From Fonticella tunisiensis (lineage in GTDB: Bacteria; Bacillota; Clostridia; Clostridiales; Caloramatoraceae): a stretch of DNA of 64,000 nucleotides. The DNA is taken from NCBI RefSeq assembly GCF_004364155.1, contig NZ_SOAZ01000001.1:1-64000 (forward strand), in the 5' to 3' direction. How positions within the stretch are numbered: the first letter of the stretch is position 1; every line of letters starts with the position of its first letter. The notes below the pieces were generated by a model. It had not been told where the DNA came from, did not search any database, and was given only the letters and a program-made list of their open reading frames with translations. The translations under genes were made by a program, and so were the position numbers. Shown here in pieces: positions 1 to 64,000 of this stretch.

Positions 1-50
1 TGTATGTTTGGATTAGACACCTATATCATACATGATTTTCACTATGGTTG

Positions 51-815
51 TTATTTTTTTATTCTATCTGTTGCATTTAATTTTACAATGAACCATCTAA
101 CATTAACATCATTAGTTATATCTTCTATTTGTTGAGTTAGGAAATCTATATGTTTTAATTGAATTGAAATTAGCTTTCTTTGATGTTCGCCAATAAGCCC
201 CTTTAAAGACTTCTGGAGTAAGTCCGGGCTTGCCTTTAACTTTTTATTAGCAAGTGAAGATAAAGCTTTTGGATCATTAACCCCATTGATTATAGCCTCA
301 ATCATAGCTCTACTTGATACACCTAGAATATCAGAAACAACTGAAGAAAGTTTAATATTAGCACTTTCAAGTACCTTTTGAAGCCTATTGATCTCTCTAG
401 AACGCTCTTCAATCAGACTACGTCTATAACGCACAATTTCTCTTAACTCTCGTTGTTCTCTAGAAGGAATATAACTTCCTTTTAAGAGACCATGTTTAAG
501 TAAATTAGCTATCCATTTAGCATCTTTAACATCGGTCTTACGACCAGGTACGTTTTTAATGTGCTGAGCATTAACTACTAGAGTTGGTATTTGCTCTAAC
601 TCAAGCAAGTTGTAAATTGGTTTCCAGTATACCCCTGTGCTTTCCATAGCGACAGCTTCACATTGCTTTTGCTTTATCAAATCAACAAGCATAAGAATGT
701 CTTCTGTCATAGTTCCAAATGATTCAATTTCTTTACCATTTGGAGTCAAAACACAGGCAACAATAATTTTTTTATGGACGTCAAGTCCACAACAATTTTT
801 GTACAATACCTCCAT
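51..815 (-). pseudogene. IS110-family transposase, C-terminally truncated
   Basis: This is the N-terminal RuvC-like DEDD half of an IS110-family transposase. Visible catalytic positions are the Asp in CGLDVHK (about residue 12), the Glu in AMESTGVYW and the two Asp in KTDVKDAKWI. A coiled-coil region follows (about residues 115-150). IS110 enzymes are usually about 400 aa and end in a second domain with a catalytic serine. This one stops at 254 aa, with an unrelated tail after about residue 238, so it is a non-functional remnant. The start at 815 has an AAGGAG site 11 nt upstream. The missing 3' part lies at or beyond the window edge, or was lost by recombination. Confidence 0.85.
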
Positions 816-1060
816 ATCGATCTACTCCTTAAAGAAATAGTTGGTAAAGCCTTCTGATATTAATAATCTACTCTGCGTGCTTCCAAAAGAGGAGCGACAA
901 TAGTTGGTACATAAAGAAGGCTAAAATCAAGCTAGTTTCGGACTAAGCAGTACCAAACACAATCGACTTTGTACCAACTATTTGAATTCTTCCCAACTAT
1001 CAGAGTAATATTCAAACTGCTTTATGGAGGTAGTTTTCATTCTAGTTGGTGAAATTTATT
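816..1060 (-). ncRNA. Candidate IS110 bridge-RNA region
   Basis: In the IS110 group the non-coding end upstream of the transposase encodes the bridge RNA that pairs with donor and target DNA. This segment is that flank. It carries a repeated core: AATAGTTGGTA at 836-846 and 899-909, its inverse GTACCAACTATT at 971-982, and partial copies at 992-1000 and 1043-1052. AAGCCTTCT (847-855) pairs with AGAAGGCT (915-922). These can form stems in the minus-strand transcript. The RNA assignment is inference from position and repeats. The element looks dead. Confidence 0.35.
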
Positions 1061-1169
1061 TCATGTATAGCTAGTTCATAGCACAGGAAATATTTACAAA
1101 TAGAAAAAATCCAGCATATTATGTTAACTTATCATTGAAGTATGATAAACAATGATAGGAGGTCAACAT

Positions 1170-2112
1170 ATGCTGGATCTTAACAAGAAATATTCTACTA
1201 CAGAAATTGAAAATCTAAAAGACTTTATTACCGTAGCCTACGTGATAATTGATGAAATTTACCACGTAGTAGCTCCCAATACATGTTAAAGAACGTAGAA
1301 ATATCAAGGCTTCAAAGATGAGCGATAGTGAAATAATTACCATCAGTGTTGTTGGTGAATTGCTCACTATTGACTCGGAAAAAGCCTAGTTTAACTTCTG
1401 TAAAAAGAACTTTAAAGACTTATTTCCAAGGTTTTGTGATAGAAGTAGATTTAATAACTCGAAGAGCTCTTTTCAAAATAATAGAGCTGATTCACAAAAA
1501 ACTATCACAATTATTGGGGTATTACGATTCTACACTTAGAGTTGTAGATAGTATGCCCATCCCAGTATGTCACTTTGGTAGAGCAACGTTCATAAGACAT
1601 TTAAAGGTTATGTGAGTTATGGAAGATGTCCGTCTAAGAAAGAAACTTATTACGGATTTAAACTTCATCTGCTTATTACACTAGATGGCTATATAACTGA
1701 TTTCTGTCTTACTTCAGCTGATATTGATGACAGAGCTGAACTATGGGATTTAGTAGAATCCTATCATTCAATAATTATACTTGGAGATAAGGATTATATA
1801 GATAACCATCTTGCTTCTGAATTAAAAGCTGAAAAGGGTGTAACCTTGCTTCCACTAAAGAGGAACAACAGTAAGTCTCAGTATCCAAAACAGTTAAGAC
1901 GAATTATATTTAAGCTTCGTAGAAGGATTGAAACTACTGGTTCCCAGCTATCTTGTCAACTTAACATTCAAAGAGTTCTGGCAAGGCCAGTCTGGGGTCT
2001 TATCACTAGGATTAAGACTAAACTTTTAGGCCATGGACTTTGTCACTACGTAAATAAAGTATTTAATAATGAGTCTAAAGTATCTCAAATAAAAGGATTA
2101 ATTTTTGGTTAA
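1170..2112 (+). pseudogene. IS982-family transposase, multiply frameshifted
   Basis: The conceptual product begins MLDLNKKYSTTEIENL at 1170 behind AGGAGGTC. It continues in shifted frames through SDSEIITISVVGELLTIDS (about 1322-1385), a TAG near 1397, and FCKKNFKDLFPRFCDRSRF. The frame then changes to one reading VVDSMPIPVC, and finally to YGRCPSKKETYYGFKLHLL and ILGDKDYID up to 2112. The DSxPxPxC motif and the order of the DDE blocks are typical of IS982. At least three frame changes and one stop separate the parts, so no functional transposase can be made. Confidence 0.85.
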
Positions 2113-2252
2113 ATAAACCTGTTGACAATTCATAACAGTATCTTAGGAATAGTGTAACTATTTTTATTTCCATAATATTCCTAAGTCTAAAATTTTAAAT
2201 TAGCACAACGAGTTAATTTATAAATTATATATCGTACATGAGACGTAACAGA

Positions 2253-2299
2253 ACAGGAATATTTGCCTGATTGAAAGCAGGCTTGTATTCCTGTTTTTA
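2253..2299 (+). terminator. Intrinsic terminator after the IS982 relic
   Basis: ACAGGAATA and TGCCTG on the left arm pair with CAGGC and GTATTCCTGT on the right arm across a short loop. A TTTTTAAT tract follows. It probably belonged to a gene displaced by the IS. Confidence 0.7.
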
Positions 2300-2368
2300 A
2301 TAGCAAACATATGTTCTGAAGATTTTGAATGTATTATAATAACAAGGAGTGAAGCATTAGTACGAACC

Positions 2369-2397
2369 TAGTCAATGAGTATTACAGTTGATATAAT
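2369..2397 (+). promoter_or_regulatory. Probable sigma-A promoter of the methylase gene
   Basis: A perfect TATAAT at 2392-2397 is preceded, with a 17-nt spacer, by a weak -35 TAGTCA (4 of 6). It lies 35 nt upstream of the dcm-like start. Between the IS982 gene end and this promoter I see only the terminator and a short copy of a TAGCACAACG motif (2203 onward) that recurs at 58 kb. Confidence 0.5.
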
Positions 2398-2431
2398 AAA
2401 AATGTAAGTTTACATAGGAGTAGATGACAGT

Positions 2432-3778
2432 ATGATTGTAGTTGATTTATTTTCTGGTGCAGGAGGTTTAACTGAGGGATTTGTAAGAGAAGGCTTTGAA
2501 ATAGTTGCACATGTTGAGAAGGAACGATGGGCATGCGAAACCTTGAAAACAAGGATTTGTTTTCACTATTTAAAATCTAGGAATGATCTTGATTTATATT
2601 ATGAGTACATAAGAAGATCAAATGATTATAAAAATATTGCCCAAGATAGACAAATTATTTTTGATAAGTATCCTGAATTGAAAGAGAAAGTTGAATCTGA
2701 AGTTTTAAATAAAACTTTTGGTGATCCTAAAGAAGATCCAGGAGCAACAGCAAAAGAAGAGATAATCAGGCTTATTGAAAAAAATTTAAAAGGCAGAAAA
2801 GTAGATGTAATAATAGGTGGGCCACCCTGTCAGGCATATTCCCTGATTGGAAGAGGCAGAATGGGGCGGGCAGCCAGAGAGGATAAAAGAAACTTTCTTT
2901 TTTACTATTACAGAGATGTAGTAGAATATTTTAAACCTGAAGTTTTTATTTTTGAAAATGTTCCGGGAATATTAAGTGCACATAATGGAAGGATATTTGA
3001 GGTAATTAGAGAGGAATTTGATACTATTGGTTATAATATATTGTCAGGTGTTGATGAAAAAGACCCGAGAAAAAATATAGTTAATGCAAGTGATTTGGGA
3101 GTTTATCAAAATAGAAAAAGGGTTATATTATTTGGAACAAGGAATAATCTAAAGTACCCTGACTTTAAAAAATATGCTGTGAAATTGAATGAAGTACAAT
3201 CAACAAGAAATGCTATAAGCGATTTGCCATTTTTGCAGCCAGGTGAAGGAAATGATTATTTTTGGGGTGAATATGAGAATAATGATATAAAAAATCTTTC
3301 AGAATTTCAAAAGTTAATGAGAGAAGATAGTATAGGAATATTGCATCATATGGCTAGAAGGCATCAGGATAGGGACAGACGAATTTATCAAAGAGCAATT
3401 GAAAAAGCTAAAATTGGGGAGCAACTTAAGTATAAGGATATCCCTGAGGAAGATAGCACACATAGGAATAAGGAGGATTTTGAAGATAGATATAAAGTCC
3501 ACTGGTGGGAGGATGTGCCACATACAATTGTTGCACATATAGGTAAGGATGGACATTACAACATACATCCTGACATAAATCAGCTTAGGTCACTAACGGT
3601 AAGAGAAGCTGCAAGAATACAGAGTTTTCCGGATAATTATAAATTTGAGGGGCCAAGGACATGGCAGTATGTTCAGGTAGGAAATGCTGTACCACCGCTT
3701 ATGTCCCAAGCTATAGCAAAAGCAGTTAAGGAAGAGTGTTTTAATAATCCAAAATACAGAATTAGGAGCGAAGATTAA
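2432..3778 (+). CDS. DNA (cytosine-5-)-methyltransferase
   Basis: A 448-aa C5-cytosine methylase that transfers a methyl group from SAM to cytosine in a specific DNA site. The conserved blocks appear in order: motif I DLFSGAGGLTEGF (residues 5-17), motif IV GGPPCQAYS with the nucleophilic Cys near 133, motif VI ENVPGI, motif VIII QNRKRVILFG, motif IX TVREAARIQSFPD, and motif X VQVGNAVPP near the C-terminus. The insertion between motifs I and IV is somewhat long. The gene is followed 21 bp later by vsr, the usual partner of Dcm-like enzymes whose product 5-methylcytosine can deaminate. No cognate restriction endonuclease is visible next to it. The target sequence cannot be read from the gene. 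Confidence 0.95.
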   Translation: MIVVDLFSGAGGLTEGFVREGFEIVAHVEKERWACETLKTRICFHYLKSRNDLDLYYEYIRRSNDYKNIAQDRQIIFDKYPELKEKVESEVLNKTFGDPKEDPGATAKEEIIRLIEKNLKGRKVDVIIGGPPCQAYSLIGRGRMGRAAREDKRNFLFYYYRDVVEYFKPEVFIFENVPGILSAHNGRIFEVIREEFDTIGYNILSGVDEKDPRKNIVNASDLGVYQNRKRVILFGTRNNLKYPDFKKYAVKLNEVQSTRNAISDLPFLQPGEGNDYFWGEYENNDIKNLSEFQKLMREDSIGILHHMARRHQDRDRRIYQRAIEKAKIGEQLKYKDIPEEDSTHRNKEDFEDRYKVHWWEDVPHTIVAHIGKDGHYNIHPDINQLRSLTVREAARIQSFPDNYKFEGPRTWQYVQVGNAVPPLMSQAIAKAVKEECFNNPKYRIRSED

Positions 3779-3799
3779 ATTGCCATGGAGGTCATATAG

Positions 3800-4213
3800 G
3801 TGGCAGATGTATTTTCAAAAGAAAAACGCAGTGAAGTTATATCAAAAATAAAATCAACGGATACGAAATTTGAAGTGGAGGTTAGAAAATGGCTGTTTGC
3901 GAAAGGGCTAAGGTTTCGAAAAAATGTTGGAGATTTACCAGGCAAGCCGGATATAGTTTTGCCTAAATATAGAACCGCAATATTTATACACGGATGTTTT
4001 TGGCATAAGCATGAGAACTGTAAATATGCCTATATACCAAAGACAAGAACCGAGTTTTGGGTTACCAAGATAGCAGGAAATGTTGAAAGGGATTCCAGAA
4101 ATATTCAAAGCTTGAGGGACAGTGGATGGAAAGTCATAGTGTTGTGGGAATGTGAATTGAAGAAAAATTTTGATCTCCAAATGGAACTACTTTATAAGTC
4201 AATATTATCTTAA
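3800..4213 (+). CDS. vsr: Very short patch repair (Vsr) endonuclease
   Basis: A 137-aa Vsr protein of normal length. It nicks 5' of T in the T:G mismatches left by deamination of 5-methylcytosine. Conserved features are the N-terminal MADVFSKEKRSEVISKIKS block, the active-site segment GKPDIVLPKYRTAIFIHGC with the catalytic Asp, the zinc-ligand and histidine cluster CFWHKHENC, and the C-terminal WKVIVLWECEL. The start is GTG, with a GGAG site about 9 nt upstream. It is probably co-transcribed with the methylase just upstream and should match its recognition sequence. Confidence 0.95.
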   Translation: MADVFSKEKRSEVISKIKSTDTKFEVEVRKWLFAKGLRFRKNVGDLPGKPDIVLPKYRTAIFIHGCFWHKHENCKYAYIPKTRTEFWVTKIAGNVERDSRNIQSLRDSGWKVIVLWECELKKNFDLQMELLYKSILS

Positions 4214-4328
4214 GTCGATGACTTGGGTTGTAGGTGCCAAGCGCTTGAAATATCAAAGTGCCATAAGAATATTGACTAATTGATGTATGAGTTGAGAAAC
4301 TTATAAATTCTATATATTTAATAATAAT

Positions 4329-4840
4329 GAAAGATTTTTATTCAAGAGAGGAATATATTAGGAAATATAATTTGGTCAGATAATATTCAAAGCGTTTTAA
4401 CTCTTGACTTAAGTATGGAAATGAGATTTAGGGATGATAGAAAAGAGCTATATTTAAATATTCTTGGTGTTAAACTAGGAATGACTGTAGTTGATATTGG
4501 ATGCTGACCTGGAACCCTAACTAGAAAACTGGCAAAATGGCTTGGAGAACAATCAAAAATAATTGGGATAGACAGGGACACAAAATTTATTGATTATGCT
4601 AAAAGTAAGGCTATTGAGCAAAAACTCTACAATGCCAACTATTATGAGGGAGATGCATTGAATTTGCCTTTAGAGGATAATTCAGTGGATGTGTGCCTGT
4701 CACATACAGTAATTGAGCATGTACCGAACAGGGAGTTTCTATTAGAACAAAAAAGAGTATGTAGACCTGGTGGCAGGGTGCGCGTTATGTACTCAAGACC
4801 GGATAAATCTATAAAAATTGAACCAGAGTTATTACCATAA
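4329..4840 (+). pseudogene. SAM-dependent methyltransferase (class I), broken
   Basis: The frame from about 4362 reads SDNIQSVLTLDLSMEMRF and then VVDIGC, stop, PGTLTRKLAKWL, where the SAM-binding glycine motif should be GCGPGT. A GGA codon has become TGA near 4506. The rest of the Rossmann fold is recognisable (IIGIDRDTKFIDYA, EGDALNLPLEDNSVDVC, HTVIEHV, RVCRPGGRV), and the product ends at 4840 without the usual C-terminal third. The start MKDFYSREEYIR (4328) is in another frame. Domain type: Methyltransf_11. The substrate is unknown. It is dead by at least one stop, one frameshift and truncation. Confidence 0.75.
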
Positions 4841-4990
4841 GGCAGATTAAATAAACTGCTTCTAGTAAAATTGGCTTAAAATAAAAATTATAGAAACTTA
4901 GTACATTTGGGGATCTGCTCCAACTTCTGGGATGTATAGCTTTGATCCTTCCAAGATAAATGAAAAAAGTAGACAACAAATATCCAAATT

Positions 4991-5049
4991 CAGGGGAAAA
5001 ATTAATAACCACCTTGTTTAAGGCTAAAATATATTTATATTTATCTATC
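4991..5049 (-). repeat. Stray copy of a queE segment
   Basis: About 59 bp match the internal queE sequence at 12880-12938, with four mismatches seen by eye, including AAAAATTAAT and CACCTTGTTTAAG. It is not flanked by more queE sequence. It is a small, partly decayed duplication in an otherwise featureless gap (4841-5078). Confidence 0.7.
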
Positions 5050-5123
5050 TTTTTAGCCCCCTAGAGTATTTGGACAATTAGTCTTAATATGACAGATTAA
5101 ATTGTCAAAGGGGGAAATTGTAT

Positions 5124-5849
5124 ATGTCAGTGACAAAAAGAAAATTCACACCAGAGTTTTATGGATACTACAAGATAACCAGGGATCTTAAAAGAAACTT
5201 TAACCTAAAAATCAATATGACAAAGGTGTACAGGCTCTGAAAAGAGTTAAATATACTAAGGCCTCAAAGAGAAATAAAACCAAAGCATCCTGGAAAAATT
5301 GCTAAAAACAGAACAGTTACAGCATCAAACCAATTGTGGGAGGCAGATATAAAGTATGGTTATATAGAAGGTGAGGACAGGTTTTTCTATATAATGAGCA
5401 TCATAGATGTTGCCGATAGGGATATTGTTGCTCATTATATAGGACTCAATTGTACAGGGGAGGATGCTGTAAGATTATTAAAAATAGCATTGCATAAAAG
5501 GTAGCTTTATGATGCTGAAATTAAGCCGGTTATACGTTCCGACAACGGACCACAGTATATCAGCCATGCTTTTGTTTCTGCTTGTGAGAAGTTAGGTATA
5601 GAGCATGAAAGAATACCTTACAAAACGCCAAATATGAATGCACACATAGAAGCATATCATAGGATACTTGAGGATGAATGCCTAAGTATAAATGTATTTG
5701 AGAGCTATACTGAGGCATATAAGGAAGTTAATGATTTTGTAAAAAAATACAGCACAAAGCGGATACACTCGGCAACAAAATATATGCCGGCCAAGGAATA
5801 TTATGAGTATCTACAGAAAACTAATGAAAAAGTCAATATAAGGATGTAA
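5124..5849 (+). pseudogene. IS3-family transposase OrfB (rve), two stops
   Basis: Reading from ATG 5124 gives MSVTKRKFTPEFYGYYK, then a stop at the TGA in CTCTGAAAAG (about 5238), then KELNILRPQ and the integrase core. The DDE residues are visible: Asp in LWEADIKYG, Asp in RSDNGPQYIS and Glu in NAHIEAYHRILEDE. A second in-frame TAG lies near 5502 (HKR, stop, LYDAEIK). The C-terminal part from 5634 stays open to 5849. The product is an IS150-like DDE transposase missing its N-terminal partner and inactivated by two nonsense codons. Confidence 0.85.
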
Positions 5850-5870
5850 AGTAAGGTCTGGCGAAGCGTA

Positions 5871-5981
5871 CCCTTGACATTGAGGGCATGCATGATAGCC
5901 TTGTCTCAAAAGTGGCAGGATCTGAATTTTAGGCTGCTGCCAGAGCCAAGAATCATGCATGCGGAGGCTCAATGTCAAGGG
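5871..5981 (+). repeat. Long hairpin in the IS3 right end
   Basis: CCCTTGACATTGAG (5871-5884) pairs perfectly with CTCAATGTCAAGGG (5968-5981). Inside it CATGCATGAT (5887-5896) pairs with ATCATGCATG (5952-5961), and GGCAG pairs with CTGCC nearer the loop. It could block read-through transcription into or out of the element. A degenerate version recurs at about 44.33-44.46 kb. Confidence 0.8.
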
Positions 5982-6046
5982 CAGACCGCGATAAAAATAA
6001 TAAATTTTTGAAATTCTACGTAAGCCAATGAAAATTTAATACAGTG

Positions 6047-6747
6047 TCCAATAATAGGGGGTCAATCCGTGGAAATGGAGGAATAAAAATATCAACAAAT
6101 AATCCAGGGTGTCTTGGAGTCATTCTTAAATTACTCGGGGTAAACTTGAAGAAAGGCAATGTTGAGGAAGCTAAACTTCCCTATGGACTAAGGGATGATT
6201 TTTTATCACCAGCGGAATTATCTTTTTATAAAGTTTAGTAGAAGCTCTTGAAGGAAGAGCACAGGTTTTCACTAAGGTGTCTTTATCAGATATATTTTTT
6301 GTAAGGAGACCCGATCAAAATATTTCCTATAGAAATAAGATTGATAGAAAGCATGTAGACTTTTTAATTTGCAGTAATGATACTCTCAGACCGTTAGCAG
6401 GAGCTGAGCTTGATGATACCAGCCATAATAAACCTGATAGAGTTGAAAGGGATAGATTTGTAAATGAGGTATTCAAATCTGCGGAGCTTAAGCTTATTAG
6501 ATTTGAGAATAAAAGGACATATACTATTCAGGAAGTAAGAGAAAGAATTGATGAAATCTTTGCAGAGCTTTCTAAGGAAGAAGTAAAGACATATGCAGCG
6601 GTAAGCAGTGAAAAGGCCAGTGTTCCAACATGTCCAAAGTGTGGAATACCTATGGTTTTAAGGGAAGAGAAAAAGGGAGACAGGGCAGGAGAAAAGTTTT
6701 ATGGGTGTTCTAATTTTCATAAGTGTAGAGAAGTGGTTAGATATTAA
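6047..6747 (+). pseudogene. DUF2726 / topoisomerase zinc-ribbon protein, frameshifted
   Basis: The first part (to 6238) reads GCLGVILKLLGVN and LRDDFLSPAELSFYKV. A one-base shift near 6234 moves to the frame running to 6747: VEALEGRAQVFTKVSLSDIFF, HVDFLICSNDTLRPLAGAEL, DRFVNEVFKSAELKLIRF. It ends with a four-cysteine ribbon (CPKCGIPMVLRE, then YGCSNFHKCREVVRY) like those at the C-terminus of type IA topoisomerases. DUF2726 is a nuclease-like domain of unknown role. The 5' end abuts the IS3 right end and no good start or ribosome site is visible, so the gene is probably both truncated and frameshifted. Confidence 0.75.
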
Positions 6748-6840
6748 CAACTTTACTTGCTTTTGCTGTCACGGCTGGATACCTAGGAGTGGTTAATAAA
6801 TTATAAAAAAAAGAAGAGTACCAAGCTTGTAACAAACTGG

Positions 6841-6888
6841 GAGCATCCATAGATTTGTGTAAATCATATCTATAGATGCTCTTTTTAT
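6841..6888 (+). terminator. Intrinsic terminator
   Basis: GAGCATCCATAGAT pairs with ATCTATAGATGCTC and is followed by TTTTTAT. It lies about 95 bp after the DUF2726 relic. The rest of the 6748-7092 gap shows no gene. Confidence 0.8.
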
Positions 6889-7092
6889 GTATATATAAAT
6901 GGTAAACATGGAAATAATAACTACAAACATTTTGAAAGAAGTAATCAATTATGCCCGAACTGAACATACCTTATGTTAACCTTAATTCTGAATTTAAAAA
7001 ATGCAAGAACATGGAGGAATTAACATTATTCAACAATTTTTGGAGGCTGAGATGGAAGAATAAAATAAATTTACACAAATCTGCCGACGTTC

Positions 7093-8184
7093 TCATAATG
7101 TATTAAAAACTGTACAGTAATTTCCTTCAGGAGTTCTACATTTTGAACATCTAACACATATTGCTGGCCTTCTATCTCCATCTTTCCATCTTTTTATTAA
7201 ATGAGGCTCTGCAAGCAAAGGTCTTGATAGAGCAAAATAATCAATATTTGTTTCATTTAAGATTTTTTCAATGTTATTAATATTTTTAAATCCACCCACT
7301 GTAATTATTGGAACATTAATTTCATTACTAATAATTTTTGCATATTCAAGAAAATAACCTTCTTCTTGTATTTCATGGTCATCAAAAACTTCTCCAACCA
7401 TTGATTTGGCTTTTCCGTGAATATTACCAGAAATTTCGATAGCATCAATACCGATCTCTTCTAATTTTTTGCAAATAAGTCTGGTTTCCTCAAAGGATAA
7501 TCCGCCTTCAAAGAATTCACTGGCAGTAAGTTTTACCAATATAGGGAAGTCTTCTCCTACCTTTTCTCTCATTTTATAATATATTTCAAGTAAAAATCGC
7601 ATTCTATTTTCCAAGCTACCGCCATATTCATCAGTTCTTCTGTTGTAATAGGGGCTAAGAAATTGATTTATTAAATAGGTGTGTGCACCATGTATTTCTA
7701 CTCCGTCAAAACCAGATTCCTTTACTCTTCTACCGGCATCGGCAAAAGCATTTACTATATAGTTTATTTCTTCTTTAGTCATAGCTTTACCAATAACATT
7801 TGTGCTTTTTTCAGCAACCTCACTTGGAGCATAGATAACTCTTTCACCAAGGTTAAAGGTGGTTTTTGTTCCACCATAGGCTATCTGCATGATGATTTTT
7901 GAGTCATAGCTGTGAACTAAATTGGTTAATTGTTTATACTCATCAATAAATGAATCGTCATAGATTCCCATCATTCCAGGATTAGGCTGTTCCTCTTTTA
8001 CAACATTTGCGTATCCTGTTATTATTAAGCCAACCTCGCCCTTAGCCAGGTCCTCATATATTTTATAAAGTTTCTCTGTCATATGTCCGTCTTTTGTTGT
8101 CATGTTTTCCCAAGTAGCACTTCTGACAAATCGATTTTTTAGAGCAATGTTTCCTAGTTTAGTTTCTTCAAATAAAGTTTTCAT
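7093..8184 (-). CDS. Old Yellow Enzyme family NADH:flavin oxidoreductase
   Basis: A 363-aa single-domain FMN ene-reductase of the OYE family, which reduces activated C=C bonds with NAD(P)H. The TIM barrel starts with LGNIALKNRFVRSATWE. The substrate and FMN motif GVEIHGAHTYLINQFLSP and the family signature NRRTDEYGGSLENRMRF are both intact. The Cys-rich tail (CVRCSKC, then YC) is common in short clostridial members. It lacks the Fe-S and FAD domains of the larger relative at 22.6 kb. An AAAGGAT site lies upstream of the ATG at 8184. It is monocistronic with no pathway neighbours, so the substrate is unknown. Confidence 0.9.
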   Translation of the reverse strand: MKTLFEETKLGNIALKNRFVRSATWENMTTKDGHMTEKLYKIYEDLAKGEVGLIITGYANVVKEEQPNPGMMGIYDDSFIDEYKQLTNLVHSYDSKIIMQIAYGGTKTTFNLGERVIYAPSEVAEKSTNVIGKAMTKEEINYIVNAFADAGRRVKESGFDGVEIHGAHTYLINQFLSPYYNRRTDEYGGSLENRMRFLLEIYYKMREKVGEDFPILVKLTASEFFEGGLSFEETRLICKKLEEIGIDAIEISGNIHGKAKSMVGEVFDDHEIQEEGYFLEYAKIISNEINVPIITVGGFKNINNIEKILNETNIDYFALSRPLLAEPHLIKRWKDGDRRPAICVRCSKCRTPEGNYCTVFNTL

Positions 8185-8258
8185 ATGTTCAATCCTTTCT
8201 AATCCATGTTACTAAATATATTTAAATAATACTATGCATTTTTATTTATCAAGATTGA

Positions 8259-8453
8259 TTATAGTTCTACTTTTAGTTTTTCTTCAAGAATCATATCAAT
8301 TTTCGCAGATAATTTTTTTAAGGATGCTTCTTTCACGTTTTCATCTAAATTATTAGGTTTACATTCATTTGAAAGTTTATTCAATATTTTTAATCTTAAT
8401 TTATTGCCTTCAGATTGAATTACTAACATAGCTTTAAATGTATTTATATTCAC
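8259..8453 (-). CDS. Small hypothetical protein (64 aa)
   Basis: An open frame of 64 codons, rich in Lys, Leu and Glu, with likely two amphipathic helices and no recognised motif. It lies 74 bp upstream of the OYE gene on the same strand and could be co-transcribed with it. I see no strong ribosome site before the ATG, so it may not be a real gene. Confidence 0.35.
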   Translation of the reverse strand: MNINTFKAMLVIQSEGNKLRLKILNKLSNECKPNNLDENVKEASLKKLSAKIDMILEEKLKVEL

Positions 8454-8666
8454 AAATTCATATTCTTTTCTTTAATGAAAGGCAAAATAATAGTTTGATG
8501 TAAAACTAATTATATAAAAACAATAGTTTTTCGTCAAACTACTGTTAGCTTTCCTCTACACTTACATGTACTTTTATAAATCACCCTAATAGATTATATC
8601 ATACTAAGACATTCTGAAGGAAATTCTCATGTCAATCTAAAAACATCTTATATGTATGTGGAGATA

Positions 8667-8689
8667 GGTGTCAGCTTGGTGACAAATTG
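8667..8689 (+). repeat. Diverged REP-like half-site
   Basis: GTGTCAGCTTGGTGACAAATT resembles the core GTGCCAGGCTTGTGACAAATT found at 9717 with about four differences. It lies on the left side of the RAYT relic. Confidence 0.45.
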
Positions 8690-8745
8690 ATATTTATATA
8701 AAAATAAAATATTTTATACAGAAAGTATTAAAGATTTAATTTCTT

Positions 8746-8818
8746 TGTAGGAGCGAATAGTATTTGCCCGTTGAGTAAGCACTAATTTCAGGACGGGCGA
8801 TTGATAATCGCCCCTACA
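8746..8818 (+). repeat. 73-bp palindromic interspersed repeat
   Basis: Terminal inverted repeats TGTAGGAGCGA (8746-8756) and TCGCCCCTACA (8808-8818) differ at one position. An inner palindrome GGGCGATTGATAATCGCCC lies at the right side. The GTAGGGGCGA...CGCCC pattern resembles a short repeat seen between genes in many bacteria (recall, not a search). The wider 8454-8879 gap also holds an imperfect inverted repeat near 8490-8545 and no gene. Confidence 0.65.
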
Positions 8819-8879
8819 GGAGGAGTAAGATTCCTTGTTACTTTCTATATAGATAAAAAATATTCAAGTGAGAAATAAA

Positions 8880-9170
8880 ATGCCAAGGAAAATATAATTA
8901 TCTCGAAGGGGCAAAATATTACATTGTTCGTAGATGAAATAATAAGGAATATATATTTTAAAATGATAAACAAAGGTATTTATGTTAAAACACTTAAGAG
9001 TATAATAAAAAAATGTTATGAAATTCCAGCATACGCCGTTATGGATAACCATTACCACTTATTAATAAAGACTAATAAATCTACGATAAGAGAAATAATG
9101 TTCTACATTAATAATTTCCAGATATACATGTTAATGACAGATTAAATAGAACAGTAACTAAACTACTCTT
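8880..9170 (+). pseudogene. REP-associated (RAYT) Y1 transposase relic
   Basis: A degraded copy of a TnpA-REP, IS200-like HUH transposase. The start MPRKI (ATG 8880) and SRRGKILHC correspond to the usual family N-terminus. After a frame change comes LFVDEIIRNIYFKMINKG and then the diagnostic block AYAVMDNHYHLLIKT, which contains the HUH metal motif. The frame ends at 9145, and the following bases read on as DRLNRTV in another frame. The catalytic tyrosine region is lost. REP-like palindromes on both sides fit a RAYT origin. Confidence 0.75.
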
Positions 9171-9198
9171 ACGCAATAAAATAATCTAACTTTTCACT

Positions 9199-9219
9199 TG
9201 TAACGAGCCTGGCATTTTT
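9199..9219 (-). repeat. REP-like half-site
   Basis: Read on the minus strand this is TGCCAGGCTCGTTACAAGTG, the same core as at 9716-9759 and 12597-12611. It lies just after the RAYT relic. Confidence 0.6.
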
Positions 9220-9245
9220 TTGACGATAAAATATAATACGATGGA

Positions 9246-9640
9246 GTGTTTTTGAAAGCGGAAGAAAAAAGGAATCTTATATTAGGGGGGAACTTGTATA
9301 AGGTTGCTTTACTATCCTCCTTGGGTTATTCAGGTTCTGCCCCTGGATTTATGATGCTTAATGGATTTATTGTTTCCTACGGAACAGCTACTTTGGCTGC
9401 CTTTGGTATGGTAAATAGAATTAGTCCCTTATAATGCAGCCTTCTATGGGCATAGGAGCGGCCTTAACCTCAATCGTTGAGCAAAACCTTGGAAATAATC
9501 AAATAAACAGGGTGAAGGAAGCCTTTAAAAAATCCTTTATGCTTACAATTTATATCTCTGTGGCAGGATGTTTTTTATTACTAAAGTATTCTATGTCCAT
9601 GAAAATTGGACGTTTGTGGCTTGTAAGACTGCCTAATATA
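9246..9640 (+). pseudogene. MATE efflux transporter fragment
   Basis: Two adjoining frames read LGYSGSAPGFMMLNGFIVSYG and AAFGMVNRISPL, then (after TAA at 9432) QPSMGIGAALTSIVEQNLG, VKEAFKKSFMLTIYISVAGC and IGRLWLVRLP. This is the middle of a MatE multidrug/Na+ antiporter. The N-terminal half and the end are missing. From about 9640 the sequence becomes unrelated and runs into a REP-like hairpin. A frameshift near 9432 also separates the two parts. Confidence 0.7.
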
Positions 9641-9715
9641 GCCAAGGATATTTGGGATGGAACAGATTATTTGCCTCATGTTTTCCGTGAACGGTTATCT
9701 TCTATAACAAGGAAT

Positions 9716-9759
9716 AGTGCCAGGCTTGTGACAAATTTAAATGTTACAAGCCTGGCACT
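9716..9759 (+). repeat. REP-like palindrome
   Basis: AGTGCCAGGCTTGTGACA and TGTTACAAGCCTGGCACT face each other across AATTTAAA, giving a hairpin of about 18 bp with one mismatch. It is the best complete copy of the REP-like unit in the window and sits just upstream of the deacetylase gene. Confidence 0.8.
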
Positions 9760-9801
9760 GAGATACATACTATATAGGCAGAAATAGTATGGAGGCCTTT
9801 C

Positions 9802-10686
9802 ATGATAAAATATATTGTACAGCCAGGGGATATGATATACTCTATTTCCAGGAGGTTCGGCGTTTCTCTTTGTTCAATGTTTGCAGTAAATCCGGGCTTA
9901 ATTCCTGAATACTTCATGCCTGGAAGAAAAATAGTCATTACGGTGAATTTATACAGAGATGCTGTCTACAATATTCTTGGAACCACAACCAGGCTAACAG
10001 AGGCTCAAATGAGAAATATAGCGGCTGGGCGAAGATACATTGTTGAGCTCGCAAGGAAGAACCCTGGCGAAATATATATTAATGGTCCAACTACAAAAAA
10101 GAGGGTAGCCCTGACCTTTGTTGATGGGCCAGATTCATGGATAACGCCAAGGGTACTTGATATACTTAAAACTAATAATGTAAAGGCCAATTTTTTCTTT
10201 GTTGGTACTCAAATGGGATACTTTCCGGATGTTGTAAAAAGGGCATATAATGAAGGACACTTGATATTAAACCACGGTTTTAGTCATCCGCATTTTACTG
10301 AAATGGACCCTCAAGGCATAAAAAAACAGATTATATCTACTGAGGAAAAGATAGAAAGCATTCTGGGAAGAAGACCTTCGTTTGTAAGGCCGCCCTATGG
10401 GGAAGTGGACGAAAATGTCTTATCTACAGTAAGGGCAACAGGCAACAAAATTGTTATTTGGTCCATTGATACTATGGACTGGGTGCCAAAGGTTGATAAA
10501 CAAACGGTAGTGGAAAATGTGCTGAATAATGTGAGGCTCGGGGAAATCATTTTAATGCACAGCGGACCAGGACAAAGAATAGCTGTAGAGGCCCTGCCGG
10601 AAATAATAAGGGGATTAAGGGCAAGAGGTTTTAGCATTGTGGATCTCGGAGTAATGCTTGATGTTAATCCCTATAAGGAGACATAG
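9802..10686 (+). CDS. LysM-polysaccharide deacetylase (NodB fold)
   Basis: A 294-aa protein with an N-terminal LysM domain (residues 1-48, KYIVQPGDMIYSISRRFGVS) and a NodB-type carbohydrate esterase 4 domain (about 100-290). Such enzymes remove N-acetyl groups from peptidoglycan sugars. Motif 2 HGFSH, motif 3 RPPYGE, motif 4 DTMDW and motif 5 ILMHSG are all present. Motif 1 reads TFVDGP instead of TFDDGP, so the usual catalytic-base Asp is Val107 while the metal-binding Asp remains. No signal peptide is seen, as in some spore-coat LysM proteins. The start has GGAGG 8 nt upstream. It is monocistronic. Activity is doubtful unless the Val is tolerated. Confidence 0.88.
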   Translation: MIKYIVQPGDMIYSISRRFGVSLCSMFAVNPGLIPEYFMPGRKIVITVNLYRDAVYNILGTTTRLTEAQMRNIAAGRRYIVELARKNPGEIYINGPTTKKRVALTFVDGPDSWITPRVLDILKTNNVKANFFFVGTQMGYFPDVVKRAYNEGHLILNHGFSHPHFTEMDPQGIKKQIISTEEKIESILGRRPSFVRPPYGEVDENVLSTVRATGNKIVIWSIDTMDWVPKVDKQTVVENVLNNVRLGEIILMHSGPGQRIAVEALPEIIRGLRARGFSIVDLGVMLDVNPYKET

Positions 10687-10688
10687 CA

Positions 10689-10742
10689 ACGGCAGCCATA
10701 TAAGTTATATGGATAATTAAGTAATAACACATATGGCTGCCT
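10689..10742 (+). other. Inverted repeat after the deacetylase gene
   Basis: GGCAGCCATAT (10691-10701) pairs with ATATGGCTGCC (10731-10741). It starts within 10 bp of the stop codon and may end transcription, but no T-tract follows. Confidence 0.45.
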
Positions 10743-10809
10743 GTAAACGGCAAGTACTTTCCGTAAAATTTCGGAAAATAATTTCTGTGAATAATTTCCA
10801 ATTAATTCT

Positions 10810-11435
10810 GTGGGGCTAGTGTGAGGCTAGAGACAGTTAAGCATAAAAATCCCATAAATTCCAATGCGCAGCACACTATAATTTCAACTGAAACACTAAA
10901 AGTCGGTCAGATCAACAAAATCTGACTGACTTTTCCAATATGCGTTCAGCATGGGTACAAGCTTGTCGGTGAAAGTCCGACACGGGGGCTGATAGCGTCA
11001 ACCGTTAGCCTAAGACAAGGGTGTCCACTGTGAGGTGGAATCTGGAGGTTTTCAACTTTGAATAACTCAAATTAATTGCAGAGAAAGCAGACAACTCAAT
11101 ATAGAGGTCGCCTTGCGGAAGTAGAAGTGGAACTTCAAGGTAAGCAAGGGGCGCTGAGCAAGGATTTGGTGTTACCAAAGAGAGAAAGAGAAAATGAGGT
11201 AAAGGATGAATCCAGTAGTCTACTCGAAAGAATACTGTCAAGGGGAAATATGCTCATGGCATACAAGAGGGTAGTTGCTAACAAAGGCAGTCATGGGGTC
11301 GATGGTATGAAAGTCGATGAACTTCGAACATTTATCATAGACAAATGGCAGTCGGTTAAGCAAAAGCTACTGGAAGGTAGATATGAACCTGGAAATGTCG
11401 TTTCCCTTTTCATCAACCCCCGTTCTAACCTTTAG
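10810..11435 (+). mobile_element. Group II intron relic with truncated reverse transcriptase
   Basis: A structured 5' segment (about 10930-11050, including GGTGAAAGTCCGACACGG and a GTGTCCACTGTGAGGTGG stretch) precedes an open frame from TTG 11076. The frame shows the intron-encoded protein start: SLLERILSRGNMLMAYKRV, ANKGSHGVDGMKVDELR, KQKLLEGRYEPG. It then departs from the family before the YADD catalytic core and ends at 11435. The 5' RNA domains and RT N-terminus survive. The rest of the RT, maturase and domains V-VI are gone. The exact left boundary is uncertain. Confidence 0.75.
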
Positions 11436-11521
11436 CACCATTGCTAATGAGAGTTTAATTGTTGATATCGCTTAATTAACGAAATTTATTTTAGAACATG
11501 AATATCCTTTAGAAATTGTGA

Positions 11522-11585
11522 TATAATTACAATTTACTAACTCGTAAGTTACTAACTCACGAGTTAGTAAATCATGAGTTAGTAA
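11522..11585 (+). promoter_or_regulatory. Promoter -10 with four-half-site operator
   Basis: A -10 TATAAT (11522-11527) is followed by four copies of a 10-bp unit: TTACTAACTC at 11534-11543 and 11549-11558, and its inverse GAGTTAGTAA at 11561-11570 and 11576-11585. The inner pair forms a 22-bp palindrome. Placement just after the likely transcription start fits a repressor that blocks the polymerase. No candidate regulator lies next to it. The downstream ATPase gene starts at 11599. Confidence 0.65.
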
Positions 11586-11598
11586 AAGGGGTGTTATT

Positions 11599-12366
11599 GT
11601 GTTCATAGGAAGAGATTTTGAGATTAATACACTTAACAAACTTTATGAAGAGGATAAATTTCAGTATGTAGTTATATATGGCAGAAGAAGAGTTGGAAAA
11701 ACTACTTTGAATAAAGGAATTTTGTAAAAATAAACCCAATATCTTTTATGTTGCAGAGGAGTATAATGATAAGATAGCCTTTGAAAGCTTTTCTGATAAG
11801 ATTTTAACCCATTTTGACATAAAGGATTTTATTAGCAGTTTTGAATCCTGGGAAAAGGCATTTATGTATCTTGGTAAACATGCTAAAAATGAAAGGCTCG
11901 TTGTTGTAATAGATGAATTTCCCTATATAGTTAATTCTAATAAAAGCATACCTTCACTTCTCCAAAATTTAATTGACCATCATTTGAAGGATACCAAACT
12001 TTTTCTTATAATTTGCGGTTCATCGATGAGCTTTATTGAAAGCGTAAAAATAAAAAAATGGAGCTTCCATTTGTTTTTGAGAAGATAGGAAGATGGTGGG
12101 GAAATAATCCAGCTAAGAGAAGGGAAGAGGAGATCGATATATTGGCTATAAGTAAACAAAAGGCATTATTTGGAGAATGCAAATGGACCAAGGTTGCTGT
12201 CGATATGGGCGTTGTAAATTCTTTAATAGAAAAGAGCAGTATATTAAACTATTCTCAAAAATATTATGCGTTCTTTTCAAGGAGTGGCTTCACAGAGGAT
12301 GTAATAAAATTTGCAAAGGGGAGCAATAATATATTATTATTTGAGCTTAAGGATTTGATAGGCTAG
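11599..12366 (+). pseudogene. DUF234-type AAA ATPase (ATPase_2), frameshifted and deleted
   Basis: From GTG 11599 the product reads MFIGRDFEINTLNKLYEED and VVIYGRRRVGKTTLN (Walker A). A one-base shift near 11712 then moves to KNKPNIFYVAEEYND and LVVVIDEFPYIV (Walker B, DEFPY type), ending LIICGSSMSFIESV. After a large internal deletion near 12055 a third frame carries the C-terminal DUF234 nuclease-like domain: LPFVFEKIGRWWGNN, REEEIDILAI, ALFGECKW, which has a D/E-x-K arrangement. It ends at 12366. Intact members are about 450-470 aa, so roughly 200 residues are missing. Confidence 0.8.
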
Positions 12367-12596
12367 GGACAGATTGGACTATACTGATGAGAGTTTACCT
12401 ACTCACTTTATTTAAGGTATAAAATTTAATAAAATAATCTTTATCGTTTGTATATTTAAACAATATTTTAAACATAATGCCAAATAATGTTATAATATAT
12501 GTGAAAATTATGTAACATTTTGGGTGGATATTGAGGAGATGAAGCTACGCAGTTAAATGTTGAACAAAAGAAGTTAATACAGAAGAGAAGAAGAAT

Positions 12597-12643
12597 GCCA
12601 GGCTCGTGACAATTTAATAAGAAGACCCGATCAAAATATTTCC
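12597..12643 (+). repeat. REP-like half-site joined to a DUF2726 gene scrap
   Basis: ATGCCAGGCTCGTGACAATT (from 12596) is the REP-like core. Directly after it, the 23-bp match AGACCCGATCAAAATATTTCC (12622 onward) copies the DUF2726 gene at 6308-6330. The 12367-12739 gap also has, at about 12535-12585, a short stretch reading DEATQLNVEQKKLIQ that could be the first codons of a lost helicase (weak). No intact gene is present. Confidence 0.55.
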
Positions 12644-12739
12644 TAATATGGAGATAAAGTATTGTTATATCCGCCATATATTGTATAGCTCCATAGGAGT
12701 TAGCTTATTTTTGCACCCTTTGCTGACATCTATTTATAC

Positions 12740-13486
12740 TTATACACCTCTAGCATCTGCCGGCCATATGATTTTATGAAGCTGTAGACTTAACCTTACC
12801 CTTAGTTCATAATTTGAAAAATATTGATGTTTTTCTTTTAACACTTCTACAAGTTCTTCAGGCTTTATGAGACCATATGCCGGGGAAAAATTAATGACCA
12901 CCTTGTTTAAGACTAAAATATCTTTATATTTATCTATTACTTTTATGGCATAGGCTATATCTTCTTGGTTGCTTACTACAAACTTAAGCTCATCTCCTTC
13001 ATGCAGTTTCTCTAGATTTTCTTCAAAGATATTATATTTAGACATTCCGGAACCGGGACACTTAATATCTAGAGTGTAATATAGTACCTGAAAGCGATCC
13101 CCTTTCAAAAAACACTCCAGCTCTTCATTGCTGTACACAGGACAGCTGCCGTTGGTTTCTATTCTTACTTTAAATCCTTTTGAAGCTAAATAAAGTGGCA
13201 AATATCTCTTAGGCTTTTGAGGCTCTAACGGTTCTCCACCGGTACATATGATATCCTTGCATCCAAACTGTGATACCCTGTCAACAATCTCATCAGGAGT
13301 CATCATTTGATTGTTTTCACTAAACTCATCATAGCTGTAAGTGGTGTCACAATAACTGCACCTTAGGTTGCACCTTGCTACTCTAACAAAGGTTGTAATG
13401 GTCCCTGCTGATATTCCTTCTCCGGACACACTGTTGAATATCTCAACTACCGGTATGACTGTGCCTTTAAACTTATCCACTGTCAT
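12740..13486 (-). CDS. queE: 7-carboxy-7-deazaguanine synthase (radical SAM)
   Basis: Converts 6-carboxy-tetrahydropterin to 7-carboxy-7-deazaguanine in preQ0/queuosine synthesis. The radical-SAM cluster motif reads RCNLRCSYCDTTYSY, preceded by IFNSVSGEGISAG and followed by ICTGGEP. I chose ATG 13486 (248 aa) rather than the longer frame from 13543. GGGAGGAA lies just upstream, queD stops one base before this ATG, and families begin with this VVEIFNSV segment. It is the last gene of the minus-strand queC-queD-queE operon. A 59-bp piece of this gene is also found at 4991-5049. Confidence 0.93.
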   Translation of the reverse strand: MTVDKFKGTVIPVVEIFNSVSGEGISAGTITTFVRVARCNLRCSYCDTTYSYDEFSENNQMMTPDEIVDRVSQFGCKDIICTGGEPLEPQKPKRYLPLYLASKGFKVRIETNGSCPVYSNEELECFLKGDRFQVLYYTLDIKCPGSGMSKYNIFEENLEKLHEGDELKFVVSNQEDIAYAIKVIDKYKDILVLNKVVINFSPAYGLIKPEELVEVLKEKHQYFSNYELRVRLSLQLHKIIWPADARGV

Positions 13487-13487
13487 G

Positions 13488-13955
13488 TTATTCCTCCCGT
13501 ACTGCCGTTGCAAAGCTTGTGGGTGTCTCCCAAACTTTAACACTTCGTATTAGTATATCGTGTTTATCAAATTCATGGCTTAAGATTTCCAGGAAATTTC
13601 TTGCCATCTCTTCCGCTGTAGGCTTATATGTCACAGTAACAACTTTCCTGCCGTGTTTTCTTAATAATTCTGCTATTTCGTGTTCCAAGGAATCCGGGGA
13701 TTGGCACCAATACATGAATGCATGATCGAGAGGATCGATTATCTTGTCTTTTACTATGTTTTTTAGATGATTAAAATCTATAACCATACCTTCTTCTGAA
13801 TTTCCTGGAGAAGTTATTAAATCCTTGGATTTTCTTGTTACCTCAACTTGCATCTTGTAAGTATGCCCATGTATATTTTTACACAATCCTTCATGGCATG
13901 CCAGCATATGTGCCATATCCCATGTAAATTCTTTAGTAATTGATACGTTAACCAT
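13488..13955 (-). CDS. queD: 6-carboxy-5,6,7,8-tetrahydropterin synthase
   Basis: A 155-aa QueD (PTPS-II family), which makes 6-carboxytetrahydropterin from dihydroneopterin triphosphate. Zinc ligands are visible in WDMAHML and in [13 protein letters not shown]. The catalytic Cys segment ACHEGLCKN lies between them, and DFNHLKNIV and [10 protein letters not shown] are standard family blocks. Its start overlaps the end of queC by 8 bp, and its stop is one base before queE, so translation of the three is probably coupled. Confidence 0.94.
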
Positions 13956-14633
13956 TATTATTTACCTCATATTTTATCGGATCTTCATATCCTGCCTCAT
14001 GGAAAGCCCTTAATCTTAATAAACAACTGTCACATACGCCACATGCAAGTTCTTCTCCCCTGTAACATGACCAGGTAAGGCTGTAATCTACCCCAAGCTT
14101 CATTCCAAGCTTAATTTCTTCAGATTTTTTCATATGAATAAATGGTGCATGTATTTTTATCTTTTTTCCATGCTCCACTGCAAATACTGTTCCCATATTT
14201 ATGGCATTTTCCATTGCATTAATAAATTCCTGCCTGCAATCAACATAACCTGAATAGTCAACCTCACTTACTCCGATAAAAATATCCTGGGAACCTATTG
14301 CCTCGGCATAAGATGCTGCATACGAAAGGATATCATGTTTCTTGCCGGAACATAGGTTATTGGTATGTCCTTTCTATTTTCATCACCTTCTGGAACGTCT
14401 ATATTTTTATCAGTTAATGCAGATCCTCCCCAGGCATCCATGTTTGTTTTAACAATAATATGCTGTTTTACTCCCGTTTTTTCTGCTAGTTTTGCCGCAC
14501 ATAAAAGTTCTTTATTATGCCTTTGCCCGTAATCAAAGGATATGGCATAAACTTCATAACCTTCTGATTTTGCTAAATATAAAGCTGCTGATGAATCTAA
14601 ACCGCCTGATAATAGAACCACTGCTTTTTTCAA
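13948..14633 (-). pseudogene. queC: 7-cyano-7-deazaguanine synthase, single frameshift
   Basis: QueC makes preQ0 from 7-carboxy-7-deazaguanine, ammonia and ATP. The N-terminal part has the PP-loop [13 protein letters not shown] and SFDYGQRH and goes as far as YVPARNM (14633 to about 14332). A one-base loss in what should read [16 protein letters not shown] shifts the frame. The rest then reads [33 protein letters not shown] (zinc site) and ends at 13948 in the other frame. Everything except that one base looks intact, so it may be a recent mutation or a sequencing error. The preQ1 riboswitch upstream and the intact queD and queE favour a functional operon until recently. Confidence 0.85.
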
Positions 14634-14801
14634 ATTAATTCATCCTTTCTTTATAATAACTGCCCTTTAGCTGCAAGTAACAGTAAAATGATAAAAATTG
14701 TCCGCAGTTCATGGTTGTTAGCTGGACGTTTTATATTGTTATTCTCAATTATTAAATCCAAATTCAAACATTTGCTATATCTGCCATGGAATTATTGCAA
14801 C

Positions 14802-14827
14802 AAAAAAAGGGACAAACCTGTCCCTTT
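14802..14827 (-). terminator. Attenuator terminator of the que operon
   Basis: On the minus strand AAAGGGACA and TGTCCCTTT form a hairpin followed by a T7 tract. It lies between the riboswitch aptamer and queC, at the position expected for ligand-induced termination. Confidence 0.85.
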
Positions 14828-14858
14828 GAATATAAATTATTACCTTTGTAGGTAATTT

Positions 14859-14900
14859 GCCCGTAGTTTTGTTTATAGACAGGATGGTTTCGAACTGTCT
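14859..14900 (-). promoter_or_regulatory. preQ1-I riboswitch aptamer
   Basis: On the minus strand GACAG (14899-14895) and CTGTC (14882-14878) form a 5-bp stem around the loop TTCGAAACCATC. The A-rich tail TATAAACAAAACTACGGG follows. This stem, C-containing loop and AACAAAAC tail is the H-type pseudoknot layout of preQ1-I aptamers. It is very close in form to the Thermoanaerobacter example as I recall it. A second small hairpin (ATTACCT/AGGTAAT, 14838-14855) and a terminator follow. It should reduce queCDE expression when preQ1 is plentiful. Confidence 0.82.
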
Positions 14901-14918
14901 TATTCAGTTATCTTGTCC

Positions 14919-14947
14919 ATTATAACATAAGGCAATGCTTTAATCAA
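14919..14947 (-). promoter_or_regulatory. Promoter of the que operon
   Basis: On the minus strand: -35 TTGATT, 17-nt spacer, perfect -10 TATAAT. The predicted start lies about 12 nt upstream of the preQ1 aptamer. Confidence 0.8.
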
Positions 14948-15009
14948 TGCGTTACATGAATGTATTGGTGTAAGCAAAACATCCTTAGAGCAGACATCTC
15001 CTTAAATAC

Positions 15010-15235
15010 CGAAGAGATGGAATCTGTGGAAAATCTCCAGAGAAGGCTGCTGAGGTATATGACAGGAGTAGTAGAAGAGTAATGGAGGTTTATACAACCA
15101 AGTCAGGAATACAATTTAATACTGATAATTTCCTTGATGGTTCGGATATTGGCAGGGACGGTGCAGTTTATAATAAAGAAGCGGCTTATGCTTTGAAACA
15201 CAGTATTTTCCTGGTCAATTGCAGTTTTTACATTT
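15010..15235 (+). pseudogene. Aldose 1-epimerase fragment
   Basis: One frame reads GKSPEKAAEVYDRSSRRV, MEVYTTKSGIQFNTDNFLDG and AVYNKEAAYALKHSIF. This is the C-terminal catalytic part of GalM-type epimerases (compare their VYTTEPGVQFYTGNFLDG). There is no start, and the beginning and end of the gene are missing. It lies between the que promoter and the end of uvsE and has no functional neighbour. Confidence 0.7.
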
Positions 15236-15251
15236 TTAATAATTAAATATG

Positions 15252-16211
15252 TTAATTTACTTCTATTGTTGCATCTCCAACCTTTTTAATATGGTCATAT
15301 CCTGATAAATCCTCCATTAGCTTAAAGACAGCTAAATCTTTATTTTTTGCTTCAAGCATAACGTCAAAGTTTCCAACTTTACCTCTAATACCATTTAAGA
15401 AGTTAATAAATTCCTGTGAATTTATATATTCATGATGGCTTCTTATTTCTTTTTCACATTTGGGACTTGAAAAATGGATTTTGGGATGAAATTTCTCATC
15501 TTTCCATGTGCTAAATATATCATCTATGATATCAATTAACTTATATTTTGAAGGATTACACATATCATGATGGATATCAACCACCATAGGTATTTTTAAA
15601 TTATTGCATATTGTTAAAACATCCTCAACATTATATATCTTGTCATCATTTTCTAGTATTAATCTTTTTTTAATTCTATCCTCAAGTTGGAAAAATCCAT
15701 CATAAAATCTTTTAATTGAGTATTCTTTATTTTTGTACATTCCCCCAACATGTATAACCATTTTATACTCATAACCAAGATTCATTAATTCAAACATACT
15801 GCAGTGATAGTCTAAATCCTTTATGGAAGCATCCATTACATCTTTTCTAGGACTATTTATCAGAGTAAAATGATCAGGATGGGTACTAACTCTTGAATTT
15901 GTCTCTTTGACAACACTACCCAGCTCTTGAAATTCACTTTTAAATATTTCCTTCCAATTCCAGGCCGAAAATTCAGGATGAGTTACCAAAGGAATAAGCT
16001 TTGATGTAAATCTATATAATTTTATACCATATGCATTGTTATATCTTAAAATTTTTATTGTGTTTGCAATATTCTGTTTAGCCAGGGATTCGACTTTAAC
16101 TTCCCAATGTTCTCTATCTATTTTTACAAGGTTTTTTAATGTTATTGTTTTATTGGGTGATAGGTCTTTTAGCTTCATTGATATTGCAACATAACCCAAG
16201 TTAATTATCAT
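15252..16211 (-). CDS. uvsE: UV damage endonuclease UvsE/UvdE
   Basis: A 319-aa TIM-barrel endonuclease of the UvdE family. It nicks 5' of UV photoproducts and starts an excision repair route independent of UvrABC. Conserved segments are INLGYVAIS, KILRYNNAYGIKLYRFTS, RVSTHPDHFTL, HVGGMYKNKE, LILENDDK, VVDIHHDMCNP and DVMLEAKNKDLAV, which hold the three-metal site His, Glu and Asp residues. The start has AGGAGG 8 nt upstream. Such genes are common in spore-forming Firmicutes. Confidence 0.94.
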   Translation of the reverse strand: MIINLGYVAISMKLKDLSPNKTITLKNLVKIDREHWEVKVESLAKQNIANTIKILRYNNAYGIKLYRFTSKLIPLVTHPEFSAWNWKEIFKSEFQELGSVVKETNSRVSTHPDHFTLINSPRKDVMDASIKDLDYHCSMFELMNLGYEYKMVIHVGGMYKNKEYSIKRFYDGFFQLEDRIKKRLILENDDKIYNVEDVLTICNNLKIPMVVDIHHDMCNPSKYKLIDIIDDIFSTWKDEKFHPKIHFSSPKCEKEIRSHHEYINSQEFINFLNGIRGKVGNFDVMLEAKNKDLAVFKLMEDLSGYDHIKKVGDATIEVN

Positions 16212-16366
16212 AAAAGTTTCCTCCTAAAATAACCCGGTATAGCGTTAAAAAATAGGGGTACTTTATATTATTTAACTATATTTTTTACTTCATTAGCCTA
16301 ACTTATGATATGCTTATGTTAAGGGGCCCTTAAGTTTTTATCATAGGTGTTACGTAAGTGTAAAAT

Positions 16367-16395
16367 AATCCCCACCTATTATATAGATGGGGATT
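16367..16395 (-). terminator. Terminator-like hairpin for a lost minus-strand gene
   Basis: AATCCCCATCTA and TAGGTGGGGATT (minus strand) pair around a short AT loop, with ATTATTTTAC following. It lies just after the stop of the gene tail at 16405. Confidence 0.6.
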
Positions 16396-16404
16396 AGCGT
16401 ATCA

Positions 16405-16510
16405 CTATTCTTGGTTAGAAACTCTGCAGTTGTAAGGTGATGTATCTGACCAAAGCAGCTTACCAAAATCAGCTTCAGATTCTTCCAAGAGAACCTTAAA
16501 GAGCTATCTA
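16405..16510 (-). pseudogene. C-terminal scrap of an unidentified gene
   Basis: The minus strand reads LFKVLLEESEADFGKLL and WSDTSPYNCRVSNQE and then stops at 16405, directly before a terminator-like hairpin. That layout suggests the true 3' end of a deleted gene. I cannot identify the family. The remainder of the 16212-16655 gap shows nothing I can name. Confidence 0.4.
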
Positions 16511-16655
16511 AGCAGATTTGCTTGGGCAAAGGAGCAATAATATTATTGTAAGCTGCCTGGAATTATGATAGTATAATGTACTTAGGATTTCCATAGAGTA
16601 TCCTATTTTTACAGATATAGAAAATGCCCCTAAAATAAGCTCATAGGGTGATACA

Positions 16656-17786
16656 ATGAATAAGAAGAGAATTATAGCGGTTGTGATGGCGATAATATTT
16701 CTTTCGATATCAACCGTATGGTATTATGCTGAACATAATCCAGAATTTAGAGGAAAAATCAATGAAAAGATTAACGAGATAGAAGGAAAAACGCTGAATA
16801 AAAATTTCCAAACAAAAATTAAATCAGGTAATCTTTCTACAGATTATAAGATAGAAGAAGCATTAAATGATATAGAAAAGCTTAGCTTAAATACTGTAAA
16901 TATACCTGTTGTAATCAATATAAAGAATTTGTCATCCAGCGACATGACAGTTAATCAGGAAAGTCTTGAAAGAGCAAAGCAGCTCATTAAAAAGCTGAGA
17001 TGGAAAAAAATAAACATAATCATCGAACCATATCCCTGGATAGATAAGGGACAATACTATGAAACTGATTGGATGCCAAATGATATAAATGCATTCTTTT
17101 GGAATTGGAAAACCAATGTCCTAAAGGTATTAATAGATGAAATAGCTGTTCCCTATCATGTGGATGCACTGGTTGTTGCATCTAACTTTGTTCATATGGA
17201 ATATGCTGAAGGGTATTGGTGTGATCTAATTGATTATGTAAGAACCTATTACAAGGGACTTATAACCTACAAAACCTGCTGGTGGTATACTGCAAAATGG
17301 GATCCGACAACTGTGCAAGCATATGAGAAAAAACTTAATAATAAGCTTTTTGGAAAGGTAGATTATATATCCATTGCAGCATACTTTGAGCTTACGGATA
17401 AAGACACTAACACTGTAGAAAACTTGGAAAAAGCAATCAGAAGTACACAGATTTTTGATAGAAAACAGGATATACTTGCTGAAATTAAAAGCTTCCATGA
17501 CAAATGGAAAAAGCCTATATTCTTCGGTGAACTTGGATTCCCAAGGACGAACAAGGCTTCGGTACATCCATGGGATCCATATCAGACCGATGTAATGAAT
17601 GAAAAGGAACAGGCAAACTGTTTTGCTGCTTATAAAAAGACCTTCGAAAATGAACCATGGCTTCTTGGTTTTTCAATATTTGCAATAGGAGAGCATGGCC
17701 CCGATAAACGATATTATCCTGGAAGTGAAGCTGCAAAAATAATAAAGAGTTGGTATTTTAATCAATTAAATAAGCCAAAACAATAA
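16656..17786 (+). CDS. Membrane-anchored GH113-like glycoside hydrolase
   Basis: A 376-aa protein with one N-terminal hydrophobic segment (about residues 6-24), so exported or anchored with the rest outside. The body has TIM-barrel features of the GH113-like group: INIIIEPYPWID, ALVVASNFVHMEYAEGYW, GLITYKTCWWYTAKWD, YISIAAYFELTD and PIFFGELGFPR, whose Glu would be the nucleophile. It ends LLGFSIFAIGEHGPDKR. GH113 members cleave beta-mannans and related glycans, but the substrate here is not certain. It stands alone. The ATG at 16656 has only a weak ribosome site (AGGGTG). Confidence 0.7.
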   Translation: MNKKRIIAVVMAIIFLSISTVWYYAEHNPEFRGKINEKINEIEGKTLNKNFQTKIKSGNLSTDYKIEEALNDIEKLSLNTVNIPVVINIKNLSSSDMTVNQESLERAKQLIKKLRWKKINIIIEPYPWIDKGQYYETDWMPNDINAFFWNWKTNVLKVLIDEIAVPYHVDALVVASNFVHMEYAEGYWCDLIDYVRTYYKGLITYKTCWWYTAKWDPTTVQAYEKKLNNKLFGKVDYISIAAYFELTDKDTNTVENLEKAIRSTQIFDRKQDILAEIKSFHDKWKKPIFFGELGFPRTNKASVHPWDPYQTDVMNEKEQANCFAAYKKTFENEPWLLGFSIFAIGEHGPDKRYYPGSEAAKIIKSWYFNQLNKPKQ

Positions 17787-17890
17787 AATCAAACCATTCT
17801 TTAGCTATGCCTTTATTGTTCATAGACGCTAACTCCTTCGTATGCAATTTTATGTTCAATTGTAGAAATAAAAAATATTTCTAAAAACTC

Positions 17891-17922
17891 TTGACTCTGT
17901 ACCTAACTACAGGGGCTATAAT
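17891..17922 (+). promoter_or_regulatory. MerR-type promoter/operator
   Basis: -35 TTGACT (17891-17896) and -10 TATAAT (17917-17922) are separated by an overlong 20-nt spacer. The spacer contains the dyad CTGTA-cctaac-TACAG. This is the classic architecture that MerR-family regulators untwist, and it lies just ahead of the merR-like gene, so autoregulation is likely. Confidence 0.82.
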
Positions 17923-17941
17923 TGCTTGTGGAGGTGAACAA

Positions 17942-18349
17942 GTGGAAGGATTAACAATAGGTCAGGTAGCTAAAGGAGCGAATGTAAATATTGAGACTAT
18001 TAGATATTACGAAAAAATGGGACTTATTCCCGAACCTCCGAGAACAGAGTCGGGATATAGGCTTTTTTCTTTAGAGGCTATTGAACGGATAAAATTCATT
18101 AAGCGGGCCAAGGAATTAGGTTTCACCCTTTCGGAGATAAAGAAACTCCTTGATATATCTGACGGTCAAGAGTTTGATTGCCAAGATGTGCAGAGGTTCG
18201 CTTTTCAAAAACTTAAGGAGATTGAATTGAAGATACATGATTTGGAAAAAATAAAAGCTATTTTACAAGACTTATCCCAGAAGTGTCCAGGTCAGGGTCC
18301 AATTAGTGAATGTCCTATATTAGAAGAACTTAAGGAAGGAGGAGATTAG
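17942..18349 (+). CDS. MerR-family regulator with three-Cys metal site
   Basis: A 135-aa regulator. The N-terminal winged helix reads LTIGQVAKGANVNIETIRYYE and PRTESGYRLFS, and the dimer helix runs from about residue 80. Three cysteines are spaced C-x34-C-x8-C (FDCQDVQ, then KCPGQGPISEC), the same spacing as the Hg(II)-binding Cys82/117/126 of Tn501 MerR. I chose the GTG at 17942, with GGAGGTG upstream, because the longer frame would start inside the promoter. It lies 1 bp before a thioredoxin-like gene and near a truncated transporter, suggesting a thiophilic-metal response operon. Hg is the best guess, but other soft metals are possible. Confidence 0.88.
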   Translation: MEGLTIGQVAKGANVNIETIRYYEKMGLIPEPPRTESGYRLFSLEAIERIKFIKRAKELGFTLSEIKKLLDISDGQEFDCQDVQRFAFQKLKEIELKIHDLEKIKAILQDLSQKCPGQGPISECPILEELKEGGD

Positions 18350-18350
18350 G

Positions 18351-18626
18351 ATGGCTAATAAGAGACTTATAGAAGTATTTACTGCAGGGTGTTACATTTG
18401 CGAGAACACAGTAAAAGAAATTAAAGCCCTTGCTTGCCCTAATTGTGAAGTTATTGTGTATAACTTGAACAAAAAGTGTGAAACTAATGAGTGTGAAAAT
18501 AAAGCAAAACAATATGGTATTAAATCAGTTCCCGCAGTTGCTATCAATGGGAAATTAATAGATTGTTACAACAATAGGGGTATTGATTTTGAAGCACTAA
18601 AAAGAGCAGGGCTTGGACAGTGCTAA
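18351..18626 (+). CDS. Thioredoxin-like small redox protein
   Basis: A 91-aa thioredoxin-fold protein. The N-terminal LIEVFTAGCYICEN gives a C-x2-C active site (CYIC). CPNCEVIVYNLNKKC adds a second C-x2-C, and the cis-Pro turn is GIKSVPAVAINGK. It follows the MerR gene by 1 bp with GGAGGA upstream, so it is in the same operon. Such proteins occur beside mer-like genes and may bind or reduce metal thiolates, but its exact role is unknown. Confidence 0.8.
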   Translation: MANKRLIEVFTAGCYICENTVKEIKALACPNCEVIVYNLNKKCETNECENKAKQYGIKSVPAVAINGKLIDCYNNRGIDFEALKRAGLGQC

Positions 18627-18641
18627 TGGGAGATATTGCAG

Positions 18642-18917
18642 ATGGCTAAAGAAATCGATAATCGAAATAAGTTACTTTGGTTGCTTTCTGGGGCGACATT
18701 TTTAATATTCTTTCAAGCTTATATGGTCGCTCCTCTTATACCAAAACTTGCCAATGTTTTTGGGCTATCGGCTGAATCTATTGGCTTGATTGTTCCTGCT
18801 TATCTGATTCCTTATGGAATAGCGACACTTTTATATGGTCCGCTTTCAGACCGTTTAGGTCGGCAACCTATTATATTTACTTCGTTTTTATCTGGCTTTG
18901 CACTTTTTGTATTTTGA
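18642..18917 (+). pseudogene. MFS transporter, truncated by an IS200-type end
   Basis: The first 92 residues of a major facilitator: two or three membrane helices with LLSGATFLIFFQAYMVAPL and the loop signature GPLSDRLGRQPIIF. It stops at 18917, where the left end of an IS200/IS605-type element begins. A full protein would be about 400 aa. The start ATG at 18642 has GGGAG upstream and the gene is third in the merR operon, so it was probably the export component. Confidence 0.85.
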
Positions 18918-19171
18918 ATGCCACGGGCTATGCCTGTGGTTCCAAAAGGCTTAAAGCTATGAGTAGAAAAAATAAACCTCCTTTGATAGAATGGAAGTGA
19001 GTTTGCCAACCACAACCAAATCAAAGGAGGAAAATCCATATGGATAATGAAAGTTTATCACATACTAAATGGAATTGCAAATATCATATTGTATTTGCAC
19101 CAAAATATCGAAGGCAAATAATATATGGAAAAATAAAAGCAGATATAGGACAAATATTGAGAAAACTATGT
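18918..19171 (+). mobile_element. IS200/IS605 left end with truncated tnpA
   Basis: The left end starts with the hairpin GCCACGGGCTATGCCTGTGG (18919-18938). A strong AAAGGAGG site precedes ATG 19040, whose product begins MDNESLSHTKWNCKYHIV, FAPKYRRQIIYGKIKAD and ILRKLCE, as in IS200 TnpA. It then breaks at about 19171, before the HUH motif and catalytic Tyr. No right end is visible. This is a dead insertion that cut the MFS gene. Confidence 0.85.
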
Positions 19172-19185
19172 GAAGGCCATACACA

Positions 19186-19215
19186 CCGGTTCACTTTTGC
19201 TCAAATGTGAACCGG
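19186..19215 (+). terminator. Hairpin, probable terminator
   Basis: CCGGTTCAC and GTGAACCGG form a perfect 9-bp stem, followed by ATAGCACTTTTT. It lies just after the IS200 break. Confidence 0.55.
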
Positions 19216-19350
19216 ATAGCACTTTTTCTTTTCAAAAATGTAAAAATTATTCTAATAAGTTCAAATAACTGTCAAGTTTGTCATAAAGAAAGCGATAATT
19301 GTAATAGGAAAAACATGGTCATTAAATACCAATAATATGGAGGGAATAGT

Positions 19351-20832
19351 ATGAAGGATATGGAGCTTCTTCATGGTAGAAATAAGCTTCTTATTAAGCT
19401 TTTATGGTTCTCCCTTGTCCTTGGAGTATTCGTTGACGTTGCAAACAAGCTTCCAAGGGAGACTATTTTAACGGTTTTGATAACTGGGACAGTTATTTGT
19501 TCACTTATAACTTTCCTGATTATTAGAAGAAAAATGGTAGGATATATTATGTACCTAATTTCAATTTCAACCATGATATTTTCATTTATGATAATACAGG
19601 CATCTACAGGGTCAACATCCTTTGCCAATATACTTATAATTTATTACAGCATTGCAGTAGTTTCACTTTATCATGATTACAGGCCTATTTTGTTAACTGG
19701 GATACTAGGACTCATACTTACTAACTACTCATTTTTTGCCTTTAAAGGCACAATGTTTTCAGGTATTTCTCAAAAGACATTAATATCCTTAAATCTATAC
19801 TTGATATTATTTACAGCTATCCTTATTTCTCAGAGCCGAATTGGGGAGAGGATGAGAAGAGAGATAGACGATAAGCAGGTGGAAGCCTTAAAGGCTAAGG
19901 ATAAAATTGAAAACGTCTTAAATGAGGTAAGAAATAGCGTAGAGATTTTGACAAGCTTTAGTTCCAAGCTTAAGGATAATGTAAATGCTGCGGGCCAGAT
20001 ATCAGCGGATATTGCTGCTGCCTACACAGAGATACTAAAGGGAGTGGATTCCCAGACGGCAAGTGTTAATGAAATAAGTGAATCAATAATAGAGGTTGAT
20101 AAGAGCGTAGATTCACTTCTTAAAAAATCAGGGCAGATGAAGAATGCTTCAAAGGAAATAGCAAACATAGCTGATGTGGGTAAGATGGAAATAGAAGGTT
20201 TATCATCGGATATGAACCGTGTGCAGGATATAATTGCAAATACCGTTAGACTCATGGAAGATCTAAACAGCAAGAATGATGAGATAGGAGCAATTTTAAA
20301 AGCTATAAACTCCATAGCAGAACAGACGAATTTGCTGGCACTTAATGCATCTATAGAGGCAGCAAGGGCAGGAGAACATGGAAGGGGATTTGCCGTTGTT
20401 GCAAATGAGGTACTAAAGCTTGCTGAAAGCTCGAGAAAATCAACTGAGGAGATCGCAAGCATTTTAAAGGACGTCGAGATTAAGACAAAGAACGTTGCAG
20501 AACAGGTAACTCTTGGGGAAAGGGCAGTGGATATGAGCATTAAGGCAAGGGAAAGGGTAGAGGATATATTTAAAAAAATATTAATAAACAGCCAGGATGT
20601 CCTTGAGCATTCCAATATAGTGGATGAAGGGCTCGAGAAAATCAAAGGGTCATCCTCAAGGGTTGCACAGGAAATACAGTCCATAGCCTCCTTTACAGAG
20701 GAAAACACCGCAGCAATGGAGGAGGTCATGGCAAGTATTGATTCCCAGGATGATAGAATGGGGGATATTGTTAATAGTTTTGCTCAGCTTGAGGAAATCA
20801 CAGGTCAGCTTAATAAATTAGTTGAGGGATAA
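19351..20832 (+). CDS. Methyl-accepting chemotaxis protein
   Basis: A 493-aa chemoreceptor. The first roughly 170 residues form about six membrane helices with no periplasmic-type sensor domain. A long cytoplasmic coiled coil follows, with the conserved hairpin tip [20 protein letters not shown] and [16 protein letters not shown] (about residues 318-353) that contacts CheA and CheW. It passes ligand or membrane-state signals to the flagellar motor. Its start has GGAGGG upstream. It sits 71 bp ahead of the AcnX genes, so it may sense their substrate, but that is only positional inference. Confidence 0.93.
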
Positions 20833-20903
20833 ATTTTAGGGTTAGCCTATTTTGAATAATTGAGTGCTAACCCTTGAAGTATTTATACAGAGGGGGAAAA
20901 GTG

Positions 20904-22187
20904 ATGAAATATAAAATGGAGCTTACCCAGGAGGAGAGGGAAATTCTTGAGGGGAAGCATGGTGAAACACTTCAAAAGGTTATGAAGTCAGTGGTTTTAT
21001 ATGGGGAAACCTTTGGGGCCAGGAGGCTTGTAAATTTAGATGGACCAGTTCATCTTGTAACATCCTTTGGGATACCTATATTGGAGCCTGTATTTGATAT
21101 GATGGATGAGCTAATAAGAAATGGTCTTGAAACGGAAAAGAAATTTACAGTGGACCCAAGACCCTTAGATTATGAAAATGTGAAGGCAAATCTTATACAA
21201 AAATTTGTGTTTAAAATCATGTATGGAAAGCAGAAGGAATATGAGGAGCAGCTTAAGGCGGTAGGTCTTAAGGATGACAAAGCCTTCACCTGCGCTTGCT
21301 ATCTTCCTGAGGTGGGTAATATTCCTAAAAAGGGAGATGTGCTTGCATGGGCTGAATCCTCTGCAGTTGTGTATGCCAACTCTGTATTAGGTGCAAGAAC
21401 CAATAGAAACTCAGGCATAATAGAGCTTTTGTCAGGGATTATAGGAAAAACTCCCGAGTTTGGGCTTTTAACCGATGAGGGAAGAATGGCAACTTGGTTA
21501 ATTGAGGTTAAAACAAGCAGACTTCCTAACGCCCAGGTACTTGGAAGCGCAATAGGTATGAAGGTTGTTGAAGATGTACCCTATATAGTTGGACTTGATA
21601 GGTTCTTAGGTGAAGGAATATCAGATGATACCTCAGACTACCTGAAGGACATGGGAGCAGCAAGTGCATCAAACGGGGCAGTTGGACTTTATCATGTTGA
21701 AAATATAACCCCTGAGGCAGTTGAAAAGGGGAGAGAACTCCTAAAAGAAGGCTATAAAACCTATGTGATAGATGATGCTGAAATAGACAGGATTATAAAA
21801 TCCTATCCAGTGATGTGGAAAAATGAGAACGCGAAGCCAAGGCTTTGCTTTATAGGATGTCCACATTTATCCTTAAACCAGCTCTATGACTGGACAGATA
21901 AGATATCAAGGGAGCTTCAGAAAAAGGGTCAAAGCAAGGTGAAGATTAGAACAATTCTTTCTGCTCCACCGGATGTGATTGAAAAGTTTAAGAAGGACAA
22001 TAGGGCCTATGAAAGGCTTATGTCAACAGGAACAAAACTCACTTACATATGTCCCCTTATGTATATGAACAACCCTATTTGTTCAAAGCAGCCAGTAATT
22101 ACAAACTCAAATAAGCTTAGAACATACACAACCTCAAGGTTTTATCTTGATGATGAAATATTAGAAAAGATAGTTAAGGGATATTAA
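20904..22187 (+). CDS. AcnX (aconitase X) catalytic subunit
   Basis: A 427-aa AcnX large subunit (DUF521), an Fe-S hydro-lyase related to aconitase. The recognisable core is YLPEVGNIPKKGDVLAWAE and SSAVVYANSVLGARTNRNSG. Candidate cluster cysteines lie in FTCACYL, CFIGCPHLSL and ICPLMYMNNP. Known members dehydrate cis-3-hydroxy-L-proline (bacteria) or mevalonate 5-phosphate (archaea). I chose ATG 20904 with GAGGGGGAAAAG upstream over an earlier in-frame ATG at 20874. The small swivel subunit follows 13 bp later, then an ene-reductase. The substrate is unproved. Confidence 0.9.
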   Translation: MKYKMELTQEEREILEGKHGETLQKVMKSVVLYGETFGARRLVNLDGPVHLVTSFGIPILEPVFDMMDELIRNGLETEKKFTVDPRPLDYENVKANLIQKFVFKIMYGKQKEYEEQLKAVGLKDDKAFTCACYLPEVGNIPKKGDVLAWAESSAVVYANSVLGARTNRNSGIIELLSGIIGKTPEFGLLTDEGRMATWLIEVKTSRLPNAQVLGSAIGMKVVEDVPYIVGLDRFLGEGISDDTSDYLKDMGAASASNGAVGLYHVENITPEAVEKGRELLKEGYKTYVIDDAEIDRIIKSYPVMWKNENAKPRLCFIGCPHLSLNQLYDWTDKISRELQKKGQSKVKIRTILSAPPDVIEKFKKDNRAYERLMSTGTKLTYICPLMYMNNPICSKQPVITNSNKLRTYTTSRFYLDDEILEKIVKGY

Positions 22188-22200
22188 TGGGGGTGATGTT

Positions 22201-22644
22201 ATGTCAAAGGAATTCAAGGGAAGAGTTGTCCTTGGAGGAAACCTTAAAGGAGAGGCTGTTGTTACCCATAGCGGACTTAACATACTGGCATCCTTCCAAA
22301 GGAGCGCACTTAAAAAGGCAAAGAGGGCTATATGTGCGGACCAGAATAATGAGGAGATATACGGTAAGGACTTAACGGGTAAAATAATATGCCTTCCAAA
22401 GACAATAGGGTCAACCACTGGCGGAATGGTTTTAGAGTCAGTCGCAAAGCTTGGAATAGGACCCGCTGCAATGCTCTTTTCAGAGCATATAGACTCCCTT
22501 GCAGCTGCTGGAGTTATTCTAACAGATGTCTGGGTTAATAAAAGAATTATTACAATAGATCAGCTTGGAGAGGAATTCTTAGAGTATGTAAAAACTGGAC
22601 AAACTATCGAAATTAAGGAAGATGGAACTGTGATAGTAGAATAG
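22201..22644 (+). CDS. AcnX swivel-domain subunit
   Basis: A 147-aa small subunit (DUF126). It supplies the swivelling domain that closes over the active site of the large AcnX subunit. Typical segments are GRVVLGGNLKGEAVVTHSGL, GKIICLPKTIGSTTGGMVLE and GPAAMLFSEHIDSLAAAGVI. The Ser/Thr loop in GSTTGG is where AcnX enzymes carry their catalytic hydroxyl. It is separated from the large subunit by 13 bp and from the ene-reductase gene by about 10 bp, so all three are co-transcribed. Confidence 0.9.
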   Translation: MSKEFKGRVVLGGNLKGEAVVTHSGLNILASFQRSALKKAKRAICADQNNEEIYGKDLTGKIICLPKTIGSTTGGMVLESVAKLGIGPAAMLFSEHIDSLAAAGVILTDVWVNKRIITIDQLGEEFLEYVKTGQTIEIKEDGTVIVE

Positions 22645-22654
22645 GGGGATGGCT

Positions 22655-24823
22655 ATGGATTACAAAATGTTATTCGAACCAGGAAATATAGGTAAATGCA
22701 AAGTTAAGAACAGAATCATAATGGCACCAATGGGTAATATAAACATGGCAGACCCCATTGGAAGGCCCCTTCAGAAGATGATAGACTACTTTGTTGAAAG
22801 GGCAAAGGGAGGAACAGGACTTTTAATTACGGGCCTTGTTCCTGTTTCCTATGGCGTGGATCCAACAGTTTCAGAGGATAATGACACTACATATTTTCCC
22901 AGAATAGATGGTTCATCAAGAACAAGGCTTGCTGGGTGGAGGGACTTAACTGCAGGGGTTCACTCCTATGATTCAAAGATTTTCATACAGCTTACAGCAG
23001 GTCTTGGAAGGGTTGGTTCTCCAGAACCTGCCCTTAAGGGTAAGATATTAAAGTCAGCATCAATCAACAGGAACTTCTATGTACCCCAACTTCCACACAT
23101 ACCCTTTACTGACATGCAGATAAAAAAGATTGTTAAAAGTTTTGGACAGTCTGCAGTAAATGCAAAGGTAAGCGGTTTCGATGGAGTTCAGCTCCATGGA
23201 CATGAAGGATATCTTATGGACCAGCTAACTTCCTCACCCTGGAATAGAAGAAAGTTTGGAAGATATAAAAATAAATTTCAGTTTGCAATAGACGTTGTGA
23301 GGGAGATAAAGAAAAGATGCGGTGAGGACTTCCCAATAATATACCGTGTAGACCTTACCCAGGGTCTTCAGGAGTCCTATGGAGATGAGATATTTAAGAA
23401 GAGATTCAGGGGAATGGAAAGAACGATTGAAGAGGGGCTTGAGTTTTGTAAGGCCCTTGCAGAGGCTGGAGTTGATGCCTTTGACGTTGATAAGGGCTGC
23501 TATGACAACTGGTTCTTCCCACACCCACCTGCATACTTCAATGATATACCATACGTTGAGGAGATTGCAGGAAGGTTAAAGGAGTATTTTAAGAAGGAAA
23601 ATATAGATGCAAAGGTTATAGCTGTTGGTAAGCTTGGAAAACCAGAGGTTGCGGAAGAAGTACTTGAGAAGGACTTTGCAGATTTTGTAATGCTTGGAAG
23701 ACCACTTCTTGCAGATCCCTATTGGCCAAGAAAGGTATACGAAGGAAGAGAGAGGGAGATTATTCACTGCATAGGAGATCAGGAAGGGTGTATTCAGTCC
23801 TTCATATTAGGTGGTCATCCCTGCTGTACAGTTAACCCATATACAGGCTTTGAGGACAGCAAAAAGCTTAAAAAAGCTGAAAAGCCAAAGAAGGTTGCAA
23901 TAGTTGGTGGAGGACCGGGAGGCTGCGAGGCGGCTAAAACAGCTTTTTTAAGGGGGCATGAGGTTACCCTGTTTGAAAAGGGAGACAGGCTTGGGGGACA
24001 GCTCATTCCAGGAAGTAACATGAAGATAAAACATGACCTTGCAAGGTACGTATCAAACCTCAATTACCAGATGGAGCTCCTTCAGAAGCAGGGCCTTGAT
24101 ATAAGGCTTAATACAGAGGTTACAAAGGAGGATTTGAAGGGCAAGTATGACGTTATAATATGTGCAAACGGCCTTAATCCTATAATTCCAAAGATAGATG
24201 GAGTAGAAAAGATAAGACACATTGAGGCTAGGGAGCTCTTAAAAAGTGGCATGAAACTTCCAGAGGACGTAAAGAAGGTTACTGTAATTGGGGGAGGGGT
24301 TGTAGGCTGTGAACTTGCCTATTCCCTGGCGTATGAGAAGGGGGTTGAGGTAACAGTTATAGAGATGCTTCCAGACCTTATGACAGGAGTAGTACATGCT
24401 AATCGTTCAATGCTTCTTTGGATGATGATGGGCAAGGGCTCACCATCAGGAAAGGTTGAAGATGCAATAAAAACTCCAATTAAAGCCTATACTTCCTCAA
24501 GGGTGGTAAGGTTTGAGGAAGATAAAGTTTACATACTTGCGAATAGAAAGAGGAAGGATCCATATACTCCATGGACAACCTTAGTGCCTGAAAATATTCA
24601 TAATCCCTTTGATAAAAAGCTGGACCCAAAGGATGTAGAGGAGATAGTAATTGACACAGACTATGTTGTATTCTCAACAGGTGGAAGAGCCAATGATGGC
24701 CTCTATTACGAGCTTTTAAGGGAAAAGGCAGCAAATGAAGTGTATGCCATAGGGGACTCAAGGCAGCCTGGCAGAGCCTTTGAAGCTATTACTGGTGGAA
24801 ACGATGTGGCAAGGTTTATATAA
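22655..24823 (+). CDS. 2,4-dienoyl-CoA reductase-type FMN/Fe-S/FAD ene-reductase
   Basis: A 722-aa member of the FadH/NADH-oxidase group: an OYE-like FMN barrel (about residues 5-365), an Fe-S segment (about 374-395), then an FAD/NAD(P)H domain (KVAIVGGGPGGCEAAKTA, VTVIGGGVVGCELAYSL) ending in VYAIGDSRQPGRAFEAI. Barrel motifs GVQLHGHEGYLMDQLTS and MLGRPLLADP are present. The usual C-x2-C-x3-C-x11-C cluster motif here reads CIGDQEGC then CC, so the second Cys is Asp (codon 23777-23779). ATG 22655 has GGGGG at good spacing, and ATG 22649 is too close. It follows the AcnX genes and may reduce the alkene they make. Its last ~75 bp and terminator recur at 36.1 kb. Confidence 0.9.
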   Translation: MDYKMLFEPGNIGKCKVKNRIIMAPMGNINMADPIGRPLQKMIDYFVERAKGGTGLLITGLVPVSYGVDPTVSEDNDTTYFPRIDGSSRTRLAGWRDLTAGVHSYDSKIFIQLTAGLGRVGSPEPALKGKILKSASINRNFYVPQLPHIPFTDMQIKKIVKSFGQSAVNAKVSGFDGVQLHGHEGYLMDQLTSSPWNRRKFGRYKNKFQFAIDVVREIKKRCGEDFPIIYRVDLTQGLQESYGDEIFKKRFRGMERTIEEGLEFCKALAEAGVDAFDVDKGCYDNWFFPHPPAYFNDIPYVEEIAGRLKEYFKKENIDAKVIAVGKLGKPEVAEEVLEKDFADFVMLGRPLLADPYWPRKVYEGREREIIHCIGDQEGCIQSFILGGHPCCTVNPYTGFEDSKKLKKAEKPKKVAIVGGGPGGCEAAKTAFLRGHEVTLFEKGDRLGGQLIPGSNMKIKHDLARYVSNLNYQMELLQKQGLDIRLNTEVTKEDLKGKYDVIICANGLNPIIPKIDGVEKIRHIEARELLKSGMKLPEDVKKVTVIGGGVVGCELAYSLAYEKGVEVTVIEMLPDLMTGVVHANRSMLLWMMMGKGSPSGKVEDAIKTPIKAYTSSRVVRFEEDKVYILANRKRKDPYTPWTTLVPENIHNPFDKKLDPKDVEEIVIDTDYVVFSTGGRANDGLYYELLREKAANEVYAIGDSRQPGRAFEAITGGNDVARFI

Positions 24824-24877
24824 TAGGAGATTAATATTAAAAGCCCTAAGGTGTAAAGTGTCTTAGGGCTTTAATTT
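24748..24877 (+). repeat. Direct repeat R1 (3' end of ene-reductase gene plus terminator)
   Basis: From CATAGGGGACTCAAG through the stop codon and terminator, this segment matches 36088-36220 nearly base for base. The differences are a TCAAG insertion in the second copy and changes in the terminator loop. Copy R1 is the natural one, in frame with the complete gene. Confidence 0.9.
24839..24877 (+). terminator. Terminator of the AcnX/ene-reductase operon
   Basis: AAAGCCCTAAG and CTTAGGGCTTT pair across a 10-nt loop, and TTAATTT follows. It is 16 bp after the stop. Confidence 0.85.
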
Positions 24878-24956
24878 AGATGCGAAATATTTGAAGCTAT
24901 TATAATAATATTGATATGCCAAGTGTATAATGCTAATAATATACCTAATAAGTGAG

Positions 24957-25042
24957 TGTGCATGGGGTCATCCTGAGCGGCACAGGGAATATCCTACACG
25001 CAGATAACCCTGCGGAGTCACTTTGCTGTGTCTTCGCGGGGG
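24957..25042 (+). repeat. Possible interspersed repeat (GTCATCCTGAGCG type)
   Basis: A locally GC-rich stretch containing GGGTCATCCTGAGCGGC and CTTCGCGGGGG, unlike the AT-rich surroundings. The TCATCCTGAGCG motif resembles a short intergenic repeat seen in many genomes (recall only). There is only one copy in this window. Confidence 0.4.
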
Positions 25043-25064
25043 TTAATATTTTAGGGGGATAAAC

Positions 25065-25360
25065 ATGGTAAGAATTTTGAGCGAAAAAGGCAGAAAAATA
25101 GTAATAGATTATCTCGAAAGAAATCATATGGAAAGCACATTTTTAATTGGGAATGTCATCGAGTTTGGCCTTGAAAACAACATGGAGAAAAGAAGATGCG
25201 GCGATTATTATGGATACTTAAAAGGGGAGAGGTTAAGGGGAATACTTTCTTTTTATAACGTTGGAAGCTGCATATTATAACGTTGGAAGCTGCATACTCC
25301 ATTATGAGATTCAAGGGGCAGTGGAAGCTTTGTTCCTCTTCCACCTGAAGAGAGGGGTTA
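25065..25360 (+). pseudogene. GNAT-like acetyltransferase, broken by a 22-bp duplication
   Basis: The frame starts well (AGGGGG, then ATG 25065): VRILSEKGRKIVIDYLERNH, STFLIGNVIEFGLENN, RRCGDYYGYLKGERLRGIL, SFYNVGSCIL. This matches N-terminal parts of a GNAT family whose members have a GDYYGY and YNLGSC pattern. A tandem duplication of ATAACGTTGGAAGCTGCATA (25255-25276 and 25277-25298) adds 22 bp, shifts the frame and stops translation at 25280. Removing one copy lets the product continue HYEIQGAVEALFLFHLKRG. After about 25360 the rest of the domain is missing. Confidence 0.7.
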
Positions 25361-25381
25361 TAATAAGCTCAGGGAAAATAC

Positions 25382-25501
25382 TACAAGCTTGCAGCATATC
25401 ACTCCGTCATTGAAAGACTGAATGAGGACAAAAAAATTTTAGATAATCTTAAGGAGGATAAGGAAGTGATATTAGATATTAAAAACAATAAATTTCCATA
25501 G
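25382..25501 (+). pseudogene. Gene tail of unknown family
   Basis: An open frame of 39 codons ending at 25501 reads YKLAAYHSVIERLNEDKKIL and KEDKEVILDIKNNKFP. It looks like the C-terminus of a charged helical protein. It has no start and is not in frame with the GNAT relic. I do not recognise it. Confidence 0.35.
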
Positions 25502-25733
25502 AGGAATTTGTAGACCTTTGTAGAATATTAACTATTAATTAAGAAAAGAAACAATATTCTGCGATATCTTAATATAAAGTAATAGAATAAAACTAAAGTA
25601 ATCATGTGCTATATATAGACCAAACCAAGTGCTCTTTAAGAGCAATTTCCCGAATTATAATATTTGGTAGACGATACCAGATATTATCAATATATTTATT
25701 GAAAAATTTTATAATATTAAGCTATAAAATCTG

Positions 25734-25764
25734 GTTAATGTTATCTATAAGGATAACGTTAATC
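25734..25764 (+). promoter_or_regulatory. Inverted repeat upstream of the LevR-like gene
   Basis: GTTAATGTTATC and GATAACGTTAAT face each other across about 6 nt, 40 bp before the regulator gene. No T-tract follows, so an operator or leader hairpin is more likely than a terminator. The rest of the 25502-25804 gap is AT-rich with a small TGCTCTTTAAGAGCA palindrome and no gene. Confidence 0.5.
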
Positions 25765-25804
25765 TTCTAATAAATCGTAGTTCTAATTATGGGGGGATGC
25801 TGCA

Positions 25805-28800
25805 ATGAACGAAATTGAAAAAATTATACAAAACGAAGACAAGAAGAATCCTCTAACAGATGAAAGTATTGCATCGATGTTAAATATAAGCAGGGAACTT
25901 GTCACAGAATACAGACTATTAAATGGCATACCAGATTCCCGAGAAAGAAGAAGGCCATATCTTTATGAAGATGCCAAAAGAATTATTACCCTAAACAGAG
26001 ACATTTCGGACAGAAAACTAACAAAAGAATTAAATGATTTGGGGTATGATGTATCCAGATTTGTAGTTTCTCAAATAAAAAAAGAAATTTTAAATGTGGC
26101 AGGCAATGTAGATGCGAAGAGCAATGCTGAATCGGTTAAAAAAGTAGATTTGGTTGAAAATGTAGAAAAAATTCAAAACACTAAAAAAGTATTAAATTTG
26201 GAAATAGTTAAAAATTTAGAAAGTAATATGGAAAGTAGTACGGACAATGATGGCCAGTTGAGTGATGACCAACTGCTGTCCTTTAAGGAGATTGTAGGAT
26301 TCAATGGAAGCCTTAGGATGCAGATCAGCCAGGCGATGGCTGCGGTATTATATCCGCCACATGGACTTCATACGCTGATACTTGGACCATCCGGGGTTGG
26401 AAAAAGCCAGCTTGCAGAGGCCATGTATAAGTTTGCACTGGAGTCTGGCAGACTTACGAAGGATAACCCATTTATAGTTTTTAACTGTGCTGACTATGCT
26501 GATAACCCGCAACTTCTTTTGGCACAGCTGTTTGGGTACAATAAGGGATCCTTTACGGGTGCGGATACTCCAAAGGCTGGACTTGTAGAAAAGGCAAATG
26601 GAGGAATATTGTTTCTTGATGAAGTACACAGGCTGCCAAGCGAGGGTCAGGAAATATTGTTTTATCTTTTGGACAAAGGGAAATATAGAAGGCTTGGGGA
26701 AACAGAAAATACAAGAGAATCCAAGATAATGCTTATAGCTGCAACAAGTGAAAACCCTGAATCATCCCTGCTGCTTACATTTAGAAGAAGAATTCCCATG
26801 GTCATAGAGCTGCCATCAATTAATGACAGGCCCTTTTCCGAAAGGTATTCCATAATAAATTACTTCTTTGCGGAGGAGTCTTTTAGAATAAATAGACCTA
26901 TAAAGATAAAGGTTGATGTAATTAGGTCATTAATGCTTTATGATTGCCCCGGAAACATCGGTCAGCTAAGAAGTGATATTCAGGTTTCATGTGCAAGGGG
27001 ATTTTTAAATACTCTTGGCAGCAAGGATGAAATTATAAAAATAGATCTATCCTGCCTTCCAAATCATGTTAGAACAGGAATCCTAAAGCTTAGTGAAAGG
27101 AACCATGAAATAGATAAATATGTTTATAAGGATATACTGGTGTACCCCGATAAAAAAAGCAGACTCCTTTCGGGGGGAGATAGATACGTACTTCCAAACG
27201 AGATTTACCAGTTTATAGAAGATAGGTTTAAGGAGCTTAAAAGCCAGGGGATTTCAATGGATGATATAAATAAAATAGTTGGAAGTCAGGTAGAAACGGA
27301 GCTTAAACGATTTGCAGAGAATACAAAGAAAAATTCTGCCGTTTCAAAACAGGAGGTTAAAGAAATAGTGGGTGAAAAGATTGTTAGCGCCGTTGAAGAT
27401 GCAATTAAAATCGCAAATAGCTACTATAAAGATATTAGCTCGAATTTCTTTTATTCTCTTGCAATACATTTAAGTGCTGCATACGAGAGACTAAAATGTG
27501 GAAAATCTATAATTAACCCTCGGCTAGAGAGCATAAAAAAAGAATATGCCGATGAATATAAAGTGGCAAGGGAAATGGTTGATAAAATAAATGAAAAACT
27601 TGAAATTAAGCTGACGGATGATGAGGTTGGATTTGTTGCGATGTATTTGAAAACATTTTTAACCAATGAGGATAAAAACAAAAAAAGAGTGGCTGTTATA
27701 GTATTAACACATGGCCATGTGGCCAAGGGCATGGCGGAGGTTGCCAATAAGCTCCTTGGTGTTAATATAGCACATGGTATAGAGATGGAGCTTGATGAAA
27801 AGCCTGAGGATGCACTTCAGAGAACTATTGAAGTAGTAAAAAAGGTGGATGAAGGCAGGGGTTGTTTGATTCTAATAGACATGGGATCTCTTATAACCTT
27901 TGGAGAAATAATCACAAAAAGTACAGGCATACCAACGCGCACAATAGGAAGAGTTGATACTGTAATGGTTCTCGAGGCCGTAAGGGCTGCCATAATACCC
28001 GATGTTTCCCTTGATGATATTGCAAATGCCCTGGATGTAAGTAAGTCCTATATTGGACACGTTGAGGGGGTTAAGGATTCCTATAACCTTCCAAAGGCAA
28101 TTGTTGCGATATGTATAACTGGGGAAGGTACCGCCATTAAAATACAAAAATATATTAATGATAAGATTCGCGGTATTAATGATACAATAAAAATTATTCC
28201 AATTGGTATGGCTCAGGAATATGAAATAGATGAACAGATAGCCGAAATAAGAAGCAAAAATAACATCGTTGCATTTGTAGGAACCATAGACCCTGAGGTG
28301 GAGGGAGTTCCATTTATTTCGACTGAAGAGATAATGAGTGGAGGAGGCCTCGAAAGGCTTAAAAAAATTATAGGAATGGAAAAGAGAACTAAGAATAGCC
28401 TTGAAGAAGTTATATCTGAGGATTTGATACTGTATAACCTTGAAGCTGATAACAAAAATGATGCTATTGACAAGATTATTGAGCTGCTTGAACTTAAGGG
28501 ATGCGTAAACAAGGATTTCATGCTGAGTGTTTATAAAAGAGAATCAATAGGTCCAACCTGGATAAAGGGAGGAATAGCCATACCGCATGGAAGTACAAAA
28601 CATGTCATAAAGCCTGCCATAGCAATTGCGAAGTTGAAAAAACCTATACAATGGGAGGAAGAATTACAAACTGATTTAATATTTTTAATTGCATTAAAAG
28701 AAGATTCAAAGAATTATATTCATAATTTATATAAAATTTTTAAAAATGAAAATTCGATTAATGCCTTGAGAACAGCAGAAAGTACAGAGGAAATTAAGAA

Positions 28801-28834
28801 AATACTTTTATCAAATACCATACCAACCATATAG
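25805..28834 (+). CDS. LevR-like sigma-54 activator with PTS regulation domains
   Basis: A 1009-aa transcription activator. Order: N-terminal DNA-binding HTH (about residues 1-95); sigma-54 AAA+ domain (about 160-400) with Walker A GPSGVGKSQ, the sigma-54 contact loop GSFTGA and Walker B GGILFLDEVHRLP; a PRD domain (about 455-615); an EIIA-Man-like domain (AVIVLTHGHVAKGMAE, His-containing, about 620-750); a second PRD/IIB-like part; and a C-terminal EIIA-Fru/Ntr-like domain (about 860-1005) with its phosphoacceptor in IAIPHGS. LevR proteins are switched by PTS phosphorylation and drive sigma-54 promoters. One lies 80 bp after this gene, before the PTS operon. The start has GGGGGG about 7 nt upstream. 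Confidence 0.9.
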   Translation: MNEIEKIIQNEDKKNPLTDESIASMLNISRELVTEYRLLNGIPDSRERRRPYLYEDAKRIITLNRDISDRKLTKELNDLGYDVSRFVVSQIKKEILNVAGNVDAKSNAESVKKVDLVENVEKIQNTKKVLNLEIVKNLESNMESSTDNDGQLSDDQLLSFKEIVGFNGSLRMQISQAMAAVLYPPHGLHTLILGPSGVGKSQLAEAMYKFALESGRLTKDNPFIVFNCADYADNPQLLLAQLFGYNKGSFTGADTPKAGLVEKANGGILFLDEVHRLPSEGQEILFYLLDKGKYRRLGETENTRESKIMLIAATSENPESSLLLTFRRRIPMVIELPSINDRPFSERYSIINYFFAEESFRINRPIKIKVDVIRSLMLYDCPGNIGQLRSDIQVSCARGFLNTLGSKDEIIKIDLSCLPNHVRTGILKLSERNHEIDKYVYKDILVYPDKKSRLLSGGDRYVLPNEIYQFIEDRFKELKSQGISMDDINKIVGSQVETELKRFAENTKKNSAVSKQEVKEIVGEKIVSAVEDAIKIANSYYKDISSNFFYSLAIHLSAAYERLKCGKSIINPRLESIKKEYADEYKVAREMVDKINEKLEIKLTDDEVGFVAMYLKTFLTNEDKNKKRVAVIVLTHGHVAKGMAEVANKLLGVNIAHGIEMELDEKPEDALQRTIEVVKKVDEGRGCLILIDMGSLITFGEIITKSTGIPTRTIGRVDTVMVLEAVRAAIIPDVSLDDIANALDVSKSYIGHVEGVKDSYNLPKAIVAICITGEGTAIKIQKYINDKIRGINDTIKIIPIGMAQEYEIDEQIAEIRSKNNIVAFVGTIDPEVEGVPFISTEEIMSGGGLERLKKIIGMEKRTKNSLEEVISEDLILYNLEADNKNDAIDKIIELLELKGCVNKDFMLSVYKRESIGPTWIKGGIAIPHGSTKHVIKPAIAIAKLKKPIQWEEELQTDLIFLIALKEDSKNYIHNLYKIFKNENSINALRTAESTEEIKKILLSNTIPTI

Positions 28835-28849
28835 TTGGTATGGTATTTG
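28812..28849 (+). promoter_or_regulatory. 38-nt perfect-arm palindrome, possible activator site
   Basis: CAAATACCATACCAAC and GTTGGTATGGTATTTG form 16-bp perfect arms around CATATA. It covers the regulator's stop codon and lies about 63 bp upstream of the sigma-54 element, the region where enhancer-binding proteins usually sit. No T-tract follows, so a terminator role is less likely but not excluded. Confidence 0.6.
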
Positions 28850-28911
28850 CATTATATATTGTAGAAAGCATCAAGTGGATGCATTAAGAAATACAAAACT
28901 AGCCAAGGAGT

Positions 28912-28927
28912 TGGCACAATAATTGAG
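28912..28927 (+). promoter_or_regulatory. Sigma-54 promoter of the PTS operon
   Basis: TGGCAC-aataa-TTGAG matches the -24/-12 consensus TGGCAC-N5-TTGCA with the correct 12-nt distance between the -24 GG and the -12 G. The -12 GC is GA, so it is imperfect. It is 36 bp before the EIIA start and follows a LevR-type activator gene. Confidence 0.75.
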
Positions 28928-28963
28928 TTATAATAGTGCGAAACATCAAGGGGAGTGAAGACA

Positions 28964-29422
28964 ATGAAAATATTAGACTTAGTAAAGAAGGATTTAGTTG
29001 TTACAAAATTGGAGGTAGAGAGCAGGGGTGATTTGTTCAAAGTATTATATGAAAAGTTATATAGTGCTGGTTTTGTAAAGGAAAGTTTTCTTGATGGTAT
29101 TGAGAACCGTGAGGCAAAATTTCCTACAGGGTTGCAGCTCAGCAAATATGGTGCAGCAATACCACATACAGATCCAGAGCATGTAATTGAGCCAGCAGTA
29201 GTTGTTGCAACACTGTCACAACCGGTAATCTTTAAGAGCATGGAGAATCCAACAAATGATGTTAAGGTGAATATAGTTTTTATGCTTGCAATAAAAGAAC
29301 CTCATATGCAGCTTGAAATGCTTAAGCAGATGTCAAGGATATTACAAAATGATTCATTACTTGAGCAAATGCTTCAGGCAAATGAAGGCGACGAAATAAT
29401 AGAAATAATTAAAACTGCATAG
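28964..29422 (+). CDS. PTS EIIA component (fructose/galactitol type)
   Basis: A 152-aa EIIA domain protein that receives phosphate from HPr and passes it to EIIB. The phosphoacceptor His lies in GAAIPHTDPEHVI. PTGLQLSKYG and VNIVFMLAIKEPHMQLEML are usual blocks. ATG 28964 (about 10 nt after GGGG) is preferred to the in-frame GTG at 28955, which would directly abut the ribosome site. It is the first gene of the sigma-54-driven operon, with EIIB 57 bp downstream. Confidence 0.9.
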   Translation: MKILDLVKKDLVVTKLEVESRGDLFKVLYEKLYSAGFVKESFLDGIENREAKFPTGLQLSKYGAAIPHTDPEHVIEPAVVVATLSQPVIFKSMENPTNDVKVNIVFMLAIKEPHMQLEMLKQMSRILQNDSLLEQMLQANEGDEIIEIIKTA

Positions 29423-29479
29423 ATCAGTAATTAAGTTACTGATTTAATAAAAGATAATTATAAAGGGGAGGAAATAAAA

Positions 29480-29791
29480 ATGAAAAAACAAAAAGAATTC
29501 AAGACTGCTCGTGTAATGGTTGTATGTGCCGATGGGGTCGCTACTTCTACTATGGTACTTGTTGCTTTAAGAGATGCTTTTGAGGATGCGGGAATTAGTG
29601 CAGAGTTTGTTCAGGGAAGGGTAATTGACGCTCCAAGCATGGCTAAAAACGGAAAATTTGATTTCATAATATCAACAGCAGGAACAGATCTTGATCTTGA
29701 TACAGATATTCCAGTGTTCAGTGGAGTTCCAATACTAACTGGAATTGGCAAAGAACAGATGTTTGAAAAGATTATGGAGCTTATTGGTTAA
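29480..29791 (+). CDS. PTS EIIB component (galactitol family)
   Basis: A 103-aa EIIB of the galactitol/lactose-like fold. The phospho-cysteine lies in VMVVCADGVATSTMV, the P-loop of this class. It takes phosphate from the EIIA just upstream and gives it to the sugar or sugar acid carried by EIIC. GGGGAGG precedes the ATG. A 237-bp non-coding stretch with a hairpin separates it from EIIC. Confidence 0.92.
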   Translation: MKKQKEFKTARVMVVCADGVATSTMVLVALRDAFEDAGISAEFVQGRVIDAPSMAKNGKFDFIISTAGTDLDLDTDIPVFSGVPILTGIGKEQMFEKIMELIG

Positions 29792-29834
29792 ATAACTTTA
29801 GTAATGGATTATCAAAGGATAAAAAGATGACATA

Positions 29835-29893
29835 AGTCCTTACACGGTGATTAGTAAAGCTGCCACACCTTCTAATATACCAGGGTAAGGACT
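29835..29893 (+). other. Hairpin between EIIB and EIIC genes
   Basis: AGTCCTTAC (29835-29843) pairs with GTAAGGACT (29885-29893) around a 41-nt loop that can fold further. There is no T-tract. It could set the relative levels of the soluble and membrane PTS parts by RNA processing. The rest of the gap to 30028 shows only a ribosome site. Confidence 0.5.
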
Positions 29894-30028
29894 ATGCCTG
29901 CACACTTATAGTTTAAACTCAAACAATAAAATAATCAACTAATATAAAGTATAGATTTAGTCATATTAAAGCTATAATTTTCATGATGATAAAAAATATT
30001 ATACACCAAAATTTAAGGGGGAATATTA

Positions 30029-31411
30029 ATGTTTCAACAATTTATGAATACCTTTGGGGCCGCAATTCTTCTTCCTGTCATAATATTAATATTTGAATTG
30101 TGTCTCGGAATAAAGCCTACAAAAGCTTTAAAATCAGCACTTTATATTGGTATTGGTCTTAATGGTCTTGTAAAGGTTCTTAATCCATACTTCATGGGAC
30201 TTATCGGAAAGCCGGTTTCCGATATGATTACTTCCACAGGCATTAACTTACCATATGTTGATACAGGCTGGGCTCTTTTAGCAGCAGTTGGCTATTCAAC
30301 AATCATTGGTGTACTTGTAATACCGGTGGGAATAGTTGTTAACCTAATAATGCTTTTCCTCAAATGGACAGATACTCTTGATTTGGATCTTTGGAATTTC
30401 TGGCATTGGGCCTTCGTAGGTAGTATGGTTTATTATTCAACAGGAAGTTTGCTATATGGAGTTTTAGCTGCAGTAGCAATGGAAATGTTCCTTCTAATAG
30501 TTGCAGATATAACAGCACCTGTAATGCAAAAACACTTTGGTTTACCGGGAATTTCTTTCCCACATGCAAGTGGCCAAGGTTTGGTATTTATATTGGCTCC
30601 TCTAAAGTGGTTTTATGACAAGGTTGGATTATCAAACCTTCATGTAAGCTCAAAGGATATAAGAAGAAGATTTGGAATTTTAGGAGATGCTTCTGTTCTT
30701 GGTTTTATAATTTCCTTCTTCATAGGCCTTATTGCTTGGCACAATCAATTAAATAAAATGGAAACTTGGGCAGGATTATTAACAATAGGTATAGGTACAG
30801 GTACATTTATATACCTCTATCCTAAGGCAACAGCATGTCTATTAGAAGGATTTACAACCCTCAGTGACAAGGTAAGAACATTACTTACCAAGTCAGGAAT
30901 TAAGAGACAAATTAATTTTGGTATGGATTCAGCTCTTACAGTAGGACATCCCGATGTAATTACAGTAGGATTATTAACCATGATTGTTACTGTTCCACTA
31001 GTATTCATTCTACCAGGAAACAAGTTTTTAATGCTTGCAGACTTGGGAGTAACACCTTTCTTCCTTGCTTCAGTAACAGTTGCAGTATTAGGAGGAAATA
31101 TAATTACTTCCTTTATTACAACTACTATAGGAATAGTTATAGACCTTTATTTCTCAACAGCAATTGCACCTGCCTTTGCTCAGACAGTAAAAGCAATAGG
31201 AGTTAAACTACCAGATACAGGAAAGGCGGTTGTTGGTGCAGATATAAGGCCAGTACATGGTCTGTTCTACTTCCTGGGTAAATCATCTGTAGGAATTGCG
31301 GTTGTCTTTGCAGTTATAATCGTAGTTTTACTTGTATTCAAGAAGCACAGTAAATCATTTTATAAAGCCTTTGGATATGGAGAAGAGACTGGAAATAATC
31401 TATCCATGTAG
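30029..31411 (+). CDS. PTS EIIC permease (galactitol family)
   Basis: A 460-aa polytopic membrane protein of the EIIC-Gat family, with about 10-12 hydrophobic segments. It forms the transport channel for the substrate phosphorylated by the EIIB upstream. Family-like blocks include ELCLGIKPTKALKSALYIGI, GLPGISFPHASGQG, INFGMDSALTVGHPDVITVG and GADIRPVHGLFYFLG. AGGGGG precedes the ATG. Downstream genes are sugar-acid enzymes rather than sugar-alcohol dehydrogenases, so the substrate may be an aldonate rather than galactitol (inference). Confidence 0.9.
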   Translation: MFQQFMNTFGAAILLPVIILIFELCLGIKPTKALKSALYIGIGLNGLVKVLNPYFMGLIGKPVSDMITSTGINLPYVDTGWALLAAVGYSTIIGVLVIPVGIVVNLIMLFLKWTDTLDLDLWNFWHWAFVGSMVYYSTGSLLYGVLAAVAMEMFLLIVADITAPVMQKHFGLPGISFPHASGQGLVFILAPLKWFYDKVGLSNLHVSSKDIRRRFGILGDASVLGFIISFFIGLIAWHNQLNKMETWAGLLTIGIGTGTFIYLYPKATACLLEGFTTLSDKVRTLLTKSGIKRQINFGMDSALTVGHPDVITVGLLTMIVTVPLVFILPGNKFLMLADLGVTPFFLASVTVAVLGGNIITSFITTTIGIVIDLYFSTAIAPAFAQTVKAIGVKLPDTGKAVVGADIRPVHGLFYFLGKSSVGIAVVFAVIIVVLLVFKKHSKSFYKAFGYGEETGNNLSM

Positions 31412-31510
31412 AGATAAATGAAATCATAAGAAGCCATATTGAAAGTTTGTGGTTTCTTATATTAGATAAACACTAAGATTAATGAGATTTATTAAAAGGA
31501 GTTGTTTTAA

Positions 31511-32470
31511 ATGGCAAAATGGAAAGTAGCAGCTACAGCAGTAACCTTTGGAAAGCTTAATAAGGAGCCAGTGGAGCGTCTTAAAGAATTTGGATGTGAG
31601 GTTACCCTCAATCCCTATGGAAGGCCATTGACCGAAGATGAAATGATAGAATATGCCAAAGATGCAGATGCAATAATTCTTGGTAATGACAAGGTTACCG
31701 CAAAGGTAATAGAAAACTGTAGGAATCTTAAAATAATTGCAAAGCACGGAGTAGGAATAGACGGAGTAGACCTTAAAGCTGCAGAAAAGGCAGGTTTAAT
31801 TGTTACAAATGCACCTGCTTCAAACAATGAGGAAGTTGCAGATTTAGCCATTGGATATATATTAATGCTTGCTCGTGGACTTTATCAGGCAAACGCTGAT
31901 ACCAAGGCAGGCAGATGGATAAAGCCAATCGGAATTAGCCTCTATAAAAAGACTATAGGAATAGTTGGGCTTGGAGCTATAGGTGTTGCAGTGGCAAGGA
32001 GAGCTAAGGGGTTCGATATGGAAATTTTGGGATATGACATCAAGGAAAACCCTGCGGCGCTAGAGATCGGAGTAAAGTATGTAAGTCTTGAAGAACTCTT
32101 ATCAAAGGCAGATTTCGTAAGCTTGCACCTTCCATTAACAAGTGGAACTGAAAATATTATTAACGCAGAAAGACTTAACCTAATGAAGAAGGGTGCGATA
32201 CTTGTAAACACAGCAAGAAGACAGCTGGTTGACTATGATGAACTCTATAAGCTTCTTTCAGATGGAACCTTAAGAGGATATGCTACCGATGTATTTGACT
32301 TTGAACCACCTGCACATATACCATTATTTGATCTTCCAAACGTTATAGTAACACCACACATTGGAGGAACAACGCTGGAATCAAATAGGCGCATGGGGGA
32401 TATTGCGGTAGATAATGTAATTGCCGTATTAAGTGGACAAACTCCTCCAAACCTTGTTAGATCAAAGTAG
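31511..32470 (+). CDS. D-2-hydroxyacid dehydrogenase (SerA-like)
   Basis: A 319-aa NAD-dependent D-isomer 2-hydroxyacid dehydrogenase. The Rossmann motif is IGIVGLGAIGVAVARRAKGF. Catalytic residues are the Arg in NTARRQLVDYDEL, the acidic residue in DVFDFEPP and the His in TPHIGGTT. There is no C-terminal ACT domain. In this cluster it may oxidise a sugar acid or reduce a 2-keto-acid intermediate. The precise substrate is unknown. A hairpin (about 31427-31462) lies in the 100-bp gap after EIIC. AAGGAG precedes the ATG. Confidence 0.9.
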   Translation: MAKWKVAATAVTFGKLNKEPVERLKEFGCEVTLNPYGRPLTEDEMIEYAKDADAIILGNDKVTAKVIENCRNLKIIAKHGVGIDGVDLKAAEKAGLIVTNAPASNNEEVADLAIGYILMLARGLYQANADTKAGRWIKPIGISLYKKTIGIVGLGAIGVAVARRAKGFDMEILGYDIKENPAALEIGVKYVSLEELLSKADFVSLHLPLTSGTENIINAERLNLMKKGAILVNTARRQLVDYDELYKLLSDGTLRGYATDVFDFEPPAHIPLFDLPNVIVTPHIGGTTLESNRRMGDIAVDNVIAVLSGQTPPNLVRSK

Positions 32471-32497
32471 TTTAATATTAAAATGAGGAGAATTCTT

Positions 32498-32785
32498 ATG
32501 ACTGAATTTAAAAAAGCTATCCTTTTAAATAGGAAGGATAATGTTGCAACGGCAATATTGCCCATCAAAAAAGGTGACAATGTGGTGATTATTTATAATA
32601 ATGAAGTAGTTGCCGAAGTGATTTCGCAGGACGATATTGATATGTATCATAAAATTGCAATAACCCCTATTAAAGTGGGAGATCTGATTTACAAGTATGG
32701 AGAAGTCATAGGAAGGGCCACCGACTATATAAATACTGGTCAGCATGTTCATGTAAATAATATTGAAAGTGTGATGACAAAATGA
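32498..32785 (+). CDS. UxaA-type dehydratase, N-terminal SAF subunit
   Basis: A 95-aa SAF-domain subunit of the altronate/galactarate dehydratase family. Markers are NVATAILPIKKGDNVVI, HKIAITPIKVGDLIYKYGE and the ending TGQHVHVNNIES, whose His pair typically helps bind metal. ATG 32498 with GAGGAG upstream is preferred to 32483. It overlaps the large subunit by 4 bp (ATGA), so the two are translationally coupled. In single-chain UxaA this domain is fused to the large one. Confidence 0.9.
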   Translation: MTEFKKAILLNRKDNVATAILPIKKGDNVVIIYNNEVVAEVISQDDIDMYHKIAITPIKVGDLIYKYGEVIGRATDYINTGQHVHVNNIESVMTK

Positions 32786-33963
32786 AAATCAGTGCTTATA
32801 AAAGGCCGGATGGCAAATATGGAATAAGAAATAAGATTTTGATTTTACCTACAGTAGGGTGTGCAAACGAAACAGCAAGACTTATAGCACAACAGGTGAA
32901 CGGTGCTGTAAGCATAGTTAATCGAAAAGGGTGTGGACAGATTGGATCCGGTGTCGAAATAATGAGAAGAACCCTTATAGGATTATCAGCAAATCCCAAT
33001 GTCTATGGAACTGTAATTGTAGGACTCGGGTGTGAAACCACCCAGCCCTACAAGCTGCGAGAGGAGATAGAAAAGGTAAGTAACAAGCCCATAGAAATTA
33101 TTACTATCCAGGATGAGGGCGGCACACTAAAGGCTATAGAAAAGGGCGTAAAACTCGCAAGGAAAATGGCTGAGGATATGTCAAGACTTCAGAGGGAAGA
33201 GGCTGATATATCAAATATTATTCTTGCAACCAACTGTGGCGGTTCTGATGCAACCTCTGGACTTTCTGCAAACCCAGCTTTGGGATACTGTAGCGATGTT
33301 TTAATAAGGGAAGGGGGGACGGTAATTTTAGGAGAAACCACCGAACTTATTGGAACAGAACACATACTTGCAGCCAGGGCAAAGGATGAAAAGGTAAAAA
33401 ATAATATATTAAGCATAGTTAAAGGACTTGAAAATGAGTTTATAAGATTAGGGATTGATGTAAGGGGTGCAAATCCTACACCTGGGAACATGAAGGGTGG
33501 GCTCAGCACCCTTGAGGAAAAGGCTCTTGGTGGAATAAGTAAGGGTGGTACAAGTACCATCAATCAGGTAGTTCGTTATGGCGAACCCCCTAAAGAAAAG
33601 GGGCTTGTAATAATGGACACCCCAGGCTATGACATTGAATCCGTTACAGGCATGGTTGCAGGAGGAGCCCAGATTTGCGTATTTACAACTGGTAGGGGTA
33701 CGCCCATAGGCAATCCTATTATCCCTGTAATAAAAATAACGGGCAATAAGCAAACCTATGAAAATATGATTGATAATATGGACCTTGACATTTCAGGAGT
33801 TATCAGAGGTGAAAAAAGCATCAGCGAGTGTGGCGAAATGATTTTTCAGGAGCTTGTCGATGTATGTAATGGTAAATATACGAAGGCAGAATCCTATGGA
33901 TTTGGTGAGCTTTCCATATATGGGAATATGGAAGTTTGGTGCTCTTGTCCTTTAGAAGATTAA
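32782..33963 (+). CDS. UxaA-type dehydratase, large subunit
   Basis: A 393-aa large subunit of the UxaA family, which dehydrates sugar acids such as altronate to 2-keto-3-deoxy acids. Conserved parts are YKRPDGKYGIRNKILILPTV, the Cys-containing GCANETARLI and KGCGQIGSG, GLGCETTQPY, ATNCGGSDATSGLSANPALG, GETTELIGTEHIL and FTTGRGTPIGNPIIPVIKI. It works with the SAF subunit just upstream. Sulfolactate lyase SuyAB has a similar split form, but the neighbours here favour a sugar acid. Confidence 0.9.
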   Translation: MKISAYKRPDGKYGIRNKILILPTVGCANETARLIAQQVNGAVSIVNRKGCGQIGSGVEIMRRTLIGLSANPNVYGTVIVGLGCETTQPYKLREEIEKVSNKPIEIITIQDEGGTLKAIEKGVKLARKMAEDMSRLQREEADISNIILATNCGGSDATSGLSANPALGYCSDVLIREGGTVILGETTELIGTEHILAARAKDEKVKNNILSIVKGLENEFIRLGIDVRGANPTPGNMKGGLSTLEEKALGGISKGGTSTINQVVRYGEPPKEKGLVIMDTPGYDIESVTGMVAGGAQICVFTTGRGTPIGNPIIPVIKITGNKQTYENMIDNMDLDISGVIRGEKSISECGEMIFQELVDVCNGKYTKAESYGFGELSIYGNMEVWCSCPLED

Positions 33964-34004
33964 TATAATCCATGGTAGTTGTTGAACTAACCAGGATTAT
34001 ATCA
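33964..34004 (+). other. Hairpin between uxaA-like and dgoD-like genes
   Basis: ATATAATCC and GGATTATAT (with TGGT/ACCA inside) form an imperfect long stem right after the stop codon. It is a possible processing site or weak terminator. Confidence 0.5.
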
Positions 34005-34072
34005 ATAATTTTTCAACTAAGTATAAGTGATGTAAATGAAGTATTACTGTCATTCAGAGGAGGGAACAGCAA

Positions 34073-35218
34073 ATGAAGGTTACATCATTAGAACTATATA
34101 AGGTAAAACCAAGATGGATATTTCTTAAAATGAATACCGATGAAGGAATCTGCGGATGGGGAGAATTGATATCCGGCACAAAAACTGAAACAGTAGTAGC
34201 GGGTGCAAGGGAGGTTGGAGAATACCTCATTGGTAATGACCCTATGCAGATAGAGGATATATGGCAGGTTCTTTATCGTTCCTTCTTTAGAGGAGGTCCA
34301 ATACACATGACTATATTATCTGGAATCGAAATGGCGCTTTGGGATATTAAGGGTAAGTACTACAACATGCCTGTTTATGAGTTCCTTGGAGGCAGAGCAA
34401 GGGATAATATAAAGGTATATTCCTGGATAGGTGGAGACAGGCCTGCGGATGTTGCTAACGAGGCACTTAAGAGGAAAGAAATGGGCTTTAAGGCTGTTAA
34501 AATGAATGCAACCGAGGAGCTTCACTATATAGATTCATATAAGAAGATAGACGCTGTACTTGAGAGGGTAGATTCGATAAGAAAAGCGGTAGGATATGAC
34601 CTTGAGATAGGCATAGACTTCCATGGAAGAGTTCATAAGGCGATGGCTAAGGTTCTAGCTAAGGAGCTTGAAAAATACAGACCAATGTTTATTGAGGAAC
34701 CTGTACTTCCTGAAAATAACGATGCTCTCGTGGAAATCGCAGCACACACATCAATTCCAATAGCAACAGGTGAAAGACTTTATACAAGATGGGGGTTCAA
34801 GGATATATTTAAGAGTGGGGTTGTTGATATAATTCAGCCTGACTTGGCTCTAACAGGGGGTATTCTTGAGGGAAAGAAGATAGCTGGTATGGCGGAGGCC
34901 TTTGACGTAGCTGTAGCTCCACATGCACCATATGGTCCGATTGCTCTTGCAGCAACGCTTCAACTTGATGTTTGTACACCAAATGTGTTTATACAGGAAC
35001 AAAGTCTTGGAATTCATTACAACCAGGGATTTGATTTGCTTGACTTTGTTAAAAATAAGGAAATATTCAGTTATAATGATGGTTTCGTTCAGGTACCTAC
35101 AGGCCCTGGGCTTGGTATTGATATAGACGAGGAATTTGTTAAGAAAATAGATATGGAAGGTTTACACTGGACAAATCCCAAGTGGAGAAACTACGACGGA
35201 ACAGTTGCCGAATGGTAA
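34073..35218 (+). CDS. dgoD: D-galactonate dehydratase (enolase superfamily)
   Basis: A 381-aa enzyme, very close in form to E. coli DgoD, which dehydrates D-galactonate to 2-dehydro-3-deoxygalactonate. Shared blocks include RWIFLKMNTDEGICGWGE, MALWDIKGKYYNMPVYEFLG, YSWIGGDRPADV, GIDFHGRVHKAMAKVL (metal Asp and its catalytic His), MFIEEPVLPEN, ATGERLYTR, APHAPYGPIALAA (general acid His), QEQSLGIHYNQG and the ending GTVAEW. GGAGG precedes the ATG. The pathway usually needs the kinase DgoK before aldol cleavage, and none is in this cluster. Confidence 0.93.
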   Translation: MKVTSLELYKVKPRWIFLKMNTDEGICGWGELISGTKTETVVAGAREVGEYLIGNDPMQIEDIWQVLYRSFFRGGPIHMTILSGIEMALWDIKGKYYNMPVYEFLGGRARDNIKVYSWIGGDRPADVANEALKRKEMGFKAVKMNATEELHYIDSYKKIDAVLERVDSIRKAVGYDLEIGIDFHGRVHKAMAKVLAKELEKYRPMFIEEPVLPENNDALVEIAAHTSIPIATGERLYTRWGFKDIFKSGVVDIIQPDLALTGGILEGKKIAGMAEAFDVAVAPHAPYGPIALAATLQLDVCTPNVFIQEQSLGIHYNQGFDLLDFVKNKEIFSYNDGFVQVPTGPGLGIDIDEEFVKKIDMEGLHWTNPKWRNYDGTVAEW

Positions 35219-35249
35219 AAATAAATTTATTTCATGGAGGCGTATTTAG

Positions 35250-35897
35250 ATGAGCGATGTACAAGTATTAAATGGAATAAAGGAACATGGTGTTTGTGCC
35301 ATAGTAAGGGGAACCTCTGCAGATTCACTTTGCAAAATAGCAGATTCACTCCTTGAGGGTGGAGTAAAGACGATTGAGGTTACCTTCAATACACCAGGTG
35401 CCGCACAAATGATAGAAGAGCTTGTAAAGAAATATGGAAAGGAGATGCTGATTGGTGCTGGAACAGTTCTGGATTCAGAAACTGCAAGGACTGCCATACT
35501 TTCAGGAGCATCTTTCATATTATCACCAACACTTAATATAGAGATGATAAGAATGTGCCAAAGATACAGCGTTCTTCCTGTTCCAGGTGTTTCAACCCCT
35601 ACAGAGGCCTTAACAGCCTGGGAAAATGGTGCGAGAATAGTTAAGGTTTTCCCAGCGGGAGTATTTGGGCCAAACTATATAAAGCAGTTAAAGGGACCTC
35701 TGCCACAGATAGATATGATGGCGGTAGGAGCAATAAATTTAGAGAACTTTGCTGATTTCATTAAAGCCGGAGCATCTTCAGCAGGTATAGGTGGAGAGCT
35801 TGTAAACAAAAAGCTTGTTGACGAGGGGAATTTTGCTGAAATTTCCAGAAGAGCAAGGGCATTTGTAAACGCATTTAAAGAAATCAAAGGCGTTTAA
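35250..35897 (+). CDS. KDPG/KDPGal aldolase
   Basis: A 215-aa class I aldolase that splits 2-keto-3-deoxy-6-phospho-sugar acids into pyruvate and glyceraldehyde 3-phosphate. The Schiff-base Lys is in ARIVKVFPAG and the catalytic Glu in GGVKTIEVTFNTPGA. GAGTVLDSETA and FILSPTLN are standard. The phosphate-loop segment reads MAVGAINLENFADF where the family usually has PTGGVN. It is downstream of dgoD in the same operon (31-bp gap, GGAGG). Since its substrate must be phosphorylated, the phosphate probably comes from the PTS. Confidence 0.92.
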   Translation: MSDVQVLNGIKEHGVCAIVRGTSADSLCKIADSLLEGGVKTIEVTFNTPGAAQMIEELVKKYGKEMLIGAGTVLDSETARTAILSGASFILSPTLNIEMIRMCQRYSVLPVPGVSTPTEALTAWENGARIVKVFPAGVFGPNYIKQLKGPLPQIDMMAVGAINLENFADFIKAGASSAGIGGELVNKKLVDEGNFAEISRRARAFVNAFKEIKGV

Positions 35898-35916
35898 TTT
35901 AGCAGAAAGACAATAT

Positions 35917-36168
35917 ATGTATTCACAAAGTATAACTGTTGAGAATAAAACTAAGCTTAATGCAAGACCTGCTTCACAATTTGTACAGGCAGCTGGAAAA
36001 TTTAATTCTCAAATAACAATAGAGAAAAACTGCAAAAATGGAAATCTGAAATCAATACTTTTTATTGCTAACCGTCCCTCTTTTTCGCATAGGGGACTCA
36101 AGTCAAGGCAGCCTGGCAGAGCCTTTGAAGCTATTACTGGTGGAAACGATGTGGCAAGGTTTATATAA
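35917..36168 (+). pseudogene. HPr/Crh-like protein fused to a duplicated reductase tail
   Basis: Residues 1-48 are HPr-like: SITVENKTKLNARPASQF, VQAAGKFNSQITIEKN and KSIL with the regulatory Ser. The phosphocarrier His15 of HPr is Asn here (codon 35959-35961), as in Crh-type proteins where it is Gln. After KSIL the sequence changes abruptly, and from 36088 it is the direct repeat R2, reading SRQPGRAFEAITGGNDVARF in frame to the stop. The C-terminal half of HPr is gone. It probably once was an intact operon-borne HPr-like gene 20 bp after the aldolase. The ribosome site is weak. Confidence 0.75.
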
Positions 36169-36220
36169 TAGGGGATTAATATTAAAAGCCCTAAGGTGTT
36201 TTGCACTTTAGGGCTTTACA
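36088..36220 (+). repeat. Direct repeat R2 with terminator
   Basis: Second copy of the 24748-24877 segment, including stop codon and terminator (AAAGCCCTAA and TTAGGGCTTT, 36185-36219). It carries a TCAAG duplication (ACTCAAGTCAAGGC). It ends the sugar-acid operon. The 36221-36460 stretch that follows has no recognisable gene. Confidence 0.9.
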
Positions 36221-36460
36221 TTATGACATAGAACCACTTGTTTTTGCATTAGCATTAACGGACCTATGAATAAATAGAAAATCTATATATCTAATTAATA
36301 CATAAATCACAATTGAAACAGATAATAGTTCTTCAATTTTCACCACATATTTTAGTGCAGCTATGCTTTGATTTGTTTTTATTAGGAACCCATTGGTGAG
36401 ATTTTCACAGGAGAAAATCCAAGCAGGGCAGATAGACATAAATAAGAATTTTGATTTCTC

Positions 36461-36841
36461 ATGCTTTTGGGAAAAACTAATGGAATTAAATTGCTTTACA
36501 TATTTGGTTCATATGCCAAGGGAGAAAATACCCAAGGAAGTGATGTAGACATAGCAGTTTTACTTGAACACAACTATAATCCATTAGATAAAATAAATAT
36601 TCTTGGGGACCTTATCGATATATTGAAACGAGATGATATTGATCTTGTTATATTAAATTCTTCAAACTCAGTTTTGAGTTATCGGGTTATAAAGTACGAA
36701 AAAGTTGTTTATCAGGAAAGTGAAGAAACAAAGGTACTTTTTAAATGTAAAGTTCTTAAGAAATACATGGACATGGAGTATTTTAGAAGAAACCAGATGT
36801 ATTATATTAGAGAATGGTTTAAGAGTGAAGTGGAGGAATAA
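36461..36841 (+). CDS. MntA-like nucleotidyltransferase antitoxin
   Basis: A 126-aa minimal nucleotidyltransferase. The motif LLYIFGSYAKGENTQGSDVD matches the GSxAxG-x-SDxD signature, followed by IAVLL. MntA proteins neutralise HepT RNase toxins by AMPylating them. The N-terminus is a little short (families have about 8-10 more residues before the IFGSYA block) and the start codon lacks a clear ribosome site, so the 5' end may be damaged. The partner HepT gene just downstream is a ruin, leaving this as an orphan. Confidence 0.75.
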   Translation: MLLGKTNGIKLLYIFGSYAKGENTQGSDVDIAVLLEHNYNPLDKINILGDLIDILKRDDIDLVILNSSNSVLSYRVIKYEKVVYQESEETKVLFKCKVLKKYMDMEYFRRNQMYYIREWFKSEVEE

Positions 36842-37027
36842 TGCTAAACAGATAGCAAATATGGCTTCGTTCAGAAATATTTCGTACACGATAATATGAA
36901 AGTAGATGAAGACATTAAAATTGGTATTCTACAAAATCGACTAAGTGATTTTTTTAGGTATATTGACTATATTAATAAGTGGTTAGATAAAAATTGTCAG
37001 AAAATAGGAATGGACATACTCTTTTAG
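36842..37027 (+). pseudogene. HepT (HEPN) toxin remnant
   Basis: Two frames carry the C-terminal part of a HEPN toxin: NAKQIANMASFRNISYT in one, then MKVDEDIKIGILQNRLSDFF, RYIDYINKWLDKN in another. Intact HepT has FRN-x-x-x-H, the RNase motif R-x4-6-H. Here the region reads FRNISYT and the His is lost. About the first 80 residues are deleted. The following stretch to 37268 contains an unsupported minus-strand open frame only. Confidence 0.6.
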
Positions 37028-37268
37028 GTATGGCTATTTTCATTGTTGTTATTTCTTCAAAGTGATCGATATCAATGTCTAAAATATAGCAGAGGTAGAG
37101 AGACGATTTCTTAAGGTCAGATTTAAAATGAGGTAATTGAGGGAGCATGTTAGCATAATGCTCTGCTGAGGGGCAAGCCTTAAACTGGATTTTACGGAGG
37201 ATATTGGAACACATGTACAAGCTCTGATATAATATATGTGAAATACTTATAGAATAGGAGAGCACATT

Positions 37269-38972
37269 ATGTATCCAATTTTGTATTTCTTTCTATTTCT
37301 AAAGCCAAGCCTTAAAAGGGATGATATAGGTGAACAGGTACTTAGGGCTATAATTGGGCTTATACTTACATTCATTGTTTACTATCTAATTGTACCCGAC
37401 AGAACCCTTTCATTTCTCATTTCAGCCCTGTGGCTTCCAGCAGTTATCCAATTGATATTTTCAATTGGTAGCTTCATATCAGGGAAAGAGCCCATAAGGG
37501 AAGCAGGATTTAATATTCTCGCAGCCCTTCTTCTCTTTGTTTTGTGCATTGGCTACAACCTTTACCCATATATAACAGGAGAAGCAAAAAAACTTGCAAA
37601 GATGGTTGAAGTTACGGAGAGCATTGAAAAGGTATCAAAAATTGATGCTCAGCATGTAATTGTTATTTCTCCTGAAACAGCATACTATGAAATGCAGAAG
37701 ATGCTTGGAACCCTTCCAAACCCAAGCATTTACAGGATAGGGGAGCTTGGAGTAACCATGACCAAGGATGGTGCTATATATGTTGCTCCAATTGAAATTG
37801 ACGGTTTTTTCCCGGCCCTTAGCAATGGAGAAATACCTGGAGTTATTTACGTCTCAGCTGAAAAACCATCTGAGGCAAAGGTAATAAGCGTTCCCACAAG
37901 GGTAGCAGATTCTTTGCTATTCAGTAAGGACCTTAATAGATACCTTCGTTCCTATAAGAAGAGTGCAATACTCTTCCAGGCCAATGTTGAGCTTGACGAT
38001 GAGGGCAACCCATACTATGTTGGAAGCTACGGACATTATAAATATGGAAGGAAGGGACCTGTTATAGACGGAGTGCTTCTTGTATCCTTCAAGGATGGAA
38101 AGGTTACAGACTACACGAAGGAAAAGGTTCCAGAGTGGGTTGACGAGATATATCCTTCCGATGTTTCAGAGATCTACAATAGTTACTCTGGAACACTGCA
38201 GGATGGACTTTTAAATAAGCTTACAACAAAAAAAGGAGTTCATATCCCAACCAAGTGGAGCTCGCAAACAAGCGTTGCGGGGCTTCAAGTGAACTCGGAT
38301 GAGGTTACCGGGGTAATAGATGCGGATGGAAGGCTTAAGTGGTTTACAGACCACACAAATACTTCCAATGCATCAACAACCATGACAGGCTATACCCTCA
38401 TGGACATGAGAACGGGGAAGGTTGTTTACTATAAGACTCCAGGATATATAAACGGAAAGGGTGCCATGAATGCCGTTGATAAATCCCTTGGGGCTAATAA
38501 GGCAAACTGGACACCTGTTCAGCCCTTATTTTATAACCTCTTTGGAAGCGAAGCATGGGTTGTTCCAGTTGTCAATAAGTCCGATGGAGCACTTGTTAAA
38601 ATAGCAATAGTTGCTGCTAAAAATGGCTATGTAGTAATTGAGGATACCAAGGAGTTTGCAATCGAATCCTTTAAAAACGCCATAGCCTACGGAAAGATAA
38701 GCGAAGTCAGCGACAAAAACGCTAACAGTGTAAAGGCCGAGGAAAAGACAATCACAGGCAAGGTTGCAAGAATAAACTCAGTGACTGAAGGGGGAAGCAC
38801 GGTTTTCTACGTTAAACTTGTTGGACAGGATACCATCTTCATGGTAAATAGGAATTCAGGAATTGACATTGTGCTTACCCGTGATGGAGATGATGTTGAA
38901 ATTAAGTATCTTGATATTAAGGACAATGGTATAGTATCAACCACAGGCTTTAAAAATAACAGCGTGAAATAA
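37269..38972 (+). CDS. Large membrane-anchored protein of unknown function
   Basis: A 567-aa protein. About three hydrophobic segments lie in the first 105 residues (FLFLKPSLKR is near the N-terminus, with VYYLIVPDRTLSFLISALWL in the second). The remainder is hydrophilic and probably outside the cell, with many beta-rich stretches (YYVGSYGHYKYGRKGPVIDG, WFTDHTNTSNASTTMTGYTL). The last 70 residues resemble a small OB-like domain (KTITGKVARINSV, FYVKLVGQDTIFMV). GGAGAG precedes the ATG. It is monocistronic with its own terminator. I do not recognise the family. Confidence 0.8.
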   Translation: MYPILYFFLFLKPSLKRDDIGEQVLRAIIGLILTFIVYYLIVPDRTLSFLISALWLPAVIQLIFSIGSFISGKEPIREAGFNILAALLLFVLCIGYNLYPYITGEAKKLAKMVEVTESIEKVSKIDAQHVIVISPETAYYEMQKMLGTLPNPSIYRIGELGVTMTKDGAIYVAPIEIDGFFPALSNGEIPGVIYVSAEKPSEAKVISVPTRVADSLLFSKDLNRYLRSYKKSAILFQANVELDDEGNPYYVGSYGHYKYGRKGPVIDGVLLVSFKDGKVTDYTKEKVPEWVDEIYPSDVSEIYNSYSGTLQDGLLNKLTTKKGVHIPTKWSSQTSVAGLQVNSDEVTGVIDADGRLKWFTDHTNTSNASTTMTGYTLMDMRTGKVVYYKTPGYINGKGAMNAVDKSLGANKANWTPVQPLFYNLFGSEAWVVPVVNKSDGALVKIAIVAAKNGYVVIEDTKEFAIESFKNAIAYGKISEVSDKNANSVKAEEKTITGKVARINSVTEGGSTVFYVKLVGQDTIFMVNRNSGIDIVLTRDGDDVEIKYLDIKDNGIVSTTGFKNNSVK

Positions 38973-39030
38973 AAGACGCAGGCTCCTTGTAAAGTAAAGG
39001 CGACGGATAAGAATAATGAATATGAGTTTT

Positions 39031-39094
39031 GGTGCAAGCCACCGGAAAGAGGATAATTCATTTCCCCTTTCTTTGGTGGTTTGCACCTTTTTTC
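39031..39094 (+). terminator. Intrinsic terminator
   Basis: GGTGCAAGCCACC pairs with GGTGGTTTGCACC and is followed by T6. It ends the unknown membrane protein gene. Confidence 0.88.
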
Positions 39095-39328
39095 ATAACT
39101 ACCGTTAAGGAAAAAGTAACATGACATGGAATTTTAGCTATTCTTTAACTGGATTCGCACAGTTTCTCCCATAAATTCTTTTCTGCACCCTGCTCCAGTT
39201 AATTGCATCATTTATTGCATTTTTAGTTCTTCTAAAGATATTTTACTTAATAATAAACAAAGAGAAAATACTGTGGATAGACACTGGAAAAAAGTTTTTG
39301 GGTTTCTCTGCTACTCGATAATATGGTG

Positions 39329-39393
39329 TTGACTTGTTTAAGCAAAATGTTTATAATGATTTTTAGGTATATTTGAGAATAATTTTCATATTC
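39329..39393 (+). promoter_or_regulatory. Promoter with Fur-box-like operator
   Basis: -35 TTGACT (39329-39334), 17-nt spacer, -10 TATAAT (39352-39357). Just after the expected start lies GAGAATAATTTTCATATTC (39375-39393), 13 of 19 matches to the Fur consensus by eye. The downstream operon is an iron-siderophore ABC system, so Fur control under iron sufficiency is likely. Confidence 0.78.
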
Positions 39394-39446
39394 ACATTGT
39401 CAACTTGATATACTGTTTATTACGTAATCTTGAGGAGGAAGTTGTT

Positions 39447-40382
39447 ATGAAAAAATTTTTAGCTTTAGTAATATTGCTTCTATTCTCTACAATCATTTTT
39501 ATAGGTTGTGCAAAGGAGAGCAAAGAAACCAATGCAAAAGATAGTAAAAAAGTAGTAAGTACTATAAAAGGGGACGTAGAGATTCCATCAAACCCTAAAC
39601 GTATAGTTGATATTTCAGGCTCCAGTGAGGAATTGATAATTTTAGGACATACCCCAGTAGCCACTGCAAACACAGACCCATATAAACCAACAGAGTTTGC
39701 ATCCTACATAAAAGATAAATTAGGTAATTCCAAGATTGTAGGTTTTTATATGTCAGACACCATGAATATTGAAGCCATATTACAAGCTGATCCGGATTTA
39801 ATAATAATGAGCCAAAGACAAGAAAAGATTTATGATCAATTAAAGGAAATTGCACCAGTTGTTATGATAAAGGACTATGCTAATGATTGGAGAACTAAAA
39901 TGCTTGATATAGCAAAATTATTTAATCAGGAAAGTTATGCACAAAAGTGGCTGGATGAATATGATAAAAAAGCTCAAACAATTGCAAAGGAAATTGTTGA
40001 GAAGAATGGAAAGCAAACCTATTTAACGGTGTTAGCAAGTGCTGGACAGTTCTACATTTTTAGCGATGCAGGTATTGGTGCAATACTTTACAACGATATG
40101 AAATTAGACAAGCCAGCTAAAATGCCCGCACAGGAAGGAATAAGTTTACCTGTTGTTACTTTAGAGGGATTATCTCAAATTGATGCTGATCATTTAATTG
40201 TTATTGCAACTGAAGAGGATAAGAAAAATTTAGAAAATAGCTCTGTTTGGAAAAATATTAGAGCTGTTAAAGAAGGCAATGTAACTATGCTTGAAAGCAC
40301 TCCATACTTTGGACAAGGATATTCACCGATTGGAAGAGAATTGTTGTTAGATTTGATAAAAGAAAAGATAATAAAGAAATAA
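39447..40382 (+). CDS. Iron-siderophore ABC transporter, lipoprotein binding protein
   Basis: A 311-aa class III solute-binding lipoprotein. The signal peptide (MKKFLALVILLLFSTIIFIG) ends at the lipobox Cys in IFIGCAK. The body has IPSNPKRIVDISGSSEELII, ILQADPDLIIMSQRQEKIYD and TPYFGQGYSPIGRELLLDL, typical of FhuD/FeuA-type proteins. I chose ATG 39447, which has GGAGG 7 nt upstream, over an upstream in-frame ATG at 39405. It heads the operon with two permeases and an ATPase. The exact siderophore is unknown. Confidence 0.92.
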   Translation: MKKFLALVILLLFSTIIFIGCAKESKETNAKDSKKVVSTIKGDVEIPSNPKRIVDISGSSEELIILGHTPVATANTDPYKPTEFASYIKDKLGNSKIVGFYMSDTMNIEAILQADPDLIIMSQRQEKIYDQLKEIAPVVMIKDYANDWRTKMLDIAKLFNQESYAQKWLDEYDKKAQTIAKEIVEKNGKQTYLTVLASAGQFYIFSDAGIGAILYNDMKLDKPAKMPAQEGISLPVVTLEGLSQIDADHLIVIATEEDKKNLENSSVWKNIRAVKEGNVTMLESTPYFGQGYSPIGRELLLDLIKEKIIKK

Positions 40383-40460
40383 TTTTTTTAAGGGTGGCAA
40401 AAAGGGGGAATACCTTTGTCATCCTCTTATTGTTTTAAGTGTTAGGAGTGAAAAATAACG

Positions 40461-41492
40461 ATGAACGATATAAGAGCCATGGACAATAAAAAAGGTATGA
40501 CAAGAAAAGGTATAACTTCTCTCGTTATAATTGTTTCACTGATTATATTAGTTACAGGTATAGCCTTATCAATTTCATTGGGAGCAAAACAAATAAGTCT
40601 ATCAACGGTATTTGGCAGTATTTTTTATGAAAAAGAAGGCATAAACTCACAAATTGTAAGAGACATAAGAATACCAAGGGCAATCGCAGCAGCTCAAGTA
40701 GGGGCCTTATTAGCTGTGTCTGGTGCCATTATTCAGGGGATTACAAGGAATCCCATAGCAGAGCCATCTATTTTAGGAATAACACAGGGGGCTACTTTTA
40801 CAATAGCTGTGGCATTAGCCACTCAAAAGGGAATAGGTAGTGCAGGGTTAATGATATTTGCATTTGTTGGAGCCAGTATAAGTGGATTTTTGGTTTACTT
40901 TATTAGTTCAAGGTCTATAAAGGGTGTAGATCCAGTTAAACTAGCTTTAGCAGGAATAGCTTTAGGAACTTTACTGATATCATTGGCAACAGCCATAGCA
41001 ATGTATTATAACTTGTCGCAACAACTAAGCTTCTGGATTTCAGGGGGATTAACTACTGCAAAGTGGTCGGGAGTTAAATTGCTGTTTATCGCAGGAACTA
41101 TAGGAATGATTGCTTCTATTGCAATATCACCACAAATTACAATACTGAGTTTAGGTGAAGAAATAGCTGTCAGCTTGGGACTTAAAACGAATTTAATAAG
41201 ATTTTTAGGCATTATAATTGTAATTTTATTAAGTGGCAGTGCTGTATCAGTAGCAGGAAATATTTCTTTTGTAGGGTTGATTGTGCCGCAAATAGTAAGG
41301 GGGTTAGTTGGAACGGATTATAGATATATTATTCCATGTTCAGTGGTAGCAGGAGCTGCACTATTGGTTTATAGTGATATCATTGCCAGAATGATAAATC
41401 AACCATATGAAACTCCAATCGGTTCACTAACTGCATTATTAGGAGTTCCAATTTTTATTTATCTTGTTAGAAGGGAGAATAGAGGCCTTTGA
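40461..41492 (+). CDS. Iron-siderophore ABC permease (FecCD) 1
   Basis: A 343-aa FecCD-family permease with about 9-10 membrane helices. Signature segments are RIPRAIAAAQVGALLAVSGA, QGITRNPIAEPSILGITQGA, and the ATPase-contact region GLKTNLIRFLGIIIV to FVGLIVPQIVRGLVG. It ends 4 bp into the second permease gene (overlap TTGA), so the two are coupled and likely form a heterodimer. Another possible start is ATG 40479. Confidence 0.92.
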   Translation: MNDIRAMDNKKGMTRKGITSLVIIVSLIILVTGIALSISLGAKQISLSTVFGSIFYEKEGINSQIVRDIRIPRAIAAAQVGALLAVSGAIIQGITRNPIAEPSILGITQGATFTIAVALATQKGIGSAGLMIFAFVGASISGFLVYFISSRSIKGVDPVKLALAGIALGTLLISLATAIAMYYNLSQQLSFWISGGLTTAKWSGVKLLFIAGTIGMIASIAISPQITILSLGEEIAVSLGLKTNLIRFLGIIIVILLSGSAVSVAGNISFVGLIVPQIVRGLVGTDYRYIIPCSVVAGAALLVYSDIIARMINQPYETPIGSLTALLGVPIFIYLVRRENRGL

Positions 41493-42508
41493 TTAGCTTA
41501 AATAAAGGAGAGAAAAGATTTTTTTGGATTGCAGGCTTATTGTTAGTATTAATTGTTTTAGTTTTTATAATAAGTTTAAATTTGGGATCCTTTGCTATGG
41601 AACCGATTGATGTAATTAAGACTTTATTTGGACAAGGGACTAGAAAACAAGAGATTGTTCTTTTTAAGATGAGGCTTCCGAGAATAATAATAGCTATACT
41701 CGTGGCAACAGCCTTAGCCGTATCAGGAACAGTCCTTCAAGGTATAACTAAAAATGATTTGGCTGATCCCGGGATATTGGGTATAAGTTCTGGGGCTGCA
41801 TTAGCTGTGGTTATGTACATATATTTAATGAATGGAAATGTTTATGATGGTGTCAATAATATGACTATTTTTACCATGCCAATAGTGGCTTTTACAGGAG
41901 CGGCTTTTGGTGCTTTTTTAATATATGTTCTTGCCTGGAAGAAAGGTATTAACGCTAATAGATTAATCTTAATAGGGATAGGAATAAACGCAGCATTTAA
42001 TGCTTTACTCATAGTTTTTCAACTCAAGTTTACTACTCAGGAATTCAACCGTGTTATGGTTTGGACTTTAGGAAGCTTATGGGGAACTGATTGGAAGTAT
42101 GTTATAACGATTTTTCCATGGATAACAATTTTGGCTATTACAACTTTCTATAAATCTCGATATTTGGATGTTTTAAATTTAGGGGATGAACTAGCTATAG
42201 GTTTAGGGGTCCAAGTAGAAAAAGAAAGAAGAACTATGCTTATTTTAACGGTAGCTTTAGCAGGAATTGCTACAGCGGTTTCAGGAACGATATCCTTTTT
42301 AGGGCTTGTATCGCCACACATAGCAAGAAATTTAGTTGGTGCAAAACACAAATTGTTAATACCAACATCAGCATTGGTTGGAACACTGCTTTTATTAATA
42401 GCTGATACCATAGCAAGAAATTTATTAATTCCTGGAGAAATGCCTGTAGGCATAATTATTTCAGTTATTGGGGTTCCATATTTTATTTATTTAATGATGA
42501 AACATTAG
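41489..42508 (+). CDS. Iron-siderophore ABC permease (FecCD) 2
   Basis: A 339-aa FecCD permease, the second half of the transmembrane pair. It starts with TTG overlapping the stop of permease 1, behind AAGGGAG. Family blocks: RLPRIIIAILVATALAVSGT, QGITKNDLADPGILGISSGA, LGVQVEKERRTMLIL, SGTISFLGLVSPHIARNLVG and GEMPVGIIISVIGVPYFIYL. A gap of 13 bp separates it from the ATPase gene. Confidence 0.92.
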   Translation: MISLNKGEKRFFWIAGLLLVLIVLVFIISLNLGSFAMEPIDVIKTLFGQGTRKQEIVLFKMRLPRIIIAILVATALAVSGTVLQGITKNDLADPGILGISSGAALAVVMYIYLMNGNVYDGVNNMTIFTMPIVAFTGAAFGAFLIYVLAWKKGINANRLILIGIGINAAFNALLIVFQLKFTTQEFNRVMVWTLGSLWGTDWKYVITIFPWITILAITTFYKSRYLDVLNLGDELAIGLGVQVEKERRTMLILTVALAGIATAVSGTISFLGLVSPHIARNLVGAKHKLLIPTSALVGTLLLLIADTIARNLLIPGEMPVGIIISVIGVPYFIYLMMKH

Positions 42509-42521
42509 TGGGGAGGTCAAT

Positions 42522-43346
42522 ATGAACATTATAACAACTCAAAATTTATCTATAGCCTATGGAAACGTTGAGATTGTCAAAGACTTGAATTTGAAGATAC
42601 CTAAAGGAAAGATTACTACGATAATAGGAGCAAACGGATGTGGGAAATCTACTATTTTGAAAGCAATTGCAAGAATCCTACAACCTAAAAGCGGCAAAAT
42701 TTGCTTAAATGGAGATGACATACTAAGAAAGAACTCAAGGGAAATAGCAAAAATCATGGCATTTTTACCTCAAAATCCTCAGGCACCTAAAGGTTTAAGT
42801 GTTGAGGAGTTGGTCGCTTATGGAAGGTTTCCTCATCAAAATGGGTTTGGAAAGTTGAGGAAGGAAGATAGGAAGGTAATCGATTGGGCTCTGGAAGTTA
42901 TAGGAATGAAACAATACAGAGACAGGCCTGTTGACACATTATCAGGCGGACAAAGGCAAAGAGTTTGGATAGCAATGGCGCTGGCACAGGAAACAGAATT
43001 GCTCCTATTGGATGAGCCTACAACCTATTTGGATCTTTCACATCAACTGGAGATACTTCAATTGCTTGAAGATTTAAATCGAAAACAGGGAAGAACGATC
43101 GTAATGGTAATTCATGAGTTGAATAACGCAGCAAGATTTGCAGATTATATGGTAGGTATAAAAAAAGGTAAAATAGTATGTGATGGTAAACCGGAAGAAG
43201 TAATGACAAAGGAAAATCTAAAAAACATATTTAGTATAGATGCAGAAATAGTAAAAGACCCTAGAAACAATAAACCAGTATGCGTTACTTATGATTTAAT
43301 TAATACATGTTCTATGAATGTGATCTATTCAGATTCAATTATGTAG
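42522..43346 (+). CDS. Iron-siderophore ABC ATP-binding protein
   Basis: A 274-aa FecE/FhuC-type ATPase that powers the two permeases upstream. Walker A is IIGANGCGKSTILKA, the signature is LSGGQRQRVWIAMAL, Walker B is LLLLDEPTTYLDLSHQLE, and the switch His is in MVIHELNNAARFAD. GGGGAGG precedes the ATG. It is the last gene of the Fur-box operon. Its terminator may be the strong hairpin at 43.5 kb. Confidence 0.94.
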   Translation: MNIITTQNLSIAYGNVEIVKDLNLKIPKGKITTIIGANGCGKSTILKAIARILQPKSGKICLNGDDILRKNSREIAKIMAFLPQNPQAPKGLSVEELVAYGRFPHQNGFGKLRKEDRKVIDWALEVIGMKQYRDRPVDTLSGGQRQRVWIAMALAQETELLLLDEPTTYLDLSHQLEILQLLEDLNRKQGRTIVMVIHELNNAARFADYMVGIKKGKIVCDGKPEEVMTKENLKNIFSIDAEIVKDPRNNKPVCVTYDLINTCSMNVIYSDSIM

Positions 43347-43496
43347 ATTAAATTATTGTGTATAAATATAAATTACATGTGTTTTTATAAAGCTTGTAAA
43401 TAAAATATTTTGAAGGATTACAGAAACATCTCATGCTGCGATACTACCTCAGCTGCTTTTTTGCTTGGATAGGTAATAAACGCTAGCATGCAAATA

Positions 43497-43551
43497 GGGA
43501 CAGGTAAGAACTTTTGACACTATGAAAGTTCTTACCTGTCCCTTATTTTTT
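43497..43551 (+). terminator. Strong intrinsic terminator
   Basis: GGGACAGGTAAGAACTTT and AAAGTTCTTACCTGTCCC form an 18-bp perfect stem, followed by TTATTTTTTC. It lies 150 bp after the iron operon. Confidence 0.85.
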
Positions 43552-43625
43552 CTTTTATTTTAGTATAATATTGTAAAATTTTTACGATATTTTGAATAAA
43601 TAGAGAAAATTGGTGAAAACTGTGC

Positions 43626-43955
43626 AAGTAACCAGTAAGTTAACCAAATAGATAAATGAAACGAGGTACCTGACATCAGATAATGCCTGGAAGCACAGGA
43701 CCATACTCAGGTTCTTCTACCTCCAGTATGAAAAGATGAGGTACTGGATGTACAATGAAGAGTTTTTAAAGAGCTCAAAAAACACGAGGAGTTTTCAGAG
43801 TACACCATGGAACAGATGAAACAGGATTTAGATAACCTCATTGAGTGGAAAAACCTTATCCCCATACATGATATATCAAAGGTTGCAAATGTTGAAGAAT
43901 TTAAAAACAAGCAGTTTCGGTATCGACTCTCTGTACAGGTGACAGGCTCATGAGT
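43626..43955 (+). pseudogene. DUF2397 (TIGR02677) N-terminal relic, Wadjet-like JetA
   Basis: Broken frames read RYLTSDNAWKHRTILRFFYL, QYEKMRYWMYNEE, then after a one-base shift VFKELKKHEEFSEYTMEQMK, DLDNLIEWKNLIPIHDISKV and FKNKQFRYRLS. This is the start of the DUF2397 protein found with DUF2398, DUF2399 and an SMC-like protein in a four-gene cassette that belongs, as I recall, to a Wadjet (anti-plasmid) subtype. A TAG near 43647, the frameshift near 43770 and loss of everything after about residue 110 make it dead. No partner genes remain. Confidence 0.6.
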
Positions 43956-44100
43956 AATGAGTTTTGAATTATTTTTGAAAAAGTCAAGAATCATTAATTA
44001 TGTGATTCGCATAAAGAAAACCAAGGGAAGAATTCAAGGGAGCTGCTTGCCATGCTTTTCAAAGATGTAATAACAGAGAGTATATATTTGGAAAAGTGCA

Positions 44101-44229
44101 ATAAATTTATTTTCAGTTGCTATAATAGTTTACGCAAATTTTTACTCGAAGATAAATGGCTATCCATTAGGTTATTTGATACCTGTATTATGGTTGATAT
44201 ATTATGGTTTACTATTAGATACTAAATAA
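44101..44229 (+). pseudogene. Membrane-protein tail of unknown family
   Basis: One frame ending at 44229 reads INLFSVAIIVYANFYSKING and LGYLIPVLWLIYYGLLLDTK, two hydrophobic stretches without a start. It looks like the C-terminus of a small membrane protein cut off by rearrangement. Confidence 0.4.
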
Positions 44230-44516
44230 AAGTAAAAATACATCAACAAAATATATGCCGCCCAGGGAATATTATGAATATCTACAGAGAACTAGTGAAA
44301 AAGTCAATACAAGGCTGTAAAGTAATGTCTAGCAAAGCGTATCATTGATATTGGGTCACATATGATAGCATTTTAGATGGTAGCTCTGAAAAGTCGGCTG
44401 CCGCCAGGTCTATAAATCATGTATGCAGATGCGCAATGCCAAGAACAGCTCGTGATAAAAGTAGAAAATCTATGATATTCTATGATAATTCACAAAAACT
44501 GAAGACAGTGTCCAAA
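44230..44516 (+). repeat. Decayed second copy of the IS3 right end
   Basis: From ACAAAATATATGCCGCCCAG on, the segment matches 5776-6046 with many substitutions: the OrfB C-terminal codons and stop, a broken version of the long hairpin (44330-44460) and the end ACAGTGTCCA (44507-44516). Nothing else of the element remains. The 44517-44818 gap that follows is AT-rich with no gene seen. Confidence 0.75.
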
Positions 44517-44818
44517 GATTTTGCACGATACACAGAATAAAAACATAATGTATTTTCAATATCCATAAAACACATATCAAGTAAATCTTTCACAAGAGAT
44601 ATTTGGATATATCGCAGTATTATCACGATTTCTTAATACAATATCTTTCTAAAATTTTCTCTGAATCGGGAACTTATTTACTATTTTAAGGGTATATATT
44701 ATGTAGTAGCCAATTTATATGATACAGATCGAATGTATCTAGATTTTAAGAACATTTATTTGATGTGGTTGGATAAAAGATAAATGTCAGGAGCCAAATG
44801 AGAAGTGGAGGACCATTC

Positions 44819-45892
44819 ATGAGGAATTTTTGGTGCGAGATAAACTTAACGGATATAGAATACAATATAAATTACATTAGGAGTAAAACTAATAAAAAAA
44901 TTATGGCAGTAGTGAAGGCAAATGCATATGGGCTTGGTATTGAAGAGATTACTTGCTTTTTAAACAATATAGTCGATGCTTTTGCTGTTGCAACGGTAGA
45001 TGAAGCACTAAAAGTAAAAAGTGATAAAGATATATTAATATTAAATCCTGTATTTACAGATGATGACCTTGATAAAACACAGAACAACTTCATATTTACA
45101 GTTGACAATATGGATTCTATAGAGAAACTTGGTGCAAGGGATGAAAAATATAGGGTACACATATATGTGGATACTGGTATGAATAGATTTGGAATTAATC
45201 CGGAAAAGCTTGAGGAGTTTATAAAAAAAATCGATGAGAACTATAAAAACATTGAAATAGAAGGGATATACTCCCATCTTCATAATACTGAGAACTACCA
45301 ATATACGAAAAGACAAATAGAAATTTTCAAACAAACAGCTATAAGATATAGAGAAAGAGTTAAGTTTATTCACCTGTTAAATTCTGCGGGTTTCACAAGA
45401 TATAACGACCTTATTGATATAGATAACATGCTGAGGATAGGAAACATAATATATGGTTATAGCGGCTATGGAGATGCATTTAAAAAATCATTTAACTTTT
45501 TTGCAAAACCACTTAGGGTATATCATGTAGATAAGAATGAGTACATCGGCTACGGTAATAGATTTAGAACTAAAAAGAAAATGAAGATTGGAATATTAGA
45601 TGTAGGAAATATAGATGGCTTCGGATTTTCCAAAAAGATAAAGCGTAATATTTTCTATGAGTTTGCTAAGATAATATATAACCGTACAAGAAATAGCAGT
45701 GAAATATTTTATCGGGATAAGAATGTCAAAATTATAGCTCAACCGAGCATGTGCCATACCATTATAAATATGGAAGGAATAGGAGATGATTGCACATTTA
45801 AAATAAATCTTTCACCAATTTTAGCTGACAGCAGCATACCAAAAAAATATAGAAAAGGAGATTCTTATGTATACGTTCAAGACAACAGATAA
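44819..45892 (+). CDS. Alanine racemase-like PLP protein
   Basis: A 357-aa protein of the Alr fold. The PLP Lys is in MAVVKANAYGLG, and barrel segments VHIYVDTGMNRFG, EIEGIYSHLHN and LLNSAGFT are typical, as is the Tyr region YIGYGNRF. The C-terminal segment that normally reads GR-x-SMDQ is SMCHT, so the Asp next to the active site is replaced. ATG 44819 has GGAGG upstream. The end overlaps the femX-like gene by 26 bp, so the two are co-translated, suggesting a joint role in cell-wall peptide chemistry. Racemase activity is uncertain. Confidence 0.8.
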   Translation: MRNFWCEINLTDIEYNINYIRSKTNKKIMAVVKANAYGLGIEEITCFLNNIVDAFAVATVDEALKVKSDKDILILNPVFTDDDLDKTQNNFIFTVDNMDSIEKLGARDEKYRVHIYVDTGMNRFGINPEKLEEFIKKIDENYKNIEIEGIYSHLHNTENYQYTKRQIEIFKQTAIRYRERVKFIHLLNSAGFTRYNDLIDIDNMLRIGNIIYGYSGYGDAFKKSFNFFAKPLRVYHVDKNEYIGYGNRFRTKKKMKIGILDVGNIDGFGFSKKIKRNIFYEFAKIIYNRTRNSSEIFYRDKNVKIIAQPSMCHTIINMEGIGDDCTFKINLSPILADSSIPKKYRKGDSYVYVQDNR

Positions 45893-47231
45893 AGAGATTG
45901 TAAATGACTTTAATAGGAGGAATCCTAAAGGCCATATATTTCAAACCTCCTACTGGGCAGACCTTAAGAAGGAATGGGAGGCAAAGTATTTAGCTGGATA
46001 TAAGGATAATGGAGAAATTGTATTAACGGCAGTTATACTTCTTAGGAAAATACCATATATAAATAAGTATATTGGATACATCCCGAGGGGATTTACCTGT
46101 GATTATACAAATAGGGAACTTATAGAGGAATTCACTGCCTATCTTAAAACCTATTCAAAGGAAAATAGAATTTCATTCATTACTCTGGATCCAGATATAC
46201 ATTTAAGGGAAAATGAAGTTGAAGTTGGAGAAGAATACAGGAATATGTTTTTAAATCTTGGATATATAAGCAATATCTCAAAAAACTTTGAAAACATTCA
46301 ACCAAGCTTTGTATTCAGATTAAAATTTGATATGACAAAAGAAAGGGAAGAAAGAAAAAAAGAAACTTTTAATAATTTTACTAGCAAAACAAGGTATAAC
46401 ATTAAGGTCGCATGTGATAGGGGGCTATCCGTTGAAGTATATGATAAGAATAACATTACAGAGGAAATAATTGATAAATTTTATGACATAATGATTATAA
46501 CAGGCAAAAGGGATAACTTTATAATAAGGCCACGTCAGTATTTTAAGGACATGATATGTAGGCTTGGCCCCCATTGTAGGCTCTATATGGTTAGGTATAA
46601 TTATGAAATTGATTATAAAAGGCTGCAGATGAAACTGAAATCTCAGATGGAAAATCGAGAGCGATTGATGAAAAAAAAGTCGGACATAGAAGAAACATTG
46701 AATCGTGAAGGGGAAGCTGCAGAGAATTTAAAACTAAGAAAAAAACTTGATGACATAGAAAAAAGGCTTGATGATGCTGAAAGGCAAATTGAAAATTTTA
46801 AGGAAAAGATAGATAGCATTTCAGAATACAAGGATAAAAAGGATATGTATCTGTCAGGAGCAATATACTTAAATTACGCAGGCAAGGGGTGGTATCTATA
46901 TGGAGCATCCCATAACATTCTAAGGGATACTATGCCAAATTTCTTAATGCAGTGGAGTATGATTCAGGACAGCATAGATTTAAATTGCTATATGTATGAT
47001 TTCAGAGGAGTATCTGGGGATTTGAGCCCTGAAAATCCCCTCTATGGACTTTATAAATTTAAAAAGGGATTTAATGGAGATTTTGTTGAATTTATCGGTG
47101 AACTGGATCTGGTATCAGATAGGCTTGTGCATAAAATGTTCAGGTTTGTACTGCCAAGGTTCAGGAGAATAAGGGGCAAATTAAGAAACAATAATAGGGA
47201 GTCAATCCGGGTTGCACCTAAATTTTTTTAG
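45867..47231 (+). CDS. FemABX-family peptidoglycan bridge transferase
   Basis: A 454-aa FemX/MurM-like enzyme that adds amino acids from aminoacyl-tRNA to the peptidoglycan stem peptide. Family parts are FQTSYWADLKKEW, GYIPRGFTCDY, FVFRLKFDM, KTRYNIKVACDRGLSVEVYD, a long helical coiled-coil arm (about residues 250-310), AIYLNYAGKGWYLYGASHN and MYDFRGVSGDL with LYGLYKFKKGFNGDFVEFIG. AAGGAG precedes the ATG. Coupling to the upstream racemase-like gene may mean an unusual cross-bridge residue. Confidence 0.9.
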   Translation: MYTFKTTDKEIVNDFNRRNPKGHIFQTSYWADLKKEWEAKYLAGYKDNGEIVLTAVILLRKIPYINKYIGYIPRGFTCDYTNRELIEEFTAYLKTYSKENRISFITLDPDIHLRENEVEVGEEYRNMFLNLGYISNISKNFENIQPSFVFRLKFDMTKEREERKKETFNNFTSKTRYNIKVACDRGLSVEVYDKNNITEEIIDKFYDIMIITGKRDNFIIRPRQYFKDMICRLGPHCRLYMVRYNYEIDYKRLQMKLKSQMENRERLMKKKSDIEETLNREGEAAENLKLRKKLDDIEKRLDDAERQIENFKEKIDSISEYKDKKDMYLSGAIYLNYAGKGWYLYGASHNILRDTMPNFLMQWSMIQDSIDLNCYMYDFRGVSGDLSPENPLYGLYKFKKGFNGDFVEFIGELDLVSDRLVHKMFRFVLPRFRRIRGKLRNNNRESIRVAPKFF

Positions 47232-47367
47232 TATATTCTTTAAAGAATTAAAACCTTTTTTGTTTTAGAACGTGTAATGGGTTAAAGGATAAATAGTATG
47301 TAGCCCATCAAAACATGGCAACATATGAATTGAGCTGGTAAAAGGGCTTACTAATGAGGAGGTTAAA

Positions 47368-48656
47368 ATGAGCTTTTTAGCAGAACTATTTAATCATTAT
47401 GGATATATAGTTTTATTCGCTGCACTGAAACTTGAACTTATCGCTTTTCCCACACCTGGAGAAGCCTTGATGACATATTGTGGATTTCTTGTTTTTCAAG
47501 GTAGGCTGAACTGGGGAATAAGTATTATTGCGGCCGCACTTGGGGTCATTTCTGGCATATCGATTTCATATTTTATTGGTCATATTTTAGGTACCTCTTT
47601 TTTTAAGAAGTATGGTTCATATATTCATATGGGTCCTGACAAATTGAATAAGACATCAAGATGGTTTGAAAGGTATGGAAATGGCCTATTGGTTACAGCA
47701 TACTTTATTCCTGGAATCAGACATATCACGGGATATTTTTCTGGCATTACCAAGATGCCTTTTAAAAGGTTTGCTTTGAACGCTTATGTTGGAGCCTTTA
47801 TATGGACAGGTACTTTTATATCTTTAGGCAGGATTTTGGGCTCAAATTGGGAAATTTTCCACGGATACATTAGAAGATATATGATTATTGGTGGCATAGT
47901 TCTGGCAGTAGGTTTAATGTGTATCTATCTCTGTAAGAATTATAAAGCTCAGATCACAGAGTTTATAATTAAATCTTTAGAAAACTCAATTAAAATATTT
48001 CATTCTCTTGGAAAGATAAAGGTGGCAATAGTTGAGGTTGCCGTAGTCTTTGTTGGCCTATCTATTATTGTGGTTGGACTAATTCAGGACTTTTTGGCCA
48101 ATGAATTTAGCCAATTTGATACTATTGTAACTTATTTAGTGAGCTTGATCCTTTCAGAAAACTGGTTCTCTTTTATGAAGCTTTTTGAGTTTTCAACTGC
48201 CCCAGAAGTGTTGATAGTATTGATGTTATTGACACTTACATGGATTATGCTCAGAGGAAGGAATCGATTCCTCGAAACGAGATTCCTTATCATTACAGTT
48301 TTAGGTGGGGAGCTGCTGTAGGAAGTATTAAGGATTATTTTCCATCGCGTGGGTCCATTAGGTTTATCCTTAATTGGAAACAATAAATATACATTTCCAA
48401 GTGAACAAACTTACTAGTAGTAGTTGCATATGGCTTCACAGCTTTTATGGTGCTTCGACATGCAGAGAAAAGTTGGCTTGGGACTATAGTGACTTTTATA
48501 ACTTTAGTAATTTGTATTGCTACCGGCTTAAGCGTTATATTCTTTCAAATCCAGTATCCAAGCGATGTTATTGCGGGTTATGTTTTTGGAGGAGTATGGC
48601 TAAGTCTAAATATTGTGCTTTTGGAAGTTTTTTGTGTTTTACCTAAAATTGGGTAA
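47368..48656 (+). pseudogene. DedA-PAP2 fusion membrane protein, nonsense and frameshift
   Basis: The first 317 codons (to 48321) give a DedA domain (IAFPTPGEALMTYCGFL, FFKKYGSYIHM, FIPGIRHITGYFSGITKMPF) followed by PAP2-type helices. An in-frame TAG at 48319-48321 interrupts it. The same frame goes on with EVLRIIFHRVGPLGLS and FPSEQT, then a one-base shift near 48405 leads to VVVAYGFTAFMVLRHAEKSW and QYPSDVIAGYVFGGVWLSL, ending at 48656. The PAP2 motifs PSGH and H-x3-D appear as PSEQ and Q-x3-D, so phosphatase activity may already have been lost in this lineage. A DedA-only protein would still be made. Confidence 0.75.
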
Positions 48657-48754
48657 ATGATAAATTTATTGCAATTAATTATGCTTAAAAGCCAATGTTT
48701 TCAGATGTATGAATGAAAAGCTTAAACTTTTCGCTATTTGCTTTTAGTGGAAAG

Positions 48755-48798
48755 GACTCTGCGCATAAAGAAACTTGAAATGCGTTAGAGTCTTTTTT
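48755..48798 (+). terminator. Intrinsic terminator
   Basis: GACTCT-GCGCA and TGCG-TT-AGAGTC pair, and T6 follows. It lies about 100 bp after the DedA-PAP2 relic. The rest of 48799-49013 holds the likely promoter region of the sigma operon. Confidence 0.75.
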
Positions 48799-49013
48799 GA
48801 TTTGTATACAAATCACCTTAAAGTAGATGATTGTATGGAACTAACACTTAAAGCTAAAATTATAAAAGTAGTAGAAAAATCTGTTGTTTTTTGCAACCTA
48901 ATGAAATTTTTATCGTGTAATATGTGAGACAATGGTTTAAATCGGTCTTTATGGAGGGGGTAATATTGAAGAAGTTAAAGCAAGACGATTGTCCTAGCTG
49001 AAGGTGGTGACTT

Positions 49014-49574
49014 ATGGAGGATAAAGAACTTATCAGGAAATGCCAAACTGGAGATAAAGAGGCTTTCTATGAGCTTATAAGCAGATATCATCCCTTTGTA
49101 TATAAATTCCTTGTTAAAATTACTGAAGATGAAGGGATTGCGGAGGACTTAACACAGGAAACTTTTTTAAAAATAATAAAGAACATAGACAAATATGATT
49201 TAGATGGTAAAGCAAAATTCTCAACATATGTGATTACAGTATCTAAAAATTGTTATATCGATTATATAAGAAGGGAAAAGAAATGGATGCAGGCTATACC
49301 TATAGATGAAAACTCTAATATTGAAGATATTAGTACAAATGTCGAGGATTTGGTTTTAGATAAAATGTATAATCAGGATATTATAGAGGAAATAGAAAAT
49401 TTAACAGATGAGCAAAAATTGGTTATAAAGATGAAGTATATCGAAGGTCTAACGCTTAAGGAAATTGGCGATAAACTGAATCTTGAAACTAAAACGGTAA
49501 AGAGCAGGATACACAACGGGATTGTAAGGTTAAGAAAAATATTATGGAAAGGTGATGGATATGAAAAAGATTGA
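49014..49574 (+). CDS. ECF-type RNA polymerase sigma factor
   Basis: A 186-aa ECF sigma factor. Region 2 covers about residues 10-90 (YHPFVYKFLVKITEDEGIAE, DLTQETFLKIIKN, STYVITVSKNCYIDYIRRE). Region 4 is about 125-175 (LTDEQKLVIKMKYIEGLTLK, IGDKLNLETKTVKSRIHNG). It should direct transcription of an envelope or stress regulon, probably including its own operon. The next gene overlaps its end and encodes a small membrane protein that could be the anti-sigma factor. AAGGTGG precedes the ATG. Confidence 0.92.
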   Translation: MEDKELIRKCQTGDKEAFYELISRYHPFVYKFLVKITEDEGIAEDLTQETFLKIIKNIDKYDLDGKAKFSTYVITVSKNCYIDYIRREKKWMQAIPIDENSNIEDISTNVEDLVLDKMYNQDIIEEIENLTDEQKLVIKMKYIEGLTLKEIGDKLNLETKTVKSRIHNGIVRLRKILWKGDGYEKD

Positions 49575-49842
49575 TAAAAGGGCGACAGCTATTTTATTAG
49601 CAGCATTAGACAGGGAGATTGATATAAAGTGTCTAGAGCTTAAAGAAAAACGAAGGGAAGCAAAATTAAAGAAGATATTCTTTTCGAGCTGCCTATTTAT
49701 CCTGTTTTCTTTCATAATACAAGTATTGTTTAGGGCTTTTAATTTGAGCTTTTTATTTACCTTTTTGGCTTATCAGGGATTGGCATTATCTCTTTTAACA
49801 CCTTTAGTGCTGAATTTAAACAGAGGGGGAGTATCTAAATGA
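49561..49842 (+). CDS. Small two-helix membrane protein, candidate anti-sigma factor
   Basis: A 93-aa protein with a charged cytoplasmic N-terminal helix (about 35 residues, RREAKLKK) and two membrane segments (FFSSCLFILFSFIIQVLF and LAYQGLALSLLTPLVL). It has no zinc-binding anti-sigma motif. I chose ATG 49561, which overlaps the sigma gene by 14 bp and has GGTG upstream. The next gene overlaps by 4 bp. Position argues for an anti-sigma or co-regulator role. The family is not recognised. Confidence 0.65.
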   Translation: MKKIDKRATAILLAALDREIDIKCLELKEKRREAKLKKIFFSSCLFILFSFIIQVLFRAFNLSFLFTFLAYQGLALSLLTPLVLNLNRGGVSK

Positions 49843-50762
49843 GAATGCTGGAGAGGTTCATCAATAAATTGAATTTTAAGAAAGCAGCCATCACCTATAT
49901 AGCTATTTCAGGGGTACTTTTGATATTATGCCTGTCTATTATAGCATATGTGTCGAGGGACAAGATCTATATGGCGATTGACTATAAAAGGATTTCTGAT
50001 ACTCTTGAAAAAGAGGGCGTAACTGACAGGTTAAAATCTCAACTAAAGAAACTGGCGTCGGACTCAAATGATATAAATAATGTAGTTGTTTTAGACAAGG
50101 ACAATAATATTGTTTTTAAAGTCAACAGCAGTCTTATAGGAGATAAGAAAAAGATGCAGTTGATACCATATGATATGGGCAGGGGATACCTTCAGGACAG
50201 TACCAATGAAGATATTCTTTATAAGGTTGTAAAGCAGGAAAATATTATTCTGAATAAAGACTATATACAAAACAATAAAAAGGTAAGACTGGACATCGAT
50301 GAAGAATTTTCTTATGAAAGGGATTTCTCATCTAAAGAGATATATTTGCTTAACTATTTAATTGACAGGGGTACACGAAACAAGATACTTATTATTAGGA
50401 CTGCAAATCCAATACCCTATGCGGAAAGGCTGCTTGAAGTTACAGGTGCTTTGTTGGGACTAATTTTGACAATATACTGGATTGGTTTAGCTCTTTGGGT
50501 ATATAAGGATGCCAGCATAAAGAACTTGAATGCTTCTTTATGGGGATTGCTTATTTTAATCACTAATTTGGTCGGGTTAATTGTCTATCTGATCTATAAA
50601 CAGAATAATCTGATCTGTTACAAATGTGGGGCTTTGCAGAGTAAGTTCAACGCTTTTTGTAGTAATTGCGGAATCAGGATTAATGAGTCATGTAATCACT
50701 GTAGGGCTGTTATTGGTAAAGGAGATAACTATTGCAGCAGATGCGGTAGTAAGGTTAAGTGA
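49839..50762 (+). CDS. Membrane protein with extracellular domain and zinc-ribbon tail
   Basis: A 307-aa protein: one helix near residues 17-37, an extracellular domain (about 40-190, VVVLDKDNNIVFKVNSSLIG), two helices (about 205-260), and a cytoplasmic tail with eight cysteines in C-x2-C pairs (CYKCG, CSNCG, CNHCRA, CSRCG). The outside part resembles PAS-like sensor folds. The start overlaps the previous gene (ATGA). With the sigma factor and the small membrane protein it may form a signal route from envelope to sigma. The family is not recognised. Confidence 0.7.
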   Translation: MRMLERFINKLNFKKAAITYIAISGVLLILCLSIIAYVSRDKIYMAIDYKRISDTLEKEGVTDRLKSQLKKLASDSNDINNVVVLDKDNNIVFKVNSSLIGDKKKMQLIPYDMGRGYLQDSTNEDILYKVVKQENIILNKDYIQNNKKVRLDIDEEFSYERDFSSKEIYLLNYLIDRGTRNKILIIRTANPIPYAERLLEVTGALLGLILTIYWIGLALWVYKDASIKNLNASLWGLLILITNLVGLIVYLIYKQNNLICYKCGALQSKFNAFCSNCGIRINESCNHCRAVIGKGDNYCSRCGSKVK

Positions 50763-50796
50763 TTAGAATATTTTATACTTTGGGAGGAAAATATAA

Positions 50797-51450
50797 ATGG
50801 ATATTATAAAAAATAGCGTAGATATTTTGCTTCATTTGGATAATTATTTGAGCATGGTTATTCAGAACTATGGATTTGGGATCTACTTGATATTATTCGT
50901 AATAATTTTTTCAGAGACAGGTCTGGTTGTAACTCCGTTTCTTCCGGGGGACTCTCTACTATTTGCAGCAGGTGCTTTTGCGGCATTGGGGGCCCTTGAT
51001 ATAAAGCTATTGCTGCTAACTATAGGTATGGCAGCAGTGCTTGGAGACACAGTTAATTATACAATAGGAAAATCTATTGGCCGAAAGATATATGAAAAGG
51101 AAAATGTGAAATTTATAAGGAAGGAGCATCTGTTAACAACTCGTGAATTCTATGAAAAACACGGTGCAGCAACCATGGTCATAGCAAGGTTTATACCTAT
51201 TATTCGCACCTTTGCTCCGTTTGTCGCAGGAATAGGGGAAATGCGGTATGTGAAATTCATTTCTTATAATATAATCGGTGGACTGTCGTGGGTTGCTTTG
51301 TTTACATTGGGTGGATACTATTTTGGGAACCTTCCTGCTGTTAAGCATAATTTTACTTTCGTTATATTTGCTATAATATTTATTTCAATCACCCCAGCAG
51401 TTTTTGGTTTGTTTAAGCGAAAATTAAAATTGGAGGAAGATAAAAGATGA
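50797..51450 (+). CDS. DedA-family membrane protein
   Basis: A 217-aa DedA (SNARE-associated/VTT) protein with about five membrane segments. Signature parts are SETGLVVTPFLPGDSLLFAA, AVLGDTVNYTIGKSIGRKIY, EFYEKHGAATMVIARFIPII and RTFAPFVAGIGEMRYVKF. DedA proteins are thought to flip lipid carriers or support membrane homeostasis. It follows the sigma operon by 34 bp with GGGAGG upstream and is probably its last gene. The 51451-51811 gap shows no gene. Confidence 0.9.
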   Translation: MDIIKNSVDILLHLDNYLSMVIQNYGFGIYLILFVIIFSETGLVVTPFLPGDSLLFAAGAFAALGALDIKLLLLTIGMAAVLGDTVNYTIGKSIGRKIYEKENVKFIRKEHLLTTREFYEKHGAATMVIARFIPIIRTFAPFVAGIGEMRYVKFISYNIIGGLSWVALFTLGGYYFGNLPAVKHNFTFVIFAIIFISITPAVFGLFKRKLKLEEDKR

Positions 51451-51811
51451 CATCAACTTTACAGGTTTCACGCTGTACGCTATAAGTATGCCTTTGATTA
51501 ATATATTTTAAAAAGAGATGGGATAAAACACTATAGTATCGAAGTATTGAGACGGTAAAATATTTTTAGACAAAAGTAAAGAAAGGTTGTCTAGAAAATA
51601 CCATATGGAGTATTTAAAATGATGTTTTCATAATGAGTTGATATGTTTTTAATAAAATGCTATATAATTTATATATGATTAAGTAAAGGGGGATTTTATG
51701 TTTGAAAAGTATGCACAATTTCAATGATATTGAGGAAATATATTAAAATAAAAAGCGATATTAAAATAAGGTATTACTGGTCGTTTAGAAGCGTTAAAGG
51801 AAGGGATATAA

Positions 51812-52078
51812 ATGCTTAAAAATTATATGGAGTTAATAGTTGATAATTTATTACCAACAATTTTGAATGAATATAAAGACATATGCAGATGTCCAAGGTG
51901 TATAGAGGATATAAAAGCCATAACCTTAAATCAATTAAAACCTTTGTATGTTGTAACTGAAAAAGGAAATATTTATGCGAAATTAAACGAGTTACAAATG
52001 CAATTTAAGGCAGATTTAACAAAAGAAATAATTCAAGCAATTAATATAGTGTCAAATAATCCAAGGCATAGTTTATAA
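51812..52078 (+). CDS. ComFB-like protein
   Basis: An 88-aa ComFB-domain protein. The whole chain matches the family: KNYMELIVDNLLPTILNEY, CRCPRCIEDIKAITLNQLKP, YVVTEKGNIYAKLNELQMQF, then IVSNNPRHSL. C-R-C-P-R-C is the usual Cys pattern. Recent work (from memory) describes ComFB domains as cyclic-di-nucleotide receptors, which fits the c-di-GMP turnover gene right after it. GGAAGGG precedes the ATG. Confidence 0.85.
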   Translation: MLKNYMELIVDNLLPTILNEYKDICRCPRCIEDIKAITLNQLKPLYVVTEKGNIYAKLNELQMQFKADLTKEIIQAINIVSNNPRHSL

Positions 52079-52099
52079 AAATTTAAAATCTTTTTTCCA

Positions 52100-52156
52100 A
52101 AATCCCACAGTAAGTACAGGACAGCTCCTGCTTTGCTGAGGGATTTAGTTTTTTTG
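52100..52156 (+). terminator. Intrinsic terminator after the ComFB gene
   Basis: AAATCCC-A-CAG and CTG-A-GGGATTT form a long stem with an inner AGGA/TCCT pairing, followed by T7. It separates comFB from the GGDEF-EAL gene. Confidence 0.82.
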
Positions 52157-52359
52157 TGGATGGACTAATATGTTTATGGTAAAGGGCTTTATTTTATTAA
52201 CAGAAATAATGAACAAGAAAAAATTGTTAAAAGATAGAATAAAAATATACAGCAATATTATCAATGTAAAAAGTCGAATGTTGTTGGATTTTATCTAATG
52301 ATGTTATAATAAAGCTAAACAAGTTAAGTTTTTATTCGCAAACCAGAGAGGAGAAATTT

Positions 52360-54636
52360 ATGGTAAACGATAATCGGAAGTTGCCCAACAAAAATAGGAG
52401 TTTTGTTGAAAAATCAAAGAAAACAATTACATATCTAAAAACAAAAGAAGAATTCTTGAGTAGAATTTTTGAAAACGAGCAGATGTTTATAGTTGTCTGG
52501 ACATTGGATGGTAAAGTTGCTTGGTTTAACAGGTATACCCTGGATGTAATTGATATAGCGATTGAGGAAAAAATAGAGAGTATAGATGTAAGTACAATAA
52601 TTCCTTTAGAGATAACAAGCCGTATAAAAGAACATTTGGATTATAGTGAAGATAGAGGTATTCGTTACAAATGTGAAAATCCGATGGTATTGAAAGACGG
52701 CAGACAAATTTATATAATGTGGTATAACAGTATTATTTATGATGAAGGAAGTAAATATGTCGTATCCACTGGTATAGACATCACAGATCTAAAGAATGCC
52801 GAAAGAAAACTTGAAGAAGCAAACAGCAACCTTCTTGCATTAAACGAGGAATTGATGGCTCAACAGGAAGAGCTATATAAAATGAATGAAGAACTTATAG
52901 CTCAAGAAGAGGAGTTGAGACAGAACTTAATTGAAATACAAAGGCAGCAGGATGAATTAGAGGAAAGCAGAGAGCGCTATAGACTGGTAGTAGAAGGAGC
53001 AAGCGATGGACTATGGGACTGGGACTTGATAACGGATACTGCATATATATCAGAGAAATGGAAGGATATCATTGGTCTTGATAAAGAATTAGTAAACAAC
53101 TACTATGAAACTTGGACTAAATACATTCATCCCAGAGATGTTAAAACAGTTATCAATAATCTACATATGCATCTTGAGAAGAAGACGCCGTTTTACCTGT
53201 GTGAATACAGGGTAAAAACGAAGGAGGGCAGATGCGTATGGATTTTAAGCAGAGGGAAGGCACTATGGAATGAAGAGGGCAGAGCTATAAGAATAGCAGG
53301 GTCTAACACGGATATTTCTGAACGAAAGCAAATGGAAAGCAAGTTGAAATATATGGCATACTATGATCCTTTAACCGACCTGCCGCGTAGAGATGTTCTT
53401 ATGGATAGGATCAAAGCTGCCGTGGCAGATGCAAAAGTTAATGGAAATAAACTGGCAGTACTTTTTGTCGACCTGGATAATTTCAAAACTATCAACGATT
53501 CCTTAGGGCATCATACTGGTGACAAGCTATTGAAGAAGATTGCCAAGAAGCTTACAATGTGTCTGCGTGAATCAGATATGGTATCCAGAGTTGGCGGTGA
53601 TGAGTTTGTTATTTTATTGCCTGACATAATTAGTGTTGACGATACGGATAAGGTCGCAAGCGGAATATTGGAACTGTTCAACCAACCAATAAAGATCAAT
53701 AGTCATGAGTTGGATGTAACTGGCAGCATAGGCATCGCCATATATCCTGACCATGGAAAAAGTGAGAGGGCTATACTCAAAAATGCAGATATAGCTATGT
53801 ACAAGGCTAAAGAAAGGGGAAAAAATAGTTTTCAATATTTTGATAAAACCATGAAGAGTGAGGCGGAATTTGCCAAAACTATAAAAAGAGATTTGAGTTT
53901 GGCTTTGGAAAAAAATCAGTTCTTTCTACTCTATCAACCCCTTGTTGATGTAAAGACCGGTAAAGTGGTGGGCATGGAGGCACTATTGAGGTGGCAGCAT
54001 CCTAAAAAAGGAGTAATTAGTCCTTTTCATTTTATTCCTATTGCAGAAGAGACACGACAGATAATATCCATAGGTGAATGGGTGTTAAGGACAGCTTGCA
54101 GGCAAAGGAAAGAATGGCTTAATATGGGATATTTTGATTTCAGCATTTCGGTGAATGTTTCAGTTCATCAGTTGCAGTGGCCTGATTTCGCGAAGGTAGT
54201 GTGTGATATACTAAACGAAATTGAGCTTGAATCGAGATATCTGGAACTTGAGATTACTGAAACCGTTCTGCTAGAATCAGTGGATGCGGTGGTTAAAAAT
54301 CTTTGTCACTTGAAAGAAGCTGGAGTTAAAATAATAATAGATGATTTCGGAATAGAAAATAGTTCTTTCAGATACATGCAAAAATTTAAAGCTGATGGTA
54401 TAAAAATTGATAGATCGTTTGTGCGTGATATCAATCTAGATGTAAATAAAGCCATTATTGATGCGATTATCTTATTGGGACATAGGATGAAAATTGGCGT
54501 AACCGCTGAAGGTGTAGAAACAAGGGAGCAGCTTGATTGTCTTATAGAGTGTGGGTGCGACGAAGTTCAAGGTTATTATTTCAGCAAACCGTTGTTTCCA
54601 GATGAAGCTATTCAAATGATTCAGAAAGGACTCTAA
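52360..54636 (+). CDS. PAS-PAS-GGDEF-EAL c-di-GMP turnover protein
   Basis: A 758-aa cytoplasmic protein: PAS 1 (about 35-150), coiled coil (150-205, many EEL repeats), PAS 2 with PAC (about 205-325), GGDEF (about 330-490) and EAL (about 500-755). The cyclase site reads RVGGDEFVILL, intact. The phosphodiesterase site has GMEALLRW, ETVLLES, KIDRSFV and AEGVETREQ. Loop 6 reads IDDFGIENSSF where active enzymes usually have DDFGTGYSS. Both activities are possible, with EAL perhaps weakened. The second PAS contains WDWDL, typical of redox- or ligand-sensing PAS_3 domains. GAGAGGAG precedes the ATG. Confidence 0.92.
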   Translation: MVNDNRKLPNKNRSFVEKSKKTITYLKTKEEFLSRIFENEQMFIVVWTLDGKVAWFNRYTLDVIDIAIEEKIESIDVSTIIPLEITSRIKEHLDYSEDRGIRYKCENPMVLKDGRQIYIMWYNSIIYDEGSKYVVSTGIDITDLKNAERKLEEANSNLLALNEELMAQQEELYKMNEELIAQEEELRQNLIEIQRQQDELEESRERYRLVVEGASDGLWDWDLITDTAYISEKWKDIIGLDKELVNNYYETWTKYIHPRDVKTVINNLHMHLEKKTPFYLCEYRVKTKEGRCVWILSRGKALWNEEGRAIRIAGSNTDISERKQMESKLKYMAYYDPLTDLPRRDVLMDRIKAAVADAKVNGNKLAVLFVDLDNFKTINDSLGHHTGDKLLKKIAKKLTMCLRESDMVSRVGGDEFVILLPDIISVDDTDKVASGILELFNQPIKINSHELDVTGSIGIAIYPDHGKSERAILKNADIAMYKAKERGKNSFQYFDKTMKSEAEFAKTIKRDLSLALEKNQFFLLYQPLVDVKTGKVVGMEALLRWQHPKKGVISPFHFIPIAEETRQIISIGEWVLRTACRQRKEWLNMGYFDFSISVNVSVHQLQWPDFAKVVCDILNEIELESRYLELEITETVLLESVDAVVKNLCHLKEAGVKIIIDDFGIENSSFRYMQKFKADGIKIDRSFVRDINLDVNKAIIDAIILLGHRMKIGVTAEGVETREQLDCLIECGCDEVQGYYFSKPLFPDEAIQMIQKGL

Positions 54637-54797
54637 TGTATAAGGTTATATTATTCATCATCCCTCATTTATGCTTGTACTAAAGGGTGGATTAAGCTGA
54701 GAAGCTGTTATGAATGAAATATTTCTTCTAACTCAATCTGTCCTATATTGTAGCTTGATTCGTTTCAGAATCGAAGGGTAGAGCATTTTTAACTTGC

Positions 54798-54847
54798 AAG
54801 TCATGGTGAAAATAGGATAGAAAGCCCTATTAGCACCATGGCTTTTT
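54798..54847 (+). terminator. Intrinsic terminator
   Basis: AAGTCATGGTG-AAAATAGG pairs with CCCTATT-AG-CACCATGGCTT and T5 follows. The rest of the 54637-55107 gap is AT-rich, with only the presumed promoter of the PBP gene. Confidence 0.8.
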
Positions 54848-55107
54848 GTATTTTGATTAAGAGTATATAGGAGAAGGGTTATAAAATTTTATGGAAATTT
54901 TTTATATATGCTTTTATTTTTTTGTTTAAAATTCCTTAGAAAAATCTTAACAATTGAATGTTATGATAAAATAATGTAGAATTTAAGCTGTGCTGATATT
55001 AAATTTGTTTTAAAAATTATTGCAAAATGAAAACAAATTATTAAATTTTGCAGTTGATGCGATATTGTTCTAGAATAAAATTTTAAACTTTGTATAGGGT
55101 GATTTGT

Positions 55108-57684
55108 ATGAAAAAGAAATTTGATAGATTTACTGCCTTTCTTGTTATTGTAATTATGATATTTGGAACAATTATATCACGACTTGTATATATCCAGTTG
55201 ATAAATGGAGATGACTATAGGGAAATGGCAGAATCCATGGGGGAAAAGCCTCAGGTAGAAATAGCTCCCCGTGGAGAAATACTTGATAGAAACGGTAAAA
55301 GGCTTGCTATAAATACGCTTAATTACGTAATTACCTATACCTATGAGGGAAACAACAAGGATAGCAGCGAGATAAATAATAGTTTGGTTAATGCCCTGGA
55401 GATAATCTATAAAAATGGAGATCAGGATAAAATTATAATGGATTCTTTCCCTATTAATTACGATGCATCCAAACAACAATTCAGTTATAATTTTTCTGCG
55501 AAAAATAAATATGAGCTTGTAAAGCAGATAGAGAATTTTAAAAAGAATAATAAGATTGAGACGGCATTTAATAAGGTACTTAATTATAAAACGTTGGAAG
55601 ATTTTGATAAAAACTTGAAAAACAGCGCTGCAGGCACATCACAGGATGAGGCGATTAAGGGGTTTGAGGAGAAGTATCTTACTACATTTAACGAAAGTGA
55701 TGATGCTAAAGAGGTATTTTATAAGCTTGCAGAAAAATATAATTTTATTTCCCGCGATTCTTCAGGAAATGTGGTTTATAATTATAAAACATTATCGGAG
55801 AATCTGGACAAGCTAATTAAGGCTGTTGCGTTAAGATATAGTTTAAAAAGCGCTGAATACAGGCAGTATGATGATATAGAGATAGCTAGAAATGTCAAGA
55901 AAGAAACTGCATGGAGCATTCAGATAAAGAGTGATGAGCTTAAGGGGATAACGAGTCAGGTTGTTCCTGTAAGATATTATCCCTATGGAGAAGTTGGTTC
56001 TGCTTTCCTTGGTTATATGGGAAAAATAAGCAATGCCCAGAAATATGAAAGTTTAGGATATGATATAAGCAAGGAGCTTGTAGGTGTAAGTGGACTTGAA
56101 TATGTTCTTGAGAACAGGGAAAACAACAATTATGATATACAGCTCAGGGGAGAACCCGGTGTAAGGTATGTGAAGGTTGACAAGTTTGGAAAAGTTATTG
56201 AAGAAACGGCAAGGATTGAAGCAATTCCCGGCGATACCGTTGAAACAACTATAAATATTGATATGCAGGCTGCAGCTGAAAAGGCACTTGATGAAGCGAT
56301 GGCAAAGATAAGGAATGGAAGCTTTGGAGACAAGTTCAGAGCTCAGAGGGGAGCAGCTGTAGCAATGGATATTCATACCGGTGAGATACTTGCGCTTGCA
56401 AGCAGGCCTGGTTTTGATCCTAATTATTTTGCCCTAACAGGATCTCCACAGGATCCTGAAATAATAAAAAAATATCAGCTTAACAATCCAGAGGAATTAT
56501 ACAATGACAAGTACGATACTATTCCGAGGCCGATGTTTAACTATGCGACACAGGGGGCTGTAATGCCAGGTTCCACTTTTAAACCGTTTAGTGCTATAGC
56601 AGGGCTTGAAGAGGGGGTAATTACTAAAAACACAACCGTGTATGATGATGGTATATGGGACAACATACCAGGAGTTAAAATAAGAAACTGGAATTATAAT
56701 GCTGGTGGAATGGGTGTAATAAACGTTACTGAAGCATTAAAGCGCTCATCTAACTATTTCTTTGCTGAAGTAGGCAACAGGCTTGGATTTGAAAAATTTT
56801 CAGAATGGGCTAGGAAATTTGGACTAACCAGGGATGAAAATGGAAAGAGGCCAAGTACTGGTATTGAAATTACTGAAAACCCTGGAAGTGTAGGAACTCC
56901 TGAAGAATCGAAAAGAAGGGCAGCACAGAGCGCCATGAGGAGTATAGTAGAAAAACTCAAAGAGCAGAAGTATGGCGGATATACAATAGATTATGGAACC
57001 GTTTACTACAATGAAATATTCGATATGCTTGTAGATGGCAACTATGATGAAAAGGTATTAGATGAACTGGGTTTTACAAATAAGAATGCAAAAAATTTCA
57101 TTAAAGGGAAAGTAAATTATGTTCAAAATTACTCCATTAATAAGATAGACGTTCTTAACATGGCCATAGGGCAGGGATATGTATCTTTAACTCCTGTGCA
57201 AATGGCACAATATCTGTCAACTATATTAAACGGAGGTACAAGATACAGGGCACATTTGGTTAAGAGAGTATTAAACCCCGATGGAACTGTAAAGAAAGAA
57301 ATTGAGCCGGAAGTGCTGGGTAAAATAGATTTAAAGCCTGAAAACATTGAAACTGTTATGGAAGGGATGGGGAAGGTTACCCAGGAGCTTGGAGGAACAG
57401 CAAGATCTACATTTAGTAATTATCCAATAAAAACAGGAGGAAAAACAGGTACGGCCCAGCCGGGTGTGGGAGAGATAATGAACTACAGGGATAATTATGC
57501 ATGGTTTATAAGCTTTGCTCCATTTGACAAGCCGGAGATAGTAGTAGCAACAGTTATATATGACGGTGGGCATGGCGGCTATGCTGCTGGGGTAGCAAGG
57601 GAGATTTACGATGTATATTTCAAAGACAGGCCCGAGATGCAGGATTTTCTGGCTAAGAAAGCACAGTCAGATAAGTCAAATTGA
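55108..57684 (+). CDS. Class B penicillin-binding protein (PBP2-like)
   Basis: An 858-aa peptidoglycan transpeptidase of the PBP2/MrdA type. One N-terminal anchor helix (about residues 8-28) is followed by the dimerisation domain starting at APRGEILDRNGKRLAIN, a long insertion (about 90-250), VRYYPYGEVGSAFLGYMG, and the transpeptidase domain. The active site has STFK (in MPGSTFKPFSA), SSN (in KRSSNYFFAEVG) and KTGT (in TGGKTGTAQPG). I chose ATG 55108 with GGGTGAT upstream rather than the earlier in-frame TTG at 55090. Monocistronic. Such enzymes act in elongation or spore cortex synthesis. I cannot tell which here. Confidence 0.93.
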   Translation: MKKKFDRFTAFLVIVIMIFGTIISRLVYIQLINGDDYREMAESMGEKPQVEIAPRGEILDRNGKRLAINTLNYVITYTYEGNNKDSSEINNSLVNALEIIYKNGDQDKIIMDSFPINYDASKQQFSYNFSAKNKYELVKQIENFKKNNKIETAFNKVLNYKTLEDFDKNLKNSAAGTSQDEAIKGFEEKYLTTFNESDDAKEVFYKLAEKYNFISRDSSGNVVYNYKTLSENLDKLIKAVALRYSLKSAEYRQYDDIEIARNVKKETAWSIQIKSDELKGITSQVVPVRYYPYGEVGSAFLGYMGKISNAQKYESLGYDISKELVGVSGLEYVLENRENNNYDIQLRGEPGVRYVKVDKFGKVIEETARIEAIPGDTVETTINIDMQAAAEKALDEAMAKIRNGSFGDKFRAQRGAAVAMDIHTGEILALASRPGFDPNYFALTGSPQDPEIIKKYQLNNPEELYNDKYDTIPRPMFNYATQGAVMPGSTFKPFSAIAGLEEGVITKNTTVYDDGIWDNIPGVKIRNWNYNAGGMGVINVTEALKRSSNYFFAEVGNRLGFEKFSEWARKFGLTRDENGKRPSTGIEITENPGSVGTPEESKRRAAQSAMRSIVEKLKEQKYGGYTIDYGTVYYNEIFDMLVDGNYDEKVLDELGFTNKNAKNFIKGKVNYVQNYSINKIDVLNMAIGQGYVSLTPVQMAQYLSTILNGGTRYRAHLVKRVLNPDGTVKKEIEPEVLGKIDLKPENIETVMEGMGKVTQELGGTARSTFSNYPIKTGGKTGTAQPGVGEIMNYRDNYAWFISFAPFDKPEIVVATVIYDGGHGGYAAGVAREIYDVYFKDRPEMQDFLAKKAQSDKSN

Positions 57685-57692
57685 TAATGAGT

Positions 57693-57727
57693 AATTCCTG
57701 TTCATAATAGAACAGGAATTTTTTATA
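57693..57727 (+). terminator. Terminator of the PBP gene
   Basis: AATTCCTGTTC and GAACAGGAATT pair around a 6-nt loop and are followed by TTTTATAT. Confidence 0.88.
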
Positions 57728-57851
57728 TATAATCTTTGAAAAAGGAAGAGAAATGGCATAGAATTTGCATATGAAATACATCAGAGGGAGGTGCGGTAAT
57801 AAATTATTTCAAAGCAACAATAACAAAAAATTAAAACAAGGAGGAAATGTT

Positions 57852-58151
57852 ATGGGAAATAAAGGTAATACGAACTGCCATGGAGACCAAGGTGGAGGAC
57901 ATAAGAGGGGATTGCACGGAATTTTGATGATCCTATGCTGCCTGCTGCCGCTTTTATTGATTATAGCATTACCGGCATTAGGAATAAAAGGTAGTGCAAT
58001 TTCCCTTTTAGCAGTTTTAGCATGTCCTTTGATGCACGTAGGCATGATGTTTATGATGGGAAAATCAGGACATAGCGAACACAGCCATCAAAGCAATCAA
58101 ATAAACACAAAAAACAACGCTGAAATTCAGGAAGTTAATCCAGCGGAATAG
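57852..58151 (+). CDS. Small His-rich membrane protein (DUF2933-like)
   Basis: A 99-aa protein with a His/Gly-rich N-terminus (NCHGDQGGGHKRGLHG), two membrane segments (ILMILCCLLPLLLIIALPAL and ISLLAVLACPLMHVGMMFMM) and a His-rich tail (HSEHSHQSN). The CPLMH pattern resembles DUF2933 proteins, which often occur near copper genes. ATG 57852 with AAGGAGG upstream is preferred to an upstream in-frame start. A metal-handling role is plausible but unproved. Confidence 0.7.
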   Translation: MGNKGNTNCHGDQGGGHKRGLHGILMILCCLLPLLLIIALPALGIKGSAISLLAVLACPLMHVGMMFMMGKSGHSEHSHQSNQINTKNNAEIQEVNPAE

Positions 58152-58315
58152 ATTAAAATAAGTGTTTTAAATAACACAACTGGTGTTGCATTTAAAACAT
58201 AGACAGGAGTTTCTTTAAACACTAAATAAATAATTTTATATAATTAGTCCTCTTCATAATTCCTTCAGAATTTAGAATTAGAATTTAGTCAAATAAAAAA
58301 CGAGGAGTGGTTCAT

Positions 58316-58699
58316 ATGAAAAAAAGATTAATGGTTGTTTTAACTGCAGGTTTGCTGATTATAGGTCTATTTGCTGGTTTTGCCTATGCAAAGGAGTCGA
58401 CTGGGGATAAGACGCACAAGGATATGGTTAAAATTATGAGGGAAAATGGTTTTAAGGATCTTGCAAAGGCTGTAGAGAAAAATGATTATAAAGCAATTGA
58501 CAAGTTTATGAATAGCTTAACCGATGAAGACTATCAAAAGATGATTGACATAATGAGGCAAAACGGCTATGAGGATATGGCAAAGATGATGGAATCCATA
58601 AGTAAGGATGACATGATTAAAATGCACAATGCAATGGGTGGGGCAGAAGCCTGCCATAGAAATAATGATACATCAAGTGGGATGATGAGAAGTTATTAA
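58316..58699 (+). CDS. Secreted Met/Asp-rich small protein
   Basis: A 127-aa protein with a clear signal peptide (MKKRLMVVLTAGLLIIGLFA, cleavage after YAKA-like FAYA). The mature part has two related helical units: MVKIMRENGFKDLAKAVEKN and MIDIMRQNGYEDMAKMMESI. It ends in a Met- and His-containing tail. Many methionines suggest Cu(I) or general metal binding. ATG 58316 has GAGGAG upstream. Its neighbour is the His-rich DUF2933-like gene. The family is not recognised. Confidence 0.7.
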   Translation: MKKRLMVVLTAGLLIIGLFAGFAYAKESTGDKTHKDMVKIMRENGFKDLAKAVEKNDYKAIDKFMNSLTDEDYQKMIDIMRQNGYEDMAKMMESISKDDMIKMHNAMGGAEACHRNNDTSSGMMRSY

Positions 58700-58746
58700 C
58701 TTATAAAAATAGCTGGTGGTTTAACCACTAGCTATTTTTATAAGTT
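58698..58746 (+). terminator. Bidirectional terminator, long palindrome
   Basis: AACTTATAAAAATAGCT and AGCTATTTTTATAAGTT form a perfect outer stem, with GTGGTT/AACCAC inside. It has T-rich exits on both strands. Confidence 0.85.
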
Positions 58747-58752
58747 AATTGA

Positions 58753-58901
58753 TTGTGCTAGATAAATTTACATATCGGCGCTGCGATAAAAAATATATTT
58801 CATTCACCAGCACGCTTAGCAAAGAAGTTCTAAGGCTCGGGATTTGAAAAATGTGAATTTCATATATTTTTTATCGACCCTCAGCCTCTGAACTAGCACA
58901 A
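58753..58901 (+). repeat. MITE-like palindromic element (149 bp)
   Basis: Terminal inverted repeats TTGTGCTAG (58753-58761) and CTAGCACAA (58893-58901) enclose a second long inverted pair: CGATAAAAAATATATTTC (from 58784) and ATATTTTTTATCG (to 58876). There is no coding capacity. A TAGCACAACG-TTAATTTA piece at 2203 onward resembles its right end. It may be a miniature transposable element. Confidence 0.65.
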
Positions 58902-59039
58902 CGGATTAATTTAATTACAAATATTGATTACGTTTCAGATCTGAAAAACAGTATTTTTTGCAGGCGGTAATTGGCATAAAATTTGCTACTTTATTATTTG
59001 AGGGATATCAATATTAACTTTGAAGGAGTGATGGATTTG

Positions 59040-59642
59040 ATGATAAAACAAAAATCTTTTATTGTTCTACCACTTGTGGCGCTGATAATTGGATTAGCAG
59101 GTGGTTATTTTATATATACAAAAATGACGGCTGCTTCAAAGATGAAAGATAAAGATGGTGCAGTTATCTCGGAGAATATCAGTGAAAGCAGTCAAACAGG
59201 TAGTAACGTTGATAATAGCTCAAACAAAATAAAATCACAGGAAGATGATAAACTTAGGGATAAACTTTTGAAAATTGACAGCAGGGGAAGTGTGCAGGTT
59301 GGAGCAACTATTTTAAATCCAATAGAAAAGGATGATAAATATATAGTAATTGAAATGCAGTTTGATACCCACTCTGTAGATCTTGATGTTTATGACTTCC
59401 AAAGGATAGCAACTTTTAAAACGAGTGATGGAGTTGAGATGAATCAAGAAATAATCTGGGAAAAAGCTGATGGAGGAGGTCATCATTATTTAGGAAAATA
59501 TAAGATCCCAAAAGTAGTTGATGGTAAGCCTGTAATTACGGAAAAGACTGAGTCTATTGAGCTCGATATTAAGGGTTTGGATAATGTGGAAAATCGTACC
59601 TTTAAATGGGAAAAGGATGTAATAAAATTGTTGAAGAATTAA
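59040..59642 (+). CDS. Membrane-anchored extracellular protein of unknown function
   Basis: A 200-aa protein with one N-terminal anchor helix (FIVLPLVALIIGLAGGYFIY), a low-complexity linker (about residues 30-70) and a globular outer domain: VQVGATILNPIEKDDKYIVI, EMQFDTHSVDLDVYDF and EKADGGGHHYLGKYKIP. The GGGHH segment could bind metal. ATG 59040 has AAGGAG 11 nt upstream, while an ATG 9 nt earlier is too close. It is 25 bp upstream of the spermidine-synthase-like gene, probably one operon. The family is not recognised. Confidence 0.65.
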   Translation: MIKQKSFIVLPLVALIIGLAGGYFIYTKMTAASKMKDKDGAVISENISESSQTGSNVDNSSNKIKSQEDDKLRDKLLKIDSRGSVQVGATILNPIEKDDKYIVIEMQFDTHSVDLDVYDFQRIATFKTSDGVEMNQEIIWEKADGGGHHYLGKYKIPKVVDGKPVITEKTESIELDIKGLDNVENRTFKWEKDVIKLLKN

Positions 59643-59667
59643 GATTAAATAAGGAAGGATAGGGTTT

Positions 59668-61953
59668 ATGAATAAATATTTAATCTTTATTGCAGTGTTT
59701 TTAACAGGACTTTCACTATTTATTTATGAAGTACTTTTAACCAGGCTGTTTTCAGCTGTTTTAACCTATAATCTTGCATTTGTTGTTGTATCCCTCGCTA
59801 TCTTAGGAAGTGGTTTAGGAGGAATTCTTACTCATAAAATAACAGGAAATAAAAAAATTACTTCGGAGAAATTATTATTAACAAGCTCCCAGTGGCTTCC
59901 TGTAAGCATTATAGTTTCCATAGCATTAATGTACTTCCTTCCCTTCTCATTAATGTTTATAATGTATGTATTTACAGGAATGATGCCTTTTATTTTGGGT
60001 GGAATGGTAATATCTACAATTTTCAAGAGCAATATTGGTGTAAGTGGAAAACTGTATTTCATGGATTTGCTGGGCTCAGGTATAGGGAGTATAGCAGTGA
60101 TTGGAATAATGAACAAATTCGGATTTATGTCCAGCGTAATTGTTGTAACCATCTTTGCGCTTCTAGCTTTCTTTTCAGTTAGTTGTTACTACAGAAAAAC
60201 TTTGAAAATAGCGGCTGCTGGAGTGTTTTTGATATTATTGACAGGAAGCCTTATACAGGGAAGTGTGATTAAGTCGTTAGAAAAAAGATTTTATGCATAC
60301 TATACAAGCCCTGGCACAGTTATAAACATGTTGAGAGACTCCGATGAAAAGCCACTTGGTATATCCTTTTCAAAGTGGAATGCGATATCAAGAACGGATG
60401 TAATTGAAACCACCAACAAGAATGAAAAGTTAATAGTAACTGATGGAGGTGCAACGGCACCAATCATCAAGTTTAATGGTAATCTGAATGAGGTGCAGTA
60501 TTTAAAAGAAAGTGTTAATTACATACCATTTTCCTTTGGTAAAAACGATGACACTCTGGTAATAGGATCGGGTGGAGGAAAGGACGTTTTATTTGCCCTT
60601 TTGGGAGGAAGCAGGAAAATTGATGCCGTTGAAATAAATCCTTCCACGATAGAAGCTGTGAATAATTTTAAAGATTTTAGTGGAGATATATATAACAGGC
60701 CTGAAGTTAAGGTGTACAACCAGGATGGCAGAAATTTCATTGAAAACAGCAGTGATAAATATGATAACATATATCTTTCCATGGTAATGACAAATGCGAT
60801 AGAAAATACGATGTATTCACTTTCAGAGAATTATATATATACCTATGAAGCTTTTAAAACTTACTTAAAACATCTTAAGGATAATGGAAAATTAAGCTTT
60901 ATGGTTCATAATGCATATGACCTTGCAAAGATAACAAATACAGGAATAAAGGTACTGCTTGATAAAGGAATAAGCCAGGATAAGGTTACTGATTATTTTG
61001 TTATAGTAAATGGGGTAAATAGACAGGAAAGTGGAGAACATGGTGGAGGAGTAAATATGCCTCTTGTTATATTTAAAAATACTCCATTTACATGGGAAGA
61101 AATAAATTCGATAAAGAATATCACTGAAATGCAAAACAGGGATATAATTCATCTGCCTGGAAAAGAGGATCCGGTGTATAAAGCATTGAAAAATAAGGAG
61201 ATAACTTATACTCAACTAATAAAGGAGATTCCATTTAACTCAAAACCAACTACTGATAATAGTCCATTTTTCTTCAATTATTCCAAGCTTTTACCCTTTG
61301 AAATGTACTTTGTTCTACTTATTGTACTATTTGTCTGGATAGTTGTAAGAAGGAAATATATAGAACAAAAGGAACACAGAGGTATATCATTTTATTTTGC
61401 CGGACTGGGCCTTGCATATATGCTGGTGGAAATTCCAATAATACAAAAGATGGTATTGTATTTTGGAAGCCCATCTCTGGCATTTAGTTTTATATTGTTT
61501 AGTTTGTTGGCTGGCAGCGGTATAGGAAGTGCTTTAAGCAGTCATGAAGCAATTGAAAAACATTTATTAAAACCACCTAAATATCTTCTAATTACAGGTA
61601 TTGTGATTATAGTTAGCCAGTGGAGTATAATATGGATGCTGAATGAGGCAAGGGGTTTACAGCTTATATACAGATTTATTGTTGTATTTATAGCAATGAT
61701 GCCAATGGGAATAGCTATGGGAATTCCTTTCCCAACAGGTATAAAAAGGTTAGAAAGTATTATAAGAGATAAAAACCTTGTTCCACTAATGTGGGGAGTA
61801 AATGGCATTTTCTCAGTTTTAGGTTCAACGCTTGCGATTATAATCTCAATGATATTTGGATTTAATGCAGCATTGAACATAGGAGCTATAATATACATTT
61901 ATCTGTTTATTTCAAATCCTTTAAGGATGGGTAAAGCACCTATACAAGAATAA
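59668..61953 (+). CDS. Polytopic membrane protein with spermidine synthase-like domain
   Basis: A 761-aa protein: six or so N-terminal helices (about 1-215) starting TGLSLFIYEVLLTRLFSAVL, a central aminopropyltransferase-like SAM domain (about 225-520) and about seven C-terminal helices (540-750). The nucleotide-binding motif is TLVIGSGGGKDVLFAL, followed by KIDAVEINPSTIEAV. Cytosolic spermidine synthases have no membrane parts. These fused relatives are common but their substrate is not established. Probably co-transcribed with the anchored protein upstream. Confidence 0.85.
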   Translation: MNKYLIFIAVFLTGLSLFIYEVLLTRLFSAVLTYNLAFVVVSLAILGSGLGGILTHKITGNKKITSEKLLLTSSQWLPVSIIVSIALMYFLPFSLMFIMYVFTGMMPFILGGMVISTIFKSNIGVSGKLYFMDLLGSGIGSIAVIGIMNKFGFMSSVIVVTIFALLAFFSVSCYYRKTLKIAAAGVFLILLTGSLIQGSVIKSLEKRFYAYYTSPGTVINMLRDSDEKPLGISFSKWNAISRTDVIETTNKNEKLIVTDGGATAPIIKFNGNLNEVQYLKESVNYIPFSFGKNDDTLVIGSGGGKDVLFALLGGSRKIDAVEINPSTIEAVNNFKDFSGDIYNRPEVKVYNQDGRNFIENSSDKYDNIYLSMVMTNAIENTMYSLSENYIYTYEAFKTYLKHLKDNGKLSFMVHNAYDLAKITNTGIKVLLDKGISQDKVTDYFVIVNGVNRQESGEHGGGVNMPLVIFKNTPFTWEEINSIKNITEMQNRDIIHLPGKEDPVYKALKNKEITYTQLIKEIPFNSKPTTDNSPFFFNYSKLLPFEMYFVLLIVLFVWIVVRRKYIEQKEHRGISFYFAGLGLAYMLVEIPIIQKMVLYFGSPSLAFSFILFSLLAGSGIGSALSSHEAIEKHLLKPPKYLLITGIVIIVSQWSIIWMLNEARGLQLIYRFIVVFIAMMPMGIAMGIPFPTGIKRLESIIRDKNLVPLMWGVNGIFSVLGSTLAIIISMIFGFNAALNIGAIIYIYLFISNPLRMGKAPIQE

Positions 61954-61961
61954 TTTTTTTG

Positions 61962-61999
61962 AAAAGTGAGGATGATTTTAAACATCTTCACTTTTTTAT
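61962..61999 (+). terminator. Intrinsic terminator
   Basis: AAAAGTGAGGATG and CATCTTCACTTTTTT pair around an 8-nt loop. The 62000-62218 gap holds only a presumed promoter. Confidence 0.82.
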
Positions 62000-62218
62000 G
62001 TTTTGCCTCAATTTATAGTTTATGGCACCAAAATTGCTATAATAATTGGTGATAATATTTTTTAAAATATATTTATCAAACATCAAAGATAAAGGTTAAT
62101 TTGACTTTTATAATATTTTAGCTTAAGTGCGTTGGTATCGGATTAACTAAATTTCTATAAAGCTTTTGCTTTATATCCAACACTAACTGTAGCAAAATGT
62201 ACACAAGGAGAGAAAAGG

Positions 62219-62506
62219 ATGATTAAAAAATATGTTTATATTATAATTTTTGCTGCAATGTTGATATTGTTACTGTTGTATATGGAAAATAAATATCACG
62301 TTCTGTATAACAATGCCTGTGGCATGGGTATACAGGGCTTGAAGGTAATAGGGATGATAGCTGTAATAACTATGATGACGTTAATAATATTTAGCCGCGG
62401 CAAGAACAAAACTAAAGAAACTTATTGCATTAAATGCCTTTCGAAATTACAGAAGAACTGGAAGATATGTCCTAATTGCGGCTGGGAAAGAATAGGTGAT
62501 AATTAA
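62219..62506 (+). CDS. Two-helix membrane protein with zinc ribbon
   Basis: A 95-aa protein with two membrane segments (YVYIIIFAAMLILLLLYMEN and VIGMIAVITMMTLIIF) and a C-terminal four-Cys ribbon (CIKCLSKLQKNW, CPNCGWERIG). GGAGAG precedes the ATG. The next gene, one base after its stop region, encodes another zinc-ribbon protein, and a histidine kinase follows. No known function. Confidence 0.7.
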   Translation: MIKKYVYIIIFAAMLILLLLYMENKYHVLYNNACGMGIQGLKVIGMIAVITMMTLIIFSRGKNKTKETYCIKCLSKLQKNWKICPNCGWERIGDN

Positions 62507-62507
62507 C

Positions 62508-62756
62508 ATGATGCTCATAGTAATCTTAATAATTTGCATTATTATATATGCTATTTCCTCCAGAGAGGATTCAAAATATAATAACAGTTATGATATGGAT
62601 ATACTAAGATGTTTTAATTGTGGTGAAGAAATAGAAGAAAGCTACAATTATTGTCCAAATTGTAAAGTAAGGTTAAAAAAACAGTGTGAAGGCTGCGGCA
62701 AGATGATAAGTGTAAATTGGAGGCACTGCCCATACTGCGAGCATCCAAATTCTTAG
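62508..62756 (+). CDS. Membrane-anchored double zinc-ribbon protein
   Basis: An 82-aa protein with an N-terminal hydrophobic segment (MLIVILIICIIIYAIS) and two C-x2-C pairs repeated: CFNCGEEIEES, CPNCKVRLKKQ, CEGCGKMISVNW, CPYCEHPN. I chose ATG 62508 (AGGTGAT upstream). The frame also opens at a GTG 12 nt earlier, inside the previous gene. It sits 15 bp before a sensor kinase gene, so all three are one operon. Confidence 0.7.
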   Translation: MMLIVILIICIIIYAISSREDSKYNNSYDMDILRCFNCGEEIEESYNYCPNCKVRLKKQCEGCGKMISVNWRHCPYCEHPNS

Positions 62757-62771
62757 CAGGAAGGTGAAAAT

Positions 62772-64000
62772 ATGAACGCTAAATTGAGAGATAATTTATT
62801 AATTGCAGCAAGTATAATTGTAATTACCTTCTTGCATTATTTTACCCTCATGCCTAAAACAGGCCTTCATGATTTTTACAGAAGGTTATATTATATACCT
62901 ATAATATTCTCAGCTTTCAGGTTTAGATTAAAGGGAGGTATTGCTGCATCTATTGCAGTAGTAACTTTATATGCTCCTCACATGCTTATATATTTTGGGA
63001 AAATAGATATAGATATAATCAATCAGTTTTTAGAAATAGCAATGTTTATAATTATTGGCGGCATAACGGGTATGTTAGTTGAGTCTGAAGCAAGGGTTAG
63101 GAGGCTTTTGGAAGTTCAAATTACAAAGCTTACAAATCTTGAAAACTATACGGGAAATATCCTGGACAGCATTTTAAATGGAGTTATTGCTGTCGACAGA
63201 AGCCTTAAAATCACATCAATTAATAAAGAAGGTAAGAACATATTGAACCAGAAAAAGGAAATGACCGGAGAATATGTGTATAAATTTTTCGAGGATGGGG
63301 AGAAGTTAAAAAACATTTTGAATGACGCAATGCAGAGGAATAAAGGGATACAGGGTTATGAGGTGCATAGTCTAAAATGTGGAGACACAAGGGTAACTGT
63401 TAGACTTCATGCATATCCTTTGAAAAATATTTTAAACGCATTGGAGGGAATGGTACTGGTTATTGAGGATATAACCCATGTAAAGAGACTTGAAAACCAG
63501 GTAAGAAGGGCGGAAAAACTGTCTGCAATTGGTGAACTGGCATCTGGAATTGCCCATGAGATAAGAAATCCACTTGGAATAATTAAAACAATATCCCAAA
63601 CTATCAATAAGGATATTGAGGATGAAGAAATAAAAGAGGGACTGGAAATTATAGAGCATGAGATTGACAGAGCAAATAAGGTTATACAGGGGCTTTTGGA
63701 CTTTGCAAAGCCAAGCATTTTTAACAGTAAGATTCAAAGTATCCATAAGATAATAAGCGAAGTGTTAATTCTTATGAACAAGTATGCACAGCAGCATAGG
63801 GTGGAAATTATGTATGAAGTAGTTGAAGACAGCTTTATAAACGTTGACGCTGATAAGATAAAACAGGCATTTGTAAATATAATATTTAATGCAATTCAGG
63901 CAATGCCGGAAGGGGGAAATCTTAACATTCAACTTGAAAATGAGGACGGATTTTCAAAAATATCCTTCAGTGATGAGGGGGTTGGAATAGATGAAAATAT
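62772..64000 (+). CDS. Membrane sensor histidine kinase (NtrB-like), runs off the window
   Basis: At least 409 residues are encoded and the frame is open to the window end. Three to four membrane helices (residues 1-105, YRRLYYIPIIFSAFRFRLKG, FLEIAMFIIIGGITGMLV) precede a coiled linker, a PAS domain (about 130-235, LDSILNGVIAVDRSLKI), the dimerisation and phosphoacceptor helix ELASGIAHEIRNPLG, and an ATPase domain starting with the N-box AFVNIIFNAIQAMPEGG and G1 box DEGVGIDEN. This is the NtrB/AtoS-type layout that usually pairs with a sigma-54 response regulator, which may lie just outside. AAGGTG precedes ATG 62772. Confidence 0.92.
   Translation, partial: MNAKLRDNLLIAASIIVITFLHYFTLMPKTGLHDFYRRLYYIPIIFSAFRFRLKGGIAASIAVVTLYAPHMLIYFGKIDIDIINQFLEIAMFIIIGGITGMLVESEARVRRLLEVQITKLTNLENYTGNILDSILNGVIAVDRSLKITSINKEGKNILNQKKEMTGEYVYKFFEDGEKLKNILNDAMQRNKGIQGYEVHSLKCGDTRVTVRLHAYPLKNILNALEGMVLVIEDITHVKRLENQVRRAEKLSAIGELASGIAHEIRNPLGIIKTISQTINKDIEDEEIKEGLEIIEHEIDRANKVIQGLLDFAKPSIFNSKIQSIHKIISEVLILMNKYAQQHRVEIMYEVVEDSFINVDADKIKQAFVNIIFNAIQAMPEGGNLNIQLENEDGFSKISFSDEGVGIDEN

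Follow-up and report, generated by a model that had tools for sequence, protein, structure and literature searches.

A palindrome at an activator stop codon in Fonticella tunisiensis as a probable inverted activator site facing a candidate sigma-54 promoter

Introduction

The activators of sigma-54-dependent transcription are the textbook example of remote enhancer-binding proteins. They are described as binding approximately 100–150 bp upstream of the promoter and acting by looping (PMC7057263). Two of the closest described proteins are LevR of Bacillus subtilis and CelR of Bacillus thuringiensis, which share a layout in which an N-terminal DNA-binding domain is followed by AAA+, PRD and EIIA-Man domains, and LevR is reported to bind at −125 (PMC10864463). 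In some LevR-like proteins of the Clostridiales an EIIA-Mtl-like domain takes the place of PRD2 (Deutscher, 2014, as cited in PMC10864463). The AtlR group consists of PRD-containing enhancer-binding proteins of pentitol catabolism, and the article describing it states that UAS motifs are published for four PRD groups and that most UAS lie 100–250 bp upstream (Nie et al., 2019; PMC6615313).

The locus considered here lies in a 64,000-nucleotide stretch of the genome of Fonticella tunisiensis (contig NZ_SOAZ01000001.1, positions 1 to 64,000), referred to below as the window. Like the AtlR group in clostridia, it has a sigma-54 activator with PTS domains beside its target operon (PMC6615313), and Geosporobacter, in which the AtlR group is reported, is among the relatives analyzed here (locus L034). 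Unlike the pentitol operons of that group, the operon in Fonticella looks like one of galactonate metabolism, the likeness between the two systems being judged by description. The activator also differs from LevR and CelR in that its N-terminus is of the RpoN-box type and a C-terminal EIIA_2 domain is added, and whereas LevR binds at −125, the site predicted here abuts the promoter.

Materials and Methods

The family comprised 92 activator loci, made up of the window, 11 others and 80 further loci, with the duplicates L133 (= L033) and L134 (= L032) skipped. The 80 were taken from 83 distinct full or partial activators other than our own, the exclusions being G397:C38 and G536:C17 for their short frames and G560:C1 for its stops and partial match; a fragment of 72 residues in G025 was likewise omitted. 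Promoters were accepted when they lay 0–160 bp after the activator frame or in the 60 bp around its start and had GG and GC intact, which over the 92 loci gave 55 downstream of the activator gene and 30 near its start, and promoter P2 of the window was added by hand. Reduction of the 86 promoters at 70% identity over 60 bp left 62, which are not a blind sample because of this selection by position and GG/GC and the manual addition of P2. The sigma-54 promoter profile was built from 60 family promoters preselected for GG and GC and is hence strict on the −12 element. Held-out scores for the element (14.9 and 15.3 bits) come from a profile whose training excluded the window.

Results

The activator gene and its target operon

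The activator gene and the operon downstream of it consist of the following features.

25805..28834, + strand: LevR-type sigma-54 activator (enhancer-binding protein), 1009 residues, from the Pfam scan and the open reading frame
25808..25954, + strand: RpoN-box-like domain, residues 2–50, homologue of the sigma-54 domain that binds −24
25955..26095, + strand: second helix-turn-helix, residues ~51–97, from the AlphaFold2 model, weakly ArgR-like
26546..26563, + strand: GSFTGA loop of the AAA+ domain, read from the sequence
28964..29422, + strand: PTS IIA (EIIA_2), first gene of the target operon
29480..29791, + strand: PTS IIB, galactitol type
30029..31411, + strand: PTS IIC, galactitol family
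31511..35897, + strand: sugar-acid genes (2-hydroxyacid dehydrogenase, SAF protein and altronate/galactarate dehydratase, galactonate dehydratase, KDPG/KDPGal aldolase)

The RpoN-box-like DNA-binding domain of the activator precedes AAA+ (PF00158, E = 2e-38), then PRD and EIIA-Man (PF00874, PF03610) and finally the C-terminal EIIA_2 domain, and the AAA+ loop is present as GAFTGA, GAYTGA, GSFTGA or GSYTGA in all 92 family loci. Within the operon the galactonate dehydratase match is well over its curated cut-off. An earlier note on this DNA had held that the parts of a sigma-54 circuit are found together, and this is borne out, as the genome encodes sigma-54 and both the LevR-type activator and the adjacent target PTS operon are present.

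Several side observations concern the surroundings and the activator genes of relatives. An exact 70-bp direct repeat occupies 24758–24827 and 36103–36172, and its second copy takes over the end of an HPr-like gene (35917–36168) in which the HPr profile covers residues 1–50 only, such that the HPr of the operon is shortened and joined to a flavin oxidoreductase tail, by recombination or misassembly. Further strong sigma-54 promoter matches (20.4–22.7 bits) are found at 57753, 58971 and 62022 on the + strand, near another activator gene just beyond the window (contig 64471–65277). At L035, L036 and L038 a sigma-54 promoter stands immediately before the activator gene, suggesting self-activation.

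An RpoN-box domain in an activator

The N-terminus of the activator is homologous to the RpoN-box domain with which sigma-54 reads the −24 element. In each of 12 orthologues, residues 2–50 are recognized by Pfam Sigma54_DBD (best E = 1e-9), and a profile made from 12 activators alone has the sigma-54 RpoN domain as its top PDB matches (2o8k/2o9l, E = 4.3e-10; 2ahq, E = 7.9e-10). Genome searches with this profile return activators (frames of ~1000 residues) and after them mostly RpoN-sized frames of 430–500 residues, aligned over model positions ~2–55, and the RpoN encoded by the Fonticella genome itself matches with E = 9.9e-12. The AlphaFold2 model of the DNA-binding region has a pLDDT of 96, and its best Foldseek match is again 2o8k, the RpoN domain on −24 DNA, with an rmsd of 1.4 Å, 45% identity over 51 columns and E = 0.023. 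The second helix-turn-helix aligns with the N-terminal domain of AhrC (VIA-align, Z = 7.0, rmsd 2.4 over 51 residues). Because the Foldseek E value is weak (0.023 at best) and the VIA-align Z is below 8, this homology, a computational result, is drawn from the sequence profiles, and the fold is supporting evidence.

Unlike its counterpart in sigma-54, the domain is part of an activator, is followed by a second helix-turn-helix and has one of the two RpoN-box arginines replaced. The first of these (R455/R456 in E. coli numbering) is invariant, while the second is replaced in 12 of 12 aligned activators. In E. coli sigma-54 both are needed for binding of −24 (PMC7175178), and hence the activator and sigma-54 cannot read DNA identically. 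In four other LevR-type proteins encoded by this genome the N-terminal helix-turn-helix is of the ordinary kind, and none exceeds 12.1 bits when scored with the family profile; two of the four are followed by promoters that lack the element described below.

The palindrome, two promoters and a tandem duplication

The region between the end of the activator gene and the IIA gene contains the following features.

28812–28849, no strand: 38-nt palindrome with 16-bp arms and a 6-nt loop, spanning the activator stop codon
28813–28829, + strand: proposed activator site 1, AAATACCATACCAACCA, in the left palindrome arm, 5 bp before P1; 14.9 bits on the held-out profile
28835–28851, + strand: candidate sigma-54 promoter P1, TTGGTATGGTATTTGCA, in the right palindrome arm; expected start ~28862
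28889–28905, + strand: proposed activator site 2, AAATACAAAACTAGCCA, 5 bp before P2; 15.3 bits on the held-out profile
28911–28927, + strand: P2, the promoter named in the earlier note, TTGGCACAATAATTGAG, with GA for GC at −12; expected start ~28938 if used
28812–28888, + strand: tandem copy 1, comprising site 1, P1 and a leader
28889–28964, + strand: tandem copy 2, comprising site 2, P2, a leader and the IIA ribosome-binding site

The palindrome claimed in the earlier note is present at the activator stop. Its arms (28812–28827 and 28834–28849) match exactly, or as 19-nt arms at 95% when the loop is counted, and the TAG (28832–28834) that ends the frame 25805–28834 sits within it. Folded as RNA it reaches −23.1 kcal/mol (z = −6.3), a value equalled by none of 200 dinucleotide shuffles. 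What had been overlooked is that the right arm is a strong candidate for a promoter of the canonical sigma-54 type, P1, and a better match than P2. P1 reads TTGGTAT-N5-TTGCA and satisfies the −24/−12 pattern, with TTGG-YAY and the GG-N10-GC spacing; it has 20.0 bits on the profile of 60 family promoters (minimum 13.5, median 21.6), and the whole 3.1-Mb genome has only 21 matches to TTGGYAYN5TTGCW, of which it is one.

For P2, the sequence and spacing given earlier are there, namely TGGCAC (28912–28917), N5 and TTGAG (28923–28927), separated by 36 nt from the IIA ATG (28964) downstream and by 62 nt from the palindrome upstream, and its −24 half is a complete TTGGCAC. Its standing as a promoter is diminished, however, as it reads GG-N10-GA where GG-N10-GC is usual, and the loss of the −12 C accounts for a score of 12.6 bits, under that of the lowest family promoter on the same profile. 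In the closest orthologues, L110, L120, L112 and L113 (activators 65–67% identical) and L106 (63%), TTGGCAC-N5-TTGCA begins exactly at the activator stop codon and lies shortly before the IIA start, and no second promoter precedes that start in the 200 nt inspected. As their promoter lies exactly at the stop, P1 is its positional counterpart, an agreement found by computational comparison. From these sequences we infer that P1 would be the main transcription start, and we propose that P2 is a weaker or dead promoter. A sigma-70-type promoter as the main promoter of IIA was also considered and rejected, the scan yielding 40 matches versus 38.6 in shuffles and none ending right before the IIA start.

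The element, the promoter and the leader form a unit that has been duplicated. Aligned computationally, the two copies score 70, compared with 29 ± 6.1 (maximum 55.5) in 1000 shuffles, and their leaders alone score 34.5 against a shuffle maximum of 30.0. Copy 1 has a good promoter with a diverged, palindromic element, and copy 2 has a consensus element with a damaged promoter. As a separate observation, two or three successive sigma-54 promoters occur within 450 bp after the activator, ahead of the genes that follow it, at L032, L033, L139, L140, L142, L144, L154 and L157.

A conserved 17-bp element abutting the promoters

Motif discovery in the 45 bp upstream of the 62 non-redundant promoters gave a 17-bp element, TAATACAAAATCAGCCA, with a log-likelihood gain of 214, versus 50–66 in all five shuffled sets. 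At a threshold of at least 9 bits and a gap of 3–7 bp (mostly 4–6) to the promoter heptamer TTGGCAY, it is found in 34 of the 62 promoters (0.15% in shuffles) and missed in the other 28. The conservation and the narrow spacing are computational observations that hold for part of the family, and in cross-validation less than half were recovered, with 7/24 promoters before the gene after training on those after it (shuffle 0.4%) and 14/38 after the gene in the reverse direction (shuffle 0.6%). The gap of 3–7 bp in those 34 promoters is not that of a conventional UAS, for which a distance of at least ~100 bp from the promoter is taken as typical. The Fonticella genome has 20 other promoter-like sites, some of which are perhaps not promoters, and the element is present at none of them (highest score 4.0 bits).

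The position homologous to site 1 is occupied in L106, L110, L112, L113 and L120, and the same 17-mer as site 2 precedes the promoters of L172, L176 and L178. The pattern AATACMAWACYRRCCA, which was drawn up with these sites in view, has two exact matches in 3.1 Mb, both at this locus. In L172, L175, L176 and L178 the element lies outside the coding sequence, with the promoter 30 bp past the stop, and for this reason we regard it as a feature of the DNA rather than a conserved protein tail. On the other strand it resembles TGGC-N3-TTTTGTA, i.e., GG-N8-GT, where the promoter has GG-N10-GC; judged by sequence it is a related yet distinct signal, as would be expected for a related but altered domain. 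At the usual 5-bp gap the CC of the element is 10 bp from the GG of the promoter, which places the two on the same helix face in opposite orientation. Variants of the element track variants of the recognition helix of the activator, e.g., YITQFR/YITEFR with TTTTCAACA or close variants, although this covariation is confounded by phylogeny and relatedness could yield the same pattern.

A search for one motif common to all family members failed, since the group of L032/L033 has TTTTTCAACA-type elements instead and the Enterococcus loci L039–L042 have different repeats upstream of their promoters. At L040–L042 tandem ACCAAAATGAACAGGTC-like repeats ~21 bp apart are located upstream of the operon promoter and are a candidate enhancer of the Enterococcus members. 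Remote repeats are seemingly used in place of the abutting element at L159, L160, L162, L166, L171 and L177; in all of these but L166 we noted RpoN-box activators that lack the abutting element and have repeated AAAATGTATA-type sequences further upstream of the activator, which are perhaps ordinary remote enhancers. At L117, L119, L034, L116 and L139 the abutting element is preceded further upstream by an extra, oppositely oriented copy. Over the 62 promoters, an extra element at −46 to −150 occurs in 10, P2 among them, versus 1.3 expected. A remote site for P1 at 28591–28607 (11.0 bits) was dismissed as background, there being 55 matches of at least 9 bits in 64 kb.

Origin of the perfect symmetry

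Of the two arms of the palindrome only the left is a good match to the family element, with 14.9 bits, the right arm having 10.2 bits on the opposite strand. Two adjacent motifs do not fully account for the palindrome, however, as the longest arm was 10 in 3000 simulated pairs and 8 among 60 real family promoters, compared with 16 here. It is also ruled out as an RNA hairpin conserved in the family, since the equivalent stretch, with z = −7.6 here, falls below −3 at only 6 of 62 family promoters (median −0.66). The same palindrome had been sought before orthologous operons, where the promoter and the element do recur and the perfect symmetry is absent; L110 and similar relatives have an imperfect counterpart, AATACCG.CCAATTAATTGG..CGGTATT. 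That the inverted repeat reaches 16 perfect base pairs is, by this comparison of sequences, peculiar to the F. tunisiensis genome. This extension may have originated by template-switch correction of a quasi-palindrome, or it may reflect selection for a hairpin that ends the activator transcript, as no other hairpin follows the activator gene.

Discussion

We propose, with a probability of roughly 0.68, that the palindrome is best explained as an inverted activator site and P1 placed head to head, with activation from the abutting position and a tandem copy that includes P2. The left arm (28813–28829) would be the activator site and the right arm (28835–28851) the promoter, and the activator encoded upstream would read its site with the domain that shares ancestry with the −24-reading domain of sigma-54. 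Given this ancestry, both proteins would recognize similar TGGC/TTGG-type sequences that face each other approximately one helical turn apart. The DNA in the modelled closed complex reaches ~−33 (PMC5505868), and as the element begins at ~−33 the activator would sit directly behind the polymerase, in place of or besides a remote enhancer. With PTS phosphorylation signalling the sugar, the activator would contact sigma-54 and open the promoter of the galactitol-type PTS/galactonate operon, while the tandem copy (28889–28964) would supply a second consensus activator site and the weaker or dead P2. We infer from the sequences that the activator itself would bind the element, that activation would proceed from the abutting site and that a PTS signal would control the activator. 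An abutting site would be unusual, as the activators in print act from ~100–150 bp upstream.

The earlier note had viewed the palindrome as the recognition site of the activator, serving P2 from a distance. Recognition is probable, but the view of the palindrome purely as a remote enhancer serving P2 is not supported, its right arm being P1. It could still act as a distal enhancer for P2 if that promoter were in use, as a conventional symmetric site at which each arm is bound by one subunit of an activator dimer. In favor of this, the −24 half of P2 is a complete TTGGCAC preceded at 5 bp by a consensus activator site, the palindrome is located ~76 bp further upstream with activator-site matches on both strands, and 10 of the 62 promoters have an extra site at −46 to −150, although P2 is counted among them. 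We nevertheless consider it unlikely that P2 is the promoter in use and is served in this way, because P2 is without the −12 C and scores only 12.6 bits, and the closest orthologues have a single module, at the position of P1.

A main role of the palindrome in Rho-independent termination after the activator gene, with an incidental likeness to a promoter and an activator site, is quite improbable. The 16-bp hairpin over the stop codon is stable, appears in the list of the terminator scan and is more symmetric than two motifs would yield, and a separate hairpin with a T run is found at that place in L032, L033 and L141, where the promoter is further off. However, only 6 of the 16 pairs of the stem are G-C, the T run in the tail that follows (CATTATATAT) is poor, the terminator scan found 6 sites versus 7.1 in shuffles, and the hairpin is not conserved, the orthologous stretches having no strong hairpin whereas the promoter and the element recur. 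Through its perfect symmetry the site may also serve as a terminator. Binding of the element by another factor, such as a second, oppositely directed sigma-54 holoenzyme or an unrelated regulator, would draw on the minus strand of the left arm, TTGGTATGGTATTTGAT, which is sigma-54-like at 13.4 bits. This site also lacks the −12 C, and the element varies with the recognition helix of the activator and is absent at the other sigma-54 promoter-like sites of the genome, which makes a different binding factor highly improbable.

The reading as an activator site facing P1 can be carried further, to a view that we put forward tentatively and regard as possible but doubtful. A widespread subfamily of activators may have taken over the −24-reading domain of sigma-54 and may bind an inverted −24-like site behind the promoter, forming a pseudo-symmetric pair with sigma-54 that needs no looping; in Fonticella the two sites would have become one perfect palindrome, each arm being readable by both proteins, with competition as well as cooperation between them. 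In the literature covered, which took in few subscription papers, we recognized no account of an activator with a DNA-binding domain of the RpoN-box type, nor of an abutting inverted site, and the motif of the element may already be in print. If true, the arrangement would provide a natural example in which activation does without long loops, and would illustrate a route by which the sigma factor itself could give rise to the specificity of an activator. It also offers short and directly testable DNA sites in many Firmicutes, as represented by the 80 further loci.
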